Of a stretch of DNA of 64,000 bases, positions 1-64,000 are shown piece by piece. Positions within the stretch are counted from its first letter, which is position 1, and every line of letters begins with the position of its first letter. A program made the position numbers and the translations under genes. The stretch comes from Chitinophagaceae bacterium BSSC1 (GTDB lineage Bacteria; Bacteroidota; Bacteroidia; Chitinophagales; Chitinophagaceae), in assembly GCA_002256435.1 (NCBI GenBank), contig NKJC01000001.1, positions 1,956,179-2,020,178 of the forward strand, written 5' to 3'. The notes below the pieces were generated by a model that saw only the letters and a list, made by a program, of their open reading frames with translations, searched no databases and was not told the DNA's origin.

Positions 1-2
1 TT

Positions 3-380
3 GATATTAAGCAACCCGTTTTCTATATTGATATCCAATTTGGCAGGTTATTGGAATTGGCTTCACAGAAAAAAATCACTTACAAAGAAGTGAGTAAATT
101 TCCAGCCATGCAGCGTGACCTAGCATTGGTGGTGGATAGAAGTTTGAGTTTTGACCTGATTGACCAACAAGTACGCAAGTCTAACCTGTCTAAACTGCAA
201 CAAATGCGTTTGTTTGACGTATTTGAAAGCGATAAATTGGGTACAGACAAGAAATCAATGGCCGTGAGTTTCACTTTTGTAGACGAGGAAAAAACCCTTA
301 CAGACAAAGAAGTAGACGGCATGGTAGCCAGGTTGGTGCAAAATTTTGAAAAAGAACTAGGAGCAGAGATTCGTAAGTAG
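3..380 (+). CDS. pheT: Phenylalanine--tRNA ligase beta subunit, C-terminal part
   Basis: This is the 3' end of a gene that begins before the window; the reading frame is open from base 3, and the ORF-track start at 51 is only an internal TTG. The visible part is the FDX-ACB anticodon-binding domain that ends PheT, recognisable by KFPAMQRDLALVVD, then FDVFESD and a C-terminal helix. PheT pairs with PheS in an alpha2-beta2 cytoplasmic enzyme that charges tRNA-Phe. The B3/B4 editing and catalytic-like domains lie outside the window. A short weak hairpin follows the stop. The identification is secure; only the start is missing. Confidence 0.93.
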   Translation, partial: DIKQPVFYIDIQFGRLLELASQKKITYKEVSKFPAMQRDLALVVDRSLSFDLIDQQVRKSNLSKLQQMRLFDVFESDKLGTDKKSMAVSFTFVDEEKTLTDKEVDGMVARLVQNFEKELGAEIRK

Positions 381-405
381 TGGCTAAAAAATAGCCAGCT
401 TTTAT
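381..405 (+). terminator. Weak possible terminator after pheT
   Basis: TGGCTA and TAGCCA form a 6-bp stem around five A residues directly after the pheT stop, followed by GCTTTTAT. The stem is short and the T run is interrupted, so this may be only a partial terminator. Confidence 0.3.
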
Positions 406-438
406 ATGGGTGTGCTGCTTAATGTATAAATTAGATGG

Positions 439-726
439 ATGGAAGACCTTTCCTTACAACTTAGATCAATCCAGGACAAGCTACAATTGTTGCTCAAGCA
501 ACAGCAGTTGTTGCAAAAGGAGAACCAACGCCTGAAAAAGGACTTGGATAAAGCCTTGATGGATAAAGATGGACAAGACTCGGTGCTGGAAGGTTTGAAA
601 CAACAACTAGAAAGTGCAGCTATTGGTGGGGCCAAATGGAGTCCCGCTGACAAACAGCAAATGGAAAAGCGCATTGACGGTTATTTGAAGGAAATTGAAA
701 AATGCCTGGCATTACTGAACTCTTAA
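439..726 (+). CDS. Small coiled-coil protein upstream of zapA
   Basis: This 95-residue cytoplasmic protein has no signal peptide. Its first half is rich in Gln, Leu and Lys with heptad spacing (LQLLLKQQQLLQKEN), which predicts a long coiled coil, and the second half holds another short amphipathic helix. It ends 4 bases before zapA, so the two are almost certainly co-transcribed. Small coiled-coil proteins beside zapA suggest a divisome role similar to ZapB, but there is no motif to prove this. ATG codons at 422, 435 and 439 are close together; only 439 gives this frame. I do not recognise a named family. Confidence 0.75.
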   Translation: MEDLSLQLRSIQDKLQLLLKQQQLLQKENQRLKKDLDKALMDKDGQDSVLEGLKQQLESAAIGGAKWSPADKQQMEKRIDGYLKEIEKCLALLNS

Positions 727-730
727 GCAA

Positions 731-1027
731 ATGGAAGAACTGATTCCCGTAAATATTGTCATTGCAGATAGAACCTATCGCCTGAAAATTGAAGTTTCAG
801 ACGAGGAAATGGTACGCAAAACCGCTGGTTTGATCAATGACAAGATCACCGAATTCAAAACCAATTTTGCCGGCAAAGACATGCAGGACTATGTTTCCAT
901 GGCCCTGCTTTGGTTTGCAACAGAACAGTCTCAGTCTGAAAACCTCTTGGTTAAATGGAACGATCTTGCCCTGCAATTAGGGGGATTGGAGAAGCAGTTA
1001 GACAAGGCCCTCCAAGAAAATAAGTAA
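731..1027 (+). CDS. zapA: Cell division protein ZapA-like
   Basis: The 98-residue product matches the ZapA family in length and layout: an N-terminal beta-strand segment (IPVNIVIADRTYRLKIEV), a helix (SDEEMVRKTAGLINDKI), then a C-terminal coiled-coil helix. ZapA binds FtsZ and cross-links protofilaments in the Z ring at midcell. It follows the coiled-coil gene by 4 bases, forming a two-gene unit. A 129-base gap then separates it from rny, which appears to have its own promoter. The low-complexity C-terminus ending LDKALQENK is typical. Family assignment is confident; function in this organism is inferred. Confidence 0.85.
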   Translation: MEELIPVNIVIADRTYRLKIEVSDEEMVRKTAGLINDKITEFKTNFAGKDMQDYVSMALLWFATEQSQSENLLVKWNDLALQLGGLEKQLDKALQENK

Positions 1028-1064
1028 TGCCCCTAGCTTAGACATTTCACTTTGATTATTTGAC

Positions 1065-1072
1065 TATCTTCG
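1065..1072 (+). promoter_or_regulatory. Possible -7 box for rny
   Basis: TATCTTCG resembles the Bacteroidota -7 consensus TAnnTTTG with one mismatch. It lies about 84 bases before the rny ATG, so the leader would be long. No clear -33 TTG is at the usual spacing, so this is tentative. Confidence 0.3.
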
Positions 1073-1156
1073 CCTATTGTCATTTGTTCATTATGAAAAA
1101 ATGAGATGTGACCAGTGAAAAACGATTCTGAACTTTTTTAAAAAATTTCCAAGAAC

Positions 1157-2722
1157 ATGGATCCAATGATTTTATCTATTATAATTGGTGCAGTATCACT
1201 AATTGTGGGTGTTGTCTCGGGTAAACTTTTGTTTAACCAGAACACCAAAAAACAGGTGGAAGAAGCCGAATTACAGGCTCAAACCATTTTAAAAGAAGCC
1301 GAATTGAGGGCTGAAACCGTAAAAAAAGAAAAACAACTAGAGGCTAAAGAGCGCTTTGTACAGTTGAAAAGTGAGTATGAGAAAGAGGTAAATGAGCGTA
1401 ATCGCAAACTGGGTGAAGCTGAAAACCGCATCAAGCAAAAAGAGGTTTCTATTAACCAAAAAGAAGCCAACCTTGACAAACAGAGCAAGGATAATGACGT
1501 AATCAAGGAAAACTTGAATCGTCAGATTGAAGTGGTGAACCTAAAGCGCACAGAGCTGGAAAAGCACCAAGAAGAGCATATTCGTAGACTAGAAAAAATT
1601 GCCAACCTAAGCGCAGAAGAAGCCAAGGCCCAATTGATTGAAAGCCTGAAGCAAGAAGCTCATTCACAAGCCTTGAGTCTGCAGCAAGACATTATTGAAG
1701 ACGCCAAACTCAAAGCCAATAAGGAAGCCCGTAAGATTGTAATCCAGTCTATTCAGCGTACTGCTGCGGAAATCACTATTGAGAACACCGTAACCGTATT
1801 CAACTTAGAAACAGACGAAATTAAAGGTCAGATTATTGGTAGAGAGGGTAGGAATATCCGCGCTATTGAAGCCGCAACTGGTGTTGACTTAATTGTAGAC
1901 GATACTCCTGAGGCTATTATCCTGTCTTCTTTTGACCCCTTGCGCAGAGAAATTGCTCGTTTGAGCTTGCAGCGTCTGGTGGCCGATGGTAGAATTCACC
2001 CAGCCCGTATTGAAGAAGTGGTTGAAAAAACCCGCAGACAATTGGAAGAGCAGGTGATGGAAATTGGTGAAAGAACTGTGATAGAAATGGGCATCCATGG
2101 TCTGCACAAAGAATTGGTGCGCATAGTTGGTAAAATGCGTTTCCGTTCTTCTTATGGTCAGAACTTGCTGATGCACAGCAGAGAAACCGCCAATTTGTGC
2201 GGAATCATGGCGGCAGAATTGGGTATGAACCCCAAATTGGCCAAACGCGCTGGTTTACTCCATGATATTGGTAAGGTTCCTGATGAGGAAACTGAATTGA
2301 GCCACGCATTATTAGGAGCCAAATTGGCTGAAAAATATGGCGAGAACCCTGCAGTAGTCAATGCTATTGGAGCTCACCACGATGAAATGGAAATGCAATA
2401 CGTGATTTCTCCTATTATTCAGGCTTGTGACGCCATTAGCGGTGCTAGACCAGGAGCAAGAAGGGAGATCATGCAACAATACTTGCAAAGGATCAAGGAC
2501 CTAGAAAACCTAGCCATGGCTTATCAAGGCGTAGAAAAAGCCTATGCCATTCAAGCTGGTAGGGAATTAAGGGTCATTGTTGAGGCTGAAAAGGTTACAG
2601 ATGGCGATAGCGATAAGCTAAGCTTTGAAATAGCCCAGAAAATCCAGACAGATATGACCTATCCAGGTCAGATTAAAGTAACCGTTATTAGAGAAAAAAG
2701 AGCTGTAAACGTAGCCAGATAA
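1157..2722 (+). CDS. rny: Ribonuclease Y
   Basis: This 521-residue membrane-anchored endoribonuclease initiates mRNA decay. An N-terminal transmembrane segment (about residues 4-24) is followed by a long charged coiled coil to about residue 180, a KH RNA-binding domain around [15 protein letters not shown], and an HD phosphohydrolase domain with the metal-binding LLHDIGK motif near residue 370. The C-terminus ([19 protein letters not shown]) is the conserved RNase Y tail. Length and order match the family exactly. It sits alone between zapA and rplS, each with its own putative promoter. No anomaly is seen. Confidence 0.96.
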
Positions 2723-2763
2723 AAAATATTCTAGTTTTAGTGTAAATTTTATCTTTTATCCCC

Positions 2764-2771
2764 TACCTTTG
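2764..2771 (+). promoter_or_regulatory. -7 box of the rplS promoter
   Basis: TACCTTTG matches TAnnTTTG and lies 22 bases upstream of the rplS ATG, in an AT-rich intergenic region after rny. The -33 region is weak. Confidence 0.55.
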
Positions 2772-2793
2772 CCGTCCGTTAAAAATTAAAGTT

Positions 2794-3144
2794 ATGAACG
2801 CAGCAGTTCAGTTTGTACACGAACAATTGACCGTTAAGAAAGAATACCCTAAGTTTAAGGCAGGTGATAACATCACTGTGAACTATAAGATTGTAGAGGG
2901 TGGTAAAGAGCGTATCCAGAGCTTCCGTGGCGATGTGATCAAGATGCAAGGCAATGGTGCCACAGCTTCTTTCACTGTACGTAAGATTTCTGATGGTGTA
3001 GGCGTTGAGCGTCTGTTCCCGATTCTGTCTCCAAACATCGACAGCATCTTGTTGAACAAAACAGGTAAAGTACGTAGAGCTAGGTTGTATTACCTACGTG
3101 AGCGTAGCGGTAAATCTGCTCGTATTAAAGAAAAACGTTTCTAA
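2794..3144 (+). CDS. rplS: 50S ribosomal protein L19 (bL19)
   Basis: The 116-residue basic protein is ribosomal protein bL19, located at the 30S-50S interface of the large subunit. Diagnostic segments are FKAGDNITVNYKIVEGGKERIQSFRGDVI, FTVRKISDGVGVERLFPILSP and the basic tail RRARLYYLRERSGK. Length is normal for the family. It is not next to trmD or rpsP as in many bacteria but is monocistronic here, framed by its own -7 box and a strong terminator. Codon choice is more biased than in neighbours, as expected of a highly expressed gene. Confidence 0.97.
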   Translation: MNAAVQFVHEQLTVKKEYPKFKAGDNITVNYKIVEGGKERIQSFRGDVIKMQGNGATASFTVRKISDGVGVERLFPILSPNIDSILLNKTGKVRRARLYYLRERSGKSARIKEKRF

Positions 3145-3163
3145 TTTTCTAGTTGAAAATAAG

Positions 3164-3203
3164 AAAAGCGGAAGGTTAGCAATGCTGAACTTCCGCTTTT
3201 TCG
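3164..3203 (+). terminator. Intrinsic terminator of rplS
   Basis: AAAAGCGGAA and TTCCGCTTTT form a perfect 10-bp stem, extendable by one base pair, followed by a T-rich stretch. It lies 20 bases after the rplS stop and fits a rho-independent terminator. Confidence 0.85.
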
Positions 3204-3233
3204 TTAAAACTTGTCAAGCTTAGGTAGATTTAA

Positions 3234-3263
3234 TTGCTCAGCATTTCTTTTGCCTTAACTTTG
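3234..3263 (+). promoter_or_regulatory. tatA promoter (-33 TTG, -7 TAACTTTG)
   Basis: TTG at 3234-3236 and TAACTTTG at 3256-3263 are separated by 19 bases, which fits the Bacteroidota sigma-70 promoter geometry. The -7 box ends 20 bases before the tatA start codon. Confidence 0.65.
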
Positions 3264-3283
3264 ACCACCTCAAATCAATTTTT

Positions 3284-3481
3284 ATGGGAAATTTAGGATT
3301 TCAAGAAATTTTGCTCATCGCTGTTGTGGTGTTGGTATTGTTTGGTGGTCGTAAGATCCCCGAATTCATGAGAGGCCTTGGAAAAGGTATCCGTGAGTTT
3401 AACGACGCTAAGAACAACGTGAAAAAAGAATTAGAAGAAGGTATGAAGGAAAAGGATAGCACTCCTACCACTCAACCTTAA
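3284..3481 (+). CDS. tatA: Sec-independent protein translocase TatA
   Basis: This 65-residue protein is a TatA/TatE-family subunit of the twin-arginine translocase, which moves folded proteins across the inner membrane. It has one N-terminal transmembrane helix ([13 protein letters not shown]), the [17 protein letters not shown] amphipathic helix characteristic of TatA, and a short acidic C-terminus. TatC is not in this window. gatA follows after 26 bases, so the two could share a transcript. A candidate client, the superoxide dismutase at 43636, has a Tat-like leader. The family call is secure; TatA versus TatE is not separable by sequence alone. Confidence 0.93.
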
Positions 3482-3507
3482 TTGCTACCATTAAATCTCT
3501 TTAGCCT

Positions 3508-4953
3508 TTGTTTAGGTATAGCTCCATCAAAGACTATCACAATGCATTACAGAACGGCCAAACCACCTGTGTGGAGGCCGTTCGTTTTTATGTAGATGCC
3601 ATTGCCGCCAGACCTGGCCTAAATGCCTATCTGGAAGTTTTTGCCCAAGAAGCTTTGGCAAAAGCCGCTGAACTAGATGCCCACCGCGCCAGCGGCGCTA
3701 CCATGGGCAAATTGCATGGCGTGGTAGTGGGTATCAAAGACGTGATTTGTTACAAGGGACACGCCGTTAGTGCCGGTTCCAAAATCTTAGAAAATTTTAC
3801 CAGTGTTTATAATGCCACCGCAGTTGAAAAACTGTTGGAGCAGGAAGCCATTATTATTGGCCGCCAAAACTGTGATGAGTTTGCCATGGGCAGCTCTAGC
3901 GAAAACTCAGCTTTTGGTCCTGTAAAAAATGCCTTGGATGAAACCCGTGTACCGGGTGGTTCATCGGGTGGTTCTGCCGTGAGTGTACAGGCTGGACTAG
4001 CCATGGTGAGTTTGGGTTCTGATACCGGTGGTTCTGTTAGACAACCAGCTGATTTTTGTGGTGTAGTGGGTCTGAAACCCAGCTATGGCCGCATTTCACG
4101 CTATGGTTTAATTGCCTATGCGTCTTCTTTTGACCAGATTGGCATTTTTGCACAATCGGTAGAAGACGCTGCCCTAGTGTTGGAAGTGATTTCCGGCAAG
4201 GATAATTTTGATAGCACGGTTTCTCAACAAGAAGTGCCTGCATTTTCAAATCTTGGTCCTGCCAAAAAATATAAAATTGCCTATTTTAAACAGGCATTGG
4301 AACACCCGGGTCTGGATCCAGAAATCAGAACCGCTGTTCAAGGATTAATTGAACAACTGCGCAGTCAGGGTGTTCAAGTGGATCCTATTGAATTTAACCT
4401 GCTTGACCAAGTAGTGCCTACCTATTATGTTTTAACCACCGCGGAAGCTTCAAGCAATCTGTCTAGGTTTGATGGCGTACGTTATGGTCATAGAACCAGT
4501 ATTCAAGATGTAGACCTGAACCAATTATACAAAGCATCAAGAACCGAGGGATTTGGAAAAGAAGTGCAAAGAAGGATTCTGTTAGGCACATTTGTACTCA
4601 GTTCTGGTTATTTTGACGCTTATTTTACCAAGGCTCAGCAGGTGAGACGCATTTTATGGAACAAGGCCAACGAGGTTTTTGCGGGTTATGACCTGCTGAT
4701 TTCTCCCACGGTGCCGGCTCCGGCATTCAAATTGGGTGAAAAGTCTGACGACCAGGTGGCCATGTTTTTGGCCGATATTTATACTGTTTTTGCCAATTTA
4801 GTGGGCATTCCGGCCATTTCTATTCCCCTTTTCCAGCATTCCAATGGTATGCCCTTTGGTTTGCAGCTTATGAGCAGCCATTTTCAGGAAAGCGATTTAC
4901 TACAATTCTCCGCCCAATTGATGGCTGGCAAGCCTTCACAAAGCGTTAAGTAA
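3508..4953 (+). CDS. gatA: Aspartyl/glutamyl-tRNA(Asn/Gln) amidotransferase subunit A
   Basis: GatA is the glutaminase subunit of the GatCAB complex, which converts Glu-tRNA(Gln) or Asp-tRNA(Asn) to the amidated form and supplies ammonia to GatB. The amidase-signature triad is visible: Lys77 (GIKDV), cis-Ser152 in PGGSSGGSA and Ser176 in SDTGGSV. The length of 481 residues is normal. The start is a TTG at 3508 (MFRYSSIKDY), 26 bases after tatA; no ATG is available before the conserved N-terminal helix. gatB and gatC are not adjacent. The identification is secure, and the non-ATG start is probable. Confidence 0.94.
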   Translation: MFRYSSIKDYHNALQNGQTTCVEAVRFYVDAIAARPGLNAYLEVFAQEALAKAAELDAHRASGATMGKLHGVVVGIKDVICYKGHAVSAGSKILENFTSVYNATAVEKLLEQEAIIIGRQNCDEFAMGSSSENSAFGPVKNALDETRVPGGSSGGSAVSVQAGLAMVSLGSDTGGSVRQPADFCGVVGLKPSYGRISRYGLIAYASSFDQIGIFAQSVEDAALVLEVISGKDNFDSTVSQQEVPAFSNLGPAKKYKIAYFKQALEHPGLDPEIRTAVQGLIEQLRSQGVQVDPIEFNLLDQVVPTYYVLTTAEASSNLSRFDGVRYGHRTSIQDVDLNQLYKASRTEGFGKEVQRRILLGTFVLSSGYFDAYFTKAQQVRRILWNKANEVFAGYDLLISPTVPAPAFKLGEKSDDQVAMFLADIYTVFANLVGIPAISIPLFQHSNGMPFGLQLMSSHFQESDLLQFSAQLMAGKPSQSVK

Positions 4954-4961
4954 TTAAAGTT

Positions 4962-4969
4962 TAAATTTG
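4962..4969 (+). promoter_or_regulatory. -7 box upstream of the transglycosylase
   Basis: TAAATTTG fits TAnnTTTG and ends 24 bases before the ATG at 4994. No convincing -33 TTG is seen. Confidence 0.45.
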
Positions 4970-4993
4970 CGGTTCATTAATTGAGTCCTATTC

Positions 4994-6064
4994 ATGAAAT
5001 GGTATGGAATTTCTTTGCAAAACCGCATCTCCCTTTCCCGCGCTTGGCTGGTAGGGTTTGCCTGTTTGGCAGGAACTATTGGTACCCTTTCTTTTAGAAC
5101 AGACCTTAGTTTTAAAGATCAACAAACCACCGATAGTACCCAGGACAAATACGGTTTTAAGTCTTTGTTCAAGACCAATCAGTTCAATGCCAACAAGCCC
5201 TATATTGACCAACTGAATCCAAGAGCAGTATCTTTTGTACAAGAATATATTCGCAAACAGGGTAAGGAATTACAACGCATGAAAGGTTGGGGAAAGCCCT
5301 ATTTTGACTTGTATGACAATGTGTTAACCACCTATGGGATTCCCAAAGAAATGAAATACCTGAGTGTCATTGAAAGCCATTTGCAAGCAGGATTGGTTTC
5401 TTGGGCCGGTGCTGTTGGACCTTGGCAAATCATGGACTATGAAGCAAAGCGTTTTGGATTACGCGTGGGTGGCATGGGCGATGAGCGCATGGACTTTTAC
5501 AAAAGCACCCATGTAGCGGCCAAACTGATGAAAGAATTGTATGCAGAATTTGGCGACTGGCTCTTAGTAGTAGCTGCTTATAATGGTGGTGCTGGAAGGG
5601 TGCGTCAGTGTATTAGAAAAGCAAATAGTAGAGACTTTTGGGACCTACAATATTACTTGCCTGAAGAGACTCGCAACCACGTAAAAAAATTCATTGGAAC
5701 CCATTATGCCATGGAAGGAGGCGGTGGCTGGACTACTTTAACGGCGGAAGAAACCACACAGGTAAAAGCTTCCATGGTAAAAAACAATAACCAGGTTCCT
5801 TTGAATGAAGCAGAACAAGCCAATACTTCTTTGGTAGAACTCAGTGGTAGGTATCATTCCATGGTAGTGGCCAATGGATTGGTCATGGATATTGTCCAGT
5901 TCAATAGACTGAACCCCGGATTTGACAAGGCTTTGGCAGAAGGTAGAAAATACAGCATGCGCATTCCCAAGGATAAAATAGCGGTTTTTGAAGCCAGAAA
6001 ACAACAGTTGTTGATGGAATCTTTTAGGTTGTTGATAGAAGGGTCTGCCACACCCAATGGTTAA
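4994..6064 (+). CDS. Lytic transglycosylase, MltD-like
   Basis: The 356-residue protein cleaves the glycan strand of peptidoglycan. A hydrophobic N-terminal segment (about residues 14-30) should anchor or export it. The SLT domain spans about residues 95-240, with the catalytic Glu in SVIESHLQAG, then AGAVGPWQIM and the AAYNGGAGRV motif. The C-terminal region (LSGRYHSMVVANGL, IVQFNRLNPGFD) resembles a degenerate LysM domain. Its stop overlaps the stop of the convergent pabB gene by 4 bases. MltD-like is chosen because of the SLT plus C-terminal binding-domain layout; the exact class is less certain. Confidence 0.88.
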   Translation: MKWYGISLQNRISLSRAWLVGFACLAGTIGTLSFRTDLSFKDQQTTDSTQDKYGFKSLFKTNQFNANKPYIDQLNPRAVSFVQEYIRKQGKELQRMKGWGKPYFDLYDNVLTTYGIPKEMKYLSVIESHLQAGLVSWAGAVGPWQIMDYEAKRFGLRVGGMGDERMDFYKSTHVAAKLMKELYAEFGDWLLVVAAYNGGAGRVRQCIRKANSRDFWDLQYYLPEETRNHVKKFIGTHYAMEGGGGWTTLTAEETTQVKASMVKNNNQVPLNEAEQANTSLVELSGRYHSMVVANGLVMDIVQFNRLNPGFDKALAEGRKYSMRIPKDKIAVFEARKQQLLMESFRLLIEGSATPNG

Positions 6065-7353
6065 CCCAAGACCTGCATAATGGCCCCAGCTTTGGCCAAA
6101 CATTCTTCGTATTCTTTTTCAGCGTCACTATAAAATGTAATGCCACCACCCACTTGGTAACTCAGGTATTGATTGGCTTGGTTGTAGAGAATACTTCTGA
6201 TGACAACATTAAAATCAAAATCCCCATTGGGTTCAATATAGCCTACGGCTCCTGAATACAAACCTCTTCTACTTTCTTCGTACTGTTCAATCAATTGCAT
6301 CACTTTGAACTTGGGTGCACCCGTCATGCTGCCCATGGGAAAACTGGCATTTAGTATGGCACAAAGATCCATACCGGCTGCTGGTTCACCCATAATAGTA
6401 GACACCATTTGGTGTACTTGTGGAAAGCGATAAATACCAAATAGTTCCTCCACTTTTACGCTACCTGGTTTGCATACCCGGCTTAGGTCATTGCGCACCA
6501 GGTCTACTACCATCACGTTCTCGCTTTGGTCTTTCACACTATTGCGCAATTGGTTTTCTAAGACTAGATCTTGTGCAGGATTTTCCAAGTCTCTTTTCAA
6601 CGTACCCTTGATGGGTTGAGAAATGAGGTGATTATTTTTTTGCTGCAAATACCTTTCTGGACTAGCGCAAAGTAGATAAGAGGAATGATATTTATAAAAA
6701 CAGGCAAAGGGGTTGGGTGATATTTGATTGAGTGCTAAGTAAACATCTATTGGGTCAATGCTGGCCTGCTCTGCAAAAAACTCCTGACAAAAATTGAGTT
6801 CATAGCAATCACCTTTTAGGATATGATTCTGAATGCTGCGAATCTTGGCTAGGTATTGCTCCTTGCTCATCCTGGCTTGCATCTGAACCTGCTTTTTTTC
6901 GGGTACTGCTGGCGCGATGTTAAAATCAAGATCACTAATGACTTGAAATAGTTCTTGGGTATTGGTTGTTTGAGAACTGATCAGTAGCAAATTGCCCTTT
7001 AGTTCCAGCACTGTTGCTGGTTCAAAAAAATAGAGATCAGGAAACCCCAATTTGTTTTCATGGGTAGATACAATACCAGTAATGCTTTCTTTTAAATCAT
7101 AAGAAAGATGCCCAAAAACTCTTTGCGTTTTACCCTTTAGCCAATCACTCAGTTCTTGTAAGTGGTTAGACGTGGGCAAACATGCATCCATGGCGCCTAC
7201 TGCTAGTACGCAATCAATATTTTGATGGGGAGAATGGTATTGGTGATTGTCCAATAAAGCACAAATGTTGAACCGGTTGGCCCAGATCAACATTTGTGTT
7301 TTGAATTGTTTAGGTTCGGGGATAGTATGGTGGCTGCTGAATTTAGGCAGCAT
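6061..7353 (-). CDS. pabB: Aminodeoxychorismate synthase component I
   Basis: This 430-residue chorismate-binding enzyme makes 4-amino-4-deoxychorismate for folate synthesis. The motif PIKGTLKRD carries the active-site Lys that marks PabB (anthranilate synthase TrpE has Ala there). MVVDLVRNDLSRV and SMTGAPKFKVMQLI are the other conserved blocks, and the C-terminus ends with the usual VGGGITFYSDAEKEYEE region. The N-terminal part is divergent. The start at 7353 lies 8 bases after the stop of the acidic protein gene, so the two are probably one unit. The partner glutaminase PabA is not adjacent. Confidence 0.9.
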   Translation of the reverse strand: MLPKFSSHHTIPEPKQFKTQMLIWANRFNICALLDNHQYHSPHQNIDCVLAVGAMDACLPTSNHLQELSDWLKGKTQRVFGHLSYDLKESITGIVSTHENKLGFPDLYFFEPATVLELKGNLLLISSQTTNTQELFQVISDLDFNIAPAVPEKKQVQMQARMSKEQYLAKIRSIQNHILKGDCYELNFCQEFFAEQASIDPIDVYLALNQISPNPFACFYKYHSSYLLCASPERYLQQKNNHLISQPIKGTLKRDLENPAQDLVLENQLRNSVKDQSENVMVVDLVRNDLSRVCKPGSVKVEELFGIYRFPQVHQMVSTIMGEPAAGMDLCAILNASFPMGSMTGAPKFKVMQLIEQYEESRRGLYSGAVGYIEPNGDFDFNVVIRSILYNQANQYLSYQVGGGITFYSDAEKEYEECLAKAGAIMQVLG

Positions 7354-7361
7354 ATGCGTGA

Positions 7362-7808
7362 TTAAAAATCATCGTCATCGTCATCATCAAATCCACTGTC
7401 CTTATCATTGAATAAGTCAAACTCTTTGAAGTCTTCGTCCAATTTGAAATCATCATCCTCATCGGCTTTTTTCTTGCCTGCTGCAGGTGTTTTTTTAGCA
7501 CCCTTGCTTTTTGGAATGTCAAATTCGTCAAAGTCAGGATCCCAATCGTCTTCCTCTTCAGATTTTTCCCAATCGTCTTCTACGTCGTCTGATTCTTCAT
7601 CATCGTCGTCATCGTCTTTAGACTTTTTGGAAGTTCCTTTAGACGCAGATTTCTTTACCGGAGTATCCAGTTCATCATCGTCGTCTAAATCATCGTCATC
7701 ATCCTCCAATTGTTTTTTGCTTTTTGGAGAAGGCTTTGCCGCATCGCTTTTAGCGGGGGTCTTTTTAGGTGAAGAGGATTTGCTATCCTTATCAGATTTC
7801 GCTGCCAT
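7362..7808 (-). CDS. Highly acidic low-complexity protein of unknown function
   Basis: This 148-residue protein alternates Lys/Ser/Pro/Ala stretches with long Asp/Glu runs (DDDDLDDDDELD, KDDDDDDEESDD) and ends in a run of Asp followed by Phe. No folded domain, signal peptide or membrane segment is visible; it should be intrinsically disordered with a bipolar charge pattern. The block DWDPDFDEFDIPKSKG and the C-terminal FKEFDLFNDKDSGF may be short conserved linear motifs. It lies directly before pabB and downstream of purA, with its own candidate promoter. The opposite-strand Ser-rich ORF is a shadow of the Asp codons. I do not recognise a function. Confidence 0.8.
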   Translation of the reverse strand: MAAKSDKDSKSSSPKKTPAKSDAAKPSPKSKKQLEDDDDDLDDDDELDTPVKKSASKGTSKKSKDDDDDDEESDDVEDDWEKSEEEDDWDPDFDEFDIPKSKGAKKTPAAGKKKADEDDDFKLDEDFKEFDLFNDKDSGFDDDDDDDF

Positions 7809-7856
7809 ATTCTAATAAGATTATTGCGTAAAATTTCATTTCAAAATTGTATTCAC

Positions 7857-7864
7857 CAAAAATA
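7857..7864 (-). promoter_or_regulatory. -7 box upstream of the acidic protein gene
   Basis: On the minus strand TATTTTTG matches TAnnTTTG and lies 48 bases before the ATG at 7808. The -33 region is not recognisable. Confidence 0.45.
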
Positions 7865-7895
7865 TTTCCCTTTTTTTTCTGAAATGGGAAAATTT

Positions 7896-9173
<1,278 letters not shown>

Positions 9174-9180
9174 TCAGGGG

Positions 9181-9188
9181 CAAAAATA
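9181..9188 (-). promoter_or_regulatory. -7 box of the purA promoter
   Basis: TATTTTTG on the minus strand fits TAnnTTTG and lies 22 bases upstream of the purA ATG, the same spacing as at rplS and atpB. Confidence 0.6.
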
Positions 9189-9263
9189 AGCCTTGACCAT
9201 CAGTAAAAATGAAATGATTTGAATTTATTGTATTGTTTTTTCTAAGAATTCTGCAAACCCTTG

Positions 9264-11528
9264 CTAGGTAAGGGATTCGGTGTCAAAACGATCAACCGTT
9301 TGTATTCCCTGTAGTACACTTAATCGGGCCACCAATTCTTCCAATTCCTCCTTGTCATGCACAAATACTTTAATAGTACCCTTAAAAATGCCCTCAGAGG
9401 ATTCAATGGTCAGTGCGGCAATATTTACCCGCATGTCTCCACTGATTACATTGGTAATCTTATTGATAATACCCACGTCATCAATGCCAATAATTTTCAA
9501 TCCGGTTAAGAATGAAATCTCCTTATTCTTGGCCCACTTGGTTTTTACCACACGGTGTCCATAATTGGCCATTAATTGGGTGGCATTGGGGCAGTTGGTT
9601 CTGTGAATAATTAAGCCTTTTCCCGTACTCACAAATCCAAATACGTCATCTCCCGGAATGGGGTTGCAACACTTGGCCAGGGTATAGACAATTCGGTCAC
9701 TACTCTCTCCAAATATGATGAGTTCAGAATCTTTTTTATTGTAGTTCTTGTGTTGTTGGTGGTCTATATGAATATCCTGAACCACGGGTTTGGGTTTGGG
9801 ATGTTCCAACTTGTCTCCCAACAAATGAAAGTCTTTTAATTCACGCAGATCAATAGACTTGGTGGCAATTTTGTATAGGAGATCTAAGGAAGAAGGTACT
9901 TTATAAAAATGCACCAACTCGTCAATATTGTGTTGGTTATAAGCCGCACCCATACCTTCTAACTTGCGCTGCAAGGTATATTTTCCATCGTCTGCAATCT
10001 TGCGCTTTTCTTCTCTTAATGCGTCTTTGATCTTGCTCTTGGCCTTTGCCGTAACCACAATACCCAACCAATCTTCCGATGGTTTTTGTTTGCCACTGGT
10101 TATGATTTCTATCTGATCACCACTGCGTAATTTATGACTAATGGGCACCAGCTTGTGGTGCACTTTGGCTCCAATACATTTGGTGCCAATAGCGGAGTGA
10201 ATAGAGAAGGCAAAATCCAATGCCGTACTACCTACGGGTAGCATTTTTACATCGCCCTTAGGCGTATACACATAAATCTCTTCTGCTAAAAATGAAGTCT
10301 TGAAATCTTGTAGAAAATCTACTGTATCAGTATCAGGTGTACTTAGTACTTCTCTGATTTGTCCAAACCATTTATCAAAGCGGTCTTCATCACCACCGCC
10401 TTCTTTGTATTTGTAGTGCGCGGCCAGGCCTTTCTCTGCAATTTCATTCATTCGTTTGGTCCTAATCTGTACCTCTACCCATTTACCTTGAGGTCCCATT
10501 ACCGTTGTGTGCAAAGCCTCGTATCCATTGCTTTTGGGGTTGCTCAACCAATCGCGCAAGCGTTCTGGTGAGGGGTTGTATTCGTCTGTAATTAAGGAGT
10601 AAACTTTCCAACAATCTTCCTTCTCTTTTTCAGGAGTGGAATTTAAAATCACGCGAATAGCAAAGAGGTCATACACTTCTTCAAAACTCACGGATTTTTT
10701 CTTGATCTTATTCCAAATACTATGAATGCTTTTGGGTCTTCCGTAGATCTCAAAATTAAAACTACCCGCTTCTAATTTTTCTTTTAGAGGCCTAATAAAT
10801 TCATTGATATAACGGCTTCTTTCTCGCTTGGTTTCAGAAAGCTTTTTTGCAATATCTCTATAAGCTTCTGGCTCCATGTACTTCATAGACAGGTCTTCCA
10901 TTTCTGTCTTGATGCTATACAATCCCATGCGGTGTGCCAGTGGTGCATATACCCAAACAGTTTCTGAAGCAATCTTGAGTTGTTTCTCCCGCTTCATGCT
11001 GTCTAGGGTGCGCATATTGTGCAAGCGGTCTGCTAGCTTTATTAGGATTACCCTTGGGTCATCTGTAAGGGTCAACAAAATTTTCTTAAAGTTCTCTGCC
11101 TGTTGACTGGTATTGGTGTCAATGACATTGGAGATCTTGGTGAGTCCGTCTACAATCTTGGCAATCTCAGAACCAAATTCGTGTTCTAAATCTTCTAGTG
11201 TAATGTCTGTATCCTCAACGGTATCATGCAAAAGCGCGCAGATGGTACTACGCACACCAAGGCCAATTTCTTCCACGCAAATCATGGCCACTTCTAGTGG
11301 GTGAATGATATAGGGCTCTCCACTTTTTCTACGCATAGATTTATGCGCTTCTGCCGCCATTTCAAATGCCATACGTACCAATTCTTTGTCACCCCTTTTT
11401 AGTTTGGGTCTAAGGCTGCGCAACAGGGCACGATAATGTCGGAGAATCTCATTCTTCTCCTGTTCTGCGTTCAAATTATATTTGGGAAGTGCCGCTTCTA
11501 CCCCTTGATTGTCCAATGCTTGCTCCAT
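9264..11528 (-). CDS. spoT: Bifunctional (p)ppGpp synthetase/hydrolase, RelA/SpoT family
   Basis: This RSH enzyme makes and degrades the alarmone (p)ppGpp. The order is an N-terminal HD hydrolase domain with an intact HDTVEDT motif, a synthetase domain (YGRPKSIHSIW, SNGYEALHTTV), a TGS domain (VYTPKGDVKMLPVGSTALDFAF), a helical and zinc-finger-like region around AKCCNPIPGDD, and a C-terminal ACT domain. The intact HD motif implies active hydrolysis, so it is likely bifunctional. I start it at ATG 11528 (MEQALDNQG) rather than 11576, because the longer form would overlap the start of the divergent ABC gene. Length is then 754 residues. Confidence 0.93.
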   Translation of the reverse strand: MEQALDNQGVEAALPKYNLNAEQEKNEILRHYRALLRSLRPKLKRGDKELVRMAFEMAAEAHKSMRRKSGEPYIIHPLEVAMICVEEIGLGVRSTICALLHDTVEDTDITLEDLEHEFGSEIAKIVDGLTKISNVIDTNTSQQAENFKKILLTLTDDPRVILIKLADRLHNMRTLDSMKREKQLKIASETVWVYAPLAHRMGLYSIKTEMEDLSMKYMEPEAYRDIAKKLSETKRERSRYINEFIRPLKEKLEAGSFNFEIYGRPKSIHSIWNKIKKKSVSFEEVYDLFAIRVILNSTPEKEKEDCWKVYSLITDEYNPSPERLRDWLSNPKSNGYEALHTTVMGPQGKWVEVQIRTKRMNEIAEKGLAAHYKYKEGGGDEDRFDKWFGQIREVLSTPDTDTVDFLQDFKTSFLAEEIYVYTPKGDVKMLPVGSTALDFAFSIHSAIGTKCIGAKVHHKLVPISHKLRSGDQIEIITSGKQKPSEDWLGIVVTAKAKSKIKDALREEKRKIADDGKYTLQRKLEGMGAAYNQHNIDELVHFYKVPSSLDLLYKIATKSIDLRELKDFHLLGDKLEHPKPKPVVQDIHIDHQQHKNYNKKDSELIIFGESSDRIVYTLAKCCNPIPGDDVFGFVSTGKGLIIHRTNCPNATQLMANYGHRVVKTKWAKNKEISFLTGLKIIGIDDVGIINKITNVISGDMRVNIAALTIESSEGIFKGTIKVFVHDKEELEELVARLSVLQGIQTVDRFDTESLT

Positions 11529-11535
11529 CACTCTA

Positions 11536-11562
11536 CGAATATAAACAATGTTGTTACATTTG
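11536..11562. promoter_or_regulatory. Compact divergent promoter pair between spoT and the ABC exporter
   Basis: The 42-base gap holds TACATTTG on the plus strand (11555-11562, 8 bases before ATG 11571) and TATATTCG on the minus strand (11543-11536, 7 bases before ATG 11528). Both resemble TAnnTTTG. Each would give a leader of only a few bases, and the two polymerase footprints would overlap. Confidence 0.45.
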
Positions 11563-11570
11563 TGGTTCAC

Positions 11571-13388
11571 ATGCAAGAAAGCCCAAAGAAGAAAGTATTT
11601 GATTTTTCCCTTTTCAAACGGATTTTCCGTTTTGTTAAGCCCTATTCGGGTTTTTTCTATGGGAGTATTCTCTTGGCCATCCTCATGGCTTTTTTTGCTC
11701 CAGTAAGACCCTACTTAATTCAACTAACCATTGATAGTGCAACTGGTAAGGCTTTGCACCTGCCCACTTGGGTTAAATGGGTGCTACTTGGCAGAGACTT
11801 AAGCGATGTAAGCCGCTTTATTATTGCTGTTACGCTCTTTCAGGTATTTTTTCTTTTGGTGGAATCTGCAGTTAGATTTTTGTTCAGCTTTGTTACGGCC
11901 TGGATGGGGCAGATGGTGGTGAAAGACCTGCGCGTAACAGTCTATGAAAAAGTAGTGGGTCTGAACCTAAGTCAATTTGACAAAACGCCCATTGGCACAC
12001 TGACCACCCGAACCATTAATGATATTGAAAGCATCAATGATATTTTTTCTGATGGGCTAATTCCCATTATTGCGGATTTGCTCACCATTATTATTACCCT
12101 GGCTACCATGTTTTGGATGGACTGGCGTTTGACTTTGATTAGTTTGATACCCTTTCCACTCATGATTGTGGCTACCTATTATTTTAAGGAGTCTGTGAAT
12201 AAGAGTTTTATCAGGGTGAGAAATGCGGTGGCAGCTTTAAATGCTTTTGTGCAAGAACATATCACGGGCATGCAGGTGGTTCAGGCTTTTGCATCGGAAG
12301 AAAGGGAATTTCAGAAGTTTAAGAAAATCAATACCGAGCACAAAAATGCCAATATCAACGCCATTTTTGCCTACTCCGTATTCTTTCCTATTGTAGAAGT
12401 GGTCTTGGCGGTAAGCATGGGTCTCTTGGTATGGTGGATAGCTGGTCAGGCCCTTGATGCTGGTTTATTGGTGGCATTTATCTTGTATTTGAACCAGATT
12501 TTTAGACCCTTAAGGGTGATAGCCGATAAGTTTAATGTGCTCCAAATGGGCATGATAGCCGCAGAAAGGGTGTTCAAAGTATTGGACAATCCTGATTTTA
12601 CCCCAGCTTCTGGTCCCGATGCCGTGAAAAAAGCCCATATGGATGGATCCATTGACTTTAGCCATGTGAGTTTTGCCTATAATGAACCCAATTATGTGCT
12701 CAAAGACATTAGTTTTTCCGTAAAAGCTGGGGAGACCGTGGCCTTGGTGGGGCATACAGGAAGTGGTAAAACAAGTATTATCTCCTTATTAAATAGGTTG
12801 TACCAAATTCAAAAAGGAACTATTGAAATTGATGGAATCCGCATTGAAGACTATGATCTTGACAATCTGCGTCAGCATATTGGGGTGGTCTTACAAGACG
12901 TATTTCTGTTTAGTGGGTCTGTGTTGGACAATATTACTTTGAGAAACCCAGCCATCAGCAGGGAGCAAGTGGAAGAAGCCGCCAAAATGATTGGGGTGCA
13001 CGATTTTATTATGAGGTTACCCGGGGGATATGATTATCACGTAATGGAGCGTGGTAGTACCCTTAGTCTGGGTCAGCGCCAATTATTGTCATTTATTCGG
13101 GCTTTATTATACCAACCGGCCATCCTGATTTTGGACGAAGCCACTTCTTCCATTGATACAGAAAGCGAGCAAATGATTGAAAAAGCCATTGATACCCTCA
13201 TTTCTGGCCGAACATCTATTGTGATTGCTCATAGACTGTCTACCATTAGAAAAGCCAGTAAAATCATTGTCCTTGACAAGGGGCAAATCATAGAAATGGG
13301 TAACCACGAGGAATTATTGGCCTTGGGAGGTCATTATGCCAAGCTGCACGAGATGCAGTTTGACAAGAAAAAGGGGATTCTGGCCTGA
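11571..13388 (+). CDS. ABC transporter, fused permease and ATPase (MsbA-like exporter)
   Basis: The 605-residue half-transporter has an N-terminal six-helix ABC transmembrane domain (about residues 20-310) and a C-terminal nucleotide-binding domain with Walker A GHTGSGKTS, Q-loop VVLQDVFLF, signature LSLGQRQ, Walker B ILILDEATSS and the H-loop IAHRLST. Such proteins dimerise and export lipids, peptides or drugs from the inner leaflet; the substrate cannot be read from sequence. I chose ATG 11571 (MQESPKKK); the ORF-track start at 11436 runs deep into spoT. It is divergent from spoT and ahead of the ATP synthase genes. Confidence 0.92.
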   Translation: MQESPKKKVFDFSLFKRIFRFVKPYSGFFYGSILLAILMAFFAPVRPYLIQLTIDSATGKALHLPTWVKWVLLGRDLSDVSRFIIAVTLFQVFFLLVESAVRFLFSFVTAWMGQMVVKDLRVTVYEKVVGLNLSQFDKTPIGTLTTRTINDIESINDIFSDGLIPIIADLLTIIITLATMFWMDWRLTLISLIPFPLMIVATYYFKESVNKSFIRVRNAVAALNAFVQEHITGMQVVQAFASEEREFQKFKKINTEHKNANINAIFAYSVFFPIVEVVLAVSMGLLVWWIAGQALDAGLLVAFILYLNQIFRPLRVIADKFNVLQMGMIAAERVFKVLDNPDFTPASGPDAVKKAHMDGSIDFSHVSFAYNEPNYVLKDISFSVKAGETVALVGHTGSGKTSIISLLNRLYQIQKGTIEIDGIRIEDYDLDNLRQHIGVVLQDVFLFSGSVLDNITLRNPAISREQVEEAAKMIGVHDFIMRLPGGYDYHVMERGSTLSLGQRQLLSFIRALLYQPAILILDEATSSIDTESEQMIEKAIDTLISGRTSIVIAHRLSTIRKASKIIVLDKGQIIEMGNHEELLALGGHYAKLHEMQFDKKKGILA

Positions 13389-13445
13389 GTCTTAAAAGCA
13401 TAATATTTTCTGCTGTTTTGCTGTCATTTTTAGCCGCCTTACCCC

Positions 13446-13453
13446 TATCTTTG
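13446..13453 (+). promoter_or_regulatory. -7 box of the ATP synthase operon promoter
   Basis: TATCTTTG matches TAnnTTTG exactly and lies 20 bases before the atpB ATG at 13474. A purine-rich GGAGAGA sits just upstream of that ATG and may act as a ribosome binding site, which is uncommon in this window. Confidence 0.6.
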
Positions 13454-13473
13454 CCGCAAATTTGGAGAGAGTC

Positions 13474-14577
13474 ATGGCGTCTAGAAGCTTTAAATCATTA
13501 TTAGTACTCATATTCAGCCTTGTTTCTATGCTGTTTGCCACTGCAGTTTATGCAGAAAATGCACCTGAAACAGCGGGTCATGGCACGGAAGAAGCCGGAA
13601 AAGAAAAAAAGGAAGGGGCATTTGACCCAGCCGAACTAATCATGGAGCATATCCTTGATGCCCACGAATTCCATTTTTTCACTTTGGGTGAATCAGAGGT
13701 TTCTATTCCATTACCTGTGATTGTTTATTCTAAAGAGCGCGGATTAGCTGCTTTCTCTTATGGTAATTTTCACCATGGTCACGAAGCTTATAATGGATAT
13801 AAGACTGAAGAAGGCAAGATTGTAGCAGTTGACGCAGAAGGCAAAGTTGACGAAGCCGTTACCTTATATGATTTTAGTTTAACTAGAAACGTAGTCCAAA
13901 TGTTTTTGGCATTGACGCTTTTGGTTGTACTGATGATTAATGTAGCTAACAAATACAAAAAAGGTGGCGCCAAAACTGCCCCATCTGGTTTTCAAAATGC
14001 AGTGGAACCCGTGATTACTTTTGTAAGAGACGAGGTTGCCAAACCCAATCTGGGTCATGCTTATGGCAAGTACATGCCTTATTTGTTAACCGTATTCTTT
14101 TTTATCTTGATCAACAATATTGTTGGTTTGATTCCAGGTACAGCCAATGTAACTGGTAATATTGCTTTTACTGTTGTGTTGGGTGTGGTTAGTTTCTTTG
14201 TGATTGTGTTTAGCACCAACAAACATTTCTGGGGTCATATTTTTAACCCACCGGTTCCTTTCTTGGTTAAGTTTATCTTGGTGCCTGTAGAATTCATTGG
14301 AATCTTCACCAAACCATTTGCCTTGATTGTCCGATTGTTTGCCAACATGGTGGCGGGTCACATTATCATCACTTGTTTTGTGATGTTGATCTTCATCTTT
14401 GGCGCTATGAGCCAAGTAGCAGGATGGGGTTTCTCTCCAGTCTCTGTTGCCTTTACAGTTTTCATTTACTTAATTGAAATATTGGTTGCCTTTATACAAG
14501 CCTTCATCTTTACCAACCTGACCGCGGTATTTATTGGTCAGTCTAGAGAGGGAGCGCATGATGATGCACACCATTAA
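13474..14577 (+). CDS. atpB: ATP synthase F0 subunit a
   Basis: Subunit a forms the proton half-channels beside the c-ring. The protein has a signal-like N-terminus (MASRSFKSLLVLIFSLVSML), a long periplasmic or N-terminal extension typical of Bacteroidota, then five or six transmembrane helices. The essential Arg lies in LIVRLFANMVAGH. The ORF-track start at 13462 is a TTG inside the leader; ATG 13474 follows GGAGAGA and is preferred, giving 367 residues. It opens the atpB-E-F-H-A cluster, 30 bases before atpE. Confidence 0.95.
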   Translation: MASRSFKSLLVLIFSLVSMLFATAVYAENAPETAGHGTEEAGKEKKEGAFDPAELIMEHILDAHEFHFFTLGESEVSIPLPVIVYSKERGLAAFSYGNFHHGHEAYNGYKTEEGKIVAVDAEGKVDEAVTLYDFSLTRNVVQMFLALTLLVVLMINVANKYKKGGAKTAPSGFQNAVEPVITFVRDEVAKPNLGHAYGKYMPYLLTVFFFILINNIVGLIPGTANVTGNIAFTVVLGVVSFFVIVFSTNKHFWGHIFNPPVPFLVKFILVPVEFIGIFTKPFALIVRLFANMVAGHIIITCFVMLIFIFGAMSQVAGWGFSPVSVAFTVFIYLIEILVAFIQAFIFTNLTAVFIGQSREGAHDDAHH

Positions 14578-14853
<276 letters not shown>

Positions 14854-14874
14854 GCTAAGTAGGCACAAACTTTT

Positions 14875-14932
14875 CACTGCATCCAAAGCAAAGGGCAATG
14901 GGTGCAGTGATTCTTTTTCTTTTAAAAGAATC
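14875..14932 (+). promoter_or_regulatory. Overlapping hairpins between atpE and atpF (possible attenuator or processing site)
   Basis: CACTGCATCC (14875-14884) pairs with GGGTGCAGTG (14900-14909) with one G-U pair and is followed by TTCTTTTTCTTTT. A second perfect 9-bp hairpin, GATTCTTTT (14909-14917) with AAAAGAATC (14924-14932), begins on the last base of the first and would take up its T tract. Confidence 0.6.
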
Positions 14933-14953
14933 TTGACCAACTAAATAGTATTT

Positions 14954-15448
14954 ATGCAATTGTTAACACCCGGTTTAGGATTATTGGTTTGGACCTTTAT
15001 TGCGTTCTTACTGGTATTTTTTATCCTAAAGAAATTTGCCTGGAAGCCCATTCTGGAAACATTAAAAGAAAGGGAAACTGGTATAGCAGAAGCCATCGCG
15101 TCAGCTGATAAAATCAAGACTGAAATGGCGGCTCTGAAAAATGAAAACGAAGCCTTGTTGGCTCAAGCTCGTGAAGAACGTGCTGTGTTAATTAAGGAAG
15201 CAAAAGAAACCGCTAACAAAATGGTTTCTGACGCTAAAGAAAAAGCTCGTGCTGAATTCGATAGGATTGTGGCTGATGCTCAGTCTGCCATTACTCAGCA
15301 AAAAAATGCTGCATTAACCGATGTGAAAAACCAAGTTGGTTCATTGGTGATTGAAGTAGCTGAGAAAGTGTTGCGCAGAGAACTAGCCAACAAAGCAGAG
15401 CAAGAAGCCTATATCAAGGGTCTTGCAGAAGTAGTGAACATGAACTAA
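14954..15448 (+). CDS. atpF: ATP synthase F0 subunit b
   Basis: The 164-residue subunit b is the peripheral stator stalk. An N-terminal transmembrane helix (LGLLVWTFIAFLLVFFILKKFAW) is followed by the KPILETLKERE segment and a long charged, Ala-rich coiled coil that dimerises and reaches the delta subunit. Length is standard. It starts at ATG 14954, about 100 bases after atpE, and is followed 10 bases later by atpH. No feature departs from the family. Confidence 0.95.
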   Translation: MQLLTPGLGLLVWTFIAFLLVFFILKKFAWKPILETLKERETGIAEAIASADKIKTEMAALKNENEALLAQAREERAVLIKEAKETANKMVSDAKEKARAEFDRIVADAQSAITQQKNAALTDVKNQVGSLVIEVAEKVLRRELANKAEQEAYIKGLAEVVNMN

Positions 15449-15458
15449 AAGAATTAAA

Positions 15459-16019
15459 ATGCCCAATCCACGTTTAGCAGGCAGATACGCAAAAAGTTTG
15501 ATTGACCTTTCTATTGAAAAGGGTCAATTAGAAGCGGTATATGCTGATATGAAATACTTGCAGCAATTATGCAAGGTGAGCAGGGAATTTGTGAATTTGA
15601 TGCGCAGCCCAATTGTGCGCAATGACCAAAAGAATGCCATTATCAATGCCATCACCAATGGTAAAATCAGTGAGCTCACTGCAGCTTTTAACCAATTATT
15701 GGTTAGAAAAGGACGTGAGGGAGATATACCTGAAATTGCCGTGGCTTTTGTAGAACAGTACAATGCATTGAAAGGCATCCATGCTGTGAAACTGAGCACA
15801 GCAGCACCTATCAGTGATGAATTACGCAAAGCCATTGAAACAAGGGTTGCTACTAACCAAGGATTCCCAAGCATTGAATTGGAAACTGCCGTTGACGAAA
15901 AATTGATCGGCGGTTTTGTATTGGAGTTTAACAACAAACTGGTTGATGCAAGCATTTTGCATGACTTGAAAGTGTTGAAACTGCAATTCATGGAGAATCA
16001 CTATGTAGACAAAATATAG
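15459..16019 (+). CDS. atpH: ATP synthase F1 subunit delta
   Basis: The 186-residue delta (OSCP) subunit connects the stator stalk to the top of the F1 head. The N-terminal six-helix domain begins RLAGRYAKSLIDLSIEKGQ, and the C-terminal domain has the typical VDEKLIGGFVLEFNNKLVDASI block ending in a helix. It lies 10 bases after atpF and 49 bases before atpA, in the usual operon order. Length and motifs are normal. Confidence 0.94.
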   Translation: MPNPRLAGRYAKSLIDLSIEKGQLEAVYADMKYLQQLCKVSREFVNLMRSPIVRNDQKNAIINAITNGKISELTAAFNQLLVRKGREGDIPEIAVAFVEQYNALKGIHAVKLSTAAPISDELRKAIETRVATNQGFPSIELETAVDEKLIGGFVLEFNNKLVDASILHDLKVLKLQFMENHYVDKI

Positions 16020-16068
16020 TTTAGATAAATAAGAATTGAATAACAAACATTAATAAAAGCAGATAATC

Positions 16069-17646
16069 ATGGTTGACATTAAACCCGATGAAATTTCCGC
16101 GATACTGAGACAACAGCTCAGCAACTTCAATGTGAGTGCCGATCTAGAAGAAGTTGGTACCGTATTGCAGGTTGGGGATGGTATTGCTCGTGTGTATGGC
16201 CTTAACGGTGTACGCTCAGGTGAACTGGTAGTATTTGAGAATGGTGTAAAAGCCATTGCCTTGAACCTAGAAGAAGACAATGTGGGTGTGGTATTGATGG
16301 GTGAGAGCGGAGACATCAAAGAAGGCGCCAAAGTAAAAAGAACCGGACAGATTGCATCCATTCAAGTGGGTGAGGGTTTGGTTGGCCGTGTTATCAACAC
16401 ATTGGGTGCACCCATTGATGGTAAAGGCCCAATTACTGGTGAATTATATGAAATGCCATTGGAGCGTAAAGCACCAGGTGTTATCTTCCGTGAGCCAGTT
16501 AAAGAACCATTGCAAACTGGTATCAAAGCCATTGATGCCATGATTCCAATTGGTCGTGGTCAGCGTGAGTTGGTGATTGGTGACCGTCAGACTGGTAAAA
16601 CTGCCATCTGCGTAGATACCATTATCAATCAGAAAGAATTCTTTGATGCAGGTAAGCCAGTATACTGTATATATGTTGCCATTGGTCAAAAAGCATCTAC
16701 CGTTGCCGGTGTAATGAAAACCTTGACTGATTCTGGTGCTATGGCTTACACAACTATTGTGTGTGCTTCTGCATCTGATCCAGCTCCATTGCAGTTCTAC
16801 GCACCATTTGCGGGTGCTGCTATTGGTGAGTTCTTCCGTGATACCGGTAGACCAGCGTTGATTGTATTTGACGATTTGAGTAAACAAGCGGTAGCATACC
16901 GTGAGGTTTCTCTATTGTTAAGAAGACCTCCAGGACGTGAAGCATATCCTGGTGACGTATTCTATCTACATAGTCGTTTATTGGAAAGAGCTGCTAAAGT
17001 TATTGCCAATGACGATGTTGCTAAGAACATGAATGACTTACCAGCTTCTATCAAGCATTTGGTAAAAGGTGGTGGTTCATTGACTGCATTGCCAATTATT
17101 GAAACACAAGCGGGTGACGTATCTGCTTATATTCCAACTAACGTAATCTCTATTACTGACGGTCAGATCTTCTTGGAAGGTAACTTGTTCAACGCAGGTA
17201 TTCGTCCAGCGATTAACGTAGGTATCTCTGTAAGCCGTGTGGGTGGTAACGCTCAGATCAAATCCATGAAGAAAGTAGCAGGTACTTTGAAATTGGATCA
17301 GGCCCTTTACCGTGAGTTGGAAGCCTTCTCTAAATTTGGTGGTGACCTAGATGCTGCAACCAAGTCTGTAATTGACAAGGGTGCTCGTAACGTGGAAATC
17401 TTGAAGCAGTTGCAATATTCTCCAATGACCGTTGAAAACCAAGTTGCAATTATCTACTTGGGTACACAAGGTTTGTTGCGTGATGTAGCTGTGAAAAACG
17501 TGAAGGAATTTGAAGCACATTTCTTAACTGAAATGGCTAACAAATTACCAGATGTTTTGGCAGAATTTAAGAAAGGTCAGTTGAACGACGCAAGTTTGAC
17601 TAAGATGACTGATCTAGCTAAAAGCTTGATGCCTCAGTACAAATAG
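16069..17646 (+). CDS. atpA: ATP synthase F1 subunit alpha
   Basis: AtpA is the non-catalytic nucleotide-binding subunit of F1. Its 525 residues contain the N-terminal beta barrel ([21 protein letters not shown]), the P-loop GDRQTGKTA, the [10 protein letters not shown] segment, the [16 protein letters not shown] and [28 protein letters not shown] blocks and the C-terminal helical bundle. It is the last ATP synthase gene here. A strong terminator follows and no gamma-subunit gene (atpG) is present after it, so the F1 genes are split across the chromosome. Confidence 0.97.
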
Positions 17647-17670
17647 TCCACACTAACTGGTTATATGGAA

Positions 17671-17697
17671 GACCCCAAGCAATTGGGGTCTTTTTTT
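17671..17697 (+). terminator. Intrinsic terminator of the atp operon
   Basis: GACCCCAA and TTGGGGTC form a perfect 8-bp GC-rich stem with a GCAA loop, followed by seven T residues. It lies 24 bases after the atpA stop and closes the operon. Confidence 0.92.
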
Positions 17698-17744
17698 GTG
17701 CCGAACCAAAATGCTTCTTGCTTGTTCTTGGGCAAAAGCCTATC

Positions 17745-18800
17745 ATGAAAAGCTCCCTAAGCTTCCTTTTTTTATTGTTCAGCCTTTTGGCTATTGCACA
17801 AAAGCCAATCAATCCTTATCAGAAAATTGTTCAGAACTATAGTCAGAAAAAGCAGTTTAGCGGTAATGTTTTAATTGCCAAAAAGGGTCAGATAATTTAT
17901 CAGCAAGCCACGGGAATAGCCAATAGAACCTGGAATATTCCCATGGCCATGGATGCCAAATTCAAAATCTGTTCCATTACTAAAACCTTTACAGCGGTCT
18001 TGGTGATGCAGTTAGTAGAAGCGGGTAAAATATCATTAGCCGGAACGATTGGTCAATATTTGCCGGAATACCAAGGACCAGCCAGAGACCAAGTAACTAT
18101 GGAACAATTGCTAACTTATAGTTCCGGATTAGATAATTCAGACCAGCGTGATGATGCCATGTACCAATCAGTCATGTCAGTGGATAGCATCATCAAACGA
18201 TTTGGTTCTGGTCCATTGGTAGCAAAACCTGGCACCCAATTCAGTTATAAGAATATTGATTTTATTATTCTTGGTAGGATTTTGGAAAAAATTACAGGCA
18301 AATCTTATCGCGTACTATTAGAAGAGCAAATTCTACAACCCTTGCAAATGAAGCATAGTGGCTATCTCAGCAATAGCATGGTTGTTCCTGGATTGGTTAG
18401 TTCTTATCAAATAGATAGTCTGGGTCATGTGCAACAAGATGATCCATATTGGATAGATAATTTTTATGCAAGCGCTGCTATGTATGCTAGTATCCAAGAC
18501 ATGCATTTGTTTGACCAAGCCTTGTTTCATGGAAAATTGATCAATCAAAACAGCTTGGAATTGATGCTCAAACCCCATCCCGAATTATGGGGAGTAGCAT
18601 TGGGATTTTGGGTAAGCGATACCCAAATTGGTGCTGTCAAAACCAAGGTAGCAGATAGAAGGGGAAGCATTGGAGGTAGCAATGCCATCTGGTATCATTT
18701 AATTGATCAAGACATCAATATCTTCATTTTGAGTAATAATAACGCCTTTGATTTGGTTGAGCTGCGCGATGAGCTGGCCAAAGCGGTGATCAGCAAATAA
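17745..18800 (+). CDS. Secreted serine hydrolase, beta-lactamase (class C/PBP4*) family
   Basis: The 351-residue protein has a signal peptide (MKSSLSFLFLLFSLLAIAQ) and a serine beta-lactamase-like fold. The catalytic S77-x-x-K80 is in CSITK and the Y168-x-N170 motif is in SYKNIDF. The C-terminal third motif is not obvious; a Gly-rich RRGSIGGSNAIWYH lies there. Family members act as esterases or D-amino peptidases as often as true beta-lactamases, so antibiotic resistance should not be assumed. I start at ATG 17745, where the signal peptide begins, not the ORF-track start at 17718. It is transcribed alone after the atp terminator. Confidence 0.85.
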   Translation: MKSSLSFLFLLFSLLAIAQKPINPYQKIVQNYSQKKQFSGNVLIAKKGQIIYQQATGIANRTWNIPMAMDAKFKICSITKTFTAVLVMQLVEAGKISLAGTIGQYLPEYQGPARDQVTMEQLLTYSSGLDNSDQRDDAMYQSVMSVDSIIKRFGSGPLVAKPGTQFSYKNIDFIILGRILEKITGKSYRVLLEEQILQPLQMKHSGYLSNSMVVPGLVSSYQIDSLGHVQQDDPYWIDNFYASAAMYASIQDMHLFDQALFHGKLINQNSLELMLKPHPELWGVALGFWVSDTQIGAVKTKVADRRGSIGGSNAIWYHLIDQDINIFILSNNNAFDLVELRDELAKAVISK

Positions 18801-18915
18801 AAAATCATATTCTGGTAGGAAAATTGGGAGGTTGGACAGCCCCTAAAATAATATTTGTAAAATAGTTTGGTTTATAAAATAAACTAGTCTATGTTTGATC
18901 TGTCAAATCCCTACA

Positions 18916-21126
18916 ATGAAGTATCTGATCATTCTTTTAAGCAGTTTATTCATCTTACTATCGGCCCGCGCCCAAGTACAAGTGCTTGGTTCTGTGAGAG
19001 ATATGAAGAGTCGCATTTTAGCGGGGGCCAGCATTGCCATCAAGGGTTCTTATGATGGAACTACTTCTGATTCAACCGGACATTTTAGTTTTAAAACCTT
19101 TGAAAAGGGGATTCAGACCCTGGTTGTTAGCAATATTGGGTACAAAACGGTAGAGCAGCAAATAGACTTAAGCAAGGAATTGGGTCCATTTAACGTGGCA
19201 CTTAAAGAAGAAATTAGTGAACTCAAAGCAGTCACTGTTACTGCCGGAAGCTTTGAAGCCGGAGACAAAAAAAGGGCTGCTACTGTTCTGAGTCTATTAG
19301 ACGTGTTAACCACGGGCGGGGCTAACGCCGATATTTCTGCCGTACTTAAAACCCTACCAGGTGCACAGCAAGTGGGTGATCAGGAAGGTTTGTTTGTAAG
19401 GGGTGGTGCAGGATATGAAGCCAAACAATTTATTGATGGCACCATGGTGAATAATCCCTTCTATTCCAGTGTTCCAGACATTGCCCAGCGCGGACGTTTT
19501 TCTCCCAACCTGTTTAAGGGTACGGTTTTTAGCACCGGTGGATATTCTGCCTTGTACGGACAAGCGCTTTCTTCTGCTGTGATTTTAGAATCCATTGACC
19601 TTCCTGAACAATCACAAGTAAATGCATCTATTAGTTCGGTGTTCTTAGGAGCGGGTTTTCAAAAATTAGACAAAACCAAAAAATCATCCTGGGGTTTTAA
19701 CTATGGCTATACCAATCTCTGGCCCTATTTTCAAATTGTAAAACAAGGGGTGGATTATTTTACCGTTCCAGAATTTCATTCTGGTGATGCCAATTTTAGA
19801 ATCAAGACCAAGGGTGGGATGATTAAATACTATACCACATTTGCCACCAGTTCTTTGGGTTTGCGTAGACCCGATATTGACTCCCTAGTTTTGAAAGACG
19901 CATTTGGTTTAAATAATACTAACTGGTACAACAATCTGAGTTGGAGAGAATTCTTAGGCAAGGGTTGGAAGATGAATTTGGGTTTGAGTTATAGCACAGA
20001 CTTAACCAAGATCAACCAGCAATTACAAGACCAACAGAACAAACCTGTTACTGGTTCAACTGCTTGGATGAATCTCAAAACTTATAGCTTAGACAATACG
20101 GCCAATCTCTCTCAAATTAAATTGGTTTTTGACAAAAGAATTTCTGGTATCAGTGTTTTGCGTTTTGGAAACGAATACCAATACGCGTATAACAAAAGTA
20201 TCTATAATGGATTATCACTACCCTTGAAAGACCATTATTATGCTGCCTTTTCAGAAGCCGATATTAATATAACCAATGAGCTGGCATTCAAGCTAGGAGG
20301 GCGTTTGGAGCATTCCTCTATTTTAAAGAAATGGAATTTGGCACCAAGACTTGCCATTGCTTATAAGACTGGACCTGGTGCGCAGTTCTCTTTTGCCTAC
20401 GGCGATTTTTATCAAAAGCCAGAGAACAATCAATTGATGTTAACCACGCAATTGGGTTATACCAAGGCCACGCATTATATCCTGAATTTTATGAAGACTA
20501 CTACACTACAATCTTTTAGGGTAGAAGCTTTTTATAAAAAATATCAAGACCTAGTCAAGACTTTTCCAAGCATCAACAATGATGGAACGGGTTATGCAAA
20601 AGGGATTGAACTTTTTTGGAGAGATCGGAAAACATTTCAAGGAATGGATTATTGGATTAGCTATTCTTATCTAGATACCAAACGTGATTATTTAAATTAT
20701 CCTGGTCAATTGCAACCCAATTTTGCAGCCAATCATACCGCGTCTTTAGTACTCAAAAAATTTGTATCTAAGATCAATACCGGTTTCAATTTTACTTATT
20801 CCTATGCTACAGGCAGACCTTATTACAATATCAAATATGAAACAAGCAATGCCAAGTATGTGATTGCTGATCAGGGTAAAACCATTGACTATCACAACCT
20901 AGGTTTTAGTATGAACTACCTCACTACCATTTTCAAATCATATGCTGTGATTGTAGCATCTGTAACCAATGTATTGGGTAGCAATCAAATCTTTGGTTAT
21001 AACTATTCTCAAAACGGATTATACAAAGAAGCCATCACGCCAGTAGCGCCTAGGTTCTTTTTTGTAGGATGTTTCTTGAGTTGGGGAGTGGATCGTAGAC
21101 AAGACGCGATCAACAATAATCTATAA
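18916..21126 (+). CDS. TonB-dependent receptor with carboxypeptidase-like regulatory domain
   Basis: This 736-residue outer-membrane receptor imports a ligand using TonB energy. A signal peptide (MKYLIILLSSLFILLSARAQ) is followed by a CarboxypepD_reg-like domain (QVLGSVRDMKSRILAGASIAIKG), a plug domain (TLPGAQQVGDQEGLFVRGG) and a 22-strand barrel rich in aromatic-ended strands. No SusD partner is adjacent, so it is not a SusC-type glycan importer. ATG 18916 is preferred over the TTG at 18895. The ligand is unknown. Heptamer repeats begin 2 bases after its stop. Confidence 0.88.
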   Translation: MKYLIILLSSLFILLSARAQVQVLGSVRDMKSRILAGASIAIKGSYDGTTSDSTGHFSFKTFEKGIQTLVVSNIGYKTVEQQIDLSKELGPFNVALKEEISELKAVTVTAGSFEAGDKKRAATVLSLLDVLTTGGANADISAVLKTLPGAQQVGDQEGLFVRGGAGYEAKQFIDGTMVNNPFYSSVPDIAQRGRFSPNLFKGTVFSTGGYSALYGQALSSAVILESIDLPEQSQVNASISSVFLGAGFQKLDKTKKSSWGFNYGYTNLWPYFQIVKQGVDYFTVPEFHSGDANFRIKTKGGMIKYYTTFATSSLGLRRPDIDSLVLKDAFGLNNTNWYNNLSWREFLGKGWKMNLGLSYSTDLTKINQQLQDQQNKPVTGSTAWMNLKTYSLDNTANLSQIKLVFDKRISGISVLRFGNEYQYAYNKSIYNGLSLPLKDHYYAAFSEADINITNELAFKLGGRLEHSSILKKWNLAPRLAIAYKTGPGAQFSFAYGDFYQKPENNQLMLTTQLGYTKATHYILNFMKTTTLQSFRVEAFYKKYQDLVKTFPSINNDGTGYAKGIELFWRDRKTFQGMDYWISYSYLDTKRDYLNYPGQLQPNFAANHTASLVLKKFVSKINTGFNFTYSYATGRPYYNIKYETSNAKYVIADQGKTIDYHNLGFSMNYLTTIFKSYAVIVASVTNVLGSNQIFGYNYSQNGLYKEAITPVAPRFFFVGCFLSWGVDRRQDAINNNL

Positions 21127-21128
21127 AA

Positions 21129-21320
21129 GTGAAGAGTGAAAAGTGAAGAGTGAAGAGTGAAGAATGGGAAGAAGAAGAAAGTGAAGAGTGTAGAGTGAAG
21201 AGTGGGAAGAAGAAGAAGAAGAAGAAGAAAGTGAAGAGATAAGAGTGAAAAGTGAAGAGTGGGAAGAAGAAGAAAGTGAAGAGATAAGAGTGAAGAGTGA
21301 AGAATGGGAAGAAGAAGAAA
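21129..21320 (+). repeat. GA-rich imperfect heptamer repeat, locus 1
   Basis: About 190 bases consist of units close to GTGAAGA, broken by GGGAAGAAGAAGAA runs. A higher-order block (heptamers, then GAAGAAGAAGAAA) recurs several times. The strand is almost pure purine apart from the T of each unit. The same motif recurs at 63681-63842. It lies in the 3' region of the TonB receptor gene, and no gene is supported inside it. Confidence 0.9.
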
Positions 21321-21384
21321 GTTTAAAATAGACGGTGTATTAAAATTTTAAAATCAAAATAATTTAAAAGACAAAAATTTAAAA

Positions 21385-22041
21385 ATGAAAACTGTAAAAT
21401 CCCTTAACATGAAAAAGATCCTTTTTTTAATCATGGTATTATTTACCACATTGGCAAACGCTCAGAGTAAGTATGAAGCAGGAATGGGTAAAGGTTTTGA
21501 AATGCTTAAATCTGCACAGAGTGCAGAAGACATGGGTGCAGCATCTGCATTTTTTGAACGTGTGGCCGATGCGGAGAAAGACAAATGGTTGCCTTATTAT
21601 TATGCTGCTTATGCCAATCACTTAACTGGTTGGATGAACCCCAAAGCAGATAAGGATAAAGTTGCAGCAAAAAGCAAGGACTTGCTAACCAAGGCGGAAG
21701 TGTTGGAAAAAGACAATTCTGAAATCTGGGTATTACACCAAATGATTACCGTACAACAATTAACGGTTGATCCAATGACTCGCTGGCAAGCGTATGGTGC
21801 TGAAGCTTCTGACTATATTGATAAAGCCAAAAAAGCCGATGCCAATAATCCTAGAATCTATTTGGTAGAAGGTCAGTTTAAACAAAATGTACCTGAAGCT
21901 TTTGGTGGTGGAAAGGAAGTAGGTAAAGTACTTTTTACAAAATCAATTGAACTGTTTAAAATATTTAAACCTGCTAGTGAAATGCATCCTTCATGGGGCA
22001 AGGATCAAGCAGAACAAATGTTGGCAGCTTTAAACAAATAA
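21385..22041 (+). CDS. Secreted hypothetical protein with a helical, TPR-like region
   Basis: The 218-residue product has a signal peptide (KKILFLIMVLFTTLANAQS) and is otherwise mostly helical. Segments such as AASAFFERVADAEKDKWLPYYYAAYANHL and AEVLEKDNSEIWVLHQMI have TPR-like spacing, suggesting a periplasmic protein-binding scaffold. ATG codons at 21385 and 21409 are both possible; the second gives a tighter signal peptide. It lies between the heptamer repeats and a membrane-protein gene, with 55 bases to the latter. I do not recognise a named family. Confidence 0.75.
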   Translation: MKTVKSLNMKKILFLIMVLFTTLANAQSKYEAGMGKGFEMLKSAQSAEDMGAASAFFERVADAEKDKWLPYYYAAYANHLTGWMNPKADKDKVAAKSKDLLTKAEVLEKDNSEIWVLHQMITVQQLTVDPMTRWQAYGAEASDYIDKAKKADANNPRIYLVEGQFKQNVPEAFGGGKEVGKVLFTKSIELFKIFKPASEMHPSWGKDQAEQMLAALNK

Positions 22042-22096
22042 ATCAATTATACTGGTTGTGTTGTAAACATTACACAACCAGTTACAAACCATCCTT

Positions 22097-22768
22097 ATGC
22101 CAAGTCTTTTTCAAATATTAATCAGCTTACATGTTGCAGGTGGTACTGCGGGTCTTATCAGTGGTACGGTTTCAGCCGCTTCTCAAAAAGGAGGGTTTGC
22201 GCACAAGCTATCTGGTAAGATTTTCTTTTGGGGTATGTTTAGTGCTTCCATTGCTGCACTAATCATCTCTAATCTACCTGAACACAATAACCTGTTTTTG
22301 TTTGCGGTGGGTGGTTTTACACTCTATATGATTTGCAGTGGTTATAGAATTGTGGCATTGAAAAGACTGGCAAAAAATTCGGATCATCCAGTTAACTGGT
22401 TAGACTATGCTCTTTCTCTATTTGGACTTGGTTTTGGGGGTTATTTACTTTTTTTAGGAGTGAAGCTGGTTATGAATGGACAAAATTTTGGCATTGTTCC
22501 CATTGTTTTTGGACTCATCTGCGTGAATTATGCGCGTTTGGACTATCAATTTTTAAAAGGAAAACAACCTGTGAAGGCCATCTGGATGAGTAATCATATT
22601 ATCCGTATGATGGGTGCCATGATTGCTTCTTACACGGCTTTTTTAGTGGTCAATGTTAAAATGGACCCAGAATGGGTTTTATGGTTACTTCCCACTTTAA
22701 TTGGTTCAGGATTAATTTCCTATTTCATGCGCAAATTTGTAAAACCTAAAAGTGCAAAGACGGTGTAA
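22097..22768 (+). CDS. Integral membrane protein, DUF2306-like
   Basis: The 223-residue protein has about seven hydrophobic helices. An N-terminal LHVAGGTAGLISG and KGGFAHKLSGKIFFWGM resemble the conserved His-containing helices of DUF2306 proteins, small bacterial membrane proteins of unknown function. A charged C-terminus (RKFVKPKSAKTV) is probably cytoplasmic. It follows the secreted protein gene by 55 bases and precedes the regulator cassette by 71 bases. The family assignment is moderate and function is unknown. Confidence 0.72.
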   Translation: MPSLFQILISLHVAGGTAGLISGTVSAASQKGGFAHKLSGKIFFWGMFSASIAALIISNLPEHNNLFLFAVGGFTLYMICSGYRIVALKRLAKNSDHPVNWLDYALSLFGLGFGGYLLFLGVKLVMNGQNFGIVPIVFGLICVNYARLDYQFLKGKQPVKAIWMSNHIIRMMGAMIASYTAFLVVNVKMDPEWVLWLLPTLIGSGLISYFMRKFVKPKSAKTV

Positions 22769-22839
22769 AAGAGCAGGTCATTTTTTTTCCAATAAAAACA
22801 GAAAGCAACCAAATTTGCATCTAGTGTAAAACCCATCAA

Positions 22840-23526
22840 ATGCCTGAAGAAAAACAACTTACGGAACAGGAAAGCTTGCAGCTGATCACTTCCATGATCC
22901 AGAAAGTAAAAGGTGGTTACCATGAAAATGGAACGGGCCCTATCTTATGGGGAACCGTAGTATCCATTGCCAGCTTTGTAACTTATTTACAAAGGGAATA
23001 CCTGTTTGACCTTCCCTTTGATATTTGGTTGATTGTGATGGCTGCCATCATTCCTCAGATTATCATGGTCAGAAAGGAGCGAAGAACCAGACCCCATATC
23101 AAGTATGAAGACGAGGCCATCAATGCTGTTTGGATTGTCTATGCATTGACCATTTTTGGATTGACTGCCTATCAGGCCATTGTTCCAGAAGTATCAACCA
23201 ATTTATTGAAAGCAGAGGGTTGGCAAATGATGAAGCATGTACTAGATAATAGTAAGCCAGATGAAGTTCTCACACCTTTTACCCCAAGTCTCTATTCCAT
23301 CTATATTTTGGTCTATGCTTTTCCAACCTTGGTTACAGGCATCACTAAGAAATTCACTCCCATGTTGATTGGTTCTGGAATAGCTTATACCTGTTTTATC
23401 ATTTCTCTTTATACGGCATCTAAATACGATTTCTTATTGGGTGCAGTTACGGCTATTACTTGTTGGTTGATTCCAGGGATTATTTTGAGAAGGCGTTATC
23501 TAGCTCAAAAAAAGGCGAATGTTTAA
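22840..23526 (+). CDS. Membrane protein paired with a winged-helix regulator
   Basis: The 228-residue protein starts with a soluble helix (LTEQESLQLITSMIQKVKGGYHENG) and continues into about five transmembrane helices, ending in a basic tail RRRYLAQKKANV. Its last 8 bases overlap the start of the small winged-helix gene, so the two are translationally coupled. In Bacteroidota such membrane proteins commonly sit directly upstream of HTH_34-type regulators, which suggests a signalling pair, but no sensory motif is visible. Function is unknown. Confidence 0.75.
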   Translation: MPEEKQLTEQESLQLITSMIQKVKGGYHENGTGPILWGTVVSIASFVTYLQREYLFDLPFDIWLIVMAAIIPQIIMVRKERRTRPHIKYEDEAINAVWIVYALTIFGLTAYQAIVPEVSTNLLKAEGWQMMKHVLDNSKPDEVLTPFTPSLYSIYILVYAFPTLVTGITKKFTPMLIGSGIAYTCFIISLYTASKYDFLLGAVTAITCWLIPGIILRRRYLAQKKANV

Positions 23527-23803
23527 AGAACTGGATCCCATATTACATTCCCAGTTGCGCTTGGCAGTGATGAGTTTGCTCATTACTGTTAAGGAAGCGG
23601 ATTTTACCTATATCCGAGAAAAGACCAATGCCACCGCGGGTAACCTCAGCGTGCAGGTGCAAAAGCTCAAAGAAGTAGGCTATATAGATGTGCTCAAACA
23701 GTTTAAAGACAATTATCCTCAAACCACTTGCAAAATTACGCCTAAGGGTATAGAAGCTTTTGAAGCCTATGTTCAGGCACTGCAGGCTTATTTGAAAACC
23801 TAA
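23519..23803 (+). CDS. Winged-helix DNA-binding regulator (HTH_34-like)
   Basis: This 94-residue protein is little more than a winged helix: LHSQLRLAVMSLLITVKEADFTYIREKTNATAGNLSVQVQKLKEVGYIDV contains the recognition helix, followed by a wing and a C-terminal helix. It resembles the ArsR/MarR-like small regulators of family HTH_34, which usually dimerise and control the adjacent ABC transporter genes. It overlaps the upstream membrane-protein gene by 8 bases and precedes the ABC ATPase by 58 bases. No ligand-binding domain is present, so any signal must come from a partner. Confidence 0.85.
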   Translation: MFKELDPILHSQLRLAVMSLLITVKEADFTYIREKTNATAGNLSVQVQKLKEVGYIDVLKQFKDNYPQTTCKITPKGIEAFEAYVQALQAYLKT

Positions 23804-23861
23804 GATGGAAAAAATCAAAGATTACTTGAACCTCTTCTCTACCTTTATGTTATAGATACAG

Positions 23862-24797
23862 ATGCAACAGATAGTACAGGTTAAAGGCCTCAGCAAACAG
23901 TTCAAAAACCTCACCGCAGTCAATGACCTGTCTTTTTCAGTAAATGAAGGAGATGTCTATGGTTTTCTGGGTCAGAATGGCGCGGGTAAGAGCACCAGCA
24001 TTAGAATGATGCTCACCCTAATTGAGCCCACCAGTGGTCAGATTGAATTATTTGGGATGGACTTGGCGCGTAATCGCAGAGAGATTTTGCGCAATGTAGG
24101 TGCCGTGATTGAAAAGCCCGATGTATACAAATACCTATCGGCCTACGAGAACTTAGAATTGTTTGCCCGATTAAGCGGCATCAAGCCCACCAAGAAATTA
24201 TTGATGGATCAACTAGAAATGGTGGGTCTAGCTGCTAGGGCTAATGACCGAGTAAAGACTTTTTCTCAAGGTATGAAGCAAAGACTGGGCATTGGGATTG
24301 CCTTGGTGCATAATCCTCAACTCATAGTCTTGGATGAACCTACCAATGGCTTGGATCCTCAAGGAATTGCCGATATCAGAAATTTGATTTTACACCTGAG
24401 CCGAGACTTGAAAAAAACCATTGTGGTTTCCTCTCACTTATTGAGTGAGATTGAACAAGTGGCTACTCGGGTATTGATTATTGACAAGGGACGCAAATTA
24501 GTAGAAGGCAATGCGGCAGAATTATTTGATCCCGCACAAACCATAGTAGAATTACAAACTATGGACAATGCGTTTGCTTTGGAACAATTAAAAGCAAGCC
24601 CTTGGTCAACCTATTTGCAAGCCCAACGCAATTCAGCCATTTTACTCAAACTGAATAGAACAGAGATTCCAGCTTTGCATACCGCTTTGGCTGCTATGCA
24701 AATTCAATTGTTATCCCTGCAACCACGTCATTCTTTAGAAGACTATTTCTTACAAATAACCTCCGGCAACCAACATGTGGACACTTACACAAATTGA
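23862..24797 (+). CDS. ABC transporter ATP-binding protein (ABC-2 type)
   Basis: The 311-residue ATPase has Walker A GQNGAGKST, Q-loop region, signature FSQGMKQRLG, Walker B LIVLDEPTNGLDP and H-loop SSHLLSEI, then a C-terminal extension with the split substrate-regulatory region seen in ABC-2 exporters. It drives the permease encoded next, whose start overlaps its end by 23 bases. Substrate is not predictable; such pairs handle drugs, lipids or antimicrobial peptides. A 16-codon reading frame sits between the regulator and this gene. Confidence 0.93.
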   Translation: MQQIVQVKGLSKQFKNLTAVNDLSFSVNEGDVYGFLGQNGAGKSTSIRMMLTLIEPTSGQIELFGMDLARNRREILRNVGAVIEKPDVYKYLSAYENLELFARLSGIKPTKKLLMDQLEMVGLAARANDRVKTFSQGMKQRLGIGIALVHNPQLIVLDEPTNGLDPQGIADIRNLILHLSRDLKKTIVVSSHLLSEIEQVATRVLIIDKGRKLVEGNAAELFDPAQTIVELQTMDNAFALEQLKASPWSTYLQAQRNSAILLKLNRTEIPALHTALAAMQIQLLSLQPRHSLEDYFLQITSGNQHVDTYTN

Positions 24798-25650
24798 GTT
24801 ATACAAGATATTCCGCAGACCCCGGACTTATATTGCCTTCATTGCTATTGCAGCACTGATTACCATTATCCAATTTGGGTTAAAAGTAGATGGTAAAAGC
24901 TATGCCGATTTTCTGATGAAAGATATTGGCGGTACTATGGAAATTGATGGCAATATCATCAATGGCTATTTGATCTGCTATATCATGTTGCAATTACTCC
25001 TAGTACACGTTCCCTTGTTGGTAGCATTGATTGCAGCAGACATGATCTCTGGCGAAGCCAATATGGGTACCTTGCGATTACTCATTTCAAAACCTTTTAG
25101 CAGAACAGAATTGTTGTTAGCAAAGTTTTTTGCATCCACTGTTTATACTTTATTGCTATTGGTATGGTTAGCCATCTTAGCCCTGTTTTTGAGCATGTGG
25201 ATTTTTGGCACGGGCGATATGTTTTTGATGAAGAGTAGCTATGTGGTCTTGCTTTCTGAAAACGATGTATTCTGGCGTTATGCGGGTGCGTTTGTTTTTG
25301 CCGCACTGGCCATGGTAACCGTTGCCGCACTGGGTTTCTTTCTTTCTATTTTTGCTGAAAACAGTATTGGTCCCATTGTGGCTACCATGAGTGTGATTGT
25401 ATTTTTCACCATCTTGAGCACTTTGAATATTCCCATCTTTAATGCTTTAAAACCCTATCTCTTTACTACGCACATGATTAGTTGGAAAGAGTTTTTTGAC
25501 ATTCAAGTCAATGACGCCAATGAAGCCATTGTAGGTAGTATTCAGAACCCACAAAAGATTGTCAATTCTGCCCTGGTATTGATTGTGCATATTTTTGGTT
25601 TTGTAGGTGGCAGCATTTGGATCTTTAACAAGAAAGACGTGTTGAGTTAA
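24775..25650 (+). CDS. ABC-2 type transporter permease
   Basis: The 291-residue permease has an N-terminal cytoplasmic stretch (WTLTQIELYKIFRRPRTY) typical of ABC-2 permeases, six hydrophobic segments, and a large polar loop between helices 1 and 2. It overlaps the ATPase gene by 23 bases, confirming a common transcript and complex. The gene is followed 26 bases later by a LolA-like secreted protein. The substrate is unknown. Confidence 0.88.
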   Translation: MWTLTQIELYKIFRRPRTYIAFIAIAALITIIQFGLKVDGKSYADFLMKDIGGTMEIDGNIINGYLICYIMLQLLLVHVPLLVALIAADMISGEANMGTLRLLISKPFSRTELLLAKFFASTVYTLLLLVWLAILALFLSMWIFGTGDMFLMKSSYVVLLSENDVFWRYAGAFVFAALAMVTVAALGFFLSIFAENSIGPIVATMSVIVFFTILSTLNIPIFNALKPYLFTTHMISWKEFFDIQVNDANEAIVGSIQNPQKIVNSALVLIVHIFGFVGGSIWIFNKKDVLS

Positions 25651-25676
25651 TTTGCTTTTATTTTAAAATATTTTCC

Positions 25677-26369
25677 ATGAGGATTTTCTTTTTCGTTGTT
25701 GCTTTAATGATTTCTTATACCAGTGTTCAGGCCCAAGACATGACAGCGCTTGTAACAAAGGTGAAGGCCAAACTTGACCAAGTAAATGATTATGAGGCAG
25801 ACGGTAATATGAAAACCGATGTGAGTTTTATTAAAGCACCCATTGGAAAAGTAAAAGTCTATTTTAAAAAGCCCAATAAGTTTAGGTTAAAAAAAGAGGG
25901 GGGCATTTCATTACTTCCCAAGGGTGGAGTATCGGTAAATATGAGCACCATTATTACCACCAGTGATTTTGTGGCATTGGCTGCAGGAGAAGCTATGATT
26001 GATGGGTTCAAAACCAAGATTGTAAAACTACTTCCTACCAATGAAGCCAGTGAAATTGTGATCACCACTTTATATATTGACGAGCCCAATTTACTGGTTC
26101 GTAAAGCCATAACAACTACCAAGGAGAATGGTACTTATGAAATGCAAATGAGTTATGGGGCTTATGCCAATTATGGCTTACCGCAAAAAGTGGTATTTAG
26201 TTTTAATACCAAGGATTACAAATTGCCAAAGGGAATTACTTTGGAATTTGATGATAATGAGAAGCCCCTTTCTGAAGCGCAGAAACTAAAAAACAAAAAG
26301 GGAAGGGTAGAAATTACTTATAGCAATTATATAGTGAACAAAGGCATAGCAGATAGCTTTTTCAAATAA
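25677..26369 (+). CDS. LolA-like periplasmic lipoprotein-carrier family protein
   Basis: The 230-residue protein has a signal peptide (MRIFFFVVALMISYTSVQAQ) and a fold resembling LolA/LolB: repeated strands such as YEADGNMKTDVSFI, VKVYFKKPNKFRLKK and VEITYSNYIVNKG. LolA carries lipoproteins across the periplasm, but many paralogues serve other hydrophobic cargo. Position 26 bases after an ABC-2 permease suggests that it accepts or delivers the exported molecule, an inference only. It ends 3 bases from a convergent epimerase-like gene. Confidence 0.72.
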   Translation: MRIFFFVVALMISYTSVQAQDMTALVTKVKAKLDQVNDYEADGNMKTDVSFIKAPIGKVKVYFKKPNKFRLKKEGGISLLPKGGVSVNMSTIITTSDFVALAAGEAMIDGFKTKIVKLLPTNEASEIVITTLYIDEPNLLVRKAITTTKENGTYEMQMSYGAYANYGLPQKVVFSFNTKDYKLPKGITLEFDDNEKPLSEAQKLKNKKGRVEITYSNYIVNKGIADSFFK

Positions 26370-26372
26370 GCT

Positions 26373-27242
26373 TTAGAATAATTCCACACGCCAGGTTCTT
26401 TCAAAAGTTCCACCTACTGCTAATTGATTGATGCCTTCTTTGTTGATGAGTTGGCCGTCTGTTGTAGTACTATCGGCCACGCCGCACCAAGGTTCTATAC
26501 AAACAAAGTCTGCATCTTTGGCGCTCCAAATACCCATATAAGGAAAGTCTCCATAGTGCATAGTTAGACCGTGTGGAGATTGATGACTCTTGATACCAAT
26601 ACTATGGCTTTTCAAATTTTTGAAGACAAGGGCGTCTCCATAAAACAAAGATTTTTTCAAGGGCAATTGGTTGCAGTTGTCTAAATAAGGAACCGCTACA
26701 GGTTCTACCAATCCTTCAGCATCAAGTGGATGAACACCCACGGTTTCTGTTGTACCAAATTCCAAAAACCAATCTTCATAACCCGTTCCATTGGTCAGAG
26801 GCACTTTGAATGCAGGATGGGCTCCAACAGAAAAATACAAATCCTTGTCTCCTGTATTTTCTACCAAGTAAGTGACAAATAATTGATTGCCTTCTACGCG
26901 ATAGGCAAGGGAAAATTTAAATTCAAAAGGGTAGATGGCTCTGGTGTTTGCATTGGCTTCTAGGGTAAATACAATACTAGACTCCGTTTGCTCACTAACA
27001 CTAAAAACGCTTTCTCTTGAAAATCCATGTCTTCCCATAGCATAGGATTGACCATCATATTGGTACTGTCCATTTTTCAATCCCCCAACAATGGGAAATA
27101 GGGCGGGACTTTTCTTGGGCCAGAAAGTTGGGTTAGCATCCCACAAATATTCCAATTGGGTTTGCTTGTTAAAAATGCTTTGTAATTCTGCACCCTGTGC
27201 ACTAATGCTAACGGTTAGCTCCTGATTAGAAATGGTCAACAT
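26373..27242 (-). CDS. Aldose 1-epimerase family protein (LacX-like)
   Basis: The 289-residue cytoplasmic protein belongs to the galactose-mutarotase fold: AELQSIFNKQTQLEYLWDANPTFWPKKSPALFPIVGGLKNGQY is the conserved N-terminal block, GRHGFSRE carries the first His, and SVGAHPAFKVPL the second. LacX-type members lack some mutarotase residues and have an uncertain substrate, often a hexose-6-phosphate. The gene begins 10 bases after the pdxA stop and probably shares its transcript. The fold is clear; the reaction is not. Confidence 0.85.
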   Translation of the reverse strand: MLTISNQELTVSISAQGAELQSIFNKQTQLEYLWDANPTFWPKKSPALFPIVGGLKNGQYQYDGQSYAMGRHGFSRESVFSVSEQTESSIVFTLEANANTRAIYPFEFKFSLAYRVEGNQLFVTYLVENTGDKDLYFSVGAHPAFKVPLTNGTGYEDWFLEFGTTETVGVHPLDAEGLVEPVAVPYLDNCNQLPLKKSLFYGDALVFKNLKSHSIGIKSHQSPHGLTMHYGDFPYMGIWSAKDADFVCIEPWCGVADSTTTDGQLINKEGINQLAVGGTFERTWRVELF

Positions 27243-27252
27243 GCTACTAATT

Positions 27253-28347
27253 TTATCCTTCGTTTTCTTCTATGCGTTCATCAACGGCATTGGCCAACAT
27301 TCTGGCACTCATTTTTCTAAGTGGGTTGGCGCGCATTTCTTTGTAGCCGTTTCTGCTTCTATAAATATCAACCGCTTCAAACACAGCTACAATAAAACTA
27401 TTGGCATCTGCCTTGTCTTTGCCTGCAATATCAAAAGCAGTTCCATGATCCGGACTGGTTCTGATCACAGGTAGACCAGCTGTATAGTTTACACCTTCTC
27501 CAATGGCCAATGACTTGAATGGAATCAATCCTTGGTCATGGTACATGGCTAGTACGGCATCAAATTTTTCAAATTGTCCTCTTGCAAAAAAAGCATCGGC
27601 ACTATAGGGTCCAAACACCAACATGGATTGCTTGGCGTCTTTGATGGCTGGCTTGATAATAGTTTCTTCTTCTGCTCCAATCAATCCCTCGTCTCCTGCG
27701 TGTGGGTTCAGACCCAACACCGCAATCTTGGGTTTGTCTACACCAAAATCTTTTTGCAAACTGTTGTGCATGATTTTCAATTTCAACAGGATGTTCTCTC
27801 TGGTAATATGTTTAGATACATCGGCCACGGTTACGTGTTCAGTTACTAGACCCACGCGCATATTTTCTGCCACCATGAACATCACCACATCACTCACATT
27901 AAAGAATGCTTTGAAGTAGGGGGTATGACCGGTATAAGGAAATGCTTCTGTATGAATATTCTTCTTATGAATAGGTGCAGTAACCAAACCATGAATCAAT
28001 CCCTCTTTCAGTGCTTGGGTGGCTTGGGTTAAAGATTCTAAAGCGTATTTGCCACCAATTTCATTTAATTGGCCTGGATTGATCACCACTTCTTCTTCCC
28101 AACAGTTAAAAATATTCACCTGTTTGGGATTTAGCCTGTTCAATTCCTTTACACTAGAATAGCTGAAATTGACTTCAGGCATGGTCTTTTTGTAGAAATT
28201 GATGCATTTGTTATTGGCAAAAACCACCGGTGTACAGATTTCTAAAATGCGGTGATCTGACAGTGTTTTGATAATTAGTTCTATTCCAATGCCGTTTAGG
28301 TCTCCACAAGTGAATCCAATCACCGGCTTTTGTAATTCATAGCTCAT
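27253..28347 (-). CDS. pdxA: 4-hydroxythreonine-4-phosphate dehydrogenase
   Basis: PdxA oxidises 4-phosphohydroxy-threonine in the DXP-dependent pyridoxal 5'-phosphate pathway, using NAD and a divalent metal. The 364-residue length is normal. Motifs visible are GDLNGIGIE at the N-terminus, LVTAPIHKK, the metal-binding GHTPYF region, LGLNPHAGDEGLIG and the metal ligand block AMYHDQGLIPFK. It is divergent from rsmA, as is common in other bacteria where pdxA and ksgA are linked. The epimerase-like gene follows 10 bases later. Confidence 0.95.
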   Translation of the reverse strand: MSYELQKPVIGFTCGDLNGIGIELIIKTLSDHRILEICTPVVFANNKCINFYKKTMPEVNFSYSSVKELNRLNPKQVNIFNCWEEEVVINPGQLNEIGGKYALESLTQATQALKEGLIHGLVTAPIHKKNIHTEAFPYTGHTPYFKAFFNVSDVVMFMVAENMRVGLVTEHVTVADVSKHITRENILLKLKIMHNSLQKDFGVDKPKIAVLGLNPHAGDEGLIGAEEETIIKPAIKDAKQSMLVFGPYSADAFFARGQFEKFDAVLAMYHDQGLIPFKSLAIGEGVNYTAGLPVIRTSPDHGTAFDIAGKDKADANSFIVAVFEAVDIYRSRNGYKEMRANPLRKMSARMLANAVDERIEENEG

Positions 28348-28422
28348 TGATGTAAATTATGGGTAAAAATAAGGATTATTAGCCGCAACTGCGGGAACCT
28401 TAAAAAACCTAATTTCGTGCCA

Positions 28423-29178
28423 ATGGACTATCGCCTGAAAAAATCACTGGGTCAGCATTTTCTCAAAGATGAATCTATCTGCAAACAGATTGTAGCAGCT
28501 TTGGAATCTGACTCATTTACGCAGTTGGTAGAAGTGGGGCCTGGCGCAGGAGCACTAACCAAGTACTTGCTTCCTCTCAAAGGAATTGATTTTAGAGCTG
28601 TAGAACTGGATGATGAGAAAGTGGTCTATCTCAACCTCCATTATCCTGCTATTCAGGGAAAAATTATTCATCAGGATTTTTTGCAAATAGATGCTCCATT
28701 TGAAGGTGCATTTACCGTAGTGGGCAATTTCCCTTACAATATCTCTACACAGATTGTTTTCAAAGTATTGGAATGGAAAGAACAAGTACCCGTGATGATT
28801 GGGATGTTTCAAAAAGAAGTGGCGCAAAGAATTGCTTCTAAACCCAATACCAAGGTATATGGTATCATGAGTGTATTGGTGCAAACATTTTATGAAGTAG
28901 AATATTTGTTTGACGTTCCTCCAGAAAGTTTTAATCCTCCACCCAAAGTCATGAGTGGCGTCATCAGGTTAAGAAGAAAAGAAACGGTAGTTCCCATGAA
29001 ATCGGAAAAAGCCCTGTTTGCGCTTGTCAAAGCGGCTTTTAACCAGCGTAGAAAAATGCTGAGAAACGCCGTTAGGGGTTTGTTTGAACCCGAATTTTTG
29101 GAGAATCCCATATTCAATAAACGTGCAGAACAATTGAGCATTGCAGATTTTGCAGAACTCAGTTTTCACATGCGCTAA
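28423..29178 (+). CDS. rsmA: 16S rRNA dimethyladenosine transferase
   Basis: RsmA (KsgA) dimethylates A1518 and A1519 of 16S rRNA late in 30S assembly. The protein starts [16 protein letters not shown], contains the SAM-binding [15 protein letters not shown] and the catalytic GNFPYNIS (NLPY in most homologues), and ends with the small helical domain. I choose ATG 28423; a GTG at 28417 in the ORF track adds two residues. A TAATTTCG box lies 5 bases upstream of this ATG, suggesting a nearly leaderless message. Confidence 0.95.
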
Positions 29179-29188
29179 TAAGAACCCA

Positions 29189-30115
29189 TTGGAAAGAAAA
29201 GTATTGATTACCGCCAATGCCCATCCCTATCTCACGGAGCGATTGGAGCAATTGGGTTTTAAAGTGGTATTTATTCCAGGCATTGGAGACCTTGCTTTGG
29301 AACAGGCCATTGTGGACTTAGAAGGTTTAATTGTAACAACTAGACCCGTTAAAAAGGAATTGTTGGAAAAAGCCACCAAACTCAAATGGATTGGAAGATT
29401 GGGTAGTGGTATGGAACTCATAGACACTGATTATGCTCAAAGCAGGGGCATTCTTTGCGTAAGCAGCCCAGAAGGTAATTGCAATGCAGTGGCAGAGCAT
29501 GAACTGGGTTTGCTATTGGGTTTAATGAATAAAATACCCAGCAGTGCACTTGAAATTAAAGATGGCAAATGGATCAGAACCGAGAATAGGGGAGAGGAGT
29601 TAACGGGTAAGACCGTTGGTATCATTGGCTTTGGTCATACTGGTCAGGCCTTCGCCAAAATCCTTTCTGGCTTTGGTTTGAAAGTGTTGGCCTATGATAA
29701 ATACAAGCAGGGTTTCTCCACTGGATATGTTCAAGAAGCTAGCTTGCATGAGATTCAGCAGGAAGCCGATGTGATTAGTTTGCACGTACCACTAACGGAT
29801 GAGACTTTTCATTTGGCCAATGACAGCTTCTTTACATCGCTTCAGCAAAAACCTTATTTCTTAACCACTTGCCGCGGAAAAGTAACTGATACCCTTGCTC
29901 TTAAAAGGGCTTTGAAAAGCGGGAAAATAAAGGCAGCGGGTTTGGATGTATTGGAGAATGAAAAATTAGAGAGCTATAGCCAAGCTGAAAAAGAGTCCCT
30001 TCAATGGTTATTGTCTCAAACCAATGTGCTCATTACACCCCATATTGCTGGGTATAGCCATGAAGCCTATTTTAAAATGGCCAAAGTAGTTTTGGACAAA
30101 CTGGGCTTGGCTTAG
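29189..30115 (+). CDS. D-2-hydroxyacid dehydrogenase (NAD-dependent)
   Basis: The protein of about 308 residues follows rsmA by 10 bases. It has a split catalytic domain and a central NAD-binding fold with [13 protein letters not shown] and the acidic YDK at the end of the second strand. Catalytic residues are in the TTCRGKVTD (Arg), LDVLENEKL (Glu) and [11 protein letters not shown] (His) blocks of the phosphoglycerate dehydrogenase superfamily. It lacks the C-terminal ACT domain of SerA, so the substrate is uncertain. Only TTG starts are available; 29189 is preferred because it falls just after the rsmA stop and before [10 protein letters not shown]. Confidence 0.85.
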
Positions 30116-30129
30116 AGAAATTACATTTA

Positions 30130-30158
30130 TTTGATTTTGCAAATATTTCCTATTTTTG
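30130..30158 (+). promoter_or_regulatory. Candidate greA promoter
   Basis: TTTG at 30130-30133 and TATTTTTG at 30151-30158 are 17 bases apart, close to Bacteroidota spacing. The expected start site is about 30163-30165, directly at the first base of the terminator-like hairpin described next. Confidence 0.5.
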
Positions 30159-30164
30159 CAGACC

Positions 30165-30202
30165 TACAACGCTACAGTCAAACGTGGCGTTGTATTTTTT
30201 TT
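30165..30202 (+). terminator. Terminator-like hairpin in the greA leader
   Basis: TACAACGCTAC (30165-30175) pairs with GTGGCGTTGTA (30184-30194), 11 bp with one G-U pair, around an 8-base loop, and is followed by eight T residues. It lies 50 bases after the upstream gene but downstream of the putative greA promoter and 22 bases before the greA ATG, so it could attenuate greA. Confidence 0.75.
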
Positions 30203-30224
30203 ACAGCTTCTAAACAGCAAGAGT

Positions 30225-30692
30225 ATGAGTGATTATGTAACACAGGAGACCTTTGACAAGATGCGTGAGGAATTGCAGCGTATGAAGTCTATTGAACGTC
30301 CTGCAGCATCCAAAGCCATTGCCGAGGCAAGGGAAAAGGGTGACTTGAAGGAAAATGCAGAATATGACGCTGCCAAAGAAGCCCAAGGCATGCTAGAAGC
30401 AAAAATCAAACAATTAGAAGGCGTGATCAGCAATGCAAAAATTGTGGATCCCGGCACTATTGATATTAGTAAAGTAACCATTCTGACCAAAGTGACAATT
30501 ACCAATTTGGCCACTAAGAAAACGGTAACCTATCAAATTGTGGGCGAAAAAGAAGCCGATTTGAAATTGGGTAAAATTTCTGCTAGCTCTCCTATTGGAA
30601 GCGGCTTATTGGGTAAGGTAGTGGGCGAGGTTGCAGAAGTGCAAGCACCTAATGGCATTATTAAATTCAAGGTTGAAAATATCAGCATCTAA
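30225..30692 (+). CDS. greA: Transcription elongation factor GreA
   Basis: GreA rescues backtracked RNA polymerase by stimulating transcript cleavage through the secondary channel. The 155-residue protein has the N-terminal coiled coil with acidic tip (GDLKENAEYDAAKE) and the C-terminal FKBP-like domain (SPIGSGLLGKVVGEV). The start is ATG 30225 (MSDYVTQETF); the ORF-track start lies inside the terminator-containing leader. It is followed 4 bases later by a HIT-family gene, probably in the same operon. Confidence 0.95.
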   Translation: MSDYVTQETFDKMREELQRMKSIERPAASKAIAEAREKGDLKENAEYDAAKEAQGMLEAKIKQLEGVISNAKIVDPGTIDISKVTILTKVTITNLATKKTVTYQIVGEKEADLKLGKISASSPIGSGLLGKVVGEVAEVQAPNGIIKFKVENISI

Positions 30693-30696
30693 GGGC

Positions 30697-31095
30697 ATGA
30701 CCATTTTTTCAAAAATCATTGCTGGAGAAATTCCGTCTTATAAGATTGCAGAGAATGACCATTTTTTTGCCTTCCTAGACATTTTTCCATTGGTGAAAGG
30801 TCATGTATTGGTGGTGCCTAAAATAGAGACAGATCAATTCTTTGATTTGGACAATGATTATCTATCTAAGATTCTCTTGTTTTCCAAACCCATTGCCAAA
30901 GCTATTGAGCAAGCATTCCCCTGTAACCGTTGTGGGATCAGTGTTGTAGGCTTAGAAGTGCCACACGCGCACTTGCACTTAGTGCCCATTAATGATGCGG
31001 ATGATTTGAACTTTACCAGGGGTAAATTGAAATTATCTCCTGAAGAACTCAAAGCTGTTCAAAACGCCATTCTAGAAAACCTAGTGGCTATTTAG
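30697..31095 (+). CDS. HIT family hydrolase
   Basis: The 132-residue histidine-triad protein carries the HAHLHLV motif near residue 97 that binds the alpha-phosphate of nucleotides. Its N-terminus (TIFSKIIAGEIPSYKIAE) matches the Hint branch, which hydrolyses adenosine phosphoramidates such as AMP-lysine. I start at ATG 30697, 4 bases after greA; the ORF track start lies inside greA. Its last 8 bases overlap the 3' end of the convergent ruvC gene. The physiological substrate is unknown. Confidence 0.93.
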   Translation: MTIFSKIIAGEIPSYKIAENDHFFAFLDIFPLVKGHVLVVPKIETDQFFDLDNDYLSKILLFSKPIAKAIEQAFPCNRCGISVVGLEVPHAHLHLVPINDADDLNFTRGKLKLSPEELKAVQNAILENLVAI

Positions 31096-31654
31096 TTTTT
31101 ACCCTTCCAGGATTCTTGGCAATAAAATCATCCCATCCCTTTAAGCCTTTTACAGCCGTACCCAAAACAGAAGAGGTTTGGTAATGATGACAAAGTGCTA
31201 CGGCCAAAGCATCGGTAGCATCAAAATATTGGGGTTGCTCATCAATAGACAAAATCCGCTGCAACATTTTCCATACCTGATCTTTATCGGCATTACCATT
31301 TCCCGTAATAGACTGTTTCACTTTTTTAGGAGAGTATTCGGTTACACCCAATTTGGCTTGCATTGCTGCCGCGATGGCTACTCCTTGAGCCCTGCCCAAT
31401 TTGAGCATACTCTGTACGTTCTTGCCAAAGAATGGGGCTTCAATGGCAAATGTAGAGGGATGATAAAGGGCAATCAATTCCATGACCTTGGTATGAATCA
31501 TTTCTAGTCTGGCATAAATATCTTTTTCATGGGCCAGTTTTAATACATCCATCAATAAGACCCTAGGTTGGTTGTTTTCTACCCTTAATAAGGCATATCC
31601 CATTACTGTTGTGCCGGGGTCAATACCCAATATAATCTCTGGTTTTTTGCTCAT
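31088..31654 (-). CDS. ruvC: Crossover junction endodeoxyribonuclease RuvC
   Basis: RuvC resolves Holliday junctions processed by RuvAB. Acidic catalytic residues of the RNase H-like fold are visible: Asp12 in GIDPGTT, Glu72 in FAIEAPFF, and Asp145/Asp148 in YFDATDAL. Length is 188 residues from ATG 31654 (MSKKPEIILG); the longer ORF-track start has no support. ruvB lies far away at 47687 on the other strand. The 3' end overlaps the HIT gene by 8 bases. A basic C-terminal tail ends GRVKTK. Confidence 0.95.
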   Translation of the reverse strand: MSKKPEIILGIDPGTTVMGYALLRVENNQPRVLLMDVLKLAHEKDIYARLEMIHTKVMELIALYHPSTFAIEAPFFGKNVQSMLKLGRAQGVAIAAAMQAKLGVTEYSPKKVKQSITGNGNADKDQVWKMLQRILSIDEQPQYFDATDALAVALCHHYQTSSVLGTAVKGLKGWDDFIAKNPGRVKTK

Positions 31655-31733
31655 CTTGGTAAAAATAAACCAAAGCATTGAGCATTTTTCATTCTGCTTC
31701 CGAAAGCCGTTCTTTGTGCTTTAAAATCTAGAG

Positions 31734-32735
31734 CTGAAAAAAAATTATAAAATATTCCTGAATTATGTAGTAGGTCCCATCCTATTCCTTTGGCTGGCTT
31801 ATTCCATTTACCAGCAGGTACAACACCATAAAGACTTGGAACAGTCTTGGAATCTCATCAAGCAAACATTGGCACAAAAGGGTTGGGAAATTTTTGCCTT
31901 TATTTTCTTACTAATGATCTTGAATTGGGGTTTGGAAGCAAGGAAATGGCAATTGTTGGCTAGTAAGGTTCAGCCCATTTCTTATTGGAGTGCCTATAAA
32001 GCAATTTTAACGGGTCAGGCATTTGCGCTAAATACCATCAACCGTTCTGGCGATTTTGTTGGGAGAGTGTTGTATTTAGAAGAAGGCAATAGATTAAGGG
32101 CAGTTGGCTTATCCTTAGTTGGTTCCATGAGCCAGATCTTAGTCACATTTAGTCTTGGTTTTATTTCATTGACCATTCTCAGGTTTACACTTTTGGATAA
32201 TCAGGCTATTTTACCGGGTCTCTCTGCTTTTTGGTTAGACGCACTTTTAATTGGTTTAACACCTGGCATCTTCTTGTTTGGGGTGCTTTATTTTAATGTG
32301 GCATTGGTGATTAAGTGGATAGAGCGTATACCCTTTGTGAGCAAGTACAAATTCTTTTTGGAGAAAATGGAAAACTTACACAACAAAGAATTAACAAGAA
32401 TTTTGTTACTTTCTGTGCTTAGATACGTTGTATTTATTGTCCAGTATGTGTTATTGTTGAAAATATTTGGGGTAGACGCCAGTTGGCAAATATTGCTCTG
32501 CTTGGTTTCAGTGTTATTTATGCTAATGGCCATGATTCCAACCATTGCCCTAGCAGAATTAGGGATTAGGGGTAAACTAAGCTTGGAATTGTTTGGTTTG
32601 GTAACTACCCAGCAAGTTTCCATTTTGGCCGCATCTGCTGGAATTTGGATTGTAAATCTGATTGTACCTGCCATATTCGGTACGGTCTTTTTACTGGGTT
32701 TGAGGTTGTTCAAGCAAAAAGAACAAAAGTCATAA
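31734..32735 (+). CDS. Flippase-like integral membrane protein (lysylphosphatidylglycerol synthase TM family)
   Basis: The protein has seven to eight transmembrane helices and resembles the UPF0104 domain found in lysyl-phosphatidylglycerol synthases and related flippases; the catalytic domain is absent. The ORF track begins at TTG 31836, but the frame is open back to 31725 and encodes a first membrane helix (NYVVGPILFLWLAYSIY) with no ATG, GTG or TTG. The best upstream start is CTG 31734 (then KKNYKIFL). It is followed by a DUF3108 gene after 50 bases. Substrate is unknown. Confidence 0.8.
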   Translation: MKKNYKIFLNYVVGPILFLWLAYSIYQQVQHHKDLEQSWNLIKQTLAQKGWEIFAFIFLLMILNWGLEARKWQLLASKVQPISYWSAYKAILTGQAFALNTINRSGDFVGRVLYLEEGNRLRAVGLSLVGSMSQILVTFSLGFISLTILRFTLLDNQAILPGLSAFWLDALLIGLTPGIFLFGVLYFNVALVIKWIERIPFVSKYKFFLEKMENLHNKELTRILLLSVLRYVVFIVQYVLLLKIFGVDASWQILLCLVSVLFMLMAMIPTIALAELGIRGKLSLELFGLVTTQQVSILAASAGIWIVNLIVPAIFGTVFLLGLRLFKQKEQKS

Positions 32736-32785
32736 ATCATGACGTGGCTTTTTGCTAGCTTTATCATGATTATTCAATAAATGCT

Positions 32786-33577
32786 GTGAAAAAAATATTA
32801 TTGGTTGTCCTTTTACTGTGTATTTATAGACCCCTTACGGCAGGGGATGACTTTTGTGGTATTCGCAATACCTCTTTTCAAGATGGTGAAAGCATTTCCT
32901 TTGTGGTGTTTTACAATGTGATTGGTCTTTATGTAAACGCAGGTGATGCCAATTTTACTACTAAATTAGAATACCTGAATAACAAGCCTGTTTATCATGT
33001 GGTGGGTGTTGGTAATTCTAATCCCAGTTACGACTGGATTTTCAAAGTAAGGGACAGATATGAAACCTATTTTGATACGGCCAATTTACAGCCAATGAAA
33101 TTTATCAGAAGCGTGAATGAAGGTGGTTTCAAACACAATGAGAACGTTACATTTAACCTGCAAACCAATACCGCAGTTACTACCACGGGTTCCTTTAAAG
33201 TACCTGGATGTATTCAAGATGTTTTGAGTGCAATCTATTACGCACGCAATATTGATTTTAATAAATACAAGCCAGAAGACAAGATTCCTTTTAATATGTT
33301 TTTGGACAATGAGGTACATAATTTGTACATCAAGTATGAAGGCAAAGAAACCATCAAAACCAAGTATGGTAAATTTAGGGCTATCAAGTTCAAACCCTTA
33401 TTGGTAAAAGGTACCATGTTTGCGGGTGGAGAAAAAATGACCGTTTGGGTAAGTGATGATCCCAACCATATTCCACTTAGAATAGAAAGCCCCATTGTAG
33501 TAGGAAGTGTGAAAGTAGACATGATGCAATACCGTAACCTGCGTTACCCATTGACCTCCAATCTGAGTTTTAATTAA
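32786..33577 (+). CDS. DUF3108 domain-containing secreted protein
   Basis: The 263-residue protein starts at GTG 32786 with a signal peptide (KKILLVVLLLCIYRPLTA). The mature region matches DUF3108: a repeated beta-rich fold with GESISFVVFYNVIGLYVNAGDANF, YDWIFKVRDRYETYFD and the late VWVSDDPNHIPLRIES block. It is predicted to be periplasmic or outer-membrane associated with a lipocalin-like barrel; function is unknown. It ends 10 bases from a convergent MBL-fold gene. Confidence 0.85.
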   Translation: MKKILLVVLLLCIYRPLTAGDDFCGIRNTSFQDGESISFVVFYNVIGLYVNAGDANFTTKLEYLNNKPVYHVVGVGNSNPSYDWIFKVRDRYETYFDTANLQPMKFIRSVNEGGFKHNENVTFNLQTNTAVTTTGSFKVPGCIQDVLSAIYYARNIDFNKYKPEDKIPFNMFLDNEVHNLYIKYEGKETIKTKYGKFRAIKFKPLLVKGTMFAGGEKMTVWVSDDPNHIPLRIESPIVVGSVKVDMMQYRNLRYPLTSNLSFN

Positions 33578-33587
33578 TTTGCTTTCC

Positions 33588-34451
33588 TTAGTCTAGTGTA
33601 AATGATTCCGTTGCGCGGATCCCCTTTTCTGTTTGCTGTAATTTGCAACACTCATTAAACGCATCGTGTTCAAAAAACAAACTATAGTTACCCTCTAGTG
33701 CTTCTTGTAAAAAGGATTTTTTCTCTTCCAAAGTGGTCAATGGAAACATATCATAAGCCATTACATAAGGAAGAGGAATATGTCCGGTAGATGGTAGTAG
33801 GTCTGCCATATATACCAAAGTGCTTCCCTTGTAATTGATTTGAGGTAGCATCATTTGATTGGTATGACCAGATACAAAACGAATGCTGATATTGTCACTA
33901 AAAGCAGTGATGCCCAATTTACCTGTTTCTTTTAATCCTTGTTCTGGTGTGGCTATAAATTGCAGTTGACCTGACTCCTGAATGGGTAGTATATTCTCTT
34001 TTAAAAAACTGGCTTTTTCCCTATCATTGGGTACTGTAGCCCATTTCCAATGGTCTTGATTACTCCAATAAATGGCATTTTCAAATGCGGGTACTAGTTT
34101 TTCACCTACTCTTTTAATACTTCCACCACAGTGGTCAAAATGTAAATGCGTTAACAGTACATCGGTAATATCACTGCTGTGAAACCCTTTGGCAGCAAGG
34201 GCTTTGTTAATGTCTGTTTCTCCACTTAAATGATAATGACCAAAAAATTTCTGGTCCTGTTTGTCTCCCACACCATTGTCTACCAAGATTAAACGGTTGC
34301 CGTCTTCAATTAAAAGACATCTCAATGCCCAATTACAAAGATTGTTTTCGTCTGCTGGATTTAGTTTGTTCCACATGCTTTTAGGAACCACACCATACAT
34401 GGCGCCGCCATCTAATTTAAAATAACCTGCAGAAATACTGTGGAGTTTCAT
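33588..34451 (-). CDS. MBL-fold metallo-hydrolase
   Basis: The 287-residue cytoplasmic enzyme has the metallo-beta-lactamase zinc motif HLHFDHCGG and later SGHTNQMML (third metal His) and FEHDAF. The layout resembles lactonase-like or N-acyl-homoserine-lactonase-type members, but the substrate cannot be assigned. Its start lies 1 base downstream of the UMF1 transporter stop, so the two genes are co-transcribed. No signal peptide is seen. Confidence 0.88.
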   Translation of the reverse strand: MKLHSISAGYFKLDGGAMYGVVPKSMWNKLNPADENNLCNWALRCLLIEDGNRLILVDNGVGDKQDQKFFGHYHLSGETDINKALAAKGFHSSDITDVLLTHLHFDHCGGSIKRVGEKLVPAFENAIYWSNQDHWKWATVPNDREKASFLKENILPIQESGQLQFIATPEQGLKETGKLGITAFSDNISIRFVSGHTNQMMLPQINYKGSTLVYMADLLPSTGHIPLPYVMAYDMFPLTTLEEKKSFLQEALEGNYSLFFEHDAFNECCKLQQTEKGIRATESFTLD

Positions 34452-34452
34452 A

Positions 34453-35763
34453 TTAAGCGAGTGATTTTTTTTGTTTTGCTTGAGCCATGGCTAGTAAAAT
34501 TAAACCAATGACAAAAAAGATAACAAGGGCAAGTACGGAATTACGTTGTGAACCACTTAACTCGTTGATAAATCCAAAACTAAACATACCAATCACAATG
34601 GCAATTTTTTCGGTAACATCATAAAAGCTAAAATATGAGGTAGTGTCTTTTGTTTCTGGCATTAGTTTGGCATAGGTACTCCTACTTAATGATTGAATTC
34701 CACCCATCACAAAACCAACTAGTACGGCTAATAAGTAGAATTCATTGATGCCATTGCGCGGCAATAAATATCCTATAATACATAGCAGTATCCAAAATAC
34801 CACACAGAACATCAAGGCCTTAAAATTGCCAATCTTATTTGACAAACGTGCAATTAAAAATGCACCAGGAACGGCTACTAATTGAATAATCAATATGGCG
34901 ATAATCAAGTTGGTAGTAGGAATATTTAATTCGCTTTTGCCATAGAGGGTAGCTGCTAACATCACAGTCTGAACCCCCATATTATAGAAAAAGAAAGCGG
35001 ATAAAAATCTTTTTAAAATTGGGGTATGGCTTAGTTGTTTCCAAACCTTATTCAATTCTTTGTAACCATAAGTAAAAAGATTGCCCTTTTCTGGTTGATC
35101 TACTGCGGGAGTCCCTTTTGGCAACCTACTTAGGGCAAATTGTCCAAAACCCCACCACCAAATTCCTACCAATAAAAACGAGATCTGAGACGCTTTACCT
35201 GTATTGATGCCAAATTTTTCAGGCATTAAAACAAATACAAAACAGATGATCTGTAAAATCACACTTCCAATATAGCCCATGGAGAATCCTTTGGCTGAAA
35301 CCCTATCCTGATCTTCTGGCGCAGCAATTTCTGGCAAATAGGAATTGTAAAAAACAAGGCTACTCCAAAATCCAATACAAGCAATGATTAAACAACCCAA
35401 TCCATAAGCCAAATTATCCTTGTCATAAAAGTACATGGCTGAACAAGCCAGACTTCCCATGGTACAGAAGAAGAAGAGAAACTTTTTTTTGTTGCCCTTA
35501 TAGTCAGCAATAGAAGACAAAAGGGGAGACATCAAGGCAACAATCATAAAGGCCACGGCAAGAGCATAATTGTAGAGAGAAGTATTCACGTATTCCCTTC
35601 CAAATAGATGTACCGTATCATTGGCGGTTGCGTCATTACCATCTCCGGTAACGGCTTCATAATAAGCTGGAAAAATGGTGGATGTGATAACTAGGTTGTA
35701 AACACTATTGGCCCAGTCATACATGGCCCATCCGTTAATCACTTTCTTCGGTGCAGTTTGCAT
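34453..35763 (-). CDS. MFS transporter, UMF1 family
   Basis: The 436-residue protein has twelve transmembrane helices and the N-terminal INGWAMYDWANSVYNLVITSTIFPAYYEAV block that defines the UMF1 (Atg22-like) family. These transporters are implicated in amino-acid or unknown solute export, and experimental data are sparse. It is adjacent to the MBL-fold hydrolase by a single base. A TATCTTTA box lies about 18 bases upstream of the ATG at 35763. Substrate is unknown. Confidence 0.9.
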   Translation of the reverse strand: MQTAPKKVINGWAMYDWANSVYNLVITSTIFPAYYEAVTGDGNDATANDTVHLFGREYVNTSLYNYALAVAFMIVALMSPLLSSIADYKGNKKKFLFFFCTMGSLACSAMYFYDKDNLAYGLGCLIIACIGFWSSLVFYNSYLPEIAAPEDQDRVSAKGFSMGYIGSVILQIICFVFVLMPEKFGINTGKASQISFLLVGIWWWGFGQFALSRLPKGTPAVDQPEKGNLFTYGYKELNKVWKQLSHTPILKRFLSAFFFYNMGVQTVMLAATLYGKSELNIPTTNLIIAILIIQLVAVPGAFLIARLSNKIGNFKALMFCVVFWILLCIIGYLLPRNGINEFYLLAVLVGFVMGGIQSLSRSTYAKLMPETKDTTSYFSFYDVTEKIAIVIGMFSFGFINELSGSQRNSVLALVIFFVIGLILLAMAQAKQKKSLA

Positions 35764-35811
35764 GCAATTCGTTTTGGTGCTTAAAGATAGGGAAAGCGAG
35801 AATGGCGGAGC

Positions 35812-36606
35812 TTACAATTTGCCAGTATAAATTAAGGCCAATAAAGCAAGACCTACAATAATGCGGTACCAACCAAACAATTTGAAACCATTTCTTTGTA
35901 AAAAGCCAATAAAAAACTTAATGGCCAACATGGCTACTACAAATGCTACCATACTTCCCACTAATAAAGCTAGTAGGTTATCTGTATTATTTAGCAGTTC
36001 AGGTGTGTCTAAATAAGCTTTTAATATTTTGTATCCGGTAGCGGCAGCCATAGTTGGTACTGCCAGATAAAAAGAAAATTCAGCTGCTAGATTTCTGGTT
36101 AATTTTTGTTGCATACCTCCAATAATACTGGCAGCACTACGGCTAGTTCCGGGAATCATGGCCAAACACTGCCAAAAACCAATAATCAGCGCTTGTTTCA
36201 GGGTAATATCTTCGTCTTCTTCAATAGTATTTGTTTGGAAGAGCTTATCTATGAATAAAAGAATGATTCCGCCCAACAATAAAGTGATGGCTACGGTCAA
36301 TGGGCTCTCTAATAAAGCGTCAATCTTTTTAGAGAATACAAATCCCAGCACCAATGCAGGAATAACTGCTACTACTAATTTTAAATAGAATCCTTTACGG
36401 TTCAAAGGAAAGAACTTGCTCCAATATAGTACCACCACAGATAGAATAGCGCCTAGCTGAATGGCAACTTCAAATAATTTGGTAAACTCGTCTGTCTCAA
36501 TGCCCAGAATCCTACTGGTGATGATCATATGACCGGTAGATGATACCGGAAGGAATTCGGTTAAACCTTCTACAATTGCAATAATGATGGATTCTACCGG
36601 TGTCAT
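35812..36606 (-). CDS. uppP: Undecaprenyl-diphosphate phosphatase
   Basis: UppP (BacA) dephosphorylates undecaprenyl diphosphate to recycle the lipid carrier for peptidoglycan and O-antigen synthesis. The 264-residue membrane protein has both signature motifs: [17 protein letters not shown] and [14 protein letters not shown]. The start overlaps the DUF3098 stop by 4 bases (ATGA type), linking the two. The set ftsX, DUF3098, uppP is commonly linked in Bacteroidota; here a UMF1 gene follows. Confidence 0.95.
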
Positions 36607-36842
36607 TTGGATTTTTTAAAGATCGCATAAATTTCTACTAACAATCCCAATACAATCAGCAAGGGAGCAACCGTAATTCTAATGGTACCATAGACTTCCT
36701 TGGTATCAAATACTTTTGGATCTGCAGATTTGCCACCACTCATTAAGAAGAATCCCAATGCAATGATCACGCCGCCAATCAGCATCCAAGTCAGGTTGTC
36801 TTTGGCAAACAATGCTGCCATTTTCTTTTGTTCACTCATCAC
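36603..36842 (-). CDS. DUF3098 small membrane protein
   Basis: The 79-residue protein has two transmembrane helices ([16 protein letters not shown] and [20 protein letters not shown]) separated by a short loop [18 protein letters not shown]. This matches DUF3098, a Bacteroidota family encoded between ftsX and uppP. Its stop overlaps the uppP start by 4 bases. A role in division or envelope synthesis is inferred from the constant neighbourhood only. Confidence 0.88.
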
Positions 36843-36886
36843 TTATTAGTTATAAGGTTTGCAAGTTAAGGTTTCAAAAATAGGAA

Positions 36887-37762
36887 TCAATACAAATCGT
36901 CCAGTTTCATTTTAAGGTACTTCAACACGGAACGATGTGTGCTAAATACAGAGATGCCAACGCCCAACGCCATCATACCCCCAAATAAAATTAGGGTCAG
37001 TTTTACGTCGCGAATGGCTTTTAATTGAGGGAACTGGCTTTCAGCCCAACCAATCAGGGTAAAGAGTAAGGCAATGGCAATCAAAGAACTTATCAATCCA
37101 TTAACCACTGCTTTAATATTCATGGGTTTGGCAATAAAGCCCCTGGTAGCTCCCACCATTTGCATGGTTTTTATTAGGAACCGATTGCTAAACATGGCCA
37201 ATCGAATGGTATTATCAATACTAAAAATGACAATTACACAAAGGATAATAGCTACTACCAAGAAAATCAACCCAATTTTAGAAGCGCGTTCATTTAGGTT
37301 GGTCACCAAACTTTGAGGATATTGTAATTCGGTAATTTGATTGCCATAGGCAGCCATTAGTTCAGCCGAGATCTTGGTCAGACTGTCTTTGTTTACATAA
37401 TTGGCCTTGGCGTAGAAGTCAATACTTTCAGGTAATGGATTCACTTCTAAGATCTTGGCCCAGTCTTCATTATTCTCTTTGTTCCAGATTTGTTTGGCGC
37501 TGGTTTTGTCTACATATACCACGTTTTTGGCATAGGGCTTAGAAGCAATAAATTGTTGAATTTGGCCAATGGTATCCTTGTTCATGGTACGCAAATAGGC
37601 ACTCAGTCTTATGTCTTCTTTAAAGGCATTGCCTACCGAACTAATGTTCAGAAAGAACCAGCCCATGATCCCCAGAATCAATAATACCAGTGCTACCCCT
37701 ACTATGCTGTAGATATAATTGGGTTTACTGCGTTTCATAGATGATTTACCAACAGCGGCCAT
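36887..37762 (-). CDS. ftsX: Cell division protein FtsX
   Basis: FtsX is a permease-like protein that, with the ATPase FtsE, activates peptidoglycan hydrolases at the septum. The 291 residues have the expected topology: an N-terminal helix (YIYSIVGVALVLLILGIMGWFFLNI), a periplasmic domain and three C-terminal helices with GLIFLVVAIILCVIVIFSIDNTIRLAMFSNRF. ftsE is not adjacent. It heads the ftsX-DUF3098-uppP set, divergent from leuS. ATG 37738 is an alternative start. Confidence 0.93.
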   Translation of the reverse strand: MAAVGKSSMKRSKPNYIYSIVGVALVLLILGIMGWFFLNISSVGNAFKEDIRLSAYLRTMNKDTIGQIQQFIASKPYAKNVVYVDKTSAKQIWNKENNEDWAKILEVNPLPESIDFYAKANYVNKDSLTKISAELMAAYGNQITELQYPQSLVTNLNERASKIGLIFLVVAIILCVIVIFSIDNTIRLAMFSNRFLIKTMQMVGATRGFIAKPMNIKAVVNGLISSLIAIALLFTLIGWAESQFPQLKAIRDVKLTLILFGGMMALGVGISVFSTHRSVLKYLKMKLDDLY

Positions 37763-37815
37763 AGTTCAGTTTTTTGTCAGAGAAACCGGATTTCAGAAAT
37801 CGGTTCCCGTTGGGC

Positions 37816-37823
37816 AAATGTAG
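37816..37823 (-). promoter_or_regulatory. -7 box facing ftsX
   Basis: TACATTTG on the minus strand matches TAnnTTTG. It lies 53 bases upstream of the ftsX ATG; the leader between them contains an imperfect inverted repeat (AACCGGATTT/AAATCGGTT). Confidence 0.5.
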
Positions 37824-37843
37824 GCTTTTGAGCGTTAAACACT

Positions 37844-37851
37844 TACATTTG
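37844..37851 (+). promoter_or_regulatory. -7 box facing leuS
   Basis: The identical octamer TACATTTG occurs on the plus strand, 76 bases before the leuS ATG and 20 bases from its mirror copy facing ftsX. The two boxes point outwards as a divergent pair. Confidence 0.5.
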
Positions 37852-37927
37852 CAGCCATTCAAAATGGTTTTTTACAGCCCAAATTACCGCTTTCGAGCCT
37901 TAATAGGGTTAAAGATTTGTTAGAACA

Positions 37928-40699
37928 ATGGAATACGATTTCAGAAAAATTGAAAAGGAACGTCAAAGGCAGTGGCGTGAACAACATGCCTATCGCGTTA
38001 GCAATACCAGCGATAAGCCCAAATATTATGTGTTAGACATGTTCCCTTACCCAAGTGGAGCAGGTTTGCACGTGGGTCATCCACTGGGCTATATTGCCTC
38101 AGATATTTTTAGCCGATTCAAGCGTTTGCAGGGATTCAATGTCTTACATCCCATGGGATATGATGCTTTTGGTTTGCCCGCTGAACAGTATGCCATTGAA
38201 CACGGTGTGCATCCTGCTATTAGCACAGACAAGAACATTGATACGTTTAGAAAGCAATTAGACAATATTGGATTTTGTTTTGACTGGGAGCGTGAGATCA
38301 GAACCTGTCAACCCAATTATTATAAATGGACCCAGTGGATTTTTCTACAATTGTTCAATAGCTTTTTTAATAAACATACACAGAAGGCTACGCCGATAGC
38401 CGAATTGATAGCCAGCTTTGCAAAAGAGGGTAATGCCGTTCATGCATTTCCTGCAGCGGTGAGTTATCAACCAGCGCAGTTTGGTGCAGATGATTGGAAA
38501 GGATTTTCTGAAAAGCAACAGCAGGAAATTCTAATGCATTACAGACTGGCTTTTTGTGGTTATGGAGAAGTGAATTGGTGTGAAGCATTGGGGACTGTTT
38601 TAGCCAACGATGAAGTGGTGAATGGGGTGAGTGAAAGGGGTGGTCATCCAGTTGTGAAAAAGAAATTGCGTCAATGGTATTTACGCATTACCGAATATGC
38701 AGACCGTTTGCTAGAAGGCTTGGAGCGCGTGGAGTTCAGCGAATCCATGAAAGAAATGCAAACCAACTGGATTGGAAAAAGTTATGGTGCAGAAATTGAT
38801 TTTGAAATTACTGGAGTACCAACTGCAGGTCAACAATTAAAAGTCTATACTACCAGACCCGATACCATTTTTGGCGTAGACTTTATGGTCATTGCACCAG
38901 AGCACGAATTGATCAATACTATTACTACTGCAGACCAACAAGCGGCAGTAGATGAATATTGTACCTATGTAAAAAGCCGCAGTGAAAGAGAGCGTCAGGC
39001 AGAGAAAAAAATCTCTGGATGCTTTACTGGAGCTTATGCCATTAATCCATTTAACGGCGTAAAAATTCCTATTTGGATTTCTGAATACGTGTTGGCGGGT
39101 TATGGCACAGGAGCCATTATGGCTGTGCCTTGCGGCGATGATCGGGACTTTAAATTTGCACAACATTTTAATATTCCCATCACCAATATTTTGGGCGATG
39201 CCTTTAATGGTACGGAAGCCAATCCAACCAAGGATGCCAAATTAGAGAACAGTGATTTCTTAAATGGGGTAGTCATGCGTGATGCTATTGCCATTGTGAA
39301 TCAGCGTTTGGAAGCAATGGGTATTGGTAAATCCAAAGTGAATTTTCGCATGCGCGATGCGGCGTTTAGCCGTCAGCGTTATTGGGGTGAACCATTTCCT
39401 ATACAATGGAAGGATGGAACAGCATATCCATTGGCTGAAACCGAATTGCCTTTGTTATTACCTGAAGTAGATACCTATTCACCTGGTCCAGAAGGAGAAG
39501 GCCCCTTGGCCAATATTCCTGAATGGGTGGCAAAAGAATTAGAAACCAATACCATGCCTGGCTATGCCGGTAGTAGCTGGTATTTTCTGCGCTATATGGA
39601 TCCCCACAATGACCAAACATTCTGCGATAGGGCTGTGAGTGATTATTGGAACCAAGTAGATTTATATATTGGTGGTACCGAACACGCGGTGGGGCATTTG
39701 CTCTATAGCCGTATGTGGACCAAGGCCCTCTGTGACCTAGGTCATATTGGTTTTGACGAGCCCTTTAAGAAGTTATTGAATCAAGGAATGATTCAAGGCT
39801 CTTCTAGATTTGTCTATCGCCTAAAAGGCACACAGGAATTTGTTTCCCATGGTTTGATCAAGGATTTTGACACTGTTGATAAATTACATGTAGACGTAAA
39901 TATTGTGGATGGCATTGAATTAGATACAACTGCATTTAAGAAATGGAAGCCCGATTTTGCGGCTGCTAGTTTTCAGTTAGAAGACGGTAAGTATCTCTGC
40001 GGAACCGAGGTAGAGAAAATGTCTAAGTCTAAATTCAACACGGTGAATCCGGATGAATTGGTTCAAAAATTTGGAGCCGATACTTTCCGCATGTATGAAA
40101 TGTTCTTGGGCCCCGTAGAGCAGAGCAAACCTTGGGATACCAAGGGAATTGAAGGGGTACATCGTTTTATCAAAAAGCTTTGGCGTTTATTCTTTGACGA
40201 GCTCAAAGGAAGGGTTTGGAATGAAGACGCCCCCAATGCTGCAGAATTAAAAGTCTTGCACAAAGCCATCAAGAAAACCCAGGACGATACCGAGCGTTTT
40301 AGTTTTAATACAGCAGTGAGTGGGTTTATGATCTGTGTGAATGAATTAGCAGACTTAAAATGCAATAAGCGTGCTGTTTTAGAGCCTTTGTTGGTGTTGG
40401 TTACGCCATATGCCCCGCACGTAGCAGAAGAGCTTTGGGCGGCACTTGGTAATAGCAGTTCTATATTGGATGCGGCATTCCCTGTATTTGACCCGGCTCA
40501 TGTGGTTGAATCTGCCAAAGAATACCCTGTAAGCATCAATGGTAAGGTAAGAACCAACCTGCTTATTTCTTTAGACGCAACTGAAGCTGAAGTGCAGGAA
40601 TTGGTTTTGGCCAATGAACTGGTTCAGAAATGGGTAGAGGGCAAGTCTTTAAAGAAATTCATTTTTGTAAAAGGCAGGATGATCAATCTGGTAATCTAA
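37928..40699 (+). CDS. leuS: Leucine--tRNA ligase
   Basis: LeuRS charges tRNA-Leu in the cytoplasm. The class I signatures HVGH (in GAGLHVGHPLGY) and KMSKS (EKMSKSKFNTV) are intact. The CP1 editing domain is present, with the TTRPDTIFGVDFMV and GYGTGAIMAVPCGDDRD blocks. The insertion after YKWTQWIF is the variant seen in Bacteroidota in place of the zinc-binding segment. The 923-residue length is normal. It has its own -7 box and a strong terminator, so it is monocistronic. Confidence 0.97.
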   Translation: MEYDFRKIEKERQRQWREQHAYRVSNTSDKPKYYVLDMFPYPSGAGLHVGHPLGYIASDIFSRFKRLQGFNVLHPMGYDAFGLPAEQYAIEHGVHPAISTDKNIDTFRKQLDNIGFCFDWEREIRTCQPNYYKWTQWIFLQLFNSFFNKHTQKATPIAELIASFAKEGNAVHAFPAAVSYQPAQFGADDWKGFSEKQQQEILMHYRLAFCGYGEVNWCEALGTVLANDEVVNGVSERGGHPVVKKKLRQWYLRITEYADRLLEGLERVEFSESMKEMQTNWIGKSYGAEIDFEITGVPTAGQQLKVYTTRPDTIFGVDFMVIAPEHELINTITTADQQAAVDEYCTYVKSRSERERQAEKKISGCFTGAYAINPFNGVKIPIWISEYVLAGYGTGAIMAVPCGDDRDFKFAQHFNIPITNILGDAFNGTEANPTKDAKLENSDFLNGVVMRDAIAIVNQRLEAMGIGKSKVNFRMRDAAFSRQRYWGEPFPIQWKDGTAYPLAETELPLLLPEVDTYSPGPEGEGPLANIPEWVAKELETNTMPGYAGSSWYFLRYMDPHNDQTFCDRAVSDYWNQVDLYIGGTEHAVGHLLYSRMWTKALCDLGHIGFDEPFKKLLNQGMIQGSSRFVYRLKGTQEFVSHGLIKDFDTVDKLHVDVNIVDGIELDTTAFKKWKPDFAAASFQLEDGKYLCGTEVEKMSKSKFNTVNPDELVQKFGADTFRMYEMFLGPVEQSKPWDTKGIEGVHRFIKKLWRLFFDELKGRVWNEDAPNAAELKVLHKAIKKTQDDTERFSFNTAVSGFMICVNELADLKCNKRAVLEPLLVLVTPYAPHVAEELWAALGNSSSILDAAFPVFDPAHVVESAKEYPVSINGKVRTNLLISLDATEAEVQELVLANELVQKWVEGKSLKKFIFVKGRMINLVI

Positions 40700-40725
40700 G
40701 GCTTCATCATTAAATTTTCTATCAT

Positions 40726-40754
40726 AGCCCCAGTTCTTGAGCTGGGGCTTTTTC
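40726..40754 (+). terminator. Intrinsic terminator of leuS
   Basis: AGCCCCAG and CTGGGGCT form a perfect 8-bp stem around an 8-base loop, followed by five T residues, 27 bases after the leuS stop. Confidence 0.9.
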
Positions 40755-40818
40755 ATTCCTGTAAAAAACGCCCAAATTCAAAGGGCTTTTATTACATTGC
40801 TGCACCAAAATTCCAACT

Positions 40819-43002
40819 ATGCATTTCAAACGACTGCTGTTTACAGCCTGCATTACTGCTACCACCCTAGTAGCAGGTGCCCAGAAAAAAACCTTTAGTC
40901 AAGAAGAACTATTGGCCGGAAAACTACCCAAAGATTTTACTTATTCCCTGCCTCAGGTAGTAAAATGGGTAGATGACGAGCACGTTGAATTGTACCAAAA
41001 AATTCACCCAGATTCTGCGTATAGAACTTATACCATGGATGTGAAAACGGGCACCCTAACAGTGAAAAATGAAGGTGGTGCTCCTAGCAGGGGGCCTGGA
41101 ATGCCATCGCCCTATGCCAAATCAATTATTACAAAAGACAATGACCTTTTTGTAAAAGCTGGCGGTGTTGAAAAAAGAATCACCAATGACAAGGATGAGG
41201 AAAAAAATCCTATGTTTTCTCCTGATAGCAACTATGTAGCATTCACTAGAAACAATAATTTGTTTACTGTGAACTTGGCAACTGGTAAGGAAAATCAATT
41301 GACCACAGACGGCACTGCTACTACTTTAAATGGGTATGCTAGCTGGGTTTATTTTGAAGAAATTTTTGGAAGACCCACACGCTATAGGGCTTATTGGTGG
41401 AGACCAGATAGCAAGCAATTGGCTTATATGCATTTTGACGAGAGCATGATTCCCATGTTCCCCATTTACAATAGTGAAGGTGCGCATGGTTTTGTAGAAG
41501 AAACCCGTTATCCAAAATCTGGGGACAAAAATCCAGAAGTAAAAATTGGTTTTGTAAGTCCTGATGGCGGTAAAACTGTTTGGGCAGATTTTAATGAAAA
41601 GGATGACCAGTATTTTGGATGGCCAGTTTGGAAACCAGGTACCAGTAATCTTCTTGTCTATTGGATGAACCGTGGTCAAGACAATATGAAAATGTATGAT
41701 GTTGATCCTGTAAACGGAAAGAAAAAAGAAATCTACGATGAGAAACAAAAAACCTGGATTGACTTAGAAGACCGTGTTAGTGGCAGGGTGAATTTTATTA
41801 CCAATAATACCCAGTTCATTATGCAAAGTGATAGAACGGGATGGAACCATTTGTATCTCTATGGCAGTGATGGGGTTTTGAAAAATGCCATCACCACAGG
41901 TAACTACACGGTTACTGGCATCAAATATATTGACGAGAAAAATAGTCAGGTTTATTTTACAGCCAGAAGCCGCGAGAATACTGCTAGGATTGATTTGTAC
42001 GTGGCCAAGTTTAATGGCAGTAGTTTAAAACGTTTAACTTTTGGTGAATACAATCATGCCAATACTAGCTTGTCTCCAACAGGTAAATATTTTATCACTA
42101 CTTATAGCAGTGTAACAACTCCTTCAAAAATGACTCTAGTAGATAATACTGGTAAGATTATTCGTGAATTAGGCGATAGTAAATCAGCTGTGATGGACCA
42201 GTATGAATTGGCCAAAACTGAACTGATTCGCATCAAGAGTGCAGACGGTTTGTTTGACCTTCCAGCCTATGTTACTTGGCCTGCAAAAATGGATCCCAAT
42301 AAAAAATATCCTTTGTTGGTGAGCATCTATGGTGGTCCCAACGCAGGAACCGTGATGGATAGATGGGGTTGGTCTGCTAATACCCAATTCTATGCACAGG
42401 AAGGAGTGATTCAAGTGGCTTTTGACCATCGCGCCAGCGGACATTTTGGAAAAGCTGGTGTGAACTATATGCACCGCAACCTTGGCTATTGGGAAATGGA
42501 AGACTATAAGACCATGGCCAAATGGTTTATTGCCAATGGTCAGGCTGATCCTACCAAAGTTTGCATTACAGGATTTAGTTATGGTGGATACATGAGTTGT
42601 TATGCATTAACCTATGGTTCAGATGTATTCACGCACGCTATGGCTGGAGGTTCTGTGGTTGACTGGCGTTTGTATGATAGTCATTATACAGAGCGTTTTA
42701 TGGATACACCTCAAGAAAATCCAGAAGGATATAAGAGCAGCAGTGTATTAACCTATGTAGATAAGTTCAAAGGTCAATTGCAATTGGTACATGGAACCAT
42801 GGATGACAATGTGCACATGCAAAACAGTATTCAGTTGGTGAGTGCTTTGCAAGACAAGGGTAAGGATTTTGAATTTATGTTGTATCCTGGAGGACGTCAT
42901 GGATGGGGTGGTGCTAAAGGCAATCATTTTGCCAATTTGAAAACCAAATTCATCTACAAATACTTGTTGGAAAAACCTGTTCCAAAAGGATTGTTGAGAT
43001 AG
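40819..43002 (+). CDS. Dipeptidyl peptidase IV (S9B prolyl oligopeptidase family)
   Basis: The exported 727-residue enzyme removes X-Pro dipeptides. It has a signal peptide (MHFKRLLFTACITATTLVAG), an N-terminal eight-bladed propeller, and the double-Glu motif of DPP IV in VYFEEIFGRPTRYRAYWWRPDSKQLAY. The alpha/beta-hydrolase domain carries Ser in GFSYGGYMS, Asp in HGTMDDNVH and His in GGRHGW. Together these support DPP IV rather than another S9 member. The next gene, a small hydrolase, starts 15 bases later and may be co-transcribed. Confidence 0.93.
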   Translation: MHFKRLLFTACITATTLVAGAQKKTFSQEELLAGKLPKDFTYSLPQVVKWVDDEHVELYQKIHPDSAYRTYTMDVKTGTLTVKNEGGAPSRGPGMPSPYAKSIITKDNDLFVKAGGVEKRITNDKDEEKNPMFSPDSNYVAFTRNNNLFTVNLATGKENQLTTDGTATTLNGYASWVYFEEIFGRPTRYRAYWWRPDSKQLAYMHFDESMIPMFPIYNSEGAHGFVEETRYPKSGDKNPEVKIGFVSPDGGKTVWADFNEKDDQYFGWPVWKPGTSNLLVYWMNRGQDNMKMYDVDPVNGKKKEIYDEKQKTWIDLEDRVSGRVNFITNNTQFIMQSDRTGWNHLYLYGSDGVLKNAITTGNYTVTGIKYIDEKNSQVYFTARSRENTARIDLYVAKFNGSSLKRLTFGEYNHANTSLSPTGKYFITTYSSVTTPSKMTLVDNTGKIIRELGDSKSAVMDQYELAKTELIRIKSADGLFDLPAYVTWPAKMDPNKKYPLLVSIYGGPNAGTVMDRWGWSANTQFYAQEGVIQVAFDHRASGHFGKAGVNYMHRNLGYWEMEDYKTMAKWFIANGQADPTKVCITGFSYGGYMSCYALTYGSDVFTHAMAGGSVVDWRLYDSHYTERFMDTPQENPEGYKSSSVLTYVDKFKGQLQLVHGTMDDNVHMQNSIQLVSALQDKGKDFEFMLYPGGRHGWGGAKGNHFANLKTKFIYKYLLEKPVPKGLLR

Positions 43003-43017
43003 TGTAACCATTATTTG

Positions 43018-43551
43018 ATGACACAATATTTAATACTGCCCGGTCTTGGTAATTCTGGTCCACAGCATTGGCAAACTTATTTTGAACAGAGCGGCCCCAA
43101 TTTTATTAGGGTGCATCAATCAGAATGGGACGCGCCAGATTGCGATACTTGGATAACAACCATTGACAGGGCAGTATTAGCTTATGAACCATCTAATGTT
43201 GTTTTGATTGGTCATAGTTTGGCTTGTTGCACAATTGCACATTGGGCAAATAAGTATCAGCGCAAGATTAAAGGGGCCTTACTGGTAGCTCCTAGTGATA
43301 TTGAAAATCCAGTCTATACTTTTCCAGCTACTGGCTTTGCCCCCATTCCGCTGCAAACCATTCCCTTTAAAACCATGATGGTGGCTAGTGATAATGATCC
43401 TTGGGTGTCTTTAGAAAGAGCCCAATTTTTTGCAAATGCTTGGGGAAGTACTTTGATGAATATTGGAGCTGCTGGTCATATAAATGCAGATAGTGGCTTT
43501 GGAAAATGGGAGCAAGGATTGAATTTATTGGAATCTTTTGATGCTGATTAA
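43018..43551 (+). CDS. Small alpha/beta hydrolase, RBBP9/YdeN family
   Basis: The 177-residue protein matches the RBBP9/YdeN serine hydrolase family: LPGLGNSGPQHWQTYFE near the N-terminus, nucleophile GHSLAC, acid SDNDPWV and His GAAGHIN. It has no signal peptide. I start at ATG 43018, directly after the TTG used in the ORF track. The gene lies 15 bases after DPP IV. Substrates of the family are poorly known. Confidence 0.9.
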   Translation: MTQYLILPGLGNSGPQHWQTYFEQSGPNFIRVHQSEWDAPDCDTWITTIDRAVLAYEPSNVVLIGHSLACCTIAHWANKYQRKIKGALLVAPSDIENPVYTFPATGFAPIPLQTIPFKTMMVASDNDPWVSLERAQFFANAWGSTLMNIGAAGHINADSGFGKWEQGLNLLESFDAD

Positions 43552-43635
43552 TTGGTTTTCAGGGGCATACATTTTAGTGGGATTATAATTGAGCATCCAA
43601 ATTATTTGGTTTAGCTTTTCAAAAATATTCCCACC

Positions 43636-44358
43636 ATGGATCGCAAATCCTTTTTACAAAATGCTGCCATTATTGGCGGTGCTACCATCTTGCCTGCAAA
43701 TAGTCTTTTTGCACAACATCTAAGCAGCAATGGCATTGATCAGTTAGCAGATGTGAATGGTATTTTTATACAACAACCACTCCCATATAGTAATAATTTT
43801 CTAGAACCATATATGGATGAAGAGACCATGCACTTGCATTATACTTTTCACCATGGTGGCGCTATGAAAGCAGCTAATCATGATGTAGAAATGATTAGGA
43901 AAGCTATGGATACCAATAATTTTGAAACAGTAGATTATTGGACCAAAAAACTTTCTTATCATTTTTCTAGTCATGTATTGCATAGTATATTTTGGACCAA
44001 TTTGACCAATAAGCAAATGAACCCTACCGGGGATTTGTTACTTGAAATTGAAAAAGGGTTTGGGTCTTTTGAAAAATTGAAGGCCTATATAGCCCAAACT
44101 TCTAAAAATGTAGATGGAGGTGGTTGGGGAATCTTGGGCTATCAACCTTATACACGCAGGCTTACGGTCTTGCAGTGTGAGAACCATGAGAAATTAACAC
44201 AGTGGGGCGTAATCCCCATTTTAGTGATTGATGTTTGGGAACACGCTTATTATTTGAAATATAAGAATAAAAGGGCGGAATTTGTAGATGCATTATTTAA
44301 AATCATTAGTTGGGAAAATGTTGCAGATAGACTTGCTTCTGCAAAGAAATTAGTATAG
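43636..44358 (+). CDS. Superoxide dismutase (Fe/Mn family) with a Tat-like leader
   Basis: The enzyme dismutates superoxide. Metal ligands are visible at His68 (HLHYTFHH), His116 (LHSIFW) and Asp199/His203 (IDVWEHAYY). The water-coordinating position appears to be His184 (ENHE), as in archaeal-type members, rather than the Gln of classic FeSOD or MnSOD. The first 27 residues (MDRKSFLQNAAIIGGATILPANSLFA) look like a twin-arginine leader with Arg-Lys instead of Arg-Arg, followed by a cleavage-like site, so it is probably periplasmic. Metal preference cannot be read from sequence. It is transcribed alone. Confidence 0.93.
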   Translation: MDRKSFLQNAAIIGGATILPANSLFAQHLSSNGIDQLADVNGIFIQQPLPYSNNFLEPYMDEETMHLHYTFHHGGAMKAANHDVEMIRKAMDTNNFETVDYWTKKLSYHFSSHVLHSIFWTNLTNKQMNPTGDLLLEIEKGFGSFEKLKAYIAQTSKNVDGGGWGILGYQPYTRRLTVLQCENHEKLTQWGVIPILVIDVWEHAYYLKYKNKRAEFVDALFKIISWENVADRLASAKKLV

Positions 44359-44454
44359 ATTCTGCTTTATTATCCCTGTAAATTTTGCAAAAATTTCCCC
44401 CAATATTGTATCAATTCTTAGTTGATTCTGTTGGAATTTTATGGAAAACAAACC

Positions 44455-44730
44455 ATGGATAATAAAAGCAGTATTACAGACACAAATCATTTAATCAATT
44501 ACCCACCTGCAGAAGATATTTTCAAAAAAAGTACGCGCGTGGTGAATATAGAACCCGAAGATCCAGTGCTGAAGATTTTAGGTGATAACAATGCAGACAG
44601 TACAGATTTAGATGTGCCTGGTGCAGACTTGGATGATGCTGAAGAGGTTGTTGGCAGTGAAGATGAAGAGAATAACTATTATAGTATTGGTGGTGATGAG
44701 CACAATGCATTAGATGAGGCTGGTGAATAA
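44455..44730 (+). CDS. Small acidic hypothetical protein
   Basis: The 91-residue protein starts at ATG 44455 (MDNKSSITDTNHL); the ORF-track start at 44422 is a TTG in the leader. Residues 1-45 contain a mixed segment (NYPPAEDIFKKSTRVVNIEPEDP), and the rest is acidic and disordered (ADLDDAEEVVGSEDEENNYYSIGGDEHN). No signal peptide or membrane segment is present. It lies between the SOD and an M23 peptidase gene. I do not recognise a family. Confidence 0.72.
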   Translation: MDNKSSITDTNHLINYPPAEDIFKKSTRVVNIEPEDPVLKILGDNNADSTDLDVPGADLDDAEEVVGSEDEENNYYSIGGDEHNALDEAGE

Positions 44731-44789
44731 AGGGTTGCACCATTTGCAGCATCAATTCCTTATTTTTATTGAGCGCAAAATCTATTTGA

Positions 44790-45518
44790 ATGAGTAATGG
44801 GAATATGTTTGCATCCCTAGTAACTAATAACCGTTCCGCCTTTTTTCCTGTTGTCAATTTTGATATGGAGAAGGAGCATTTATTGCTCTTGGATTTTACT
44901 GCTTCTAATGAAAGCATTACGGAAGCAGTGCTAGCCAGTACGGAAAATTTTAGTGCCTATGTAAATCAAGCCTTAGCAGAAGCCAATGCCAAGTTTGGAA
45001 TTGGTGGCTACAATGAGCATAGAACGGTTTATAGTAGGAGTAGGGTATTTGATAGTGCTGATGGCACAGAACCTAGGAGATTGCATTTAGGCGTAGATAT
45101 TTGGGGAGCTGTGGGCACACCTGTTTTTGCTGTAGCTGATGGCTATGTGCATAGCATTGCCAATAATGCAGCCTACGGTGATTATGGTGCAACCATTATA
45201 CTTGGTCACAGACTTGATGGAGTTGAGTTTTATAGTTTGTATGGACACCTTTCATTGGCAGATTTAATTCAACTAGAACCTGGCCAACCAATTAAGGGAG
45301 GTAGTTTAATAGCACATTTTGGCCCACCAACAGAAAATGGGCAGTGGCCTCCACATTTGCATTTTCAATTGATCTTAGACCTGGATGGAAAAGAAGGAGA
45401 TTATCCTGGTGTTTGCCGTTTTAGTGAAAAAGATGACTATTTAGCCAATTGTCCAGATCCCGATTTGCTATTGCAATTATTGCAATATGCAAAACCCCCT
45501 TCATCATCTAGAAATTAA
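44790..45518 (+). CDS. M23 family peptidase without signal peptide
   Basis: The 242-residue protein has a LytM-type zinc endopeptidase domain: HLGVD (first His and Asp), YGHLSLADL and HLHFQL (last His) are in order, spaced as in M23. The N-terminal 90 residues form a helical region of unknown role. Unlike typical peptidoglycan hydrolases it lacks a signal peptide or membrane anchor, so the target may be unusual or the true export route is hidden. It ends in a hairpin shared with the convergent gene. Confidence 0.87.
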   Translation: MSNGNMFASLVTNNRSAFFPVVNFDMEKEHLLLLDFTASNESITEAVLASTENFSAYVNQALAEANAKFGIGGYNEHRTVYSRSRVFDSADGTEPRRLHLGVDIWGAVGTPVFAVADGYVHSIANNAAYGDYGATIILGHRLDGVEFYSLYGHLSLADLIQLEPGQPIKGGSLIAHFGPPTENGQWPPHLHFQLILDLDGKEGDYPGVCRFSEKDDYLANCPDPDLLLQLLQYAKPPSSSRN

Positions 45519-45543
45519 TATTTTCTAGATGACAAAGAGGGTT
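45493..45543. terminator. Bidirectional hairpin between convergent genes
   Basis: Arms of 22 bases (45493-45514 and 45522-45543), with a perfect 11-bp core TCATCTAGAAA/TTTCTAGATGA and three mismatches in total, surround a 7-base loop. The left arm includes the last codons of the M23 gene. It can terminate both the M23 gene and the convergent oxidoreductase gene; neither side has a long T run. Confidence 0.6.
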
Positions 45544-45564
45544 GCTGGTTTCTCAAGAATGTTC

Positions 45565-46452
45565 TTAGCTATTATAAATCACTGCAAATGTTTTTGCAAA
45601 TTCAGCCAGATTTCTTTTTCCAAATACAGGTTTAGGTTTGCTTAAATAGTCTTTTGCCATTTCTCCACTCTTTACAGCGGTTCCCATTTCAGTATAATTC
45701 TTTGCAACCTCTTCAGAAAGACCTGCTTGAACCATGCCACCATGGTTTTGCTCATCGGTAAAATCAACCCAAGGCAATTCTGGTTTTCCAATTGCGGTAC
45801 CAAGAATGGCTGCAATTTCAGTGGGTGTTTTTTCATCACTCACTACATACTCAATGCTATGTCCACTAAAATCCAAAGCTAATAAGGCTTTTGCTGCAGC
45901 GTCGGCAATATCAGCTGGGTGTACCAAAACAAGGGTGTTGTTGCTTCCATAATTGCCCCCAATAATATTCATGTGTTTGATCATGCCAATATTGGCCAAG
46001 AAATTGGTAAAAAAGAATCCTGGGCGTAAATGCAATACGTCTACACCAGATAAACGGCTATAGGCTTTTTCTACTCGGAATAAACCACTTACTGGTCCAC
46101 AACCGGTTTCCATATGGGCACCAATACTGCTCAGGTTCACTACTTTTTTTACGCCACTTGCTTCAATAGCAGCTGCATAGTTTTCTCCTTGTTGTCCAAT
46201 ATGCCCCTTCCAATCGGCGGCATCCCAAGTTGGAGGCACCATGGTATAGATAGCATCAGCTCCAGTAAAAGTTTTAACCAGAAAGTCAAAGTCTGCCACA
46301 GAGCCAATGGCTGCTATAGCTCCTGCTGCTGTTAATTCTTTTAAATTGTCCAAGCTTCTTCCAATAACGGTTACTTGGTGTCCAGCTTTTAATAGTTCAA
46401 GGGTAAGGGGTTTTGAGATATTGCCCGCTCCACCTGTGATTACATAATTCAT
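45565..46452 (-). CDS. NAD(P)-binding oxidoreductase, NmrA/atypical SDR family
   Basis: The 295-residue protein starts MNYVITGGAGNISKPLTLELL, a Rossmann GxxGxxS dinucleotide-binding motif, and continues with NmrA-like blocks VTVIGRS, AIYTMVPPTWDAADW and VVNLSSIGAHMETG. NmrA-type proteins are redox sensors or quinone/aldehyde reductases. The gene is preceded by a MarR-type operator and the marR gene, suggesting an inducible detoxification unit. Substrate is unknown. Confidence 0.88.
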   Translation of the reverse strand: MNYVITGGAGNISKPLTLELLKAGHQVTVIGRSLDNLKELTAAGAIAAIGSVADFDFLVKTFTGADAIYTMVPPTWDAADWKGHIGQQGENYAAAIEASGVKKVVNLSSIGAHMETGCGPVSGLFRVEKAYSRLSGVDVLHLRPGFFFTNFLANIGMIKHMNIIGGNYGSNNTLVLVHPADIADAAAKALLALDFSGHSIEYVVSDEKTPTEIAAILGTAIGKPELPWVDFTDEQNHGGMVQAGLSEEVAKNYTEMGTAVKSGEMAKDYLSKPKPVFGKRNLAEFAKTFAVIYNS

Positions 46453-46482
46453 GTTCTTGGTTTTATAGGTGATTGTTTATAA

Positions 46483-46494
46483 TTGTATATACAA
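46483..46494. promoter_or_regulatory. MarR-type operator upstream of the oxidoreductase gene
   Basis: TTGTATATACAA is a perfect 12-bp palindrome 30 bases upstream of the oxidoreductase start. Its core TTGTATATNCAA recurs in the marR promoter at 46965-46980. Confidence 0.65.
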
Positions 46495-46515
46495 ATGAAA
46501 TAATAAAAAAATAGG

Positions 46516-46941
46516 TCATGTTAATTTATCCGAGATTTGGTTCATGTTTTTAACCAAATCCTTAATGTCATGATTACCCAAAGACTCCGAATAAGCAGCT
46601 TGAGACCTTGCTACACATGCCTGCAATTCAGGTATTAATTGTTTTGCTTTTGGACTAGGATACACATTTGTAATCTTTCCCTCAGTAGTTCTCACAACCA
46701 ATTTTCGCTCCTCTAATTTTTCAATCAAACGACTGATGGTACTAGGTGTTAGCTGTAATTGGTCTGCAATAGACCCGGGCTGAATGCCTGGATTGTCTAA
46801 AACCAATAAGAGTAAATAACCATGACTGGGAGAAAGGTCAACAGGCTTCCAACTTTCAATAGCCAGTTTCTCCACTTTTCTCGCCAAAGCGTTGCTAGTG
46901 AAGTAAAGACATTTTGAAAATTTGCAGTCTGATGTTTTCAT
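46516..46941 (-). CDS. MarR family transcriptional regulator
   Basis: The 141-residue protein has the MarR winged-helix layout: an N-terminal dimer helix, then PGIQPGSIADQLQLTPSTISRLIEKLEERKLVVRTTEGKITNVYPSPKAKQL with recognition helix and wing, then a C-terminal dimer helix. MarR dimers bind short palindromes and release them on ligand binding. Matching palindromes lie in front of this gene and of the downstream oxidoreductase gene, so it probably represses both. Two Cys near the N-terminus (DCKFSKCLY) might sense oxidants, an inference only. Confidence 0.92.
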   Translation of the reverse strand: MKTSDCKFSKCLYFTSNALARKVEKLAIESWKPVDLSPSHGYLLLLVLDNPGIQPGSIADQLQLTPSTISRLIEKLEERKLVVRTTEGKITNVYPSPKAKQLIPELQACVARSQAAYSESLGNHDIKDLVKNMNQISDKLT

Positions 46942-46948
46942 GACAGGG

Positions 46949-46978
46949 CAAAGATAATTATCTTATTTGTATATGCAA
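46949..46978 (-). promoter_or_regulatory. marR promoter (-33 TTG, -7 TATCTTTG)
   Basis: On the minus strand TTG (46978-46976), 19 bases, then TATCTTTG (46956-46949) gives a consensus Bacteroidota promoter. The -7 box ends 7 bases before the marR ATG, and the -33 TTG lies inside the operator palindrome. Confidence 0.6.
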
Positions 46979-46980
46979 AT
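46965..46980. promoter_or_regulatory. MarR-type operator overlapping the marR -33 box
   Basis: ATTTGTATATGCAAAT is a 16-bp near-palindrome with one mismatched pair. It shares the TTGTATATNCAA core with the site at 46483 and covers the -33 element of the marR promoter, consistent with autorepression. Confidence 0.65.
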
Positions 46981-46991
46981 ATATTTTCCAC

Positions 46992-47633
46992 TCAAATTTG
47001 ATCTGACAAAAGAATGGTACAACCTTTTTCATTTTCTTGTAGTGAGTGGGCCAGCATAGATTGGGCAATGGTAGCTGCTGGAATTGAGCGGTATTTGCGC
47101 AAGCTACCCACTAATAAAGGGTTAATCCAGCCATTGATCATAGCGGCCATTTTCTCACCAGAACGGTGTTCCTGTCTATTGCCTGTAATGAGCGCCGGTC
47201 TGAAGATGGTGAGTTGATCAAAACCAATATTGGCTAAACTGCTTTCCATTTCCGCTTTCACCCTACTATAAAAAAAGCTGGAATTGGCACTAGCTCCCAT
47301 GGCACTAATGACCATCATTTTTTTAGTACCAGCCCCAAATTGTAAGCGGGCAAATTTAACAGGGTATTCCAAATCCACTTTTTTAAATGCTTCCTTTGTC
47401 TTCACTTTTTTAATGGTGGTTCCCAAACAACAGAAAAGGGTATCTGCTTGAACTGTAGCTTGGTATTGGTCAAAGTCTATCAGGTGCTCTTGCAATTTGG
47501 GATGTTGTAGGCCTAAACTTCTTCTACTATATACATGTACCGTATGATAAGCACTGGATTGTAGCAATAATTCTAGGAGCAAGGATCCAGTTAGACCAGT
47601 GGCACCAATGACTAGGGCAGATTGTGTTTGCAA
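46992..47633 (-). CDS. NAD(P)-binding oxidoreductase, TIP30/HTATIP2-like SDR
   Basis: The protein begins near [20 protein letters not shown], a Rossmann GxxGxxG motif, and contains [35 protein letters not shown] (SDR Tyr-x-x-x-Lys region as YSRVK) and [14 protein letters not shown], typical of the TIP30-like atypical SDRs. The ORF-track start at 47714 overlaps the divergent ruvB start. I use TTG 47633 ([13 protein letters not shown]), 14 bases after a TAGCTTTG -7 box on this strand, giving 213 residues. Function is unknown. Confidence 0.85.
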
Positions 47634-47672
47634 AGCTTGATTTTTACCAAAGCTATGATAAAATGTATTTTG

Positions 47673-47680
47673 TAGTTTTG
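47673..47680 (+). promoter_or_regulatory. -7 box of ruvB
   Basis: TAGTTTTG matches TAnnTTTG and ends 6 bases before the ruvB ATG at 47687, implying a leader of only 2-3 bases. Confidence 0.45.
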
Positions 47681-47686
47681 AAGGGT

Positions 47687-48721
47687 ATGGCCAACGATAA
47701 TTTAAATAACGCACCTGAGAACCTGAGTCCTGCAGACAAGGAGTTTGAAAACACCATTCGGCCTAGGGAAATTGATGAATTTTCTGGACAGCCCCAATTG
47801 ATTGAAAACCTAACCATTTTTATCAAAGCAGCCAAGCTGAGAGGAGAAGCACTGGATCATATTTTGTTTCACGGACCTCCGGGATTGGGTAAAACCACGT
47901 TGAGTAGAATTGTTGCCAACGAATTAGGCGTAAGTATCAAAGAAACTTCTGGTCCTGTGATAGAAAAGCCAGGAGACTTAGCTGGGCTACTCACCAATCT
48001 GCAACCCAATGATGTTTTATTCATTGATGAGATACACCGCTTGAGTACGGTAGTAGAAGAATATCTCTATGCAGCCATGGAGGATTTTAGAATAGACATC
48101 ATGATTGATAGTGGGCCCAATGCCAGAAGTATACAAATTAATTTGAACCCCTTTACCTTAGTGGGAGCAACTACTAGAAGTGGCTTATTAACAGCGCCTT
48201 TGTTGTCTAGGTTTGGCATCAAGTCTAGATTGGAATATTATCAAGCAGAAACCTTAAAGAAAATCATTGAAAGAAGCGCTGGTATTCTCAACACAGAAAT
48301 TAGTTCTGATGCTGCGGGTGAAATTTCAAGAAGAAGTAGGGGGACGCCAAGAATTGCCAATGGTTTGCTGCGCCGCGTGCGCGATTTTGCTCAAGTGCTC
48401 AATGATGGGATCATTGATCTTGGCATTACACAACACGCACTAAAAGCATTAAATGTAGACGAACACGGATTGGATGAAATGGATAATCGCATACTTGCGG
48501 CCATCATTGATAAATTCAAAGGAGGTCCTGTTGGCTTAACAACCATTGCTACTGCAGTGGGAGAAGAATCTGGCACTATTGAAGAAGTTTATGAACCCTT
48601 TTTAATACAGGAAGGATTTTTGCAAAGAACACCAAGGGGAAGAGAAGCTACCTTAAAAGCTTATAACCATTTGGGGCGTGAAACCCTGAACAGGGGCGGA
48701 ACTCCCAGTTTGTTTAGCTAA
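47687..48721 (+). CDS. ruvB: Holliday junction branch migration helicase RuvB
   Basis: RuvB is the AAA+ motor that drives branch migration with RuvA. The 344-residue protein has Walker [11 protein letters not shown], Walker B LFIDEIH, sensor GATTRSGLL and the C-terminal winged-helix domain ([37 protein letters not shown]). The start is ATG 47687 ([13 protein letters not shown]); the ORF track extends it upstream without support. It ends in a strong bidirectional terminator. ruvC is at 31088, far from this gene. Confidence 0.96.
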
Positions 48722-48722
48722 T

Positions 48723-48757
48723 AAAAAAGCTCCCCGATTTACCGGGGAGCTTTTTTT
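48723..48757. terminator. Bidirectional intrinsic terminator between ruvB and the response regulator
   Basis: AAAAAAGCTCCCCG and CGGGGAGCTTTTTT form a perfect 14-bp stem with a 6-base loop, flanked by A residues on one side and T residues on the other. It can end transcripts from both convergent genes. Confidence 0.93.
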
Positions 48758-48773
48758 ATGATGCTTAGATTGA

Positions 48774-49469
48774 TTATGGTGCAACCAGTCTAAATCCGTT
48801 TCCGTGAATGTTTACAATTTCAATATCGGTATCGTCTTTTAGGTACTTGCGCAATTTGGCAATATACACATCCATACTTCTTCCATTGAAATAAGTATCG
48901 CTACCCCAGATTTTTTTCAAGGCTCTTTCTCTTGGCAACAAATCGTTTTTGTGTTCGGCCAACATCTTCAACAATTCATTCTCTTTTGGAGAAAGTGTTT
49001 GGGTGGTACCATCGTGTTTTAGTTCACGTAATTTTGGATTGAAATGGTATTTACCCATATCAAATTCCAGGTTATCACTGATCTTATTGTCTTCTTCGTT
49101 GCGCTTTAAAATGGCTTTGATTTTCAACAACAATACTTCAGAATCAAAGGGCTTGGTAATATAATCATCAGCACCCAATTTGTACCCTTGAATAATATCA
49201 TCCTTCATGGTTTTAGCACTTAGGAAAAACAGGGGTATATCTGGATCCACATCGCGGATTTCTTCTGCTAGTTTGAATCCATCCATATTGGGCATCATCA
49301 CGTCTAGCAAACAGATATCAAATTTTTCACGCTGAAAAGCTGCCAAACCTAATCGGCCATCCCTTTCCAGTGTTACGTCATAATCATTTAACTCCAAATA
49401 ATTCTTGAGCACCATACCAAGGTTGGTATCGTCTTCACACAAGAGAATTTTACTTTTTTTGTCTTCCAT
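48774..49469 (-). CDS. Response regulator, OmpR family
   Basis: The 231-residue protein has a receiver domain with the acidic pocket CEDD, phosphoacceptor Asp in LLDVMMPNMDG, and Lys in TKPF, followed by a winged-helix trans_reg_C domain (LSPKENELLKMLAEHKNDLLPRERALKKIWGSDTYFNGRSMDVYIAKLRKYL). No histidine kinase gene is adjacent, so it is an orphan here. Bacteroidota RprY-like regulators have this layout. The target genes are unknown. Confidence 0.93.
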   Translation of the reverse strand: MEDKKSKILLCEDDTNLGMVLKNYLELNDYDVTLERDGRLGLAAFQREKFDICLLDVMMPNMDGFKLAEEIRDVDPDIPLFFLSAKTMKDDIIQGYKLGADDYITKPFDSEVLLLKIKAILKRNEEDNKISDNLEFDMGKYHFNPKLRELKHDGTTQTLSPKENELLKMLAEHKNDLLPRERALKKIWGSDTYFNGRSMDVYIAKLRKYLKDDTDIEIVNIHGNGFRLVAP

Positions 49470-49619
49470 AACAAATTATTTATACTCAAATAAAGATAAA
49501 ACAAACCCATTTTACTGCCAATTCAGCGCAATCTTTTGTTAAAACGGTTGCATCGCGCAGCATTCTGGTAGCTACTACAGCAAGTTCCGCTTAATTGTTG
49601 GCATTCTAGCTATTAGTTT

Positions 49620-50267
49620 CTACAGCACCAACAGGTTCTGACAGATTAACGCGCTAAAGACGGTTTTGGTTTTGCCGTTAAGCTTTACGGCCATGGATTT
49701 ATCAAATTCCTGAATGGTGATGATCTCAATTTGTGATCCCAATTGCAGGTCAACTGAATTCAAATAGGTGAGAAAGGATGCGTCATTGTTTAAGACACCG
49801 CTGAGCTGGTATTTTTTGCCAGACTGGCAAAGACTTAAGGGGGTTGCTTTGAGTTGGGGCAGTCTTCCTTGACTATCTGGAATAGGTTCTCCGTGCGGGT
49901 CAAATTTGGGATAGCCCAGCATTTCATCTACGCGGTTAAAAAACAAGTCACTTTGTAAGTGTTCAATTTGTTCAGCTATATCGTGCACTTCTTCCCAACC
50001 CAAACCCATCACGTCTTTTAAGAACAATTCTGTTAAGCGATGTTTTCTTAAAATGAGCAATGCTTGTTTTCTTCCTTTCTCTGTTAATTCAATGGATTTG
50101 TACTTCTCGTATTTGATTAGTTTTTTCTCAGAAAGGTTTTTGACCATGCTATTGACCGTAGGCATTTTAATGTCTAGCAAAGCAGCAATCCTTTTTACAG
50201 AAATGCTTTCTCCGTTTTGAGATAGCCGGTGTAAGGCTTTCAGGTAATTTTCCTCGGTTAGGGTCAT
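49620..50267 (-). CDS. Metal-dependent transcriptional regulator, DtxR/MntR family
   Basis: The 215-residue protein has an N-terminal winged helix (VKRIAALLDIKMPTVNSMVKNLSEKKLI), a dimerisation domain with metal ligands His76, Glu80, His95, Glu99, Glu102 and His103 (HDIAEQIEHLQSD), and a C-terminal SH3/FeoA-like domain. Glu99 at the position of DtxR Cys102 is as in manganese-sensing MntR, but Asn7 replaces the usual Asp/Met. It is divergent from a TonB receptor and faces a palindromic operator. Mn versus Fe sensing is unresolved. Confidence 0.92.
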   Translation of the reverse strand: MTLTEENYLKALHRLSQNGESISVKRIAALLDIKMPTVNSMVKNLSEKKLIKYEKYKSIELTEKGRKQALLILRKHRLTELFLKDVMGLGWEEVHDIAEQIEHLQSDLFFNRVDEMLGYPKFDPHGEPIPDSQGRLPQLKATPLSLCQSGKKYQLSGVLNNDASFLTYLNSVDLQLGSQIEIITIQEFDKSMAVKLNGKTKTVFSALICQNLLVL

Positions 50268-50311
50268 GTTACAAATCTAAACTAATTGATTCTCAATAGG
50301 AAAATAAAAAA

Positions 50312-50329
50312 TGTTAGACTATTCTAACA
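50312..50329. promoter_or_regulatory. DtxR-type operator between the metal regulator and TonB receptor
   Basis: TGTTAGA-CTAT-TCTAACA has perfect 7-bp arms. The half sites TTAG/CTAA resemble the DtxR/IdeR box. It overlaps the -33 region of the receptor promoter (-7 box at 50337-50344) and lies 45 bases before the regulator start. Confidence 0.7.
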
Positions 50330-50336
50330 TTAATAT

Positions 50337-50344
50337 TATGTTTG
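50337..50344 (+). promoter_or_regulatory. -7 box of the TonB receptor promoter
   Basis: TATGTTTG matches TAnnTTTG and ends 14 bases before ATG 50359. The ATG at 50338 used by longer ORF models lies inside this box, which supports the later start. Confidence 0.55.
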
Positions 50345-50358
50345 TAGAACAATATTGT

Positions 50359-52656
50359 ATGAGATGCCGTTTTTACATAGGATTAATAGCTGTTTTTTTG
50401 CTTTCACAAGCAATACCAGCTTATGCCCAACAATCAAATATTCACTTAGATACAAGTATTAAAAAATCAGTTTCCAATAACATTGAAAAATTATTGGAAG
50501 GAGAATCAGATGAAGTGGTGGTAACAGGACTTACCAGGGCAGGATTTCAAAAAGAAAACCCTATTGCCATTCAGGCCATCTCTTCAAAAACCATTGACAG
50601 AACCATTGCTTCCAATATCATGGACCAACTAAGCCTCCATAGTCCAGGTTTATCAATGTTGAAAACAGGTCCCAATATTTCAAAACCTTTTATTCGCGGG
50701 TTGGGTTATCATAGGGTTTTAACCCTCTATGATGGTATTAGACAAGAGGGGCAACAATGGGGAGACGAACACGGTTTGGAAGTGGATGGATTTCAGATTC
50801 ATCGTGCTGAAATAATTAAGGGTCCCGCTAGTTTGCTTTTTGGTTCTGATGCCATTGCGGGAGTAGTGAGTTTGATTCCTTATTTACCCAAACTTGATCA
50901 GCAGCAGGTAGAAGGAAGAGTATTAATGGAATACCAGTCTAATAATGGGTTATGGGCTAGCGGTGTTAGAGTGGGACAACGGAGCAAACATTGGTTATGG
51001 CAGGGTTCGGCGTCTAAAAGAATAGCTGGCAATTACAGCAATGCCATTGACGGAAAAGTTTATTTAACGGGATTTCAAGAGAGCAATCTTGGATTTCAAA
51101 CCGGTTATTATTCTAAGAAAGGATTTAGTCTTTTAAGCGCTACATACTATGATAATTTGCAAGCCATTCCTGATGGTAGTAGGGACTCTGCCAGTAGGCA
51201 ATTTACCAAGCAAGTGTTGGATGGGCAGTGGGACGATGTTAAGAACAGACCCTTGGTTTCAGAAAGCGAATTAAATGGCTACGCACTATCGGGGTTGGTG
51301 CAAAGCATCAAGCATTATAGAGTCTATAGCAAACACCAATATCAATTTGGGAAAATAGATCTAGATGCATTGGTTGGGTTTCAACAAAATAACCGCAAAG
51401 AATTTACGCATCCTGCATGGCCTTATCAAGCAGGATTGTCCTTGCAACTCAATACTTTGAATTATGGTCTAAATTTGAATTTGCCCATTGCAAGCAGATC
51501 TGAAATTTCTTTTGGTGCCAATGGCATGTATCAACAAAACAAACATTTAAACGCCACTGATTTTCCCATTCCCAATTTTCAATTATGGGATATTGGTGTC
51601 TATATACACGGTAAATGGAATTGGCAAAAATGGCATGTTGCAGGTGGTTTAAGATGGGATCAAAGACAATTAAGAGCGGCAGATTTTTATACGGGTCACA
51701 ACCCGCAAAATGGATTTGAGCAGCAATATCATTTTCCAGATACAGCTGGGGCTGTATTGCAATTTCCAGCTTTTGAAAAAAGATTTAATGGATATTCTTT
51801 TGCACTTGGTGTAGCTTATAACATTAATACTAATTGGAGTCTGAAAGCCAATCTGTCAAGGGGTTATAGGGCACCTAGTATTACTGAATTGGCATCTAAT
51901 GGATTAGATCCAGGAGCCCATATACTTTATTTGGGAAACAGGGCTTTTGTACCTGAAACCAGTTTGCAACAAGACCTTGGGATTAGTTTAACAACGGCTC
52001 AATTACAATGGAGTCTTTCTTTGTTTCACAATCGCTTGGATCATTTTATTTACCTCACGCAACTACTTGATGCAAGTGGACTTCCACAAACAGATGCACA
52101 GGGCAATAAGACATTTCAATACCAACAAGCAGCTGCAAGATTGCTTGGATTTGAATCAGAAATTAAATGGCATCCGAGTTTTTTGCCGCAATGGAATATG
52201 ACTAGCTCAATTGCCTATGTGCATGGCGAAAACCTGCAAGAACGGTTTAACGGAAAAGGTAATCAGGGGCAATGGTTGCCATTGATTCCACCCATCACAT
52301 GGCAAGGGGCAATTGAGAAAAATTGGGTTACAAATATTCAGTGGATGCCCAATGTACAAGTGACAGCGTCTTGGGAATCTGCAGCAGCCCAAAACCGTTA
52401 TTTGGCACTCTATGCTACCGAGACCAGAACAGCTGCTTACACCTTATTCCATCTTGGATGGGGAACAAATTTCAATTTAGGGGGCAAAAAGCAATTGTCT
52501 ATTCAGTGTCAAATCAATAATCTGTTTAACCTGGCCTATCAGAACCATTTGAGCCGGTTAAAATACTTGGAATACTATCGGTCCGCAGCAAACGGCAGTT
52601 CAGGTATTTACAATATGGGAAGGAACGCAAGTATCAAATGTATTTTCAGTTTTTAA
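50359..52656 (+). CDS. TonB-dependent receptor, probable metal uptake
   Basis: The 765-residue outer-membrane receptor has a signal peptide (MRCRFYIGLIAVFLLSQAIPAYA), a plug domain with PFIRGLGYHRVLTLYDGIRQEGQQWGDEHG, and a barrel ending in the aromatic IKCIFSF signature. It lacks the CarboxypepD_reg domain of the receptor at 18916. Location opposite a DtxR/MntR regulator with an operator over its promoter suggests that it imports a metal or metal chelate. The start at 50359 is chosen because earlier ATGs fall within promoter elements. The ligand is unproven. Confidence 0.88.
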   Translation: MRCRFYIGLIAVFLLSQAIPAYAQQSNIHLDTSIKKSVSNNIEKLLEGESDEVVVTGLTRAGFQKENPIAIQAISSKTIDRTIASNIMDQLSLHSPGLSMLKTGPNISKPFIRGLGYHRVLTLYDGIRQEGQQWGDEHGLEVDGFQIHRAEIIKGPASLLFGSDAIAGVVSLIPYLPKLDQQQVEGRVLMEYQSNNGLWASGVRVGQRSKHWLWQGSASKRIAGNYSNAIDGKVYLTGFQESNLGFQTGYYSKKGFSLLSATYYDNLQAIPDGSRDSASRQFTKQVLDGQWDDVKNRPLVSESELNGYALSGLVQSIKHYRVYSKHQYQFGKIDLDALVGFQQNNRKEFTHPAWPYQAGLSLQLNTLNYGLNLNLPIASRSEISFGANGMYQQNKHLNATDFPIPNFQLWDIGVYIHGKWNWQKWHVAGGLRWDQRQLRAADFYTGHNPQNGFEQQYHFPDTAGAVLQFPAFEKRFNGYSFALGVAYNINTNWSLKANLSRGYRAPSITELASNGLDPGAHILYLGNRAFVPETSLQQDLGISLTTAQLQWSLSLFHNRLDHFIYLTQLLDASGLPQTDAQGNKTFQYQQAAARLLGFESEIKWHPSFLPQWNMTSSIAYVHGENLQERFNGKGNQGQWLPLIPPITWQGAIEKNWVTNIQWMPNVQVTASWESAAAQNRYLALYATETRTAAYTLFHLGWGTNFNLGGKKQLSIQCQINNLFNLAYQNHLSRLKYLEYYRSAANGSSGIYNMGRNASIKCIFSF

Positions 52657-52733
52657 GTCCTAGCCAACAACCACAAATATTTTTTCAGCAATCAGTAGCA
52701 TTGGTTAATTTGTATGCCTAATTCAACAGTGTT

Positions 52734-54266
52734 ATGGCAGATCAATCTCAGTTTCTGGATGCAGTAAAAGCAGGGTATCAATTCAAGGGTGAACACGCCA
52801 AAATTGGTGCTGGTATGTTTAATGGAGAAGTAGTGGCTGGCGCCGATGTTTTCATTCCATTAAAAACCTTGAACAGACATGGACTCATAGCTGGAGCAAC
52901 TGGAACTGGAAAGACCAAGACTTTGCAAGTGATTTCAGAAATTCTGAGTAATAATAGTGTACCCGTTTTGCTCATGGATATCAAAGGAGACTTAAGTGGT
53001 ATTGCTGCTCCTGGTGTACTCAATGATAGACTGGCAGAAAGGTGTCAAAAAATCAATATCAGTTACCAACCTGCCGCATATCCTACTGAATTAATGACAC
53101 TAAATGAAGGAAAGGGTGTTCGCTTGCGTGCAACCGTTACAGAATTTGGTCCGGTACTCTTGAGTAAGATCTTAGGGTTGAATGATACACAAGGTGGGGT
53201 TGTAGCTATGATTTTTAAATATTGCGATGACCAGCAAATGCCCTTGTTAGATCTTCAAGATTTTATCAAAGTCTTACAATATGTAGGTAATGAAGGGAAG
53301 GCCGAATTGGAAAAATCTTACGGTAAAATATCTACCACATCTACTGGAACCGTATTGCGTAAAGTAATTGAATTACAACAACAGGGTGCCGATGTGTTTT
53401 TTGGTGAAAGAAGTTTTGAAGTGGAAGACCTCATGCGTATCAGTGATGATGGTAGAGGAATGGTAAATATTTTGCGTGTAACAGATATGCAAGACAGACC
53501 CAAACTGTTTTCTACTTTTATGTTACAACTGTTGGCAGAATTATATGCCAGTAGTCCAGAAGAAGGAGACTTGGACAAACCCAAGTTGGTTTTATTCATT
53601 GATGAAGCACACCTGATTTTCCAAGAAGCATCTGATGCCTTGTTGCAGCAATTAGAAACTGTGATCAAACTCATTAGGTCAAAAGGAATTGGCATATTTT
53701 TCTGTACACAAAACCCGCAAGACATTCCTGCAGCCATCTTGGGTCAGTTGGGTTTAAAAGTACAACACGCACTGAGGGCTTTTACAGCAGCTGATAGAAA
53801 AACCATAAAACAAGCCGCTGAGAATTTTCCAGAATCGGATTTTTATAAAACAGATGAACTCTTAACCCAAATGGGTATTGGAGAAGCGTTTGTAACCCTG
53901 TTAAATGAAAAAGGGATTCCTACGCCATTGGTTCATACTATGCTTTGTTCTCCAACGAGTAGAATGGACGTGCTTACCGATCCAGAAATAGATGCATTGG
54001 TAGCTAAGAGCAAATTGGTTCCCAAATACAAAGAGGCAGTGAATGCACAAAGTGCCTATGAAATTTTGGAAGCTAAATTGGCCGAAGCAGCCGAAAAGCA
54101 GGCTGAAGTAGAAGCAGAGAAGCCTAAAAAAGGTGCAGCAAAAGAAGAAAGCTTTTTTGATAACCCAGTTGTTAAGTCAGTAGGAAGAACAGCAGCCGTA
54201 ATGATTACAAGGTCTTTATTAGGTGCATTGGGTTTAGGAGGAAGAACCAGTAAAAGAAAATACTAG
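52734..54266 (+). CDS. HerA-like ATPase, DUF853 (YjgR-like)
   Basis: The 510-residue protein is a DUF853 member, a HerA/FtsK-superfamily ATPase found in many bacteria. Walker A GATGTGKTKTL and Walker B LVLFIDEAHLIF are clear, with a late arginine-finger region near PQDIPAAILGQLGLKVQHALRAF. No transmembrane segment is visible. A C-terminal Lys/Ala/Glu-rich stretch precedes the last helix. DUF853 function is not established; a DNA or nucleoprotein motor is inferred. Its end overlaps the convergent recQ end by 4 bases. Confidence 0.9.
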   Translation: MADQSQFLDAVKAGYQFKGEHAKIGAGMFNGEVVAGADVFIPLKTLNRHGLIAGATGTGKTKTLQVISEILSNNSVPVLLMDIKGDLSGIAAPGVLNDRLAERCQKINISYQPAAYPTELMTLNEGKGVRLRATVTEFGPVLLSKILGLNDTQGGVVAMIFKYCDDQQMPLLDLQDFIKVLQYVGNEGKAELEKSYGKISTTSTGTVLRKVIELQQQGADVFFGERSFEVEDLMRISDDGRGMVNILRVTDMQDRPKLFSTFMLQLLAELYASSPEEGDLDKPKLVLFIDEAHLIFQEASDALLQQLETVIKLIRSKGIGIFFCTQNPQDIPAAILGQLGLKVQHALRAFTAADRKTIKQAAENFPESDFYKTDELLTQMGIGEAFVTLLNEKGIPTPLVHTMLCSPTSRMDVLTDPEIDALVAKSKLVPKYKEAVNAQSAYEILEAKLAEAAEKQAEVEAEKPKKGAAKEESFFDNPVVKSVGRTAAVMITRSLLGALGLGGRTSKRKY

Positions 54267-56167
54267 CGTTTTTTGACCATCCCTTCTTCATCAATGCTAA
54301 TCAACCCTTCTGCCACCATGAATTGCAATACCTCCCAGACATGTGCTTCTTGATTGCTGTCTAGGTCTTGCAACAATTGCTTTACTGGAAAAGGGTTTGA
54401 CCATAAGGATTTAATCAAGTCAGCAATTTCATTAAACTGATTCTTTCCCAACTTGTTTTTTTTCTTGTTCAAACAATTATCACAAATGCCACAAGCTTGG
54501 TCTGTGGCTTCTCCAAAATATTGGGTAATGCTATTGCTCCTGCATCCGTGATCCATTTGAATAAAATCTAGAAATGCTGTTAGCCTTTTGCGGTACTGTT
54601 CTTTTCTTGCCAGATAATGGTCTTGATCAATTAATAGGTAATCAGCTGAAGCTCGGTTTAACAAAAAATGAATTTGTGGATTCTCTTTTTTGGGCAGGTA
54701 CTCTATAATGCCAAATGCCTTTAATTGCAAGAGTTGTTCCTGAATCAGGGCAACTGGTTGTCTTAAATAAATGGAAAGTTTGTTTTCATTGATACTGGTT
54801 TGAAAACTAAAAATCCCCTCATAAGTTCTGAGTAGTGTTTTGATTAGTTCTTCTAATGGAGGATGTAGTTTTTCAAATTCTCTGAGTTCCTGGTTGCTAG
54901 TAGTAAACTGTACCTGGGTAGGCAGAAAAATCTTTTCTGAAAAACTACAATGTCCTTCTTGTTCCAATATTTTTAAAACAGCAGTGACCAAATGGCTGTC
55001 TAATTGAAAATTGGTACAAAAATTAGTCAAATCAAAATCAAAATATTGTCCCTCACCCAAGCCAACAGGCAATTGTAAATAGTTGGCTAATTCTTGATAC
55101 ACTTTTCTAATACTACTGATTGGGGGGTAACGTTTATCTGGCATGGCTGCTAAGCCAAGAAGGTCCTCGCTTTGGTACAATAAAATGGCATAGGATTTTT
55201 GACCATCTCTTCCGGCTCTTCCTGCCTCTTGATAATAGTTTTCTAAGCATTCAGGCGCGTCATAATGTACCACAGTTCTCACGTCTGGCTTGTCAATACC
55301 CAAACCAAATGCATTGGTGCAAGCCATGATTCGGGTTCTATTATTGATCCAATCGTCCTGCTTTTTACTACGTTCTTCCGCGTCTAAACCTGCGTGATAG
55401 AAGTCTGCTTCAATACCCTGTAACCCTAGTAAATAAGCAATGTTCTTTGTTTGCTTTCTGCTATTACAATATACAATTCCAGAGCCAGTAACTTTTTGCA
55501 AGATCTCTACCAACTTGGCAATTTTACTCTCTACTTTAAATACACTGTAGGAGAGATTGGGTTTGTTAAAAGACTGGTGAAACACATCAGCTTTAGACAT
55601 CTCTAATTTGGCCAAAATATCTTTTTGTACCAAGGGCGTAGCCGATGCAGTAAGTGCAATCATTGGCACTCCTGGTAGGGATGCTCTAATGGCAGCAATG
55701 CGTAAATAAGTGGGTCTAAAATCATAGCCCCATTGAGATACACAGTGTGCTTCATCAATAGCCAATAAACTCACTTGCATCAGGGCTAAATAGTCTTTGA
55801 AAATCTTGGTTTCTAGACGTTCCGGAGAGAGGTATAAGAATTTATAATCGCCTTCAACGGCGTCTTGCAAAACCAATTTTACTTCATGAAAATTCATGCC
55901 ACTATGAATGGCAGCAGCAGGAATACCTTTACTGGTCAGGTTTTCAGCTTGGTCTTTCATGAGGGCAATCAGTGGACTCACCACAATACAAACCCCCTCT
56001 AATAATAATGCGGGTACTTGAAAGCAGATGGATTTACCTCCACCTGTTGGTAATAAAGCCAGTACATCTTTTTTGGCTAGAACGCTTTGAATAATTGATT
56101 CCTGTGTTGGTCTGAATTGGGTATGGCCCCAGTACTGTTGCAGGATCTCCAAGGGTGTTGCCTGCAT
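54263..56167 (-). CDS. recQ: ATP-dependent DNA helicase RecQ
   Basis: RecQ is a 3'-5' superfamily 2 helicase in recombination and fork repair. The 634-residue protein has Walker A LPTGGGKS, DEAH in AIDEAHCVSQWGYDFRPTY, and a zinc-binding RQC segment (four Cys: GCRSNS to CGICDNC). The C-terminal HRDC domain appears absent, as in short Bacteroidota paralogues. Its ATG begins at 56167, immediately after the stop of the copper ATPase gene at 56168, so the two are translationally coupled. It overlaps the HerA-like gene by 4 bases at its 3' end. Confidence 0.94.
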   Translation of the reverse strand: MQATPLEILQQYWGHTQFRPTQESIIQSVLAKKDVLALLPTGGGKSICFQVPALLLEGVCIVVSPLIALMKDQAENLTSKGIPAAAIHSGMNFHEVKLVLQDAVEGDYKFLYLSPERLETKIFKDYLALMQVSLLAIDEAHCVSQWGYDFRPTYLRIAAIRASLPGVPMIALTASATPLVQKDILAKLEMSKADVFHQSFNKPNLSYSVFKVESKIAKLVEILQKVTGSGIVYCNSRKQTKNIAYLLGLQGIEADFYHAGLDAEERSKKQDDWINNRTRIMACTNAFGLGIDKPDVRTVVHYDAPECLENYYQEAGRAGRDGQKSYAILLYQSEDLLGLAAMPDKRYPPISSIRKVYQELANYLQLPVGLGEGQYFDFDLTNFCTNFQLDSHLVTAVLKILEQEGHCSFSEKIFLPTQVQFTTSNQELREFEKLHPPLEELIKTLLRTYEGIFSFQTSINENKLSIYLRQPVALIQEQLLQLKAFGIIEYLPKKENPQIHFLLNRASADYLLIDQDHYLARKEQYRKRLTAFLDFIQMDHGCRSNSITQYFGEATDQACGICDNCLNKKKNKLGKNQFNEIADLIKSLWSNPFPVKQLLQDLDSNQEAHVWEVLQFMVAEGLISIDEEGMVKKR

Positions 56168-58324
56168 CTAAACTACTTTTTTATAGTTTAGACGGATACT
56201 GTTAATAGCCAATACCACATCACTTAAACCCATCACGAGTGCTCCAAATCCTGGACTCAAATATCCCAATGCAGCCACGGGTATGGCAACGATGTTGTAG
56301 ATAAATGCCCAGAACAAATTTTGTTGGATGGTGGTATAAGTATGTTTGCCCAAGCCTAGTGCTAAGGGAAGATTTTTTAATCCATGGTTCATTAAAACTA
56401 CTTGTGCACTTTGCATTGCAATATGTGAAGCATCGCTCAGCGAAATTCCTACCGTGGCTTTTGCAAGGGCAGGAGCGTCATTGATACCATCCCCAACCAT
56501 GGCAGTAGGTTCGTGTTGGTTAAAGTTAGCAATGGCTGCCAATTTTTGCTCAGGGCTTTGTTCTGCCAGCCATTCATCAATGTGTAAAGTATTGGCCACT
56601 TGTTCGCATTTAGCCTTGCCATCTCCACTGAGCAAAATGGTTCTAATACCTGCAGCACGCAATTGTTCTATTACCTCTGCAGCTTCTGGTCTAATTTCAT
56701 CTACCACATCAATCCAACCCAAGAGTTCCCCGTTTTTTGTGATGTACACATTATGGCTATGGTCATGATAGGTTTCAGAAATACCCTTAAAAGAAACTGC
56801 TTGAAATTCATTCCCCAATTTGTCAATGGCGCGCATACCTAAGCCCCTAATTTCTTCTACTTTGGCCCAACGAAGATCGTCTTTGACCTTCCATGCCTTG
56901 CTGATACTTTTGGCAATAGGATGGTTGGAATATTTTTCAAGTGAAAAAGCAATTCTTTTAAATTGGGTTTCATCATTCTCAGCAATATTTTCAAAAGCTT
57001 TGAAGGCAGCTACGCTAAATTGACCCGTTGTTAGGGTACCTGTTTTATCAAAGACTACTTGTTTAATTTGCTTGAAGACCTCTAAGCTTTTGGCGTTTTT
57101 AAACAAGACCCCATTACGCGCAGCTCTTCCCAAACCCACAGCAATAGCAGCTGGTGTGGCAAGCCCCATGGCGCAAGGACAAGAAATAACTAATACGGCA
57201 ATTCCCCTCAAAAGGCTTTCTGAAAATGGTAAATGACCAATAAAATAATTGCCAATAATGGTTAACACAGCTAGGCTAATCACGGTTGGTACAAATACAG
57301 CACTGATTCTGTCTGCCAGTTGTTGGATGGGCGGCTTTTCTGTTTGAGCTGCTTTGACCAGTTTTAGAATATTGGCCAATACGGTGTTTTCTCCAACCGC
57401 AGTGATATAAGCTTTTAGTGTTCCTGTAGAGACTACTGATCCCCCAATTAAGGTATCGTGCATTTTCTTTTCAACAGGAGTGCTTTCTCCAGTGATGATA
57501 GATTCATCTACAGAAGCTTCTCCCCATAAGACTTTGCAGTCCATAGGCACCGCTTCACCATTGCCTATTAATACTAGGTCACCAACTTTTAAATTGCCAG
57601 TTTCAACTGGGAAAATATGTTCTTGGTGTTGGTCATCATAAGCAATCATATTGGCCATTTGCTTTTTGGAGACCACTAATTTTTTTAATGCGGTTTGGGT
57701 AGTTTCTACTGATTTGTCTTCCATCCAATTACCAAGAAAAACCAATGTTAGAATGGTAGCTGCAGTTTCATAAAACATAAAATGTTCTGCGTCACCAATA
57801 ATAGTTCCGTATAAACTATAACCAAATGCAGCAATGGCACCAATGGCTATTAATACATTCATGTTGGGAATCCCTTTGAGCAAACTATGCCAAGCGCTTC
57901 TTCCAAAAAAATCCATACCAACAATAAATACTGGAATAGTCAAACCTAGTTGTACATATGGATTCATTAGAAAATGAATATGTACTCCTGGAATCATGTG
58001 TAATAACAAAGGGGCCGTGAAAATAATGCAGAATAAAAATCTTTGAAAATGGTTTTGAAATAATTTCCTTGGTTTTTTCTCATCCGTTTCTTCTCCTGTA
58101 ATTACATGATAACCCAAACCTTCAATGCCTTTTGCTAGTTCTTTTTTATCGGTGCCTTCTGACAAGTCAAAACTCAAATCACCTCCCATGAAATTAATCT
58201 GCACAGCTTGCATGCCTTTACCTGTTAAGTATTTGTTTACAGTAAGCGCGCAATTGGTACAACTCATTCCTTCTACTTTCCAATTCACTTTTTCCATACT
58301 GGGTTGTTTTTCGGCTGATGTCAT
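56168..58324 (-). CDS. copA: Copper-translocating P-type ATPase
   Basis: The 718-residue P1B-type ATPase exports Cu(I). One N-terminal heavy-metal domain (GMSCTNC) is followed by eight transmembrane helices with the CPC metal site (VISCPCAMGLATPAA), phosphorylation motif DKTGTLTTG, the HP motif (YSNHPIA), and GDGINDAPAL. C-terminal helices have YN and MGLSDVVLAINS, typical of copper subtype. ATG 58297 is an alternative start. It lies with recQ with zero spacing, and divergent from tsaE. Confidence 0.94.
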   Translation of the reverse strand: MTSAEKQPSMEKVNWKVEGMSCTNCALTVNKYLTGKGMQAVQINFMGGDLSFDLSEGTDKKELAKGIEGLGYHVITGEETDEKKPRKLFQNHFQRFLFCIIFTAPLLLHMIPGVHIHFLMNPYVQLGLTIPVFIVGMDFFGRSAWHSLLKGIPNMNVLIAIGAIAAFGYSLYGTIIGDAEHFMFYETAATILTLVFLGNWMEDKSVETTQTALKKLVVSKKQMANMIAYDDQHQEHIFPVETGNLKVGDLVLIGNGEAVPMDCKVLWGEASVDESIITGESTPVEKKMHDTLIGGSVVSTGTLKAYITAVGENTVLANILKLVKAAQTEKPPIQQLADRISAVFVPTVISLAVLTIIGNYFIGHLPFSESLLRGIAVLVISCPCAMGLATPAAIAVGLGRAARNGVLFKNAKSLEVFKQIKQVVFDKTGTLTTGQFSVAAFKAFENIAENDETQFKRIAFSLEKYSNHPIAKSISKAWKVKDDLRWAKVEEIRGLGMRAIDKLGNEFQAVSFKGISETYHDHSHNVYITKNGELLGWIDVVDEIRPEAAEVIEQLRAAGIRTILLSGDGKAKCEQVANTLHIDEWLAEQSPEQKLAAIANFNQHEPTAMVGDGINDAPALAKATVGISLSDASHIAMQSAQVVLMNHGLKNLPLALGLGKHTYTTIQQNLFWAFIYNIVAIPVAALGYLSPGFGALVMGLSDVVLAINSIRLNYKKVV

Positions 58325-58409
58325 AGATGCAAAGGTACTGTAACTGTAAGGGGTCTGGTTTCGAAAGCAGATGAATATTTTTACATCATGGTGTCAAATT
58401 CTTTGTATT

Positions 58410-58417
58410 TATCTTTG
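58410..58417 (+). promoter_or_regulatory. -7 box of tsaE
   Basis: TATCTTTG is a perfect TAnnTTTG box ending 4 bases before the tsaE ATG, so the predicted transcript starts almost at the start codon. Confidence 0.5.
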
Positions 58418-58421
58418 AATC

Positions 58422-58838
58422 ATGGATGCAATTTTTGAATTGGAACAAATTGAAGCGGTAGCCAGAGCAGCATGGAAAGAGGGCAAAAAACACAAGGTTT
58501 GGATTTTTCGTGCACCTATGGGAACAGGAAAGACCAGTTTTATTCATGCCTTGTGTCAAGCTTTGGGTGTGGAAGACACTGTGAGCAGCCCCAGTTATGG
58601 TATTATCAACGAATACCTAAGCAGGGAAGCTGGTACTATTTATCATATGGACTGGTATAGGCTTAAAAGCGAGGAAGAAGCTATTCAGGCTGGGGTAGAA
58701 GATGCGCTTGATTCAGGGAATCTCTGTTTGGTAGAATGGCCAGAAAAAGCTGAGGGGCTCTTGCCAGACAATTGTTTTGAACTGTATATGGAAGTCTTGG
58801 ACCAGAAAATGCGCCGTCTATACACCGAAAACGAGTAA
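58422..58838 (+). CDS. tsaE: tRNA threonylcarbamoyladenosine biosynthesis ATPase TsaE
   Basis: TsaE is the ATPase that works with TsaB and TsaD in N6-threonylcarbamoyl-A37 formation on ANN-decoding tRNAs. The 138-residue protein has Walker A APMGTGKTSF, the SSPSYGIINEY block, the DWYRL segment and the late CLVEWPEKAEGLLP motif, all typical. It precedes ald by 44 bases and may share its transcript. Length is standard for the family. Confidence 0.93.
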   Translation: MDAIFELEQIEAVARAAWKEGKKHKVWIFRAPMGTGKTSFIHALCQALGVEDTVSSPSYGIINEYLSREAGTIYHMDWYRLKSEEEAIQAGVEDALDSGNLCLVEWPEKAEGLLPDNCFELYMEVLDQKMRRLYTENE

Positions 58839-58882
58839 TTTTAAGCAGACCAACCAAACAGATCATACAACCAACCTGACCT

Positions 58883-60097
58883 ATGGCCACTTCAAAACCT
58901 TCCATCAGTGCCTCTTTTTTATACGAAACCATGGAAGAAACCCTGGATGTTAAAGCGCCAGGTGAAAAATTGTTTATTGGGATCCCCAAAGAAATAGCAT
59001 TTCAAGAAAATAGAATTGCCCTTACACCGGATGCTGTAGGCGTGTTGGTAGCCAATGGCAACCACGTAACCGTAGAACACAAAGCAGGTGAAGGAAGTAA
59101 TTATTCGGACAAGGATTATGCCGAAGCCGGAGCTAGAATTGTATATGATAAGGCTGAAGTATATCAAGCGCCCTTTCTTGTAAAAAGTGCACCTCCTGTA
59201 GAGGAAGACCTGCCCTTTTTGCAAATGAATCAAACCATTATTTCTCCCATACATTTATCTGCACTCAAAAAGCATCATATTGAACATATGATGTCTAAAC
59301 GGATCACGGCGCTCAGATTTGAAAATTTCAAAGACGATAGTGGCGCTTATCCTATTGTGCGCAGCATGAGTGAGATTGCAGGTAGTGCGGTGATGTTGAT
59401 TGCTGGTCAGTACCTAAGTAGTTTTAATAAAGGAAAGGGGGTGTTATTGGGCGGAATCAGCGGCATTCCTCCAACTAAAGTAGTGATAGTTGGTGCAGGA
59501 ATTGTTGGAGAATTTGCAACTAGAAATGCACTTGCCTTAGGTGCTTCTGTGAAAGTATTTGACAATAATGTTACTAGGCTCAAACAGTTGCAAAATAACT
59601 TGGGTCAAAGAATTTGGACATCAGTTTTAGAACCTAGGATTTTATCCAAGCAATTAAAAACCTGTGAAGTTGCAGTAGGTGCACTAAGTAATGAATACGG
59701 CAGAGCACCTGTAGTAGTTAGCGAAGAAATGGTAGCAGCTATGCGACCAGGAAGTATTATCATAGACGTGGCAATTGATAGAGGTGGATGTTTTGAAACC
59801 AGTGAACTCACCAGTCATGAACATCCCACATTCTTAAAACACGATGTCATCCATTATTGTGTGCCCAATATTCCTAGTGGTTTTGCGCGCACGGCTAGTC
59901 AAGCCATTAGTAATGTATTGATGCCCTTGATTTTAGAAGTAAGTGACGAGGGTGGATTGGAAGAAATGGTTTGGCATAACTTCAATCTGAGAGAGGGAAT
60001 ATATTTATTCAAAGGCTCTCTAACAGATATCTATATCAGCCAAAAATTCAACCTGAAATTTACAGACCTAAACTTACTCATTGCCTCTAGGCGATAG
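58883..60097 (+). CDS. ald: Alanine dehydrogenase
   Basis: Ald reversibly deaminates L-alanine to pyruvate with NAD. The 404-residue protein belongs to the Bacteroidota Ald group that starts with an extra 30-residue leader. The substrate domain has FIGIPKEIAFQENRIALTPDAVGVL and the NAD fold GAGIVGEFATRNALALGASVKVFD, then VGALSNEYGRAPVVVSEEMVAAMRPGSIIIDVAIDRGGCFETSE and the conserved PNIPSGFARTAS. It ends 4 bases from the convergent cytochrome gene. NAD(P) transhydrogenase alpha subunit is a less likely alternative. Confidence 0.9.
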   Translation: MATSKPSISASFLYETMEETLDVKAPGEKLFIGIPKEIAFQENRIALTPDAVGVLVANGNHVTVEHKAGEGSNYSDKDYAEAGARIVYDKAEVYQAPFLVKSAPPVEEDLPFLQMNQTIISPIHLSALKKHHIEHMMSKRITALRFENFKDDSGAYPIVRSMSEIAGSAVMLIAGQYLSSFNKGKGVLLGGISGIPPTKVVIVGAGIVGEFATRNALALGASVKVFDNNVTRLKQLQNNLGQRIWTSVLEPRILSKQLKTCEVAVGALSNEYGRAPVVVSEEMVAAMRPGSIIIDVAIDRGGCFETSELTSHEHPTFLKHDVIHYCVPNIPSGFARTASQAISNVLMPLILEVSDEGGLEEMVWHNFNLREGIYLFKGSLTDIYISQKFNLKFTDLNLLIASRR

Positions 60098-60101
60098 TAG
60101 T

Positions 60102-62342
60102 TTATCTAATTCCCAAACTAGAAAATAATTGCTGGTAATCTGGGTTATTGGGATTTACTTGTTTTAGGAACATGACATGCGTTCTGGCCTTATCGGGTCT
60201 ACTATTCTGTAAGTACACATAAGCCAATGCATAGTGCAAAGACTCTTCCTGTGGAAAGGATTTTAATCCCTGTTCCAAAACCTGTGCTGCTTTTTCAGCC
60301 TTGCTCATTTGTTGTAACAGCAACCCATAATTGTAATACAATCTACTGTTCTGGCTATTTAATTGAATGGCTTTTTCAAATGCCATAGCCGCGTTAGGAT
60401 TGTCTTTTATTTCATTGTATAAAAGGCCTAGATTATACCAAGCTCTGTCATTTTTGGGATCTGTTTTGGCTGCCAATTGCAATACTTGAATAGCGTCTTG
60501 ATTCTTGCCTTGTAAATTATAAGTAACCGCCAGATTGAGTCTTGCTAAGTTGGCCAAACTGTCTTTTTTGAGTGCCCTTAGGTAGAATTTTTCAGCATTG
60601 GCAAACTCCCCATTTCTCTGATAATGATCAGCAATACCAATATTACCGTGTGCAAAATCGGCTTGGTGTAACAAGTTTTTTTCCAATTCAGCTTTTGCTG
60701 TTTGATAAGCTGATTGGAATTCTTCTGGAACTTGAATATTCTTGCCCATACTACTGATTAAGTCGGCAGAGGCTATTCTAACAGCCCTAACCTTGTCTTT
60801 GAGCATGGCCGCAATGGCACCAAGGTTCATATTGTTTTTAGGGTAGGCTTGTAAACTTCTCAAAGCTTCATACCTAATTTGTGCATCAGCTGATGATAGG
60901 GATTCCATTAAGGCAGACATGCCATTGGGGAATGGAGTTGCTCCAAGATAATTAAGTGCAGTGGCTTTGATGATATTGGGTGTAGTGCTGTCTTGGAGCA
61001 ATCGTAACAAATGAGGTTCACTTTTATTGTCTATTCTGCTTCCAGGAATTAGATCCTCAACATAACTGTATTTTCTTTTTGGTCCATACCATTTAACCAC
61101 AGCATCTGCAGCCCATTTGGCGGGTTTGTCCTGATGGCAATTGTTACAAGCATTTGGAGTTGCATATGTTACACTCATATCTGGTCTAGGCACCCTAAAA
61201 CTATGGTCATGCCTCAGGTCATTACCCATATAATTTTTACCAGGTGCATGACAGTTTACACAGGCAGCTCCTGCTGTATTAATGGTATGAAAATGGTGGG
61301 ATGGTTCATCAAAGGTTTTGGCATGGCATTGCAAACAAGTGAGGTTGCCCGGTAAGACCAATTTGCCAGAGTGTGGATTATGGCAATTACTACACTGCAC
61401 CCCTCTGGCAAACATTTTACTTTGTAAAAAGGATGCATAGTTATAGTCTTCTTCATTCACCTGTCCGTCTGCATGAAAACGCTCTGTATTGGGAACTGCT
61501 GGAATATGATTGTCTAATAATTCTGTACTGGCAATTTTATCAGCTGCTACATTACTTTGAACCGCATGGCAGGGTGCACAGGCATTGATCTGGTCTAATT
61601 GTTTGGTATTTTTTGCCAATAACAATAGCGAATTTGGTTGTTTATTGCCAGATTGATAGTCTTTGCCATTGATATATTTTACATGTTGTTCTCCTGGTCC
61701 ATGACAGGCTTCACAACTAACCGTGAGCAAGTCATAGCTGGTTTGGTAACTATCTTTTTCTAAGTCATAATTCTTTTTCAAATTGGTGCTATGACATTCG
61801 GCACACATGGTATTCCAGTTTTGTGCATTCCCAGTCCAGTGCAACCAATCCCGATAATGAATTTTCTGTCCCTTATATTGTTGAAACCATTTTTTGTCTC
61901 TACTATCCCAGGATTGTCTAGTCACTTGCATTTTACCATCTGGGAATTCAATCAGGTATTGTTGTAATGGGTAATGTCCAAAAGCATATTTAACGGTGTA
62001 ATCATGATTCTGCCCATCTTCTCCTTGGGTATTGACAATGTATTTACCCTCTTTTTTAAAAAAACGGGAAGAAACACCATCGGCTTGTAGGGATGTATTA
62101 TTAAAATTGCCCAAAACGGCAGAATCCGTTGGCTCCTGCATGGCTTTAAAATGATCCGACATTTTCCAATCTGTATATTGCTTTGGATGACAGCTTTGGC
62201 ATTTTTCAGCGCCAATATAGGCATTGGGTAAAGCGGCCAATGCTGCAGCATCTTTTACTGAGGGTTTGCAATATTGCATGGTTCCTGCAAAAACAAGAAC
62301 AAAAAGGATGATGCTAGAAATGGTTGTTACTTGCCTATTCAA
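60102..62342 (-). CDS. Octaheme c-type cytochrome fused to HEAT and TPR repeats
   Basis: The 746-residue exported protein has a signal-like N-terminus with Cys at 25 (possible lipoprotein), then eight CxxCH heme motifs (CQSCH, CAECH, CEACH, CAPCH, CSNCH, CLQCH, CVNCH, CNNCH) within about 370 residues. The C-terminal half has HEAT-like helices (SLSSADAQIRYEALRSLQAY) and then TPR repeats (AKTDPKNDRAWYNLGLLYNEIKDNPNAAMAFEKAI). Such fusions are known in environmental Bacteroidota but their partners and reactions are not. It faces a beta-barrel gene across a palindrome. Confidence 0.88.
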   Translation of the reverse strand: MNRQVTTISSIILFVLVFAGTMQYCKPSVKDAAALAALPNAYIGAEKCQSCHPKQYTDWKMSDHFKAMQEPTDSAVLGNFNNTSLQADGVSSRFFKKEGKYIVNTQGEDGQNHDYTVKYAFGHYPLQQYLIEFPDGKMQVTRQSWDSRDKKWFQQYKGQKIHYRDWLHWTGNAQNWNTMCAECHSTNLKKNYDLEKDSYQTSYDLLTVSCEACHGPGEQHVKYINGKDYQSGNKQPNSLLLLAKNTKQLDQINACAPCHAVQSNVAADKIASTELLDNHIPAVPNTERFHADGQVNEEDYNYASFLQSKMFARGVQCSNCHNPHSGKLVLPGNLTCLQCHAKTFDEPSHHFHTINTAGAACVNCHAPGKNYMGNDLRHDHSFRVPRPDMSVTYATPNACNNCHQDKPAKWAADAVVKWYGPKRKYSYVEDLIPGSRIDNKSEPHLLRLLQDSTTPNIIKATALNYLGATPFPNGMSALMESLSSADAQIRYEALRSLQAYPKNNMNLGAIAAMLKDKVRAVRIASADLISSMGKNIQVPEEFQSAYQTAKAELEKNLLHQADFAHGNIGIADHYQRNGEFANAEKFYLRALKKDSLANLARLNLAVTYNLQGKNQDAIQVLQLAAKTDPKNDRAWYNLGLLYNEIKDNPNAAMAFEKAIQLNSQNSRLYYNYGLLLQQMSKAEKAAQVLEQGLKSFPQEESLHYALAYVYLQNSRPDKARTHVMFLKQVNPNNPDYQQLFSSLGIR

Positions 62343-62419
62343 TGCGTTGGTTTTGTAGTGGGCGATAATTGGGTTAAAAATAGCTTATAAATTTGAAAAT
62401 CTAGATTCAAGGCGTTTTA

Positions 62420-62431
62420 TGACATATGTCA
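62420..62431. promoter_or_regulatory. Crp/Fnr-like palindrome between the cytochrome and barrel genes
   Basis: TGACATATGTCA is a perfect 12-bp palindrome with TGACA half sites resembling Crp/Fnr-family operators. It is 78 bases upstream of the cytochrome start and 51 bases upstream of the barrel-protein start. Confidence 0.45.
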
Positions 62432-62482
62432 GAAAAGTTCCCATGATAGTGGAATATTTTGCACCCATTCAAAAAACCACAC

Positions 62483-63034
62483 ATGAAACAATTACTGACA
62501 GTACTATTGGCCATTCTACTGATATCCACTGTAGGATTAGCCCAAGAAAAAAAACAAGCACATGGTCCCGAAGAAGGAAAACTAAGTCATCACCAATTGA
62601 GTTTTATGCTGAGTCATTCCTATATCTCGGAAGGCTATTTTTTTGGTTCCAAAAAATGGATTGCCGCCCCCTCTATTGGGTTTGACTATAATTATTGGTT
62701 TAAAAAACAATTGGCAATTGGTATTCATACCGATTTAATCAAGGAGAATTTTGCATTAGAAGAAATTGCTGGTGATAAAATTATTGAACGATCCACCCCA
62801 TTTGCCTTAGTTCCCGCATTGACCTATAAGCCTGGGGAACATGGGGCATTGGTCTTAGGAATGGGTGGGGAATTTGCCAAAGAAGGTAGTATTGCCCTTA
62901 CAAGGTTAGGTTATGAATATGGTTGGGAATTGCCTAAGAAATATGAACTGGCTTTTAGTCTAACTTATGACCTGAAATGGAATGCCTATAATACCTGGAC
63001 TTTTGGAATGGTGGTTTCAAAGTTTTTTAAATAA
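62483..63034 (+). CDS. Predicted outer-membrane beta-barrel protein
   Basis: The 183-residue protein has a signal peptide (MKQLLTVLLAILLISTVGLAQ) at ATG 62483 and alternating short strands ending in aromatics (FDYNYWFKKQLAIGIHTDLI, ALVPALTYKPGEHGALVLGMGGEFA, YELAFSLTYDLKWNAYNTWTFGMVVSKFFK), a pattern of small outer-membrane barrels. The C-terminal FFK fits barrel assembly. It may be co-regulated with the multiheme cytochrome, but no function is known. Confidence 0.78.
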   Translation: MKQLLTVLLAILLISTVGLAQEKKQAHGPEEGKLSHHQLSFMLSHSYISEGYFFGSKKWIAAPSIGFDYNYWFKKQLAIGIHTDLIKENFALEEIAGDKIIERSTPFALVPALTYKPGEHGALVLGMGGEFAKEGSIALTRLGYEYGWELPKKYELAFSLTYDLKWNAYNTWTFGMVVSKFFK

Positions 63035-63088
63035 TCTTTTAACCTTTTAGTGGCCATTTTTTCTATCTTGACGGCATAAATTGCCATC

Positions 63089-63670
63089 ATGAGAAAAAAG
63101 CTTTTGTCCATTATTCTTACTTTTTTACCATTCGCATGCTTGCTAGCGCAAAATAAAGTACCCATATTTAGCAAAGAACATTTGGCTGAACAAGCGATTA
63201 ATGAAAAAGCGGCAGATTTTAAATTAAAGGATTTAACAGGTAAAACGGTTAGTCTATCTGCACTAAAAGGCAAAGTAGTGGTGTTAGATTTTTGGGCCAC
63301 TTGGTGTGGTCCTTGTAAAGCATCATTTCCAGCTATGAAGGCAGCTGTTGAAAAATTCAAAGATAGTTCGCACGTTGTTTTCCTTTTTATAGATACCTGG
63401 GAAACCCAAGAAACAGAAAAGGCTAGAAGAAAAGAAGTCACAGATTTTATAGCAGAAAATGCTTATCCTTTTCAGATTCTAATGGATGAAAAGGTTAGAG
63501 GAAATCCTTACGAATACTTGGTGGGCATGAAATACAAAGCTGAATTGATTCCAGCCAAAGTAGTGATTGGAAGAGACGGAAATATCAAGTTTAGAACCAA
63601 GGGTTATAATGGTAGCAAGGAATATTTGGTAGATGAGTTATCTGCAATGATTGCTTATGCCAATAAATAA
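63089..63670 (+). CDS. TlpA/ResA-like thioredoxin-family protein
   Basis: The 193-residue protein has a signal peptide (MRKKLLSIILTFLPFACLLAQ) and a thioredoxin fold with the CGPC active site (FWATWCGPCKASFPAM), the insertion KAAVEKFKDSSHVVF typical of TlpA/ResA and a cis-Pro region near LIPAKVV. It is likely a periplasmic thiol oxidoreductase, perhaps in cytochrome c maturation, which would fit the nearby multiheme cytochrome, although that is an inference. It lies 54 bases after the barrel gene and is followed by heptamer repeats. Confidence 0.9.
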   Translation: MRKKLLSIILTFLPFACLLAQNKVPIFSKEHLAEQAINEKAADFKLKDLTGKTVSLSALKGKVVVLDFWATWCGPCKASFPAMKAAVEKFKDSSHVVFLFIDTWETQETEKARRKEVTDFIAENAYPFQILMDEKVRGNPYEYLVGMKYKAELIPAKVVIGRDGNIKFRTKGYNGSKEYLVDELSAMIAYANK

Positions 63671-63680
63671 ATCAACTTAG

Positions 63681-63842
63681 AAGAAAGTGAAGAGTGAAGA
63701 AAGTGAAGAGTGAAGAGTGAAGAGTGAAGAGTGAAAAGTGAAAAGTGAAAAGTGAAGAGTGAAGAGAGGGGGAAGAAGTGAAGAGTGAAGAGTGAAGAGT
63801 GAAAAGTGAAAAGTGAAAAGTGAAGAATTAAGAGTGAAGAAT
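63681..63842 (+). repeat. GA-rich imperfect heptamer repeat, locus 2
   Basis: About 160 bases of GTGAAGA-type heptamers, many as GTGAAAA variants, begin 10 bases after the TlpA-type gene. The unit and strand are the same as at 21129-21320. The minus-strand ORF 63677-63982 (SLFTLHSS repeats) is a translation artefact of the 7-base period. Confidence 0.9.
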
Positions 63843-63895
63843 GGACTGAGAAAATCTAAAACTGCTTTAATACGGGACTGTTTTATAAACTGTGT

Positions 63896-63944
63896 AAGTG
63901 AGGGATAAGTTGGGGTGCACCCCAACTTATCCCTCACTTTTTTT
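63896..63944 (+). terminator. 44-base perfect palindrome with T tract
   Basis: Bases 63896-63939 form a perfect palindrome (arms AAGTGAGGGATAAGTTGGGG...), giving a stem of about 20 bp, followed by seven T residues. An outer inverted repeat AAACTGTGT (63887-63895) / ACACAGTTT (63954-63962) encloses it. It is a very strong rho-independent terminator and possibly the end of a small repeat element. Confidence 0.85.
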
Positions 63945-63967
63945 AACTTTAAAACACAGTTTAGATT

Positions 63968-64000
63968 ATGGACAAAGAACAAATGCTCTCAGATGCTTTT
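63968..64000 (+). CDS. Start of an unidentified gene, cut by the window edge
   Basis: An ATG at 63968 opens MDKEQMLSDAF and runs to the window end. The palindromic terminator lies 24-72 bases upstream. Eleven residues are too few to name a family; it may also be a chance frame. Confidence 0.35.
   Translation, partial: MDKEQMLSDAF

Follow-up and report, generated by a model that had tools for sequence, protein, structure and literature searches.

The DNA analysed here, a 64,000-nucleotide stretch of the genome of Chitinophagaceae bacterium BSSC1 (the window), contains a 91-bp intergenic gap (50268-50358) that parts a regulator gene on the minus strand from a divergent TonB-dependent receptor gene on the plus strand. 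The regulator (49620-50267) is a DtxR/MntR-family metalloregulator of 215 aa, in which Pfam recognises a winged-helix domain, a metal/dimerisation domain and a C-terminal FeoA domain (PF01325, PF02742, PF04023), with scores of 45.8 bits for Fe_dep_repress (cut-off 26) and 98.9 bits for Fe_dep_repr_C (cut-off 27). Its solved relatives are Deinococcus MntR (5zr4), SloR and ScaR. The receptor (50359-52656), of 765 aa, is identified as TonB-dependent by its Plug (68.2 bits) and TonB_dep_Rec_b-barrel (125.5 bits) domains, and its best solved relative by sequence is ZnuD. The ATG at 50359, which opens a signal peptide, is its probable start; a longer frame opens at 50311, within the operator.

That operator is the palindrome TGTTAGACTATTCTAACA (50312-50329, without strand), a perfect 7-bp inverted repeat comprising the half-sites TGTTAGA and TCTAACA around the 4-bp spacer CTAT. 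It contains TTAG-N6-CTAA, the form of palindromic operator used by the DtxR/MntR family, and we designate it as an operator on the basis of its single exact genomic copy and its retention in relatives. The preliminary description had placed this palindrome between the two genes, over the −33 region of the receptor and upstream of its −7 box. The sequence bears this out on each point, with a gap of 7 bp between palindrome and −7 box. It had also proposed looking for the palindrome at other genes. Pattern searches, which together with protein searches made up the genome-wide work on this organism, returned one exact copy in the window and no second in the 4.34 Mb genome, and matches with two mismatches were no commoner than those of a reversed-pattern control. 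A wider regulon of GTTAG sites in this genome was considered and rejected, as the two-mismatch sites occur at control frequency and those inspected offered no plausible second target.

Promoter geometry and conservation of the operator

A −33-like element, TTAG (50314-50317, plus strand), lies within the operator, 19 bp before the receptor −7 box TATGTTTG (50337-50344, plus strand), which fits the TAnnTTTG consensus. Transcription-start mapping in Flavobacterium puts the TAnnTTTG box at −12 to −5 (PMC9723704), and the same position applied here gives a receptor start site near 50349 and an operator at approximately −37 to −20. On the opposite strand, the −7 box assigned to the regulator, TAGATTTG (50272-50279, minus strand), ends 4 bp before the regulator ATG, a position that predicts a nearly leaderless regulator transcript. 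From the positions of the two −7 boxes, the operator covers the receptor promoter but stands upstream of the core promoter of the regulator.

For comparison, eighty related regulator loci were taken from genome contigs and a set of 200 same-family genomes supplied more, with genes in the related loci called mechanically as longest open reading frames. Once identical regulators had been removed, 95 of the 131 related Bacteroidota regulators had TTAG-N6-CTAA in the 130 bp ahead of them, a raw count that is biased by the fetching of loci through their regulators and for which the receptor-led sample described below is fairer. In shuffled upstream sequence the mean was 0.475 and the maximum 3 (200 shuffles). 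A perfect 7-bp repeat in a 91-bp AT-rich gap is conceivable by itself as a chance inverted repeat, but the difference between 95 of 131 and 0.475 excludes a chance origin; together with the spacing and the covariation with the regulator present, this conservation has already refuted that explanation, to which we attach a negligible probability.

The operator accompanies particular neighbours. It is present at 18 of 19 loci with a receptor of the window type (type A), at 35/41 with a second receptor type (B/C), and at all loci facing a ZIP transporter (6/6), a superoxide dismutase (SOD, 3/3) or a di-haem oxidoreductase (15/15), but at 2 of the 25 loci whose neighbours carry no assignment. At several of the receptor exceptions (L059, L065, L116, L071, L062) it lies farther from the regulator and near the receptor; L071 is the nineteenth type A locus, with the palindrome farther upstream. 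Loss of the palindrome from close relatives that keep both genes had been named as a way for the proposal to fail, and the closest of them (L051, L052, L053) all retain it. Beside receptors the consensus is (A/T)GTTAGAnTAnTCTAACA. In other lineages the same divergent position is held by an Nramp transporter, a ZIP transporter, an Fe-type SOD or another receptor family. The exact motif is present in 19 of the 200 family genomes, where four other exact sites without a metal-related neighbour are probably due to chance. The operator also stays with the receptor where the receptor is unlinked from the regulator: examples are the type B/C receptors of G029 (L131), G126 (L132, L149) and G102 (L142), all preceded by it, and the closest relative of the window regulator in the first two of these genomes has no adjoining receptor (L023, L025).

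Spacing between the operator and the −7 box is restricted. On the target side, the −7 box begins 3 bp past the operator for 13/19 type A and 19/39 type B/C receptors, and likewise for Nramp (3/4), SOD (3/3) and ZIP (6/6) targets; the window and the two relatives nearest to it have 7 bp here instead, and the 3-bp spacing was not seen in the di-haem oxidoreductase group. That otherwise unrelated targets have this operator-promoter arrangement in common points to repression by covering of the promoter. The metal-dependent repression of the receptor promoter predicted in the preliminary description is thus supported by the phylum-wide operator, the restricted spacing, the replacement of the target by other metal-related genes and the retention at unlinked receptors, all of which suggest a repressor acting at this promoter.

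Regulator paralogues, mntH and the choice of metal

The putative metal ligands of the regulator are H76, E80, E99, E102 and H103, and N7 occupies the position of Asp8 in MntR, so that three of the four MntR ligand positions 8, 99, 102 and 103 are identical (E99, E102, H103) and position 8 is Asn. Residue counts over 136 sequences agree with Asn7, Glu99, Glu102 and His103, the first two of which are named in the preliminary description, but its view that Asn7 is unusual proved wrong. Asn is found in 132 of the 135 aligned sequences with a residue at this position and is the norm of the phylum, the only sequences with Asp being the outside references SloR, ScaR and Deinococcus MntR; as a pointer to an odd metal, Asn7 was therefore rejected. 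Position 99 is Glu throughout the relatives, as in MntR, ScaR and SloR. We call the protein MntR-like because it scores below the cut-offs of the NCBIfam MntR equivalogs (NF003025, 56.4 bits against 138; NF008273, 47.7 against 153; NF047407, 157.1 against 350).

The same genome encodes a second regulator paralogue, whose gene shares an operon with that of an Nramp transporter (mntR2-mntH, L019). Its operator, TTTAGATTTGTCTAAA, lies 31 bp ahead of the mntR2 start and differs from that of the receptor. Among regulator-Nramp operons, 11 of 14 have an operator, in all eleven of the TTTAG form. The two half-site types are matched by a difference in the recognition helix at residue 36, presumably the equivalent of DtxR Pro39, which is Pro in 53/61 GTTAG regulators and Ala in 12/13 TTTAG regulators; this residue is a possible basis of the half-site change. 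In a quick FastTree phylogeny the clade that holds the window regulator has a support of 0.993, and the TTTAG-type regulators were not recovered as a single clade.

Searches by receptor homology found four genomes (G089, of the same genus, G007, G010 and G027) in which a window-type receptor stands away from any regulator. The receptors of G089, G010 and G027 are preceded by TTTAG-type half-sites and that of G007 by ATTAG, and in G089, G007 and G010 a single DtxR-family protein was detected, within the mntR-mntH operon. The motif TTTAGRNNNNYCTAAA occurs exactly twice in the whole G089 genome (mntR-mntH and receptor) and twice in that of G027 (mntH and receptor); of the three sites in G010, one is at the mntR-mntH operon and one at the receptor. 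Because these sites stand at both mntH and the receptor, the two genes are predicted to belong to one regulon in these three relatives, and the operator type tracks whichever regulator is present. At two further loci (L073, L074) a type A receptor neighbours an Nramp gene on the same strand in one operon, and Nramp or ZIP takes the place of the receptor in other lineages. The SODs under the operator carry AAQHWNH, which we take to be the Fe-type signature; control of an Fe-type SOD in this way makes sense if low manganese is the signal.

Taken together, the regulon shared with mntH, the exchange of targets, the spacing and the operators of unlinked receptors make manganese the best-supported candidate for both signal and cargo. 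The preliminary description had left the metal uncertain. The comparative data now make manganese more likely. The argument has most force in relatives where control of the receptor falls to the mntH-linked regulator; the window regulator is a different paralogue.

A circuit that senses and imports iron, with an Fe2+-dependent regulator like DtxR or IdeR and a receptor for a haem or siderophore complex, would accord with the DtxR-type operator core, with the genes for a di-haem oxidoreductase and for Rieske and multihaem proteins that lie close to the operator in other lineages, and with the metal preference left open by Asn7. In NCBIfam, the receptor also comes nearest to models for haem/haemoglobin receptors, though none of these matches reaches its cut-off. 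We nevertheless consider iron unlikely: position 99 is Glu in the regulator and Cys in DtxR (PMC4805248), the predicted regulon in G089, G027 and G010 is common with mntH, an iron-repressed promoter driving an Fe-type SOD would be paradoxical, and a separate gene, assigned at the level of the Fur family, is present in the genome.

The receptor and its candidate metal pocket

We refer to the receptor as ZnuD-like because it scores 68 bits with the NCBIfam ZnuD model NF038289, for which the cut-off is 950. Foldseek also ranks ZnuD first, the query being a weak AlphaFold model (mean pLDDT 64, plug poor) built from a 12-row alignment and used for overall kinship alone; a reading of the pocket geometry from this model was dropped owing to the poorly modelled plug. 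Zinc in ZnuD is held by D99, H100, E340 and H499 (PMC4557270). A HMMER alignment places E137/H138 of the receptor on D99/H100 and D517 on H499, so that Asp stands in place of His at the last of these positions; E348 and H351 are candidates for the fourth ligand. E137 and H138 belong to a WGDEH motif (residues 134-138; 50758-50772, plus strand) that is invariant from W134 in all 16 regulator-linked receptors, and D517 to the loop NGLDPGAH (residues 514-521; 51898-51921, plus strand), which marks the operator-linked clade.

Within the wider receptor family, the LDPGAH loop (D517, H521) is found in 23 sequences, 22 of which have the operator, and His at position 517 in 38 sequences, none of which has it (0/38). 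The association holds in the receptor-led sample alone, with the operator at 10 of 11 LDPGAH receptors against 0/38 for His517. One of the His517 receptors is a paralogue in the window's own genome (L201, G000:C2:1936178-1938235; 37% identity) which is free of the operator and is likely a zinc receptor, offering a natural contrast. The exchange of His for Asp would fit a harder metal such as Mn2+.

These substitutions bear on the possibility that the regulator senses manganese but the receptor imports zinc, or a haem or siderophore complex needed in manganese shortage. In other bacteria, iron or zinc systems can be induced when manganese is limiting, and the receptor resembles ZnuD in both sequence and fold. 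On the other hand, the operator-linked clade has Asp in place of ZnuD His499 and the operator-free paralogue of the same genome keeps His, and some receptors of this type stand in operons with Nramp; a manganese sensor paired with another cargo seems to us improbable, and more so than the iron circuit considered above. A broader reading, which we put forward tentatively and at somewhat less than even chances, is that the clade defined by plug WGDEH and loop LDPGAH, hitherto unrecognised, serves Bacteroidota as a dedicated importer of manganese and descends from a ZnuD-like zinc receptor through the pocket change from His to Asp. In the window lineage the receptor would then be under a separate MntR-like regulator with the half-site GTTAG rather than TTTAG, parting outer-membrane from inner-membrane manganese control.

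A candidate manganese-uptake circuit and other genes at the operator

A manganese-uptake circuit at the window locus is credible, and we regard it as likely that a manganese-loaded MntR-like regulator represses a ZnuD-like, manganese-importing receptor through the palindrome, with derepression at low Mn2+. With sufficient cytoplasmic Mn2+, the metal-loaded dimer would sit on the GTTAGA-N4-TCTAAC palindrome, where it would span roughly −37 to −20 of the receptor promoter and block RNA polymerase. A drop in Mn2+ would release the apo-protein and allow the receptor to be made. The receptor would bring Mn2+ or a manganese complex over the outer membrane by way of a predicted carboxylate-rich pocket (E137, H138, D517 and perhaps H521), and MntH, encoded elsewhere in the genome under the second MntR-like paralogue and its different operator, would move Mn2+ across the inner membrane. 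What the comparison shows are the genes, the operator, the promoter geometry, their conservation and, in relatives, a predicted regulon that takes in mntH; the DNA binding, repression, metal identity and cargo of this circuit we infer. Against it, the Asp that serves as a ligand in characterised MntR proteins is Asn7 here, which could alter the metal preference. Neither protein scores high enough for the NCBIfam MntR or ZnuD equivalogs, and some lineages have haem and Fe-S proteins under this operator, which would suit iron as well.

A close parallel is known from Stenotrophomonas maltophilia, where MntR controls a TBDR-pTFP module and MntH, the MntR box overlaps the promoter, and manganese uptake across the outer membrane is proposed for the TBDR (PMC13217887, 2026). 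Both systems have MntR-type control of a TonB-dependent receptor with the operator on the promoter. The S. maltophilia receptor, however, has a CQNC plug and a thioredoxin-fold partner, whereas that of the window has WGDEH, no Cys pair in the plug stretch examined and no adjoining thioredoxin-fold gene; the window system also belongs to another phylum, uses another operator and has a dedicated second regulator. MnoT, as named in the same paper, is likewise a TonB-dependent receptor for which manganese import is proposed or shown; its regulation as described there differs, that description being the basis of the comparison.

Within Bacteroidota, PgMntR of Porphyromonas gingivalis is a manganese-responsive DtxR-family regulator whose target is the promoter of the manganese transporter FB2 (PMC4805248). 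PgMntR has Asp19/Cys108 and two FeoA domains, compared with Asn7/Glu99 and one FeoA domain here, and its target FB2 is an inner-membrane protein, whereas the window regulator faces an outer-membrane receptor. With SloR, ScaR, Deinococcus MntR and Bacillus MntR, the regulator shares the DtxR fold and Glu99/Glu102/His103, differing in Asn7 for Asp and in its receptor-type target. Neisseria ZnuD (PMC4557270), the best match of the receptor in sequence and fold, differs from it in having H499 where the receptor has D517, and the receptor is under a DtxR/MntR-kind operator. No report of an MntR-controlled receptor in Bacteroidota was found in the limited set of open-access papers searched, PgMntR and the S. 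maltophilia module being the nearest cases. Few outer-membrane manganese receptors are known, and with a concrete candidate receptor clade, an operator, a predicted regulon shared with mntH and residues to mutate, the outer-membrane entry of manganese in Bacteroidota becomes testable. The presence in a single genome of two regulators that use different operator half-sites is also a natural case for the study of regulator-DNA specificity.

Several further gene arrangements were seen at related loci. Type B/C receptors have a near-invariant NCNVCNTGD (CxxC) in the plug (L058, L059, L062, L076, L078, L080, L087, L089, L094, L100, L176 and others) and are followed at L076, L080, L089, L094 and L176 by a thioredoxin-fold gene (C-x-Y-C), a pairing that parallels the MntR-controlled CQNC module of Stenotrophomonas (PMC13217887). 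At L098, L100, L101, L104 and L106, a type B receptor is followed by a c-type multihaem cytochrome that contains TPRs and an MtrC/MtrF-like domain and perhaps mobilises metal from oxides.

A di-haem oxidoreductase lies opposite a regulator and operator of this kind in Cytophagales and in some Chitinophagaceae (L082, L095, L103, L112, L119, L129, L047, L048, L050, L151-L153, L156, L157). A Rieske protein usually comes next, as in several cases does a 408-aa protein without a Pfam match; a role of this group in metal redox chemistry would be a guess. The operator faces an iron/manganese SOD with AAQHWNH in Sinomicrobium and Tenacibaculum (L075, L084, L085) and a ZIP-family metal transporter in Cyclobacterium (L088, L097, L102, L108, L111, L115, L125), in both cases with the 3-bp spacing. 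The window itself encodes an SOD-like protein with a Tat-like N-terminus at 43636-44358, some 6 kb from the circuit, and the near matches to the operator within the window all lie elsewhere. Finally, many of the regulator's close relatives adjoin a gene for an ApbE-family flavin transferase, whether or not the receptor is present (L023, L026, L058, L059, L060, L063, L069).
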